A DNA stretch of 32,038 bases from NCBI GenBank assembly GCA_009908745.1, contig JAAAOU010000113.1, forward strand, positions 1 through 32,038, in the 5' to 3' direction. Position 1 is the stretch's first letter. The number at the start of each line of letters is the position of its first letter. Shown piece after piece: positions 1 to 32,038 of the stretch. Made by a program: the position numbers and the translations under genes. This DNA is from Bacteroidota bacterium (GTDB lineage: Bacteria; Bacteroidota; Bacteroidia; Chitinophagales; Saprospiraceae). The notes beneath the pieces are model-generated. The model made no database searches, had not been told where the DNA came from, and worked only from the letters and a program-made list of their open reading frames with translations.

Positions 1-2
1 CC

Positions 3-2297
3 ACGGCGGACTATGTCTGTGACGTGACGCCGGACACGGTGCGGGTAGAGGTGCAGGATAGCTTTGACATAGACGTCACGGCCAGCGCGGACACGGTCTG
101 CGTGGGCGAGAGCGCTACGCTGACGGCCAATATTACCCCTGCGGATGTCAGCGCGGATATCACCTGGACGCAAGGCGGCAGCGTAGTGGGCACGGGCGAC
201 AGCCTGGTAGTAAGCCCGTCATCCCCCGGCAGCTACACCTACGTAGCCACGGGCAGTAACGCCTGCGGCACGGCGGCCGACTCGGTGACGATACGGGTAC
301 TGGGTGAAATACAGGTAGACGCGCAGCCCGACACCACAGTATGCTTGGGCGAAACTGCTATGCTTACTGCAATGGTCACGCCAGCTGGTGGAGCCAGCAG
401 TATTGAGTGGACCCTGGACGGAGACGTCGTTGGTAACGGCGGCACGCTATTGGTAAGCGCAGACACACCAGGTAGTTATGTATACGTAGCAACGGCTTCA
501 GGCCCTTGTAATGTTGCTAGCGACTCGGTGATTGTTCAGGTATTAGGTTCTATTCAGCTATTGGTACCGCAGGACACGAGCATTTGTGCAGGAGACAACA
601 CGACGCTTACCGCGCAGGTCATTCCGAGTGACGCGGATGCAACCATTGTTTGGACGCTGGAGGGCGATGTCGTTGGCAATACGAACGAGCTTGTAGTGAG
701 CCAAGACAGCGCCGGAAGTTATATCTACGTAGCAACGGCTACCGGGCTGTGCAATGAAGTCAGTGATTCCGTTACGGTTACCGTAATAGATAGTCTGCAA
801 ATCGATGCCCGGCCCGATTCCACTATTCTGCTCTGCGCGCCGGTACAAGAAGAAGTTTGCCTTAGTGCCACAGCTGACGGGATGGAGGATGACTTAGTTT
901 GGGTAGACGCTGATGGCAATATCCTTGATACAGGGGCGGAGCTGTGCGTCTTACCGCCAATTGGCGAAAGCCTGTATATTGCCACCTTGCCAGATCACAA
1001 TTGTGCTGTAGCGGATACTGTACGCATACTGGTAGATACCATACCTCCGCCACCTCCAATATTTGCAGACAGCACAAAGGTCTGTCTGGGCGATACCGCC
1101 GTGGTGGATGTTGAAGAGGGCTATATTTATCCCTTCGTCTGGCTTGACGAAGATGGAGCAGTCATCGCGGAGAACGAACCTCTATCCGTTGCTCCTGATA
1201 CTACAGGCAACTTTGAATATATCATCAGAGCTAGCAACGGCTGCGGCACCGTACAGGATACGGCGGTAGTTACGGTGGTTGACAGCAGTGCTGTAGAAAT
1301 TGTGGGTGGTTCTATGACCTTCTGTACCGTTGATACGGCTGTTTTGACGGCTAATTGGACCTTCCCAGAATGCGTAGTATGGACCGATATTGAAGGGACC
1401 CCCTTGGATACGGGAGCGCAAATTGTCATTCTGCCTACTGTAGGAACCGATACCATTATTGCGCAGTTGCCAGGGTTAGACTGTGTGGTGCCCGATACAG
1501 TCACCATCAGTTTCCTGCCACCGCCTTCGGTAGATATTACGCTGACCGATGACGTGATTTGTGAGGGAGATACGGCGGTATTGACCGCGGAGGTATTGCC
1601 ACCGAGCAGCACCAATTTCGTGAGTTGGTACGATGCCGATTTCAACTTCCTGACAGACGGTACTACGCTTGAGGTAAGCCCGGAAGCAGGGGAGTACACC
1701 TACATCGCCGTCGCCGAAAACGCCTGTGGTATGGACACGGCTTTTGCAGATTTACAGGTGGAACGACTGGACCTTGAGCTTATCGTCACCAATGATACGA
1801 TCTGCCCGGACGAATCCGCTACGCTGGAAGTGGCCGGTTGCGAAGATTGCACGTATGTGTGGACGCCGGAAGACGGCTTGTCGGCCCCAGATTCTGCTAT
1901 CACCGTGGCTGAGCCTACCGGTACAACAACCTACACGGTGGAAGTCTCGGGCCAGGCTTGTGTAGAGGAACTGGCTGCCACCATTACTGTGATTGACTGC
2001 CCGGAGTGTATGGAAATGGTCTTTGTGGCCGATGCCTTTACGCCAAACGGGGACGGCAATAACGACTCTGTTTGCCTGCGCAGTAACTTCTTAGAAGATT
2101 TCGAAGAAGTCGAGTTTATGATCTACAACCGTTGGGGCGAGGAACTATTTCGCTCTACGGACATCAAGAATATGTGCTGGGATGGCAAACACCGAAACAA
2201 GCAGTTGCCACCCGATGTCTACGGTTACTTCCTGCGGGTGAAATGCCCTGGCAGGGACGCTGTAGAGCTGAAAGGCAATATTACGCTGTTGCGATAA
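3..2297 (+). CDS. Multi-Ig-like repeat surface protein with C-terminal gliding-motility-associated (CHU_C / T9SS type B sorting) domain; 5' end truncated by the window
   Basis: Frame is open to the left edge upstream of the listed ORF. About eight ~80-aa repeats with paired Cys (DTVCVGESATLTA...GSYTYVAT..NACG..ADSVT). C-terminus AFTPNGDGNNDSVCLRS...YNRWGEELFRS...WDGK...PPDVYGYFLRVKC...ELKGNITLLR is the CHU_C signature. Confidence 0.9.
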   Translation, partial: TADYVCDVTPDTVRVEVQDSFDIDVTASADTVCVGESATLTANITPADVSADITWTQGGSVVGTGDSLVVSPSSPGSYTYVATGSNACGTAADSVTIRVLGEIQVDAQPDTTVCLGETAMLTAMVTPAGGASSIEWTLDGDVVGNGGTLLVSADTPGSYVYVATASGPCNVASDSVIVQVLGSIQLLVPQDTSICAGDNTTLTAQVIPSDADATIVWTLEGDVVGNTNELVVSQDSAGSYIYVATATGLCNEVSDSVTVTVIDSLQIDARPDSTILLCAPVQEEVCLSATADGMEDDLVWVDADGNILDTGAELCVLPPIGESLYIATLPDHNCAVADTVRILVDTIPPPPPIFADSTKVCLGDTAVVDVEEGYIYPFVWLDEDGAVIAENEPLSVAPDTTGNFEYIIRASNGCGTVQDTAVVTVVDSSAVEIVGGSMTFCTVDTAVLTANWTFPECVVWTDIEGTPLDTGAQIVILPTVGTDTIIAQLPGLDCVVPDTVTISFLPPPSVDITLTDDVICEGDTAVLTAEVLPPSSTNFVSWYDADFNFLTDGTTLEVSPEAGEYTYIAVAENACGMDTAFADLQVERLDLELIVTNDTICPDESATLEVAGCEDCTYVWTPEDGLSAPDSAITVAEPTGTTTYTVEVSGQACVEELAATITVIDCPECMEMVFVADAFTPNGDGNNDSVCLRSNFLEDFEEVEFMIYNRWGEELFRSTDIKNMCWDGKHRNKQLPPDVYGYFLRVKCPGRDAVELKGNITLLR

Positions 2298-2318
2298 GCG
2301 ATAGCACTGGAAGACGAG

Positions 2319-2357
2319 GCAGCCAGTTGTTCTCCCGAGCAACTGGCTGCTTTGTTT
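2319..2357 (+). terminator. Rho-independent terminator after the CHU_C protein
   Basis: Perfect 11-bp stem GCAGCCAGTTG (2319-2329) / CAACTGGCTGC (2340-2350), 10-nt loop, then TTTGTTTT. Confidence 0.8.
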
Positions 2358-3571
2358 TAAGACTTGAGCTTGGTATTGACCTGTACTGGGGCATGCATGG
2401 TTCTGTGCACGGGGCATTTGTTGGCGATTTCGAGCAGTTTTGCCCGCTGTTTTTCATCCAAGTCGCCTTGTAACTCGACTACGCGGTCGAAGTGGTCGAT
2501 CTTGCTATTGGGGTTTTCTAGGTCCTCACAGTCTGTAGCGTGGTCTTTGTAGTGGGAGAGGTGTACAGTTACGTTTTCCAGGGGCCACTTCTTGCGCTTA
2601 GCATACATTTGCAACGTCATAGCGGTACAGGTACCCAGCCCGGCGGTTACCAACTCGTAGGGAGACGGGCCGAAGTCATTGCCGCCCACAGATGGCGGTT
2701 CGTCGGCGGTGAGGCTATGTTGGCGGACGGTGACCTCGGTAGTGAAAATATCCTCATCGCTGAGCCGTACGGCCACATCTTTATCCGAGCGCAGCGGGCG
2801 GTCTTCCTCAGTATCTAAATAGCGTTGCACCCAGCTGCCAATCATTTCCCCGGCGTAGCGGGAGTCTGCCTTAGCCGACAGCAAGTGGTCGGCCCCGTCC
2901 AAGGAGATATAGCTCTTGGGGTGTTTGGCGGCGTGGTAGATGCGGGCGGCATTTTCAATTTCTACCGTAGCATCCTGCGGAGCGTGCATAATGAGCAACG
3001 CTCGGTTAAGGCGCTCGATTTTAGCCTCCAGTTTTTGGCTGCGGATATCCTCGAGGAATTGCCGTTTCACCGTAAAGGGGCGCCCGCCGATTTTCACCGT
3101 TGCCTTTCCTTTTTCCTTGATCTCCTCTTCCCCTTCCGACAGCAAGTGTGTGACGTGAGTAGGAGAAAAGGGAGCGCCTATAGTGGCCACTGCTTTGACC
3201 GATGGCAGCTCGTGGGCGGCGCGGATAACGGCTGCCCCGCCCAAGGAATGGCCGATCAAGACGGCTGGCGCCTGATACTGCTCCTTCAGAAACTGGGCGG
3301 CGGCCACGAGGTCTTCCACATTGGAGGAGAAGTTGGTGTCTTCGAAATCGCCTTCGCTTTCCCCGAGGCCCGTGAAATCGAAACGCAGGACCGCATATCC
3401 TTTTAGGGTGAGCCCCCGGCTGATGTTGCGCACAGCGGTCAGGTTTTTGTTGCAGGTAAAGCAATGCGCGAACAAAGCGTAATGGTCGGGGTATTGATGG
3501 GCGGGTAGTTCTAGCCGGGCGGCAAGGCGTTCGCCATCTGTATTTAAGAAAGTGACTTTTTCAGATCGCAT
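2357..3571 (-). CDS. Bifunctional alpha/beta hydrolase - OsmC family protein
   Basis: N-terminal alpha/beta hydrolase with nucleophile elbow GHSLGG and LRFDFTGLGESEG; C-terminal OsmC-like region (GGNDFGPSPYELVTAGLGTCTAMTLQMYAKRKKWPLENVTVHLSH...NKCPVHRTM). Start taken at internal ATG MRSEKV (3571) rather than 3652. Confidence 0.88.
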   Translation of the reverse strand: MRSEKVTFLNTDGERLAARLELPAHQYPDHYALFAHCFTCNKNLTAVRNISRGLTLKGYAVLRFDFTGLGESEGDFEDTNFSSNVEDLVAAAQFLKEQYQAPAVLIGHSLGGAAVIRAAHELPSVKAVATIGAPFSPTHVTHLLSEGEEEIKEKGKATVKIGGRPFTVKRQFLEDIRSQKLEAKIERLNRALLIMHAPQDATVEIENAARIYHAAKHPKSYISLDGADHLLSAKADSRYAGEMIGSWVQRYLDTEEDRPLRSDKDVAVRLSDEDIFTTEVTVRQHSLTADEPPSVGGNDFGPSPYELVTAGLGTCTAMTLQMYAKRKKWPLENVTVHLSHYKDHATDCEDLENPNSKIDHFDRVVELQGDLDEKQRAKLLEIANKCPVHRTMHAPVQVNTKLKS

Positions 3572-3744
3572 GTAAAGATGTTTTAGCACAAAACTAACAA
3601 AAGCGGGAAGCAGGTCCATATGAAAATACCCGTAGTGTAGTGGCGGCAACACTTGGCAACTGTTATGATTTCGTTAGGGGTACAGCACAGGCAGCCGTTG
3701 TGGCGCTATAATCACTACCTTTAGCGTTTCTAATCGCAAACAGC

Positions 3745-5040
3745 ATGCAGCCAGGTAACGGCAGAAAAATCGGTTGGGTGAGCGCCGCTGCAGTGGTAGT
3801 GGCCAATATGATTGGCACGGGCGTATTCACCAGCCTGGGGCTACAACTGGATAAGTTGGACAACGTCTGGTCCGTGCTGTTGCTGTGGCTGATTGGCGGT
3901 GCTATTGCGCTTATGGGGGCGTTCAGCTACGCGGAGTTGGGCACGCGGCTGCCACGCTCCGGTGGCGAGTATTACTTCCTGTCCCGGATTTACCACCCTT
4001 TCATTGGTTATTTGGCCGGCTGGGTATCGCTGACGGTAGGCTTTGCTGCTTCGGTAGCGCTGGCTGCCCTAGCGATGGGCGACTACGCTGCACACTTTCT
4101 GCCCATTGGTACCAAGGAGCTGGCGTTGTCGGCCATTGTGCTCATCTCTTTGGTGCACTCCATCAGCATCCGGCAAAGCAGTGCCTTCCAAAATATTTTC
4201 ACCCTACTGAAGCTGCTGCTTATCCTGTTCTTCATTGCCGCTTGCTTTTACCATCCCGCCCCGCCGGATACCGCACTGTCGGCTCGTCGGGTCAGCATAG
4301 ACGTCAGTCACCCGGCTTTTATGGTGGGGATGGTGTATGTGGCCTATGCGTTTTCCGGTTGGAACGCAGCGGCTTACATCGTGGAGGAGATCCGGGAGCC
4401 TCAGCGCAATTTGCCGAAAGCATTGATCGGGGGGGCACTGGTCGTCAGTACGCTGTATGTGCTGTTGCAAATGGGGTTTCTCCACCAAGCCTCGGTCCAC
4501 CAACTGGAAGGGCGGGTTGATGTCGGCCAAGTGGTGGCGGAGTTGCTGTTTGGCCCAGTAGGGGGGCAGCTGATTTCGCTTTTTATCGCTTTGTTCCTCG
4601 TCTCCAGCATCAGCGCCAGTGTTTGGGTGGGGCCGCGGGTGGTGCGGGCCATGGCGGATGATTACTCCATTTGGCACTTTCTGGCCAAGGACAACGCCAA
4701 GGGGATACCGGTGCGTGCCGTTTGGATGCAAGCGGCAATCAGCATCTTTATGGTGCTGGGCAGCCATTTTGATCAGGTGTTTTTGTACAGCGGGTTCGTG
4801 CTGCATGTGTTTACGACGCTGGCCGTAGCGGGTGTGGTTTTGCTGCGGCTAAAAGAGGGGCGCAAAGGCTACGCTAGCCCCGGATACCCTTGGGTACAAA
4901 TTGTTTTTCTCATCGTCAGTATATGGATGCTGGCCGTGCTGGTTTACGACCGGCCGGTGGAAAGCCTAATGGGGGTAGCCAACTTGGCGGTCGGTGCAGT
5001 GTCTTACTGGTGGAGCAAACAATTTGGGAAGCAGCACTAA
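3745..5040 (+). CDS. APC-superfamily amino acid permease
   Basis: IGWVSAAAVVVANMIGTGVFTSLG, SYAELGTRLPRSGGEYYFLSRIYHPFIGYLAGW; about 12 hydrophobic segments. Confidence 0.9.
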   Translation: MQPGNGRKIGWVSAAAVVVANMIGTGVFTSLGLQLDKLDNVWSVLLLWLIGGAIALMGAFSYAELGTRLPRSGGEYYFLSRIYHPFIGYLAGWVSLTVGFAASVALAALAMGDYAAHFLPIGTKELALSAIVLISLVHSISIRQSSAFQNIFTLLKLLLILFFIAACFYHPAPPDTALSARRVSIDVSHPAFMVGMVYVAYAFSGWNAAAYIVEEIREPQRNLPKALIGGALVVSTLYVLLQMGFLHQASVHQLEGRVDVGQVVAELLFGPVGGQLISLFIALFLVSSISASVWVGPRVVRAMADDYSIWHFLAKDNAKGIPVRAVWMQAAISIFMVLGSHFDQVFLYSGFVLHVFTTLAVAGVVLLRLKEGRKGYASPGYPWVQIVFLIVSIWMLAVLVYDRPVESLMGVANLAVGAVSYWWSKQFGKQH

Positions 5041-6869
5041 GCAAAATCCTGTAATTCGACAAGTTTTTGGTATTCGCCAGACAGGCTCAGTAAGCTCTGG
5101 TGCGTGCCCCGTTCCACGATGTGGCCATCCCGCATCACCACAATTTCGTCGGCGTGCTGTATGGTAGAAAGGCGGTGGGCAATGACGATGGAGGTGCGGT
5201 TTTTCATCAATTCGATCAACGCCCGCTGCACAAGCTTTTCTGATTCAGAGTCCAAAGCAGACGTTGCTTCGTCAAGTATGAGAATGGGCGGGTTTTGCAA
5301 AATAGCCCGGGCAATCGTCAAGCGCTGGCGCTGCCCGCCGCTAAGCTTGTTGCCACGGTCCCCAATATTGGTTTGGTAACCGTGCTCCGTTTGGGCGATA
5401 AACGCGTGGGCGTGGGCAATTTTGGCGGCCGCCACCACATCCGCTTCTGTCACCCCTTCCATACCGAAGACGATGTTGTTGTAGATGGTGTCGTTGAAGA
5501 GGATAGCCTCTTGGGAAACAATACCCATCTGCGCCCGGAGCGCCTTGATCTGGTAGTCTTGTATATTGCGGCCATCGAGGAGGATTGCCCCCTGTTCCAC
5601 TTCGTAAAAGCGGGGCAAGAGGTCCACCAAGGTTGATTTTCCTGCCCCGGAAGCCCCGACGAGGGCCACCACTTTCCCCTTGGGGATACGCAGTTGGATA
5701 TCGTGCAGCACGGGCGCTTCCTGAGGGCGGTAGGCGAAGGTGACGTTGCGGTACTCAATCTCCTGCTCGAATGCCGGCAAGGGCAGCGCATCGGGCTTGT
5801 CTTGGATGGCCACGGGGGCGTCTAAGACTTTCTCCACCCGCTGCATGGCCCCCACGCCCTTTTGGATGTTGTAGACCGACTTCGCGAGCTTTTTGGCCGG
5901 GTCGATGACGTTGTAGAAGGCGAAAATGAAAGTGAGAAAGGTCTCGGCCTCCATCGTACCTGAAAAGACTTGGCGCGAGCCGTACCAAAGCAGGACCGAC
6001 ACCGTAGCGATGCCCAAAAATTCCGATAGGGGAGAAGACAAGTCGCGCCGCCACAGCAAACGGGTGAGGGCATAGCGGTATCCGTTGTTTTCGCGGGCGA
6101 ATTTATCGCGCTGGTAGTGTTCTGCGTTGAACCCTTTTATAATGCGCAGGCCGCCGAGTGCTTCTTCCACTATGGCAACCAAATTGCCCATCCGGTCTTG
6201 CACCGCCGAGGACTTCTTTTTCAAGCTCCGCCCGATACCGCCTATGACCACGCCGGTGAAGATCATCAGCAAGAATACAAAGCCGGTAAGCCCAGGGCTG
6301 ACGTAGATCATGAAGCCCAGCGCGCCGGCGATGATCAGGGGCTCGCGGAAGACCGCTTCTAGCACATTGAGGATACTCCACTCTACCTCCTGCACATCCG
6401 AGGTGAGGCGGGACATGAGGTCGCCCTTGCGCTCCTCGCTGAAGTAGGACAGGGGCAGCACTAGGATTTTCTCGAATAGCTGCGCCCGGATGTCCCGGAT
6501 GATACCGTTACGCACCGGGGCCATAAAGAAAAGCGAAAGGTAGCGGAAGAGGTTTTTCAGCAAAAAGACGCTTAGGATGGCTATGCATACAAAGACTAAT
6601 GCGGCCTCTTTACCCTGCTCTAGGATGAGTTGGCTGATGTGATAGTTGAAGAGCTGGGTGAGGCTTTCGACATCCCATTGTACGGCGGGGCGCTCCAAAA
6701 CGGGTTCGCGGCGGTCAAACAAGATTTCTAAAAACGGGACCAACAAAGGGATGCTCAGGGCAGTGAACAGCGCCGTTAGTACGTTGCTAATGACATTGAG
6801 CGCTACATTGGTTTTGTAGTTGCGCAAATAGCCCATCAGCCGCCAAAACCCACTACGTCCTTTGCTCAT
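5037..6869 (-). CDS. ABC transporter, fused permease/ATPase (MsbA-like exporter)
   Basis: Six-TM N-terminal domain; Walker A GASGAGKST, signature LSGGQRQR, Walker B ILILDEATSALD, switch IVIAHRLSTI. Confidence 0.93.
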   Translation of the reverse strand: MSKGRSGFWRLMGYLRNYKTNVALNVISNVLTALFTALSIPLLVPFLEILFDRREPVLERPAVQWDVESLTQLFNYHISQLILEQGKEAALVFVCIAILSVFLLKNLFRYLSLFFMAPVRNGIIRDIRAQLFEKILVLPLSYFSEERKGDLMSRLTSDVQEVEWSILNVLEAVFREPLIIAGALGFMIYVSPGLTGFVFLLMIFTGVVIGGIGRSLKKKSSAVQDRMGNLVAIVEEALGGLRIIKGFNAEHYQRDKFARENNGYRYALTRLLWRRDLSSPLSEFLGIATVSVLLWYGSRQVFSGTMEAETFLTFIFAFYNVIDPAKKLAKSVYNIQKGVGAMQRVEKVLDAPVAIQDKPDALPLPAFEQEIEYRNVTFAYRPQEAPVLHDIQLRIPKGKVVALVGASGAGKSTLVDLLPRFYEVEQGAILLDGRNIQDYQIKALRAQMGIVSQEAILFNDTIYNNIVFGMEGVTEADVVAAAKIAHAHAFIAQTEHGYQTNIGDRGNKLSGGQRQRLTIARAILQNPPILILDEATSALDSESEKLVQRALIELMKNRTSIVIAHRLSTIQHADEIVVMRDGHIVERGTHQSLLSLSGEYQKLVELQDFA

Positions 6870-6894
6870 GTTGATTGTCTGTCAGGTTCTCCAC

Positions 6895-7542
6895 TTACTT
6901 CGGCTCGACTTCCAAGCGGTAGGAGGTTTCTCCCATTTTCAGTTTGTACGTCAGCGTGTTGCTGTCGGTACTGGCCCGCCCATTTTCATAAACGGGAAAC
7001 CGGCGGACTAGCGCGGTCTCTTGCAATTCGAAGACATCGCCTCCTTGGTACGTCTTGGAACGCAGGTTCTGCACTGCTTCATCCGCTACGTAAACCTCGC
7101 CGTAGGAGCGGTTGCGGTAGGAAGCATACGCGTAAACCTCCCCTTGGGCGGGTTCCGTTGTCGTCCGTGTAAAGATATAAACCTCGGGGTAGCCGTCTTG
7201 GTTGAGGTCGGCAAGCTCCGCCCGGAAGACTTGTTGGGGGCCGAGGTCTTTAGTGAAAGACGGGTTGCGGGCGGACAGGCCCTCAGATTGGATGGTAAAC
7301 GTGTTTTTTGTAGCGGAATTGGGCGAAGTAATGGTAAAGCGGATGCCCTCTTCGGACAGCTCTTGTTCAAAAGGGCCCTTCGAGCGTACCGCTTTACGGG
7401 GGGCAGCGAGCTCCATCTGCGGGGCTGCCGTATCGGCTTGCGGCTCCTTGTCTGCCACTTGGGAGGAGGAGCTGCGGTCCCCGCCGGAGCAGGCAAAACC
7501 GAATAGCAATACGCCCGCTAGCAGCATACGGTATAGCATCAT
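6895..7542 (-). CDS. Lipoprotein, possibly PliI-family (I-type lysozyme inhibitor-like)
   Basis: Signal with lipobox LLFGFAC-SGG; conserved-looking core TITSPNSATKNTFTIQSEGLSARN...ELADLNQDGYPEVYIFTRT...GEVYAYASYRNRSYGEVY. Start placed at MMLYRMLL, just after the accC stop. Family assignment is from memory and moderate. Confidence 0.6.
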   Translation of the reverse strand: MMLYRMLLAGVLLFGFACSGGDRSSSSQVADKEPQADTAAPQMELAAPRKAVRSKGPFEQELSEEGIRFTITSPNSATKNTFTIQSEGLSARNPSFTKDLGPQQVFRAELADLNQDGYPEVYIFTRTTTEPAQGEVYAYASYRNRSYGEVYVADEAVQNLRSKTYQGGDVFELQETALVRRFPVYENGRASTDSNTLTYKLKMGETSYRLEVEPK

Positions 7543-7543
7543 C

Positions 7544-8896
7544 TTACTTTTTAGGTTCGGCCGTGAGGTCAAAGTCATTCAAAAAGCCCGTGTGGAAGTT
7601 CCCGGCGCGGAAATGCTCGTTCTTCATCAGCCGCTGGTGGAAAGGCACCGTGGTTTTTACACCTTCTATGATGAATTCATCCAGCGCGCGTTCCATTTTC
7701 TTGATGCACTCTTCGCGGGTAGGGGCGCGGCAGATGAGCTTGGCCACCATAGAGTCGTAGTAGGGCGGGATATTGTAGCCCGCATACACATGCGTGTCTA
7801 CCCGTACGCCATGCCCTTTAGAGCTGTGGAACGAGCTGATTTTGCCCGGGCTGGGGCGAAAGTCGTTGAAGGGGTCCTCCGCATTGATCCGGCACTCGAT
7901 GGCGTGGGCATTGGGGTAGTAATTGCCGCCGGTGATGAGTTCGCCCGCCGCGATTTTGATTTGTTCCTTGATGAGGTCGTGGTCGATCACTTCTTCGGTG
8001 ACGGGGTGTTCGACCTGTATCCGCGTATTCATTTCCATGAAGTAGAAGTTGCGGTATTTGTCGACCAGAAACTCAACGGTCCCCACGCCTTCGTATTTGA
8101 TCGCTTCCCCGGCCTGCACGGCTGCTTTGCCCATTTCCTCGCGCAGTTCATCGGTCATGAAAGGAGAGGGGCACTCTTCCACCAGTTTTTGGTGGCGGCG
8201 CTGTATGGAGCAGTCGCGCTCAGACAGGTGCACGACTTTGCCTTTCTGGTCGCCGGCGATTTGGAACTCGATATGGCGGGGTTCCTCGATGAATTTTTCG
8301 ATGTAGATACCATCGTTGCCGAAAGCCGCTTTCGCTTCCTGCCGGGCGCGGTCCCAATTGGGCTCGAACTCCGCTTCTTCCCATACGATGCGCATGCCTT
8401 TGCCGCCGCCGCCGGCCGTTGCTTTGAGGATAATGGGGTAACCGATATCCTTCGCGATTTTCTTGCCTGATTTCAGGTCCTTTACCAAGCCGTCGGAGCC
8501 TGGGATGACGGGGACGCCCGCTTTGACCATCGTTTCTTTGGCCGTGATTTTATCACCCATTTTGCGGATTTGCTCCGGGGTGGGGCCGATGAATTTAATG
8601 CCGTACTCGGCACAAACTTCGGCAAAGTCGGCGTTTTCCGACAAGAAGCCATAGCCGGGGTGGATCGCATCGGCATTTGTGATTTCCACGGCGGCCATGA
8701 TGCGGGGCACACTCAGGTAGGATTCCGTAGATGAAGGAGGGCCAATGCAGACGGCTTCGTCGGCGAAGCGTACATGCAGGCTTTCCCGGTCGGCAGTAGA
8801 ATAGACCGCTACCGTCTGAATGCCCATCTCGCGGCAGGTGCGGATGATGCGCAGGGCGATTTCTCCCCGGTTCGCAATGAGTACTTTATGGAACAT
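7544..8896 (-). CDS. accC: Acetyl-CoA carboxylase biotin carboxylase subunit
   Basis: [69 protein letters not shown]. The listed ORF starts at 8908; MFHKV at 8896 is the likelier start. Confidence 0.96.
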
Positions 8897-8971
8897 ATGG
8901 ATATTCAATTGAGTAAACCCGGCTGTGAAGCAGTCAATAGCCGATTCCGGGCAGCGTTCACAAACAAGCTA

Positions 8972-8998
8972 CACCGCTGTGGTACAGCTACAGCGGTG
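8972..8998 (-). other. Intercistronic hairpin between accB and accC
   Basis: Perfect 9-bp inverted repeat CACCGCTGT (8972-8980) / ACAGCGGTG (8990-8998) with a 9-nt loop in the ~115-bp accB-accC gap. Confidence 0.6.
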
Positions 8999-9011
8999 AG
9001 CGTAATACAAC

Positions 9012-9578
9012 TTAGCCTTCTGGGTCGATTAGGAAAAGCACTTGGTCATACTCGACGGGCTGTGCGTCTTCGACCATGACTTTGACGACCTTTCCGGCTA
9101 GTTCTGACTCAATTTCGTTGAACAGCTTCATCGCTTCCACGATGCAGACAACCTGGCCGACCTCTATCGTGTCCCCCACTTTAGCATAAGGCGCTTTTTC
9201 GGGCGAGGAGGACCGGTAGAAGGTACCGACAATAGGGGAGCGGATTTCTAAGTATTTCGATTCTTCCTGCTTGTTGCCATCCGTTTTAGGGGGCTCCTGC
9301 GCGGGGGCTTCAGCCGCCGGTTTAGCGGGCGGAGGTGCTGGTGCCGGCTGAGGAGCAGGCGGGGAGTAAGGTTGCTGCACCGGCGGCATCTGAATGATTG
9401 GTGCCGTTTGCGGGGCGTTGGCAGCGGGCTGCTGTGGGGCGGCTTGCTGCTTTTGCTTCTGCTTTTGGTGCTTGTTGGTGCGGATGGACAGCTCGAACTC
9501 CCCATCCTTCATTTTAAATTCGGTCAGGTTGGACTTATTGATGAGCTTGACCAGCTCTTGTAGTTCTTTAAACGTCAT
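9012..9578 (-). CDS. accB: Acetyl-CoA carboxylase biotin carboxyl carrier protein
   Basis: MTFKELQELVKLINKSNLTEFKMKDGEFELSI; Pro/Ala/Gln-rich linker; biotinylation motif VEAMKLFNEIESE; C-terminal VLFLIDPEG. Confidence 0.95.
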   Translation of the reverse strand: MTFKELQELVKLINKSNLTEFKMKDGEFELSIRTNKHQKQKQKQQAAPQQPAANAPQTAPIIQMPPVQQPYSPPAPQPAPAPPPAKPAAEAPAQEPPKTDGNKQEESKYLEIRSPIVGTFYRSSSPEKAPYAKVGDTIEVGQVVCIVEAMKLFNEIESELAGKVVKVMVEDAQPVEYDQVLFLIDPEG

Positions 9579-9584
9579 AAGGGT

Positions 9585-10151
9585 TTATTGTTTTACGCGT
9601 TCCACATAAGCGCCGCTAGCCGTATCGACTTTGACTTTGTCGCCTTGGTTTATAAATAAAGGGACCCGGACTTCCGCGCCGGTCTCCACGGTGGCAGGCT
9701 TAAGGGTATTGGTCGCTGTGTCTCCTTTGACACCTGGCTCGGTGTAGGTGATGACTAATTCGATGTACTGCGGCATTTCCAGCGTCAGGGGGACTTCGCG
9801 CTCGGCGTGGTAGATGATATCCACTTCCATGCCTTCTTTGAGCAAGTCGGGCCGGTCGATCATTTCTTCGGCGATGGACACCTGCTCGTAGTTTTCGTTG
9901 TTCATGAAGTGGTAGCCCATGTCATCGTTGTACAAATACTGGAACTTGCGGCGTTCCACGCGCACCTCGTTGATCTTGTGGCCGGCGGGGAAGGTATGGT
10001 CGAGCACCTTGCCGGTGGTCATGCTTTTCAGTTTGGTCCGCACGAAGGCATTGCCTTTGCCAGGCTTGACGTGCTGGAATTCCACAATAGCGAAGGTGTC
10101 GTTATTGTGTTCTAGGCACATGCCCTTGCGGATATCAGACGTAGTTGCCAT
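9585..10151 (-). CDS. efp: Elongation factor P
   Basis: [57 protein letters not shown]...[13 protein letters not shown] loop lysine present. Confidence 0.97.
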
Positions 10152-10199
10152 TTATAATTTGATTTCAGTTTGTGTGGTCTCGTTTGCAAAAATGCCCTG

Positions 10200-10207
10200 C
10201 AAAGATA
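10200..10207 (-). promoter_or_regulatory. Candidate Bacteroidota -7 element (TATCTTTG) for efp
   Basis: CAAAGATA on + = TATCTTTG on -, between fabH and efp. The nearest upstream TTG is at 23-nt spacing, longer than ideal. Confidence 0.4.
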
Positions 10208-10229
10208 GGAAAAATTGCGGCACTACCGC

Positions 10230-11219
10230 TCAATAGGCCCACTTCACATAGATGGCTCCCCAGGTAAATCCGCCGCCAAAAGCCGTAAGGATGAGGTTGT
10301 CGCCTTTGTTGAGCTGGCCTTCCCACTCCCACAGGCAAAGCGGTATGGTGCCGGCGGTAGTGTTGCCGTATTTGTGGATGTTGACCATCACGCGTTCCAT
10401 GGGGAAATCGACCATTTTAGCGACGGTTTCTATAATGCGTTTGTTGGCTTGGTGTGGCACGAGCCAGTTGACGTCTTCGTTGCTTAAGCCGTTACGCTGC
10501 ATAACTTTGGAGACGACGTCAGGCATGCCGGAGACGGCTGCTTTGAATACGGGCCGGCCATTCTGATACACATAGTGCTCGCCCCGGGCTACTGTCTCGG
10601 CAGTAGCGGGGTAGCTGGAGCCTCCTGCTTTTTGGTGGAGGTAGATACGCCCGGCGCCATCGCTTTTGAGCAGGGCGTCCATAATGCCTTCTTCTTCCTT
10701 GGTGGCCTCGAGCAGTACGGCACCGGCCCCGTCGCCGAATATCACGCAGGTGGCACGGTCTGTATAATCGATAATAGAAGACATCTTATCCGCACCGATG
10801 ATGATGACCTTCTTGTGGGCACCGGCTTCGATGAAGCGGGCGCCGGTGGTCAAGGCATAGAGGAAGCCAGAGCAGGCCGCGTTAATGTCGTAGCAGAAAG
10901 CATTCTTGATGCCTACTTCGTCCGCTATGATATTGGCGGTGTCAGGAAACTGCATGTCGGCGGTAACCGTAGCGCAGATCACGAGCTCAATGTCTGCCGG
11001 GTCGGTATTGGTCTTTTCCAACAAGCCTTTGACTGCTTCGATGCCCATCACGGAGGTGCCTCGGCCTTCCCCTTTGAGGATGCGGCGTTCAGAAATGCCA
11101 GTGCGGGTACGTATCCACTCGTCGTTGGTATCTACCATTTTTTCCAATTCGGCGTTGGTCAGTACATAGTCGGGGACGTAGCCCTGGACGCCAGTGATTG
11201 CAGCACGTGTCTTGCTCAT
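10230..11219 (-). CDS. fabH: Beta-ketoacyl-ACP synthase III
   Basis: [42 protein letters not shown]; active-site region [36 protein letters not shown]. Start at MSKTR (11219). Confidence 0.96.
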
Positions 11220-11367
11220 GTCGCCTTGCAAAGAGTTGATTCGGGCCGCAAGGTAGGAAAAAGGGGGCGCATAGGCAATAGGGCACGACTGCTGATACGC
11301 GTGCGGGCAGAAGAGAATTGCCGTTTTGCAGGCGGCGGAGCTGGGTATTGTTCTTTATCTTGCGGGT

Positions 11368-12360
11368 ATGAAAAGCATACGTTTTTTTCTTGTTATTATT
11401 TGTGGCCTAGTAGTATTCAGCCAAGCAAAAGGGCAGTCCCATTTCCTTGAGCCGGCCGACAGTTTGCACAAAGGCCGGTTTTGGGCGTGCGCCGGCATTG
11501 GTGCCGGGTTGTACGGCAGTGCGTCCTACGGCCTCTACCACGCTTGGTACAAAAACCAAGCATTGAGGGGGTTTCATACCTTTGATGACAGCGGGCAGTG
11601 GCTGGATATGGACAAGGCGGGGCATCTGTTGACGGCTTACGCACAGGCTGATGTTGCTTACCGGGGGTTGCGCTGGACGGGGATGGCGCACCGGAAGTCG
11701 GTATGGTTGGCGGCGGGAGTGGGTACGGTTTTGCAGGGCACCGTAGAGCTTATGGACGCCCACTCTGCCAAGTGGGGCTTTTCGTGGTACGATATCGGCT
11801 TCAATACGTTGGGCGTCGGCTTGTTTGCAGCCCAAGAGCTGGCGTGGCAAGAGCAGCGGGTACGTTTTAAGATATCGCACACGCCAGTAGATTATCCCGA
11901 CTATCTGGTTCCTGCTTCAGGGGAAGGCCCAGGTTATCCTCTCCGGCAGCGGGCTGAAGAATTGTACGGCCGGTCGTATGCCGAGACCTTCCTCAAAGAT
12001 TACAATGGTCAAATTATCTGGGCTTCCGTCAATCTGCGTTCTTGGCTGGCACAGGATGCGGCTACTTGGTTGCCTCCTTGGCTAAACATGGCGGTAGGCT
12101 ATAGTGGAGCCAACATGTTCGGTGGGTACGGCAATAGCTGGCGGTCAGCGCAGGGGCAGGCTTATGTCTTAGACGCTGCGGCTTTTCCCCGCCACCGGCA
12201 GTGGTATTTGTCTTTGGACGTCGACTTGAGGCGTATTCCTACCCGTAAGCGTTGGCTGCGTACAGTTTTCAGCTTGCTGAACTGGGTCAAAATACCGGCA
12301 CCAGCCGTAGAATTCAACACGCAAGGGCAAGGCGTGCGTTTTCGCCCGCTTATGTGGTAG
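11368..12360 (+). CDS. DUF2279-like (YfiM-type) exported protein
   Basis: Signal peptide MKSIRFFLVIICGLVVFSQAKGQ; SLHKGRFWACAGIGAGLYGSASYGLYHAWYKN...FHTFDDSGQWLDMDKAGHLLTAYAQADVAYRGLRW resembles the DUF2279 family in Bacteroidota. Confidence 0.7.
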   Translation: MKSIRFFLVIICGLVVFSQAKGQSHFLEPADSLHKGRFWACAGIGAGLYGSASYGLYHAWYKNQALRGFHTFDDSGQWLDMDKAGHLLTAYAQADVAYRGLRWTGMAHRKSVWLAAGVGTVLQGTVELMDAHSAKWGFSWYDIGFNTLGVGLFAAQELAWQEQRVRFKISHTPVDYPDYLVPASGEGPGYPLRQRAEELYGRSYAETFLKDYNGQIIWASVNLRSWLAQDAATWLPPWLNMAVGYSGANMFGGYGNSWRSAQGQAYVLDAAAFPRHRQWYLSLDVDLRRIPTRKRWLRTVFSLLNWVKIPAPAVEFNTQGQGVRFRPLMW

Positions 12361-13567
12361 GCTGGCCATTGAGGTAGTGCTGGAAGTAGCGGCGGAAAAA
12401 AGCAGGCACGGCCTGCCCAACGGTGGAATTTGGTGCATTAGAGAGGATGACGATACCGATCTCTTCTTGCGGGCAGAACGCGATTTCGGCCCGGTAACCG
12501 TTCACATAGCCGCTGTGGGTGATCACCGTATACGTTTCTTTTTTTACTATGCGCCACCCCATGCCGTAGTGGGCGGCTTTTAGAGGGCGCCACTCCCGCA
12601 GCATATAATTGGCAGCAGGGATGGGAATACGGGCTTGGTAGGCTTGCTGCAGGGCAGTGCTGTCAGCCACCTCTGGATGATAGCCCATAGCCAGTTTCAG
12701 GTATTTGGCCATATCATAAATGCTTGCATTCACCCCAGCGGCAGCGGGTACAGCGTAGTAATCAGGTTCGAGCTGGGCCGGGGCGTAGCCGGCAGCGGCG
12801 CGTCTGCAGGGCAGGGCGCGGTTGGGGTGGGCTTGCATGGCTTCAAAAGTGACCGAAGTGTTGCTCATGCCCACAGGCTGGAGCAGCTTTTGGGCAATCA
12901 GCTGCTCGAAAGAAGTGCCCGCAGCGGCGGCAAGCATATCCCCGGCCAAGTTGAACATGACATTTTGGTAGCTGTGGTAGGTGCCTACAGGGTGGGCGGG
13001 CTCTACGAGTGGGAGCAGGCTTAGGATGTTTTGATAAGAACGGCCCATATTCAGCAAATTGGAATAAGTGTGCCGCGGCAAGCCCGTTGTATGCGTAAGC
13101 AAGTGCTGCAGCTGCAGGCGCTCACTGTAGTCACAGGTCTTAAATTGAATAGCTGGCAACCATTTGCAAAGTGGCGTATTCCATTCAATCAGGCTGTCCT
13201 GTGTCATTGTAGCCGCTAGCAGCCCTGTGAATCCTTTGGAAAGGGAGGCTACCCGGAAAACGGTGTGTTTGTCTACTGCTTTGCCGCTAATGAGGTCGCG
13301 CTGGCCGTGCGTACTTATCTTGGCGGTCACCCCCTTTTTGACGATGGCCATTGCCGCACCGGGCACCCCCTCTTCGGTGAGTTGGTTGGACAACCATTGT
13401 TCGTAACGGTCGGCAAAAAGCTGGAAGTGGTGGTCTAACAGGCTAGGATGCTGCTGTACGGCTAGGTAAAGCGAAGCAGGATGTGGGAAAATACTGTTTT
13501 CTTTCTCCAAGGCCGGGAGGAAAAACAACCATATTGTAGAAAGCAGTACCACTCTTCTCATCTTCAT
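12350..13567 (-). CDS. Serine hydrolase, class C beta-lactamase / penicillin-binding-like family, exported
   Basis: Signal peptide; SxxK motif in FRVASLSKGFTGLLAA; YxN-type motif in TYHSYQNVMFNLAGDML; GVPGAAMAIVKKG; C-terminal HSGYVNGYRAEIAFCPQEEIGIVILSNAPNS. Confidence 0.88.
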   Translation of the reverse strand: MKMRRVVLLSTIWLFFLPALEKENSIFPHPASLYLAVQQHPSLLDHHFQLFADRYEQWLSNQLTEEGVPGAAMAIVKKGVTAKISTHGQRDLISGKAVDKHTVFRVASLSKGFTGLLAATMTQDSLIEWNTPLCKWLPAIQFKTCDYSERLQLQHLLTHTTGLPRHTYSNLLNMGRSYQNILSLLPLVEPAHPVGTYHSYQNVMFNLAGDMLAAAAGTSFEQLIAQKLLQPVGMSNTSVTFEAMQAHPNRALPCRRAAAGYAPAQLEPDYYAVPAAAGVNASIYDMAKYLKLAMGYHPEVADSTALQQAYQARIPIPAANYMLREWRPLKAAHYGMGWRIVKKETYTVITHSGYVNGYRAEIAFCPQEEIGIVILSNAPNSTVGQAVPAFFRRYFQHYLNGQPTT

Positions 13568-13847
13568 GCCTGATCGCTCTTTTCTAGGCTACAATTTTAC
13601 CGCAATCCCTGAGAATGACCAAATTAGGGGGGTGTTTTCTGTAAAACTGCTATTTTTTTTAAAAAATGGATATGATTTAACATGTTGATTTTCAGTTTTA
13701 TATGTAATATTTTTGGACGAGCGAAGCAAGGGCCGCTTTTCACACTAAAAGCCTTTTCGTATCTTCGTAACGAATATTTATAATTGCTGTGGTTTTATGT
13801 GTATCCGCAGTACTTACATATCCCAAAACTATGTCCTTCTGCTTCAC

Positions 13848-14033
13848 GAGCGGGGGTACAGGCTTTCATCCTGAGTCAACCGATTATAATAGTTAGTGAT
13901 AACTTGAAACATATTTGCTAGTGCTTCTTTTATGCGGGGGCAATGAAGCAAAGCACTAATTCGTAAGTTGTCGTCCTATGACGTAGTCAAAACGGCACAC
14001 AAGTGAATAGAATTATAGGTTCTGCCCCCGTTC
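13848..14033 (+). ncRNA. Candidate structured RNA element (unknown family) in a long intergenic/leader region
   Basis: Closing helix GAGCGGGGGTA (13848-13858) / TGCCCCCGTTC (14023-14033), two of its 11 pairs G-U wobbles. Internal hairpins: AGTTA-GTGA-TAACT (13891-13904, GNRA-type loop), TAGTGCTT (13919-13926) / AAGCACTA (13951-13958), CGTC-CTAT-GACG. No family recognised. Confidence 0.4.
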
Positions 14034-14130
14034 GGGATAGCTCCTACACGTTTAACATTCGCTACAAACACTATAAAAAACTAATGCCAGGACTGCTCTG
14101 CAAAGAGTTGTTTTTTGCAAGGTAGCGTTC

Positions 14131-14150
14131 GCTTGCTGAGCAAAGCAAGC
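14131..14150 (+). other. Hairpin in the leader just upstream of the 14177 gene
   Basis: Perfect 7-bp inverted repeat GCTTGCT (14131-14137) / AGCAAGC (14144-14150), 6-nt loop. Confidence 0.5.
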
Positions 14151-14176
14151 AGACAAAGTATAAACTGTACTGTTCG

Positions 14177-14899
14177 ATGAACCGACGACCGCTAATAACA
14201 ATCATAATGCTTACGCTGTGGGCTTTCCTGCAGGGTTTTTCCGTTATGGCACAGCCCCAGCAAGATCGTGGCGGCGCTGAGGGGTATCACATCGGGGTCT
14301 ACACGGGTTCGAGTGCCTTGCTAGGCGTAGATGTCAGCTGTGCTATGAATGACCGCTGGAAGTTGCGGGCCGGGTTTTCGCTCATGCACTTTAAGGTGCG
14401 TCAATGGGAGACGGACTTTAACCGGTTTTCGCACGAAGCATCGATTAATCTTACCGCAGAGTCTTCTTGCTTTTCCTTGCTTTTCGATTACAGCCCTTGG
14501 GGCAAAGGGTTCTTCCGTTTGGTCGGTGGGATCGGCTTGTTCATCGACAACAAGTTCAGTGGTTCAGTGAAGCTGGCAGAGCCGTTTACATTCAACGATA
14601 TTGACTTTGAGCCCGATGAACTGGGGTACGTCTACGGCAGTGTGCACTTCAATCACTCTATCAATCCGTATTTGGGGATAGGCTTGGGCCGCTTACACGG
14701 CAAGAAAAGGCGCGTATCGCTGAGCGTGGACATCGGTACTTTTTATAAAGGGGCCCCTCAAATCCAAGTTGGCGGTACGAACTTGCTACAAAATAACGAA
14801 CACAACTCTGAAATATTAACGGACAATTTTTCCGCTTACCGTTGGTATCCGGTATTGAACTTCCGAATCAACTATTCCATAAATCCTGTTAACAATTAA
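14177..14899 (+). CDS. Hypothetical exported protein, probable outer-membrane beta-barrel
   Basis: Signal peptide ending SVMAQ; alternating beta-strand character (YHIGVYTGSSALLGVDVSCAMNDRWKLRAGFSLMHFKV...), terminal strand FRINYSINPVNN. Confidence 0.6.
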   Translation: MNRRPLITIIMLTLWAFLQGFSVMAQPQQDRGGAEGYHIGVYTGSSALLGVDVSCAMNDRWKLRAGFSLMHFKVRQWETDFNRFSHEASINLTAESSCFSLLFDYSPWGKGFFRLVGGIGLFIDNKFSGSVKLAEPFTFNDIDFEPDELGYVYGSVHFNHSINPYLGIGLGRLHGKKRRVSLSVDIGTFYKGAPQIQVGGTNLLQNNEHNSEILTDNFSAYRWYPVLNFRINYSINPVNN

Positions 14900-14912
14900 T
14901 CCAAGATTAACC

Positions 14913-16658
14913 ATGAAAAATAAATTTTACACCCGCTTATGGCTGCTACTTGCCTCACTAGCGATTGTCGTAGCTTCCTGCACCAAGACAGAGGACATGC
15001 TGCGCGGTACTTCCATCAATGTGGATACGGAGCTGCTACTCAATCCGCTCAACATTCAAATTGTAGCCGACCCCAACGAGTCCCAGCTGCCATCCGACCT
15101 TGATGTAGATGTCACGGGACCCGATGCCGAAAAGGTATATACGGTGTTTGGGGAAAAGAAGCTTGAGGTCAATGTGAATGAAGCAGACCCTCGCATTGCG
15201 ATGCTGCCCATCGGTATCCGTCGTATCGAGCCTGTCTCTTCGGTGGACCCTATTGAGTTTTCCCTGATTTTGAAGGCGGAAGGTTACAACACCGTAACCC
15301 GGAACTACCGCATCACGAACTTTGAGGAGGACATGTGCAATATCCGGCTGCTGCGTACGGATAATACTACGGACGGCATACAAACAGAGGAGGCCCGCTT
15401 CATCGTGAACGAAAAAGGGGCTGCCGAGCCGGTCCGCTTCCAAACTCGCCGTAATACCGATGGCGAATATGTGGCGGTCGAGGTACAGCAAGGCACCCGC
15501 ATGTTCACCGCCGATGGGCAGGCCGTGGTTGGCGATGTGGACGCCGCGTTGAACCACTATAATTTCCGGGTGCAAGGCGTCAATGAAATGGCACCCGCTA
15601 GCCTGTACTCCAATGCGGCTGTCGACAAGGACGGCAATGTGCTGAGCTTGTCTTCATTCGACCTGCTTGCCATGTATACCTTGGATATGCACGCCTCCTC
15701 CAGCGAAGTCCGTAGTTTTTCTAAGCCCCTTGACGTTACCGTGCAAGTACAAGCGGATGCCACCAACCCGGCGACCGGCGAGCGGATCAAAGCCGGGGAT
15801 GTCATACCGGTATGGAGCTACAACGAAAAACTGGGCGAGTGGCAAGAAGAAACCACCGCGACGATTACCACCGGCACTGGTGGCATGCTGTACGCTAATT
15901 TCGAGCAGGAGCACCTTTCGATCTGGCTACTGGGCGGGCGCTTCCCCTGCCGCAACCAAACTCGGGTATTGGTGACCAATAACGAGCAGCAACGCAATGG
16001 CCCCAAGCGCTACTACTATGTAGAGGTGTATCGGGCAAGCGACAACACCGTACTTTGGACGGACTATACACGTTTCTACGACAATGAGTCGATCGAGTTG
16101 TTTGCTGGTTTTACCATACCCATTTATTTCCGGATTTACTCAGAACCGGCAGAGGCATGCAGTACGCAGGAGATATTGTTCGAGTCCGAAGTATTCAACA
16201 GCTGTGGGGGAGAGATCGAAGTGGATGTCACCGAGGCACTCCTTCAGACGGACTTGGATCGGGTTAGGATGTTTGTAGAAGTAGCAGGCACCTGCTCTAG
16301 CGATTTCAACGATCTGGTCGTCCGGCCTTCCCTTCCGATCCTCTACCGCGAGAATGGATGCGAGACTTGGCAGCCTTTAGGCTGGTTGCGCAATGGCGAA
16401 GGCGCTACGCAGGCGCTGGAGCGTGGAAAGTACTACGACTTCCGGATTTCTCACCGTACACTTGACCGCTGCATCTTTAACTTGCAGGTTCCTACACAGG
16501 ATACGACCGTTTTGGTTGATAGCCCGGTGTATAATTTCATGGAAGAAATTGAAGTCATGTACGATGGGGATGATATCCGTTTTAACTACACGGATATTCA
16601 AGTCCCGGATTTGGCGTGCGACGAGTATATCGATTACCTTAATGATGTGCCCCGTTAG
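14913..16658 (+). CDS. Hypothetical lipoprotein with multiple beta-rich domains
   Basis: Lipobox SLAIVVASC-TKT; acidic residues after Cys; Cys-rich C-terminal half. Only 13 bp after the preceding gene, so likely co-transcribed. Confidence 0.7.
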   Translation: MKNKFYTRLWLLLASLAIVVASCTKTEDMLRGTSINVDTELLLNPLNIQIVADPNESQLPSDLDVDVTGPDAEKVYTVFGEKKLEVNVNEADPRIAMLPIGIRRIEPVSSVDPIEFSLILKAEGYNTVTRNYRITNFEEDMCNIRLLRTDNTTDGIQTEEARFIVNEKGAAEPVRFQTRRNTDGEYVAVEVQQGTRMFTADGQAVVGDVDAALNHYNFRVQGVNEMAPASLYSNAAVDKDGNVLSLSSFDLLAMYTLDMHASSSEVRSFSKPLDVTVQVQADATNPATGERIKAGDVIPVWSYNEKLGEWQEETTATITTGTGGMLYANFEQEHLSIWLLGGRFPCRNQTRVLVTNNEQQRNGPKRYYYVEVYRASDNTVLWTDYTRFYDNESIELFAGFTIPIYFRIYSEPAEACSTQEILFESEVFNSCGGEIEVDVTEALLQTDLDRVRMFVEVAGTCSSDFNDLVVRPSLPILYRENGCETWQPLGWLRNGEGATQALERGKYYDFRISHRTLDRCIFNLQVPTQDTTVLVDSPVYNFMEEIEVMYDGDDIRFNYTDIQVPDLACDEYIDYLNDVPR

Positions 16659-16708
16659 GGAAGTCAACTGCCACGTTGTCAAGAATTAACAGGTTTAAAT
16701 CGTTTAAC

Positions 16709-16743
16709 AGGGGGGCTCCTTACTACAGGGGTGCCCCTTTTTT
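16709..16743 (+). terminator. Rho-independent terminator after the lipoprotein gene
   Basis: AGGGGGGCTCCT (16709-16720) / AGGGGTGCCCCT (16727-16738), 12-bp stem with two mismatches and one G-U wobble, 6-nt loop, followed by TTTTT. Confidence 0.75.
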
Positions 16744-16878
16744 GGTCGTAGGTTGGCGTATGAGGATAACCCGCTGGGGTTCAGACAAACTATTTGGTAG
16801 GATTGGCCGTTGTTGATTTAAAGCAAAAACTAGCTTATATTACCGAAGCTTGATGCTGTTATCGTAAATCCACCGCTT

Positions 16879-19695
16879 ATGTCCAAACTAAATATCTCCC
16901 TGCGCTTATTTATTGCTCTTATACTTGTATTCTCCAGCTTCAGTCTGCTGCATGCGACTCACAACCGGGCTGGCGAAATCACCGTGCGCCGTGTTGCCGA
17001 GGACTGCGTGGGTGCCGAGGGCTTGACCGTAGAAATCACCGTGACGACCTACACCAAAGCCAGTAGTGTACAAGCCGACCGCGACACCCTGACGATTTGC
17101 TTTGGCTACGAGGTGGATGACGAGCCGGTTTGCCAGCGGGTAGCCCGTATCAACGGCCCGGGAAACCCGCCGCAGGGTGAACGCCTTGAGAACGATACCA
17201 AAGTCAATAAATACGTGGTCGTTCATACCTATCCGTCCCGGGGGACGTACCGCATTACTATGACTGACCCGAACCGGAACGGCGGAATATTGAATGTCAA
17301 CAGCCCCAATTCAGATCAAGTGCGGTTCCATCTAGAAACGCATTATACCATTCCCAACCCGCAGTTTCAAGGCTGTAACAATTCCCCTATTATCACGCAG
17401 CCCCCCGTGGACATTGGCTGCGTAGGGCGGGTCTTTGTGCACAACCCCAATGCCTACGACGAGGATAAGGACAGTTTGTCTTACGAATTCATCACGCCGT
17501 TGCAGGATATAGATACGCCTGTCCCTAACTACGAAGAAGTGGATATGATAGGTGCGGGGTCTGGCAACGAAATCACCCTCAACCGGGAAACCGGGGAAAT
17601 CATCTGGGATGCCCCACAGCGGGCCGGGGAGTACAATATCGCCATCCTCATCCGCGAGTACCGCAATGGGCAAGAGATTGGCTCCATTGTGCGGGATATG
17701 CAGATATTGATCGAGGAGTGTGAGAATTTGCCGCCGATCGTGGAGACGGAGTTTGATGAGGTTTGCGTGATAGCGGGTGAAGTGTTGGAGCTTGAGGTGA
17801 CCGCCACCGCCCCATTGATAGAGGCGAATCAACGGGTGCGGCTTACGGCTCGGGGAGGGCCTTTTGAGGTGCCGTTCAGCCCGGCGACCTTTGAGCCGAC
17901 TACCAATCAGTTTGAAGAAGACCCGGTTACCAAAGTGTTCCGTTGGGAGACGAGCTGCGAACAGATTTCCAGTCAGTACTACCAAGTCGTTTTCAAAGCC
18001 ACAGACGACTTCTTCGGTGACTCAACAGGCTTGGCGACCCTGAAAACCGTACGTATTAAAGTGGTAGGACCGCCCCCGCAGGATGTGCAGGCGGAGTCGG
18101 TCTCCAACGAGGTGGAGGTCAGTTGGGCCAACCCGTACCGTTGTGAAGCAACACAGATCGACTACTTCCGGGGCTTTTCGGTCTGGCGGCGGGAAGGAAG
18201 CACCGATTTCCCGATTGATACCTGTACGCCGGGCTTGGACGGCAGTGGCTACCAACGGATTACCACCGCTTTTGTCAACAGCGAAGAGGATGGACGCTAT
18301 GTGTTCCGCGATGCCGATGTGGAGCGGGGCAGGACCTACTGCTACCGGGTATTGGGCGAGTTCGCATTCACCACACCTACGGGCAGTGCGACCTACAATC
18401 CGGTACAGAGCCTAGCTTCCGATTCCGCCTGTGTGCAGCTGAGCCGTGATGTCCCGCTGCTTACCAACGTGAGCGTAATGTCGACGGACGCATCCATTGG
18501 CCAAATGGAAGTCTGCTGGTCGAAACCTTTGCCCGAAGACTTAGATACTATCCAAAATCCTGGGCCGTATACCTACGAAGTGCTCCGTGCGCCAGGCCTC
18601 ACCCCACAAGAAGGCGATTTTGCGGAAATTGGCGTGCGTTTCACGAGTCCTTCTTTTGCGCAAGCCAACGATACTTGCTTTGTGGATACGGGGTTGAATA
18701 CGGCGGAGCAGGCTTACAGCTACAAGATCAACTTTTATGTCAATGGCGAAAGTGAGCCCCTTGGCAGCACAAACCCCGCTTCCTCTGTTTTTCTGAACAT
18801 CGCCCCCACGGATAATGCCAATGTGCTGAGTTGGCAAGAAGAGGTGCCGTGGAACAATCTGGAGTATGTGGTCTACCGCTTGAATAACGGCGGTACATTT
18901 GACTCTCTAGCCACAGTGACCGAACCTACTTATACCGACGATGGCCTTATCAATATGCAGGAGTACTGTTATTATGTACAGTCGGTAGGTTCTTACGGCA
19001 TTGACAACGTCGTTTTCCCCATACTGAACGACTCTCAGGAAGAATGTGGCGTGCCGGTAGACAATATTGCGCCTTGCCCCCCTACGCTAGAAGTATTCAC
19101 TGCCTGTGATCTGGACGTAGATTGCGAAAACGAGGAAGAGCTCTTCAATACGCTGGAATGGCAAAACCCAATGGATATCTGCGAGGAGACCGATGACGTA
19201 GTGCGTTATCGGATTTACTACGCCCCCTTCGAGGGAGAGTCGTTTGAGCGGATTGCGGAGATTGACGATTCGCGGGTTACACAGTACGACCACAACCCGG
19301 AAATTGGTATTGCGGGCTGTTACGCGGTTACGGCGGTGGATACCTTTAACAACGAGAGTGAGCTCAGCAATATCGTCTGCGTGGACAATTGCCCGACGTA
19401 CAACCTGCCGAATGCCTTCACCCCCAACGGCGACGGGCAGAATGAGCTATTCCGGCCATTTTCCATCTGTTTTATTGAGCGCGTGGAATTCCGGGTGTTC
19501 AACCGCTGGGGAGAAGTAGTCTTCACGACCAACGACCCTGAAATCAACTGGGATGGCACCAATCTGCGGGGAGAGCCGCTGAAAGAAGGCACCTATTATT
19601 ACAGTTGCCGCTATTTTGAACGGCGGGTGGATGGTATTGCCCCTGGCCCGGAGCAGCTGAAAGGCTACATTGAGCTTATCCGCGGAACGAGATAA
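16879..19695 (+). CDS. Large secreted adhesin-like protein with fibronectin-like domains and a CHU_C (T9SS type B) C-terminal domain
   Basis: Signal peptide ending LLHATHNRAGEITVRR; FnIII-like segments (VEVSWANPYRCEATQIDYFRGFSVWR...); C-terminus NAFTPNGDGQNELFRPFSICFIERVEFRVFNRWGEVVFTTNDPEINWDGTNLRGEPLKEGTYYYSCRY...LKGYIELIRGTR. Confidence 0.9.
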   Translation: MSKLNISLRLFIALILVFSSFSLLHATHNRAGEITVRRVAEDCVGAEGLTVEITVTTYTKASSVQADRDTLTICFGYEVDDEPVCQRVARINGPGNPPQGERLENDTKVNKYVVVHTYPSRGTYRITMTDPNRNGGILNVNSPNSDQVRFHLETHYTIPNPQFQGCNNSPIITQPPVDIGCVGRVFVHNPNAYDEDKDSLSYEFITPLQDIDTPVPNYEEVDMIGAGSGNEITLNRETGEIIWDAPQRAGEYNIAILIREYRNGQEIGSIVRDMQILIEECENLPPIVETEFDEVCVIAGEVLELEVTATAPLIEANQRVRLTARGGPFEVPFSPATFEPTTNQFEEDPVTKVFRWETSCEQISSQYYQVVFKATDDFFGDSTGLATLKTVRIKVVGPPPQDVQAESVSNEVEVSWANPYRCEATQIDYFRGFSVWRREGSTDFPIDTCTPGLDGSGYQRITTAFVNSEEDGRYVFRDADVERGRTYCYRVLGEFAFTTPTGSATYNPVQSLASDSACVQLSRDVPLLTNVSVMSTDASIGQMEVCWSKPLPEDLDTIQNPGPYTYEVLRAPGLTPQEGDFAEIGVRFTSPSFAQANDTCFVDTGLNTAEQAYSYKINFYVNGESEPLGSTNPASSVFLNIAPTDNANVLSWQEEVPWNNLEYVVYRLNNGGTFDSLATVTEPTYTDDGLINMQEYCYYVQSVGSYGIDNVVFPILNDSQEECGVPVDNIAPCPPTLEVFTACDLDVDCENEEELFNTLEWQNPMDICEETDDVVRYRIYYAPFEGESFERIAEIDDSRVTQYDHNPEIGIAGCYAVTAVDTFNNESELSNIVCVDNCPTYNLPNAFTPNGDGQNELFRPFSICFIERVEFRVFNRWGEVVFTTNDPEINWDGTNLRGEPLKEGTYYYSCRYFERRVDGIAPGPEQLKGYIELIRGTR

Positions 19696-19720
19696 TGGTT
19701 GTTGGGAGAGGCGGAAAAAC

Positions 19721-19764
19721 AAAAAGCCGCTCTGGTCAAATTTGTAAACCAGAGCGGCTTTTTT
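19721..19764. terminator. Bidirectional rho-independent terminator between convergent genes
   Basis: Perfect 16-bp stem AAAAAGCCGCTCTGGT (19721-19736) / ACCAGAGCGGCTTTTT (19748-19763), 11-nt loop, with T/A tracts on both sides. Confidence 0.92.
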
Positions 19765-19779
19765 AGTACGAGCATAAGT

Positions 19780-20739
19780 TTACCCGCCTAGCTCTTTGAT
19801 GCGGTAAGAAGCACTTTCGGTGTATTTGCCGCTCACCATCTTATAGGCCTCAATGGCTTCTGCGGTCTTGCCTTGCTTTTCTAGGGCACCACCTTTCAGC
19901 ATGAGGTACTTGCCTTTGGTGTCTTCGTCGAGTTCGCCTGTTTCCATGGCTTTTGCAGCGTGCATGAGCGCCTTGTCAGCCATGCCTTTTTCCAGCAGCG
20001 CATCGCCCAGGTAGTAGTGTACATCAGCGGACTCCTGTTTTTCCAAGAAAATGTTAGCCATTTCCACCACCGTATCCCAGTCTTTGTCCGACCAAGTCAC
20101 AGCTACCATATTAGCGGCTTTTTTGTACATCTTTTCGCCTTTGGCTACGATTTCCTCGTCTTCGTCGGCCCGGCAGATATCACCGGCTTTGAGGTAGCCT
20201 TTCATGGCTTTGATGGGCTGGTCCAGTTCCTCAAGCGACTGTGCATGGCCAAGGAAGTTCTTGTAGTAGCTGCTGTCTAGGCCAATTCCTTTGTTATAGG
20301 TTTCCAGGGCTTTTTCGTACTGCTCTTCTTTTTTGAGCTCATTGCCCCGTACATAAGCGACGCGGGTGCCGTTGGCTTTGGCGATCTTTACGACTTTCTC
20401 GCTCTCGGCTTCTTGGCCGGCCTCCAAGGCTTTCACATAGGCGTTGAGGGCCCCGTCGAAGTCTTTATCATTTCTCAGCTGCGTACCCATGTTAAGCGTA
20501 GCGGCAGCCATGCCTTTCTTGGCAGCGTCGATGATATTGGCGTCGTAGGACTTTTCGGGGTCTCCTACTTCAATAGCCTGTTGGAAAGAGGCGATGGCCT
20601 CCTTGTATTGCTTTTCACTAGCCTTGGTTTTTCCGGCTTGGTAGGCTTCGTACGCCTGTGTGCTAGAATCTTGTGCTGCCACGTTGAGGGTGAGCCCCAA
20701 AAACGCCAGCATACTTCCTAAAACGATAATCCTTCTCAC
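19780..20739 (-). CDS. Tetratricopeptide repeat protein, exported
   Basis: Signal peptide (RRIIVLGSMLAFLGLTLNVAAQ) and repeated TPR units (AYEAYQAGKTKASEKQYKEAIASFQQAIEVGD, KKEEQYEKALETYNKGIGLD, KQGKTAEAIEAYKMVSG). Start uncertain: the ORF call at 20775 uses TTG; GTG at 20739 is plausible. Confidence 0.82.
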   Translation of the reverse strand: MRRIIVLGSMLAFLGLTLNVAAQDSSTQAYEAYQAGKTKASEKQYKEAIASFQQAIEVGDPEKSYDANIIDAAKKGMAAATLNMGTQLRNDKDFDGALNAYVKALEAGQEAESEKVVKIAKANGTRVAYVRGNELKKEEQYEKALETYNKGIGLDSSYYKNFLGHAQSLEELDQPIKAMKGYLKAGDICRADEDEEIVAKGEKMYKKAANMVAVTWSDKDWDTVVEMANIFLEKQESADVHYYLGDALLEKGMADKALMHAAKAMETGELDEDTKGKYLMLKGGALEKQGKTAEAIEAYKMVSGKYTESASYRIKELGG

Positions 20740-20887
20740 GGTATTCAAATTGTTTTGGTTAACAAAAGAGGTCAAAAATATTAATCTCGGTAGTAAATCT
20801 TGTGCATCAAGGGTTAAAAGGCTAGGGATGGAACGTATAGTTGATTGTTCTAGCTGGTTTAACAGCCATATTTAACAAGGGTTTAAG

Positions 20888-21598
20888 TCAATCTTTGTAA
20901 ACAAAGGTAGCAACGACGGCAAATACTGCAAAATATCCTAAACTGAATAGTGTGCCCCAGTACAGTATAGCCGGATAATCGGGGTACCACCAGAGCAAAC
21001 CCGTGACCGACAGCACGAATACCACCGTGAACAGCAGGGTGGCGGGCCGCCAGCGCCTCGTACGGCTCGGGTACGCAAACTTGATGGGCACAAACTGCAA
21101 GGCCGCTAGCACGGTAATGAGCGCAGCGTGCCCGTACGGCGGGAATGGGAAGATGAAAATCAGGTAAAAGGCCACCATGTTCCACATCACCGGGAAACCG
21201 ACAAAGTAGTGGTTATCCGAAATCATACCCGATTTGCCGTAGTAAATCGCCGAAGTGAGCAAAATGAGGAACGCCATACTTAGCGAGAGGGCATCCGGCA
21301 TCAAGTCGGCTTTGTAGATCATAAAAGCGGGCACGATGGCGTAGCCGGCAAAGTCGATCACAAAATCAATGCTCTTGCCACTCATTTGCGGAAGCACTTT
21401 TTCCACTTGGTAACGCCGGGCTAAGGTGCCGTCTACACCGTCAATCAATTGGGCGGCGAGCAGCCACAGCATGGCGGCGCGAAAATCGGCTGCCCCTGCC
21501 TCCACCAAAGCCATAAATACAGTGATGATACCGGTAGCGGTAAACCAGTGCACCAGCCACGCCTTCAGCCGGGTGGAAATAGAATAGGTAGTTTTCAT
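20888..21598 (-). CDS. pcs: Phosphatidylcholine synthase (CDP-alcohol phosphatidyltransferase family)
   Basis: CDP-alcohol phosphotransferase motif DGVDGTLARRYQVEKVLPQMSGKSIDFVIDF (DGxDG..AR...G...D...D); Pcs-like context KAWLVHWFTATG, ISDNHYFVGFPVMWNMVAFYLI; about 8 TM segments. Confidence 0.85.
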   Translation of the reverse strand: MKTTYSISTRLKAWLVHWFTATGIITVFMALVEAGAADFRAAMLWLLAAQLIDGVDGTLARRYQVEKVLPQMSGKSIDFVIDFAGYAIVPAFMIYKADLMPDALSLSMAFLILLTSAIYYGKSGMISDNHYFVGFPVMWNMVAFYLIFIFPFPPYGHAALITVLAALQFVPIKFAYPSRTRRWRPATLLFTVVFVLSVTGLLWWYPDYPAILYWGTLFSLGYFAVFAVVATFVYKD

Positions 21599-21645
21599 AA
21601 AGTCGCTGCTAAATTGTCAACATATATAGCTATTTTTTGCGGTCT

Positions 21646-23223
21646 ATGGGCAGAAACGCACACAAAACAAGTTGGAAAATGGCGATACGCCCCGCCCTGT
21701 GGCTGATCGGGCTGCTTTTGTTGACGGGGTTTGGGCTAGAGTTGTTCACGGATGACGACCTCAGCTGGCCGGCTTACCTTTCTATGATGGTGTTTTACGC
21801 CCTCATCTTCGGCCTTGGGGCCTATGCGGCACAGCTGCGGCGGGGGGAAGACAGCGACAGTTTTCTGCTGGCCGGCCGTAGGCTGCCGTTATTGCTAGCT
21901 ATTTTTACCATGAGTGCCACTTGGGTAGGCGGGGGGTACATCAACGGCACGGCTGAATATACCTACAGTTCAGGCTTGGTGTGGGTGCAGGCCCCTTGGG
22001 GATATGCCCTGAGTCTTATCCTTGGCGGCTTGTTCTTCGCCCGGCGGATGCGGCAGCGGCGGTACCGCACTTTGCTGGACCCCCTAGAAGAGCGGTTCGG
22101 CAAACGGGTAGCCGCCCTGTTTTTCCTGCCCGCCCTATCGGGAGAAGTGTTTTGGACGGCAGCTATCCTTACGGCCTTGGGGACGACCTTCGGGGCTATT
22201 GCAGGCTTGGACACGCACACCGCCATAGTGCTTTCGGCGGTCATTACCATCGCCTACACGGCATTGGGCGGCTTGTGGGCGGTAGCGCTTACGGATTTTA
22301 TACAGCTTATGCTGCTGCTGTTGGGGCTGGCGCTTACGGTCCCCTTTGCGCTGCAAGCCGTGGGGGGCTGGCCGGCCGCTTGGGCGCAGTACCAAAGTGA
22401 CTTCGGCGCGGCAGCCAGCTTCTTGCCCAGCCGGGAAGCGCTGGGGAGTTACTATTGGAACTGGTGGGACTACGCGCTTCTGCTCACATTTGGCGGTATT
22501 CCCTGGCAGGTCTACTTTCAGCGTGTGCTGGCTTCCAAGGATGCGGATACCGCGGTGCGGCTGTCGGTATTAGCGGGTTTCGTTTGCCTGCTGGCTGCTG
22601 TACCCGCTGTATTGATTGGCATAGCCGGGCAGACGGCGGACTGGGCGGCGATGGGCCTCGAACCACCGCCCGATGCGGCTTCTACCTTGCCGTGGGTCGT
22701 GCGTTATCTCACGCCGGGCTGGGCGGGCGTCATTGGCTTAGGGGCCGTAGCCGCGGCGGTGATGTCCTCGGCCGACTCCTCTATTCTCTCGGCCTCCTCT
22801 ATGTCCGGGTGGAACGTCTACCGCCCGCTTTTCTCCCCAAAAATAGACCCCGAAACCCTTCGCAAGCTGATACAGCGCGTGATCTGGATCGTCGGTATTG
22901 CCGCTATGCTTATCGCCCTGAATATCCAAAGCGTGTATGAGCTTTGGTTTTTGTGCAGCGACTTTGTGTACTGCCTGCTGTTTCCCGCGCTGGTATGCGC
23001 GCTTTTCGACCCTAAGGCTAACGCTACGGGAGCGGTGGCTGGATTTGTTGTGGCCTTCGTCCTTCGCTTTGGCGGTGGCGACGAGACGTTGGGGATACCG
23101 CTTTTGCTGCCTTACCCTATGGTGGAAGACGGGGTCTCTCTCTTTCCCTTCCGTACTACTGCTATGGTAGCCGGTTTGCTGAGTTCCCTGCTCGTATCCC
23201 GCCTGCGTAACCTCCTCGGCTGA
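21646..23223 (+). CDS. Sodium:solute symporter, high-affinity choline transporter (CHT/SLC5A7)-like
   Basis: SSS family with segments recalled as near-identical to animal CHT1: TMSATWVGGGYINGTAEYTYSSGLVWVQAPWGYALSLILGGLFFA; LTFGGIPWQVYFQRVLASKDA; GLGAVAAAVMSSADSSILSASSM. Start at ATG 21646 (21679 also possible; the ORF call at 21637 uses TTG). Confidence 0.85.
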   Translation: MGRNAHKTSWKMAIRPALWLIGLLLLTGFGLELFTDDDLSWPAYLSMMVFYALIFGLGAYAAQLRRGEDSDSFLLAGRRLPLLLAIFTMSATWVGGGYINGTAEYTYSSGLVWVQAPWGYALSLILGGLFFARRMRQRRYRTLLDPLEERFGKRVAALFFLPALSGEVFWTAAILTALGTTFGAIAGLDTHTAIVLSAVITIAYTALGGLWAVALTDFIQLMLLLLGLALTVPFALQAVGGWPAAWAQYQSDFGAAASFLPSREALGSYYWNWWDYALLLTFGGIPWQVYFQRVLASKDADTAVRLSVLAGFVCLLAAVPAVLIGIAGQTADWAAMGLEPPPDAASTLPWVVRYLTPGWAGVIGLGAVAAAVMSSADSSILSASSMSGWNVYRPLFSPKIDPETLRKLIQRVIWIVGIAAMLIALNIQSVYELWFLCSDFVYCLLFPALVCALFDPKANATGAVAGFVVAFVLRFGGGDETLGIPLLLPYPMVEDGVSLFPFRTTAMVAGLLSSLLVSRLRNLLG

Positions 23224-23303
23224 ATCCATCGGTTAGTCTATGGGCGCTTATCCGCTGGCCGTACAACGCTAGTCGTTCATAGAAGATACTGGGTTTTATA
23301 AGG

Positions 23304-23322
23304 TACTATGTATTGCATAGTA
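23304..23322 (+). promoter_or_regulatory. Candidate PadR operator: perfect inverted repeat
   Basis: TACTATG-TATTG-CATAGTA (7+5+7), overlapping the TTG of the -33 element. Confidence 0.6.
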
Positions 23323-23343
23323 GTGGGTTTTGCTTTATATTTG
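23313..23343 (+). promoter_or_regulatory. Consensus Bacteroidota promoter for the padR-pspC operon
   Basis: TTG (23313-23315) - 20 nt - TATATTTG (23336-23343), matching TTG-N19-21-TAnnTTTG; ATG follows at 23349. Confidence 0.75.
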
Positions 23344-23348
23344 TGCCT

Positions 23349-23711
23349 ATGAAAGGCAAAGACATCAATAAAACGAGGCAGCAGCTCATCCGGCAGATGC
23401 GCCGGGGCGTGCTTGAGCTTTGCGTACTTTCTATAGTGGCTAAGAAAGAGGCTTATCCTTCGGACATTATTAAGGAGTTGAAAGCTTCAGACTTAATTGT
23501 GGTAGAAGGCACGCTGTATCCGCTGTTGAGCCGCCTGAAGGACCAGGGGTTGTTACAGTACAACTGGCGGGAGTCTACACAAGGGCCGCCCCGCAAGTAT
23601 TATTCTATTACCGACACAGGCCACACCTTGCTCATGGAGCTTCAAGATACCTGGCAGGCTCTGGTGCAGGCGGTCGATCACTCCACAAAAAACATCAACG
23701 ATAATGAATAA
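23349..23711 (+). CDS. PadR family transcriptional regulator
   Basis: LIRQMRRGVLELCVLSIVAKKEAYPSDIIKELKASDLIVVEGTLYPLLSRLKDQGLLQYNWRESTQGPPRKYYSITDTGHTLL is the PadR winged-helix signature. Start at MKGKD. Confidence 0.92.
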   Translation: MKGKDINKTRQQLIRQMRRGVLELCVLSIVAKKEAYPSDIIKELKASDLIVVEGTLYPLLSRLKDQGLLQYNWRESTQGPPRKYYSITDTGHTLLMELQDTWQALVQAVDHSTKNINDNE

Positions 23712-25272
23712 GGTACAGCAGATCAATCTCGGTGGTGTACCCTTTACGATAGATGAGGATGCCTTTGAACACCTTTGTCGGTACTTGGACACCATCCACC
23801 GGCACTTCCGGGAGTCTCAGGGGTACGAAGAGATCACCCAAGATATAGAAGCCCGCTTGGCGGAGTTGTTTCAAGAAAGCCTGGGCCGGCGCACCATCGT
23901 ATCTTTGTCGGACGTCAAGGACGCGATCGTGATTATGGGTACGCCCGAGGATTTTGGCGCCGAGCCTATAGAAGAAGAAACAGCGGGCGCTTCCACAGCG
24001 GGTGAGCGCCAATACAAAACCGGCCGGCGGCTGTTCCGGGACCCGGAAGAAGAAGTGCTCGGAGGGGTGTGCTCGGGCATTGCTGCCTACGTAGGGATTA
24101 GCGACCCGTTGTGGATCCGGTTACTTTTTATTGTGCTGACGATCACCAGCGGTTTTGGCATACCCGCCTACCTTATTCTATGGGCAATCGTTCCGCAGGC
24201 CCAAACAGCTAGTGACCGGCTGGCGATGCGCGGGGAGCCGATTAATGCTTCCAATATCGGCCGTATTATAGAAGAAGAGGTCGAGCATATTTCCCAAAAG
24301 GTATCTGAGCTCGGCGGCAAAAAAAAAGGCCAAAATGGGAGCGGAAGTGAGTTGAGCCGCATACTGCGTGAAATTGTTGCCTTTATCGGCAAAGTACTGC
24401 GCATCATCATTGATATACTCGGAAAGCTTTGGAAGCCGCTGCTGATCTTTGTCGGCATTGCATTTGTGTTTGCTTTCATAGCGGCCTGGGTAGCGGCGGT
24501 GAGCGGCGGGATTTATTTCTGGCCGTACGTAGACTACTTCGCCCCCGCGTCCAACGGTATACTTATGCTGGGTGCTTTCAACCTGCTCATTGTAATTGGA
24601 ATGGTGCTTATGGATGTAGCGCTGTTGATCACCCGACTGCTCTACGGCACCCGCATGAGTAAACCTTGGCGTAATGGATTGGCGGTTTTTTGGGTCTTGA
24701 ATATTGTCAGTCTTGTATTCGTCATGGCGATGTTTGCCCGCGAATTTCACAATGGAGCCAGCGTGCAGCGTCAAGTGCCACTTTCTAGCCTGCGCAGTGA
24801 TACACTCTCCCTCGAAATGGGGGCAGATTACCAAGGGGAGGCGCACTTCGATATCGACAACGAACTGATTATGACGGATGATGCGCTGCTTACCCGTAAC
24901 TTTGATATCCGTATCCGAAAAGGCGATGGGGCGCAATTCGAAGTGAAGACGGAGCTGTCTTCCCGCGGCCCTACACAGGCTGTAGCCGAACGGTACGCGT
25001 TGGCTACCGATTACGAAGCGATTAGCCTTGGGGATAACTTGGTATTCCCTCCTTACCTCAAAGTGCCACAGGGCAATAAGTGGCGGGCTCAGGAAGTAGA
25101 CGTTGAGCTGAGGGTACCCGTAGGCAAGTATATCCGCTTTATGGGCGAGAACCCGTTCTTCATTGATGAGGCGGATAAAGTGGATTACCGGCCCCGTATT
25201 TACGATAATCCAGGCAGCACCTGGGAGATGACCGAAGATGGCTTGAAGTGTTTGGACTGTCAAGAGGAGTAA
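23704..25272 (+). CDS. PspC domain-containing membrane protein
   Basis: RRLFRDPEEEVLGGVCSGIAAYVGISDPLWIRLLFIVLTITSGFGIPAYLILWAIVPQ is the PspC domain; further TM segments; 8-bp overlap (ATGAATAA) with padR. Confidence 0.9.
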   Translation: MNKVQQINLGGVPFTIDEDAFEHLCRYLDTIHRHFRESQGYEEITQDIEARLAELFQESLGRRTIVSLSDVKDAIVIMGTPEDFGAEPIEEETAGASTAGERQYKTGRRLFRDPEEEVLGGVCSGIAAYVGISDPLWIRLLFIVLTITSGFGIPAYLILWAIVPQAQTASDRLAMRGEPINASNIGRIIEEEVEHISQKVSELGGKKKGQNGSGSELSRILREIVAFIGKVLRIIIDILGKLWKPLLIFVGIAFVFAFIAAWVAAVSGGIYFWPYVDYFAPASNGILMLGAFNLLIVIGMVLMDVALLITRLLYGTRMSKPWRNGLAVFWVLNIVSLVFVMAMFAREFHNGASVQRQVPLSSLRSDTLSLEMGADYQGEAHFDIDNELIMTDDALLTRNFDIRIRKGDGAQFEVKTELSSRGPTQAVAERYALATDYEAISLGDNLVFPPYLKVPQGNKWRAQEVDVELRVPVGKYIRFMGENPFFIDEADKVDYRPRIYDNPGSTWEMTEDGLKCLDCQEE

Positions 25273-25409
25273 AGTAACCACTAGTCAAGTTTTTCGCGAA
25301 TTACAGTGCTTGTTGGGAATTCGCTTTTGGAGCGCCCTTTTTCTGTGCAATGGACGTTTTGGAGCTTGCAAAAACGTATTTTTACAGCTACCAAACAAGA
25401 ATTGAGCCT

Positions 25410-26111
25410 ATGCAGGACCCCAATACCCGCCCCCAGCGCATCAGCATGAAATACCTCGCCAATGAGCTCATGCTAGCCCTGAACCTGGAAAAGGGGCTAG
25501 GCTATACCCTATGGCAATGGCTAGTGCATCCAGCGCGGGCCACGCAGGAGTTCTTGTACGAAGACCGCCGCCGTATGATTAAACCCATCGGGCTGCTCGC
25601 TCTGATACTGGCCGTGGCCACCTTCGTTTCGCTTAAGGTGTTGCCACTGGGGGAACCACTGTGGGAAGATGTGAAGCAAGACCTGCCTACTGAAATGCTA
25701 ACGGAGGAAATGCTGCAGATACTACAGTTCCTCATTATCGGCATGAAGAAATACTTCAACCTGTTTTTCGCACTATCTTTGCCCGGGCAGGCTATCGCGA
25801 CTTACCTACTGTACCAGAAGTCAGGCTACAACTTGGCTGAGCAATTGGTGATCAATACCTATATTTTCTGCGTGCAGACTGCACTGTATATTGTGCTGAT
25901 CCCCTTTTTGAGCTGGGCAGAGAATGTGGTAGGCGTCCTGTTTCTCCTCAGCTGGTTGGCGTACTGGTTTTACGCCCTCTGGCGCATTTTCGGCAAAAGC
26001 GTGGGGCAGACCTTCCTTCGTTTACTTGGGATTTTTTTGTTGATGCAGCTCATCTCTCAGGTTATACTTACTGTAGGGATGGGGGGGTACGGATTGTGGC
26101 TGTCCCTCTAG
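25410..26111 (+). CDS. DUF3667-like membrane protein
   Basis: Multiple TM segments; RISMKYLANELMLALNLEKGLGYTLWQWLVHPARATQEFLYEDRRRMIKPIGLLALILAV resembles the Bacteroidota DUF3667 family. Start uncertain (25350, 25410 or 25449). Confidence 0.65.
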   Translation: MQDPNTRPQRISMKYLANELMLALNLEKGLGYTLWQWLVHPARATQEFLYEDRRRMIKPIGLLALILAVATFVSLKVLPLGEPLWEDVKQDLPTEMLTEEMLQILQFLIIGMKKYFNLFFALSLPGQAIATYLLYQKSGYNLAEQLVINTYIFCVQTALYIVLIPFLSWAENVVGVLFLLSWLAYWFYALWRIFGKSVGQTFLRLLGIFLLMQLISQVILTVGMGGYGLWLSL

Positions 26112-26158
26112 ATTTTACCTTCCGCTTACGACAGAATGCCCTGAAAGCCTGTTGCTTA

Positions 26159-26190
26159 TTGGCAAAAGCCGTGAAAAAAGCGTACTTTTG
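26159..26190 (+). promoter_or_regulatory. Consensus Bacteroidota promoter for ahcY
   Basis: TTG (26159-26161) - 21 nt - TACTTTTG (26183-26190); ATG at 26220. Confidence 0.65.
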
Positions 26191-26219
26191 CCCTTTATTT
26201 TATACCTATCAAAATTGGA

Positions 26220-27539
26220 ATGTCCATGCAATCAGTAGACGAGAAGCTGAAATACAAAGTAAAAGACATCAACCTGGCCGACTGGGGCCGCAAAGAAATC
26301 GAATTGGCCGAAGCCGAGATGCCTGGCCTGATGGCTTTGCGCGAAAAGTACGGCAAGGACAAGCCGCTGAAAGGCGCGCGCATCGCCGGATGCCTGCACA
26401 TGACTATTCAGACCGCCGTGCTCATCGAAACCTTGGTAGAACTGGGGGCCGATGTCACTTGGTCTTCCTGCAATATTTTTTCCACACAGGACCACGCGGC
26501 GGCGGCTATCGCTGCGGCGGGCGTGCCGGTTTTCGCCTGGAAAGGCCAGACCGACGAGGAGTTCTGGTGGTGCATTGAGCAAACCCTGTTCGCGTTCGAA
26601 GACGGCCAGCAACTCAATATGATCCTGGACGACGGAGGCGATTTGACCAATACCGTATTGGATAAGCACCCGGAGCTGATCGACGGCGTGAAGGGGCTGA
26701 GCGAAGAGACCACCACGGGCGTACACCGCTTGTACGAGCGCATGAAGAAAGGCACCCTGCCCATGCCCGCCATCAATGTCAATGACTCGGTGACGAAGTC
26801 GAAGTTCGATAACAAGTATGGCTGCAAAGAATCCGCAGTGGACGCTATCCGCCGGGCAACGGACGTCATGATGGCCGGCAAGGTTGCCGTCGTGGCAGGT
26901 TACGGTGACGTGGGTAAAGGTACTGCCGCTTCTCTGCGGGGTGCCGGCTGCCGGGTTATCGTTACGGAAATTGACCCCATCTGTGCCCTGCAGGCCGCTA
27001 TGGACGGCTTCGAAGTGAAGCGCATCGAGAACGTACTGGACCGCGTGGACATCGTGGTGACGGCTACCGGCAACAAAGACATTATCAGCGAGAAGCACTT
27101 CCGCGCCATGAAGGATAAGGTCATTGTCTGTAACATTGGCCACTTTGACAACGAGATCGACGTTGCTTTCCTGAATCGCGAGTTTGGCCATACTAAGACG
27201 GAGATCAAGCCGCAGGTCGACAAGTACACCATCGACGGCAAGGATATCATCCTGCTGGCAGAGGGCCGCTTGGTGAACCTGGGTTGCGCTACTGGCCACC
27301 CGTCTTTCGTCATGTCCAACTCTTTCACCAACCAAGTGTTGGCACAGATCGAATTGTGGAACAATACCGATCAATACGAGAACAAAGTATACATGCTGCC
27401 CAAGCACCTGGACGAAGAGGTTGCCCGCCTGCACCTCGAAAAAATCGGTGCCGAGCTGGAGACCCTGCGCCCCGATCAGGCCGAATACATTGGCGTCGAG
27501 GTAGAAGGGCCATTCAAGCCTGAGTACTACCGCTACTAG
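26220..27539 (+). CDS. ahcY: Adenosylhomocysteinase
   Basis: [118 protein letters not shown]-terminal PFKPEYYRY. Confidence 0.98.
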
Positions 27540-27583
27540 ATGAGCTGCTGCCGCAAAGCAGCACTGCCATTGGCAACATAAGA

Positions 27584-27622
27584 AAAGCCGCCCGCACCAT
27601 GATGGTCCGGGCGGCTTTCTTG
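27584..27622. terminator. Rho-independent terminator after ahcY, probably bidirectional
   Basis: AAAGCCGCCCG (27584-27594) / CGGGCGGCTTT (27608-27618), inner ACCAT/ATGGT pairing, then TCTTGTTTTT. Confidence 0.88.
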
Positions 27623-27648
27623 TTTTTAATGCCAGGCGTTCAGCAGGC

Positions 27649-27672
27649 GCGGGCATTCCGGAGAATGCCCGC
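27649..27672. other. Second strong hairpin in the ahcY / T9SS-gene convergent gap
   Basis: Perfect 10-bp stem GCGGGCATTC (27649-27658) / GAATGCCCGC (27663-27672), loop CGGA; no U-tract. Confidence 0.6.
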
Positions 27673-27689
27673 TAGCTGATGATCGTCGT

Positions 27690-30600
27690 TTAACGGCTTG
27701 CTTTTATAAAGCGTTCTGTCCGTACTTCCTCGCCTGTGGCGACTTGCAGCAGATACATGCCTTCGGTCATATTCAGTTGGCTCAGTGGGAGGTTCACGGT
27801 TGCCCCCTGTATGCCGTGCACGTTTTCGTAGATGCTGCGGCCGTCCATGCTCAGGATGCGGATCGTAGCCTCTTTGGCCGTGGCCTCTTCAAAGCTGACG
27901 TTCAGCTCGTTCGACACCGGGTTCGGGAAGACACTGAACTGGCCTAGTGTGTTGTTGCTAGGCGCCTGTACATCACGGACCGCTGGGCTGGCTGCGGACT
28001 GCGTACTGGCTGGTTTCCCCGTATCTGCACTGACTTGGAAAGCCGTAGCCGACGAGGCGACGGAAACATTGCTAAACACGGCTTCACACTGCTGGCCAGG
28101 CAGATAACTGAAGCTGGCCAGGCCGACCTGAATGCAGGAATTCATCGGTACATACACGGCGTGGATGTACTGGAAGTTAGCACCGGTAGTGGAGTAGTAG
28201 GCAAAGAACCAGTCGCCCTGGCGGACCAGCTTCAGCCAGATTGGGAACGGGCGGTAGTGCGACTGAGCTACTTTATTGCCGCCGGTCGTGTAACGGGCTT
28301 CGTGGCGCAGTACGTTACTCAGGTTGGAGAAGATAGACGCTTGTTTTGCCGAAGCCGAGTTCGTCTCGCGCATCATCAAGCCGCCGTAGCCGTTGGGCGT
28401 TACGCTTTCCATCTTGGCCGTGATCGCCCCATTCCCGCAGAGTTCCTGATTGATGAAAGCTACCGCATCAGCATCGGTGCCGGGGAAAGCGTTGTTGCCG
28501 CCACCAGATACTGTAAATTGGCTGTTGCATTCGTCAAAAGCGTAAGCATTGCCGGCGGTGCCGCTGCTGCCTACATCGGTAGTCATCCACGGAGCCGGTA
28601 CGGACCCGTCGGGGCCGGAAACCATGGAGAACGTCATGTCTTCACACGAGCTGTCTGCCGCATCCTGTACTACTATTTGGTAAGTGCTAATGGGCTGGTC
28701 TGTGAAGGTATTGGAAGCTTGGAAGGTGGCTCCGCCGTCGATGGAATACAGAATGCCGTCGCAGCTTGTGCAGCTGGCATTGATCGTTATGTCGCCTCCT
28801 TCTCCGGGGCAAGCCGTCGTTGCATCGACGCTTACGATCTCAAGGTCGCAGCACTCGGTAATGCCTTGGTTTTGGCTGCCTTTAGTGTTTTGGCACACCA
28901 GTACCCAGGCCCAATTAAAAAATTCCAAAGAAGAACCTACTGCAGTGGAGCCAGGCTCATTGATTCCGATGTCGGTGCTGCTCATGCCTGCAGCTGGGCC
29001 GTTGGAAGCCGTGAATGTACCTTCGTAACTTATGAACTGGAAAGCCGCACCGCCACAAGCAAGCGCAATACCATCCGGGCCGCCGTTCTGAATACCATTG
29101 GTGGGGTAGGTGAAGGAGTAGTAAGTCACTCCGCCTGCGGTAGCGCCGGGCGTAAATTGGTCAAGCGTTTTGGTGTCGTAGGAAGTGCCATTGCTTCCGT
29201 TGTAAAGGACAACCGAAAGGTCAGACAGGGCTCCGGTGTAGCTGTCCGCAACAGCTACTTCTACAAATTCATTTACATCGGAACCAGCATTATCATAGTG
29301 GAATTCGCTGATGAATACTTCCGCAGTAGAAGGGCAGGGGTCGGGGCACACCGGCACGTTGATCGTAACGGGGTTCGACATACAGCCTGCGTTGTCAGCA
29401 TCCACCACGATAACCTGCGCCATGCTACCTTCTGTCGCGGCAGCGCTGGCGTTGCCAGAACCCACTACCGTGCCATCTGTTGTGCCGCTGGTGATGACGG
29501 AGTAAGCTGTACTGTTATCGGGGTTGAGGATGTTGTACTGCGTACCACTGCCGCCTGACACATCGAAAGAGATGTCGAAAAACGCATCGTCGTCATTGGG
29601 GGCGTCGCCGCATGCCAGGTTGGTGATCGTTACGTTGTTGATAGAGCAGGTAGGAGCGGAGCCACAAGTATTTATTGTTTGGCTCGTATTCAGTGCACCA
29701 GGTGTTTCGGTCATTGGGCTTTGGAAAGTAAAATCACTACTTACATTACCCGTACCCGTTTTTTGAAGGCTCTGCCCAATAGGTGTGCTGCTAGTCTCAC
29801 TTACACCAATATCGGTGCTCGTCATACCATTGGCAGGGCCATCAGTAGCTGTTAAAGTACCTTCGTAGCTGATGAACTCAACAACAGTACCTGTATTTAC
29901 CAACGCAATACCGTCTGGTGAACCGTTTTGAATGCCATTTGATGGTAAGTTGACCAGTAGAATTTGAAAGCCGCTGGTAGCATCTGTAGTTGCAGTTGCA
30001 CTGCCTAAATTCTCAGTACGATATTCACTTCCGTTCGACCCGTTGTAAAAAACAAGGTCGTAGTCGGCAGGGGTAAGCCCCGGAGCAAGTACTACTTCTA
30101 CAAATTCGCCAACATCGCCTCCCGCGTTATCATAGTGAAATTCGTTGATCCAGGCTGCGTCAGCGCATTCAGGGCCGCCTGTGGGTGCCGCATCGCCAGT
30201 CACTACGAGTTCATCCAGCGCAATATCTTCATCACCAGAATCTAGGTCAAATTCAATGCGAATGGTCAGAGAAGAGCCAGTTCCGGCAATAGCAGCTGAG
30301 AACTGTTGAAACTCATCAGTAAGAATGTCTCCATCACCATCACCATCAAAGTCAGTGTCCTGAGCTGGCACGGAATTAAAAGGACTTCCATCAGGAATAC
30401 TCTCAAACCAGAGCAGGTTTTGCTCCGCACCGCCGTCAATAGAATAAAAAATATGTACATAGTCCGATAGATCCCAATCCTCATTGGAGCCATCGTCATC
30501 TTCAGCAAAGAAACCAGAGAAGCTCAGGTTGTTAAACCCATTAATGTCAATATTGGAGATCGTCAGTGAAACGGGCAAATCAGCTCCTTCGGCATCAATA

Positions 30601-30866
30601 TCCATAGCAGCAAAATAGTAGCTGCCTACTGCACCAGATACATTGTAGAAACTACCGATGTTACTTCCGTCCGTACGGATAAAGAAATCTCCAAAACTAT
30701 CTGAAAATTCTGGTATTGAAGTCGTGTAACGAGTTCCATTACCATCCGTTTCAAATGTTTCCTGAAGTAGTGTGGTCTGCCCAGTAACATTATAGGTGGA
30801 GAGCAAAAATCCCCCCAATATCATTAAAAGGCATTGCCTGAGTACAGGTCTTGTGATCATAATCAT
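27690..30866 (-). CDS. Large secreted protein with two lamin-tail-like domains, a DUF1349-like beta-sandwich region and a C-terminal T9SS type A sorting domain
   Basis: INEFHYDNAGGDVGEFVEV...NGIQNGSPDGIALV...EFISYEGT and ISEFHYDNAGSDVNEFVEV...NGIQNGGPDGIALA...QFISYEGT; GLMMRETNSASAKQASIFSNLS...PIWLKLVRQGDWFFAYYSTTG; C-terminus FSVFPNPVSNELNVSF...MYLLQVATGEEVRTERFIKAS. Confidence 0.88.
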   Translation of the reverse strand: MIMITRPVLRQCLLMILGGFLLSTYNVTGQTTLLQETFETDGNGTRYTTSIPEFSDSFGDFFIRTDGSNIGSFYNVSGAVGSYYFAAMDIDAEGADLPVSLTISNIDINGFNNLSFSGFFAEDDDGSNEDWDLSDYVHIFYSIDGGAEQNLLWFESIPDGSPFNSVPAQDTDFDGDGDGDILTDEFQQFSAAIAGTGSSLTIRIEFDLDSGDEDIALDELVVTGDAAPTGGPECADAAWINEFHYDNAGGDVGEFVEVVLAPGLTPADYDLVFYNGSNGSEYRTENLGSATATTDATSGFQILLVNLPSNGIQNGSPDGIALVNTGTVVEFISYEGTLTATDGPANGMTSTDIGVSETSSTPIGQSLQKTGTGNVSSDFTFQSPMTETPGALNTSQTINTCGSAPTCSINNVTITNLACGDAPNDDDAFFDISFDVSGGSGTQYNILNPDNSTAYSVITSGTTDGTVVGSGNASAAATEGSMAQVIVVDADNAGCMSNPVTINVPVCPDPCPSTAEVFISEFHYDNAGSDVNEFVEVAVADSYTGALSDLSVVLYNGSNGTSYDTKTLDQFTPGATAGGVTYYSFTYPTNGIQNGGPDGIALACGGAAFQFISYEGTFTASNGPAAGMSSTDIGINEPGSTAVGSSLEFFNWAWVLVCQNTKGSQNQGITECCDLEIVSVDATTACPGEGGDITINASCTSCDGILYSIDGGATFQASNTFTDQPISTYQIVVQDAADSSCEDMTFSMVSGPDGSVPAPWMTTDVGSSGTAGNAYAFDECNSQFTVSGGGNNAFPGTDADAVAFINQELCGNGAITAKMESVTPNGYGGLMMRETNSASAKQASIFSNLSNVLRHEARYTTGGNKVAQSHYRPFPIWLKLVRQGDWFFAYYSTTGANFQYIHAVYVPMNSCIQVGLASFSYLPGQQCEAVFSNVSVASSATAFQVSADTGKPASTQSAASPAVRDVQAPSNNTLGQFSVFPNPVSNELNVSFEEATAKEATIRILSMDGRSIYENVHGIQGATVNLPLSQLNMTEGMYLLQVATGEEVRTERFIKASR

Positions 30867-31017
30867 AAATGTTTAAAAGTTGTGGTATAATTAGGTTCAA
30901 TGTTTACAAGTCACTAATGAATACTCTTTCATATTGCTTGATGCTACAAAATCAAAAATCACAAGCTAAAAGAGTATTTTAAGTGGTTATGTGAACGGCC
31001 TCTCATTATTCCAAATC

Positions 31018-31055
31018 GGGGGGTGGGGGAGGATTTGGGCACTCTCTTTCAGGGG
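31018..31055 (+). other. G-rich tract, possible G-quadruplex
   Basis: GGGGGG-T-GGGGG-AGGATTT-GGG-CACTCTCTTTCA-GGGG in an otherwise AT-rich intergenic region; the third loop is long. Confidence 0.35.
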
Positions 31056-31215
31056 AGGTATGAATAAGCTCAAATATAGTTATTTTCGAACATATTGGCA
31101 GCCAGCTAGTATTAACTGAAGTTTAAATCTACTTAAGGCATAAGCAGACCGACTACAAATCCTATTTTTTGTACGGCAATAAATCTAAAAAGTTGGGTAT
31201 TTTCGCCGAAAAATA

Positions 31216-31824
31216 ATGGTCTCTACTTTTCAATCCTACCTGCAACTCGGTTTGTACCACATCGCCGACCTTGCTGCCTACGACCACATCCTCTTCCTCG
31301 TCGCCCTCTGCGCCATCTACCAACTGCGGGAGTGGAAGCGCGTGGTACTGCTAGCTACGGCTTTCACCATCGGGCATTCCCTCACGCTGGCCCTGGCCGT
31401 GTTAGGCATCATTCCCGTCAACACGGCTTGGATTGAGTTCCTTATCCCCGTGACGATTATGGGTACAGCGCTGTATAATGTGGTAGTGCACAAGCAAGAA
31501 CGGCAGCTGCCGACCTTCGGCCAGCGGATGCGGCTCAATTATGTGTTTGCTTTACTATTTGGCTTGATCCACGGCATGGGGTTCTCCAATTTCCTGCGGT
31601 CCAGCCTGCTGCCCGGCCAAGAAGACCAGCTCGTACAGCAGCTGTTTGCCTTCAATGTCGGCGTAGAACTCGGCCAATTGCTGATCGTAGCGGTTATACT
31701 ACTGTTGTCCTTCCTAGCACTGAACCTACTGCGCATCCGGCAGCGCTCTTGGAACCTCTTCGTTTCCGGCGGGGCGTTCGGCATTGCGCTGATCATGGCT
31801 TTGGAACGCGTCAGTGCCGTTTGA
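31216..31824 (+). CDS. hupE: HupE/UreJ family membrane protein
   Basis: YHIADLAAYDHILFLVAL, FTIGHSLTLALAVLG, FALLFGLIHGMGFSNFLR, FNVGVELGQLLIV; six hydrophobic segments with conserved His. Confidence 0.85.
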   Translation: MVSTFQSYLQLGLYHIADLAAYDHILFLVALCAIYQLREWKRVVLLATAFTIGHSLTLALAVLGIIPVNTAWIEFLIPVTIMGTALYNVVVHKQERQLPTFGQRMRLNYVFALLFGLIHGMGFSNFLRSSLLPGQEDQLVQQLFAFNVGVELGQLLIVAVILLLSFLALNLLRIRQRSWNLFVSGGAFGIALIMALERVSAV

Positions 31825-31840
31825 CCCACCAAAATGACTG

Positions 31841-32038
31841 ATGGATATGAAAATGACTGCACTGCTTATCGCAATATCTTGTTGCCTGCCGTTTAGCCAA
31901 CCCCAAAGGACTCCTTTGATCATCCGCCTTCCGGGTAAACCGTTCAACCCTTCAACTTTCCTAACCTTTCAACCCTTCCCCCTTCCCACCTCCCACTTCC
32001 GACTTCCCACTTCCCACTTCCGACTTTTCACCCGACGA
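31841..32038 (+). other. Short open frame running off the right edge: signal-peptide-like N-terminus followed by low-complexity sequence (doubtful CDS)
   Basis: Translation MDMKMTALLIAISCCLPFSQPQRTPLIIRLPGKPFNPSTFLTFQPFPLPTSHFRLPTSHFRLFTRR, no stop before 32038. Not in the supplied ORF list; read by hand. Confidence 0.25.
31984..32032 (+). repeat. Imperfect heptamer tandem repeat, polypyrimidine
   Basis: Seven units TCCCACC TCCCACT TCCGACT TCCCACT TCCCACT TCCGACT TTTCACC; preceded by related TTCAACCCTTCAAC...TTTCAACCCTTCC from about 31949. Confidence 0.85.

Follow-up and report, generated by a model that had tools for sequence, protein, structure and literature searches.

In Brucella, Agrobacterium and Sinorhizobium, choline is imported by the ABC transporter ChoXWV and fed to phosphatidylcholine synthase (Pcs) (PMC8371380, PMC3972451). 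The Pcs motif with its 12-residue spacer was defined in a review, where the Sinorhizobium meliloti enzyme is described as having eight TM helices with the motif placed between TM II and III (PMC3972451). On the side of choline uptake, sfCHT of Salimicrobium flavidum was characterised in 2026 and shown by experiment to transport choline in a Na+-dependent, HC-3-inhibited manner. The same work termed the physiological role of prokaryotic CHT homologs unclear and suggested osmoadaptation or nutrition (PMC13220886). Phosphatidylcholine (PC) has been reported from Rhodothermus and from Balneolaceae such as Fodinibius (PMC5167729, PMC12260241). Thus the statement in the first-pass annotation of this DNA that PC is untypical of Bacteroidota holds for Bacteroidia, where the lipid is atypical, and does not extend to Rhodothermus and Balneolaceae. 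For Saprospiria (Phaeodactylibacter, Lewinella-type genera, Aureispira and Saprospira), we found no report of PC in the open-access papers searched.

The window, by which we mean the whole analysed stretch of 32,038 nucleotides, is contig C469 of a 5.4-Mb draft genome (completeness 95%, contamination 1.5%). Reading of its sequence and open reading frames gave two uninterrupted, divergent genes, pcs and cht (Table 1), and we read them as a choline-to-membrane-lipid module with a probability of roughly 0.84. This reading is supported by the family identities of both proteins, by their active- and binding-site residues, by head-to-head synteny, by co-occurrence, and by trees that fit joint horizontal transfer. 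The parts are of known kinds, and choline transport by a CHT1-like protein of a bacterium was demonstrated before (PMC13220886). No earlier report of a CHT–Pcs pairing was found in the literature that could be searched.

Layout, distribution and apparent transfer of the pcs–cht pair

The cht frame can be read from a TTG or, alternatively, from the ATG at 21646, which gives 525 aa. The two ATG codons are separated by 47 bp, in good agreement with the head-to-head arrangement and the spacing of "about 50 bp" claimed earlier, and this gap is presumably a regulatory region shared by both genes. Immediately downstream of cht, a gene for a PadR-type regulator overlaps one for a PspC/ToastRack membrane protein, and a few genes further on lies a gene for S-adenosylhomocysteine hydrolase, which is without a clear tie to the module. 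Elsewhere in the window, two adjacent ORFs had no Pfam match at E <= 1e-5, and an alpha/beta hydrolase carries an OsmC domain fused at its C-terminus.

Table 1. Coordinates of the gene pair, of other features in the window, and of loci in other genomes mentioned in the text
Sequence	Feature	Coordinates	Strand	Description and basis
Window	pcs	20888..21598	-	236 aa, ATG start; Pcs-type CDP-alcohol phosphotransferase, predicted phosphatidylcholine synthase
Window	Pcs catalytic motif, residues D53-D82 (DGVDGTLARRYQVEKVLPQMSGKSIDFVID)	21353..21442	-	Motif scan and alignment positions; definition: PMC3972451
Window	Intergenic region, 47 bp	21599..21645	.	Divergent ATG to divergent ATG; sequence
Window	cht	21637..23223	+	Start TTG 21637, 528 aa; predicted Na+/choline symporter of CHT1/SLC5A7 type
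Window	PadR-type regulator and PspC/ToastRack protein	23313-25272	+	Overlapping genes
Window	S-adenosylhomocysteine hydrolase	26220-27539	+	
Window	Adjacent ORF pair	14177-16658	+	240 + 581 aa
Window	Alpha/beta hydrolase-OsmC fusion	2357-3652	-	
L106	pcs, cht and GMC gene	3-3916		Chitinophagales MAG
L078	Two-gene cassette	4376-5912		Between pcs and cht
L071	Two-gene cassette	2799-5860		Between pcs and cht
L030	pcs-cht pair	5244-7584		Rhodohalobacter-type Balneolaceae
G165, C2	pcs-cht pair	451946-454238		Rhodohalobacter-type Balneolaceae
G259, C94	pcs-cht pair	155744-158000		Rhodohalobacter-type Balneolaceae
L066	betB-betA-CHT string	1965-7578		
L080	betB-betA-CHT string	2096-7620		
L084	betB-betA-CHT string	2606-7542		
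L108	betB-betA-CHT string	2669-7578		
L091	betB-betA-CHT string	2378-7617		
L120	CHT, betB, alcohol dehydrogenase	2702-6533		Priestia megaterium plasmid, 410 kb

Among 60 relatives, the source genome included, Pcs was present in all 19 genomes with a CHT and in 3 of the 41 others (p=8e-13; because the sampled genomes are related, Fisher p-values overstate independence and are indicative only). Within the family the corresponding figures were 19/19 and 2/17, and across 395 genomes sampled from the whole phylum Pcs was found in 8/8 genomes with a CHT and in 18/387 others. Moreover, pcs and cht were located on one contig and less than 2 kb apart in 14 of the 19 CHT genomes. Our survey of named genomes recovered 80 CHT loci, 75 of which had enough upstream sequence to be assessed. 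Pcs adjoined CHT in 50 of these 75, in 49 cases head-to-head, and in 27 of the 49 linked loci no more than 250 bp lay between the alignment ends of the two genes. The other 25 assessable loci had no Pcs nearby, hence the CHT–Pcs link is not obligatory. The arrangement recurs across dozens of species, which together with the E-values of both proteins (below) rules out a chance resemblance; it proved to be widespread in Saprospiria, for which a survey had been suggested, and its range extends to Cyclobacteriaceae (Aquiflexum, Cognataquiflexum) and Balneolaceae.

Some loci are arranged differently. In a Chitinophagales MAG (L106), pcs and cht are co-directional and overlap, and a choline-dehydrogenase-like GMC gene there runs in the same direction. 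In some Saprospiraceae (L078 and L071), pcs and cht are separated by one or two copies of a two-gene cassette, which encodes a P-loop ATPase-like protein of ~350 aa and a small protein of ~165-190 aa.

The window pair and that of Rhodohalobacter sulfatireducens (Balneolota) fell inside Phaeodactylibacter in both gene trees (support 99/81 for Pcs and 100/99 for CHT), and likewise a Balneolaceae locus (L058) grouped with a Saprospiraceae one (L109) in both (97/88 and 100/97). The simplest reading of these two agreeing trees is that the pair was transferred twice as a unit between Saprospiria and Balneolaceae. Two further genomes, G165 and G259, have the linked pair at 82% identity, and three of their congeners have a CHT at ~61% together with an unlinked Pcs. 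The pcs–cht pairs of Rhodohalobacter-type Balneolaceae (L030, G165 and G259; CHT 82-83%) are closer to the pair in the window than are those of the window's own congeners, and the diverged CHT with unlinked Pcs occurs in other genomes that probably belong to the same genus as the carriers, a pattern that looks like transfer of the whole pair.

Choline oxidation as another setting for CHT

The strongest rival reading is that CHT mainly feeds the oxidation of choline to glycine betaine for osmoprotection, and that the Pcs encoded next to it uses little of the choline or does so incidentally. Choline oxidation is indeed an apparent alternative home for CHT, as CHT adjoins betB- and/or betA-like genes in Arenibacter, Cerina, Echinicola, Marinilabilia and Algoriphagus. 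In Arenibacter, BetA scored above both curated cut-offs and BetB above one of two, and the upstream BetI-like TetR regulator did not reach its own. In Algoriphagus the GMC gene scored under the BetA cut-off, and bet genes beyond these two genera were assigned by clustering with the scored ones. The source genome itself has a lone BetA-like GMC enzyme encoded on another contig, with 526 bits against a cut-off of 732, but a reading of the translations of the adjoining stretch gave no aldehyde dehydrogenase ORF beside that gene. Moreover, Pcs is the recurrent neighbour of CHT in Saprospiria, and although every one of the 19 genomes with a CHT has Pcs, a BetA-like match is missing from 9 of them; thus lipid synthesis fits this clade more consistently as the fate of choline. 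We consider it unlikely that oxidation is the main destination and Pcs the incidental one, although both fates of choline may operate together.

The betB-betA-CHT strings (Table 1) come from Flavobacteriaceae, Cyclobacteriaceae and Marinilabiliaceae; L066 has a gene for a BetI-like TetR regulator upstream of the string, and L080 has a homolog of it. Outside Bacteroidota, a plasmid of Priestia megaterium carries CHT head-to-head with betB and a gene for an iron-containing alcohol dehydrogenase, an arrangement that also favours oxidation; the CHT is annotated there only as a sodium:solute symporter. Only choline genes turn up repeatedly beside CHT in more than a few loci, and where Pcs is missing CHT is often found with betB-betA; these contexts are independent support for choline as the substrate of CHT.

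Family assignment of the two proteins

The pcs product matched the CDP-alcohol phosphotransferase family PF01066 weakly (23.7 bits against a cut-off of 22). It matched five NCBIfam Pcs models with E-values from 2.6e-46 to 8.6e-35, and the pssA model with 4e-8. Its score of 158 bits is below the Pcs cut-offs of 300-440, which are curated and lineage-specific, and the authentic Pcs of S. meliloti is also below the cut-offs of other lineages (the Pseudomonas model gives it 177, the Legionella model 148). The phosphotransferase motif pointed out by the first-pass annotation is present; its exact form differs from the one given there and is D53xxDGxxAR(x12)GxxxDxxxD82, with a 12-residue spacer that matters. 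The form DGx2ARx12Gx3Dx3D was found by motif scan in the window protein, in 46 linked relatives, and in the Pcs of Sinorhizobium, Legionella, Pseudomonas and Halomonas; this spacer was not found in E. coli PgsA or in the genome's own PssA, as PssA and PgsA have spacers of 7-8 residues. The motif printed in the defining review (PMC3972451) has one letter unlike the sequences analysed here.

In alignment, the blocks V-H, L-P and GFPxxWN are common to the window protein and to the Pcs of S. meliloti, Legionella and Pseudomonas. The window protein is 40% identical to the S. meliloti enzyme over 176 aa and, when the full alignment is counted, 31-34% identical to proteobacterial Pcs. The AlphaFold model (pLDDT 92) has eight long helices, and D53-D82 covers its helix 2-helix 3 region, in agreement with the S. 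meliloti topology. The only other PF01066 protein in the genome (C312) has pssA as its best NCBIfam match, with 99 bits against a cut-off of 107. When the Pcs tree was rooted with PssA and PgsA, branches were unusably long and PgsA and PssA fell among the Bacteroidota rows, so membership in Pcs rests on the HMM, motif and block evidence. On this evidence, together with the separate PssA, the protein is of Pcs type as first proposed, and identity with PssA or PgsA is ruled out by the HMM scores, the spacer length and that separate PssA.

A Pcs-like enzyme could nevertheless attach another head group, such as serine, ethanolamine or a choline analogue, and so produce a different lipid. The score under the curated cut-offs and the low full-alignment identity would fit such an enzyme, as would the best match among solved folds, which is the PS synthase 7pow of the same superfamily, though searches of the PDB by sequence and by fold found no solved Pcs structure. 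Against this, the spacer and the three blocks are those of known Pcs, a separate PssA is present in this genome, and the partner gene encodes a choline transporter by homology; we therefore regard a different head group as very improbable. From homology to S. meliloti Pcs, whose activity is known, the pcs product is predicted to synthesise PC.

The cht product belongs to the solute:sodium symporter family (PF00474, E=1.3e-36). Its best match among solved structures is sfCHT (9rws; 622 bits, E = 7e-186, 57% identity), followed by human CHT1 (388 bits, E = 8e-115, 48% identity), and the third match, a sodium/glucose cotransporter, reached only 77 bits; the PutP and PanF models are only distantly related. 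The symporter segments ATWVGGGYINGTAE, GGIPWQVYFQRVL and AAVMSSADSSILSASSM, first picked out as resembling CHT1, are present and align to it. With residues numbered from TTG 21637, the Na+ site A94/T95/V97/Q223 is identical to A97, T98, V100 and Q226 of sfCHT, and the choline cage W96/Y123/W173/W290/W437 is identical to W99, Y126, W176, W298 and W445 of sfCHT, with all five cage residues also the same in CHT1. Along the exit path, R84, Q303 and R304 of sfCHT correspond to R81, Q295 and R296, and S307 is replaced by A299, at a position with limited conservation in bacteria and a modest effect (PMC13220886). Maximum-likelihood analysis placed the window protein in a CHT group with human CHT1 and sfCHT; a long branch (100/99) set this group apart from PutP of E. 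coli and from four SSS paralogs encoded in the source genome. The clade assignment thus agrees with the earlier one, and PutP or SGLT identity is ruled out by the model scores, the structure matches and that branch. Within the tree, human CHT1 stood beside Bacillota CHT proteins (95/90), inside the bacterial family; as there is one long human branch only, a bacterial origin of the animal transporter is a question and not a result.

Proline, a sugar, betaine or carnitine as the substrate would be compatible with the breadth of the SSS superfamily, but is hardly credible given the distance from the PutP, PanF and SGLT models and from the genome's own paralogs, the identical choline cage and the choline-using neighbours. 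By homology to sfCHT, the cht product would transport choline with Na+.

Predicted function of the module and its relation to known systems

In the proposed choline-to-membrane-lipid module, import of choline would be driven by the Na+ gradient through CHT, for which homology predicts 14 helices in a LeuT fold. Pcs, in the same inner membrane, would combine the imported choline with CDP-diacylglycerol to give PC and CMP. Divergent transcription from the 47-bp gap would make joint control possible, and the choline may originate in hosts or algae. The two-gene route from choline import to PC put forward by the first-pass annotation is thus upheld as a predicted function by HMM scores, residues, synteny and co-occurrence, and each of its refutation tests that could be run came out in its favour. 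A wider reading also seems likely, with somewhat less confidence: that in Saprospiria and in some Balneolaceae and Cyclobacteriaceae the prokaryotic orthologs of CHT1, the neuronal choline transporter of animals, are dedicated feeders of Pcs, and that cht-pcs is a horizontally mobile lipid-remodelling unit which makes PC a choline-dependent membrane lipid of a Bacteroidota lineage in which our search met no record of it.

The conserved pair would offer prokaryotic CHTs a physiological role across a large clade, namely the import of choline for PC synthesis, and the module predicts PC in Saprospiria. For algae-associated marine bacteria, it may provide a link to choline released by eukaryotes. 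Encoded by one gene and driven by Na+, CHT would also be an alternative to import by ChoXWV.

The known Pcs enzymes of S. meliloti, Legionella and Pseudomonas have the 12-residue-spacer motif and the conserved blocks in common with the window protein, whose model has eight long helices; the latter differs in its low full-alignment identity, in scores below the lineage-specific NCBIfam cut-offs, and in its Bacteroidota host. The window symporter has the Na+ site, the aromatic choline cage and the gate residues of sfCHT (PDB 9rws/9rwt; PMC13220886) and of human CHT1/SLC5A7, and unlike sfCHT it has Ala at the S307 position and is encoded next to pcs. BetIBA loci are also choline-using and are CHT-linked, as betB-betA, in other Bacteroidota, but their product is glycine betaine and not a lipid. 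The closest parallel is the ChoXWV-Pcs route, in which dedicated choline import supplies Pcs, as proposed here for CHT and Pcs. To judge from its genes, the window module would work like that route without being a member of it: ChoXWV is an ABC transporter, whereas the predicted importer beside pcs is a single Na+-driven SLC5-type symporter of the SSS/CHT kind, commonly encoded head-to-head with pcs.
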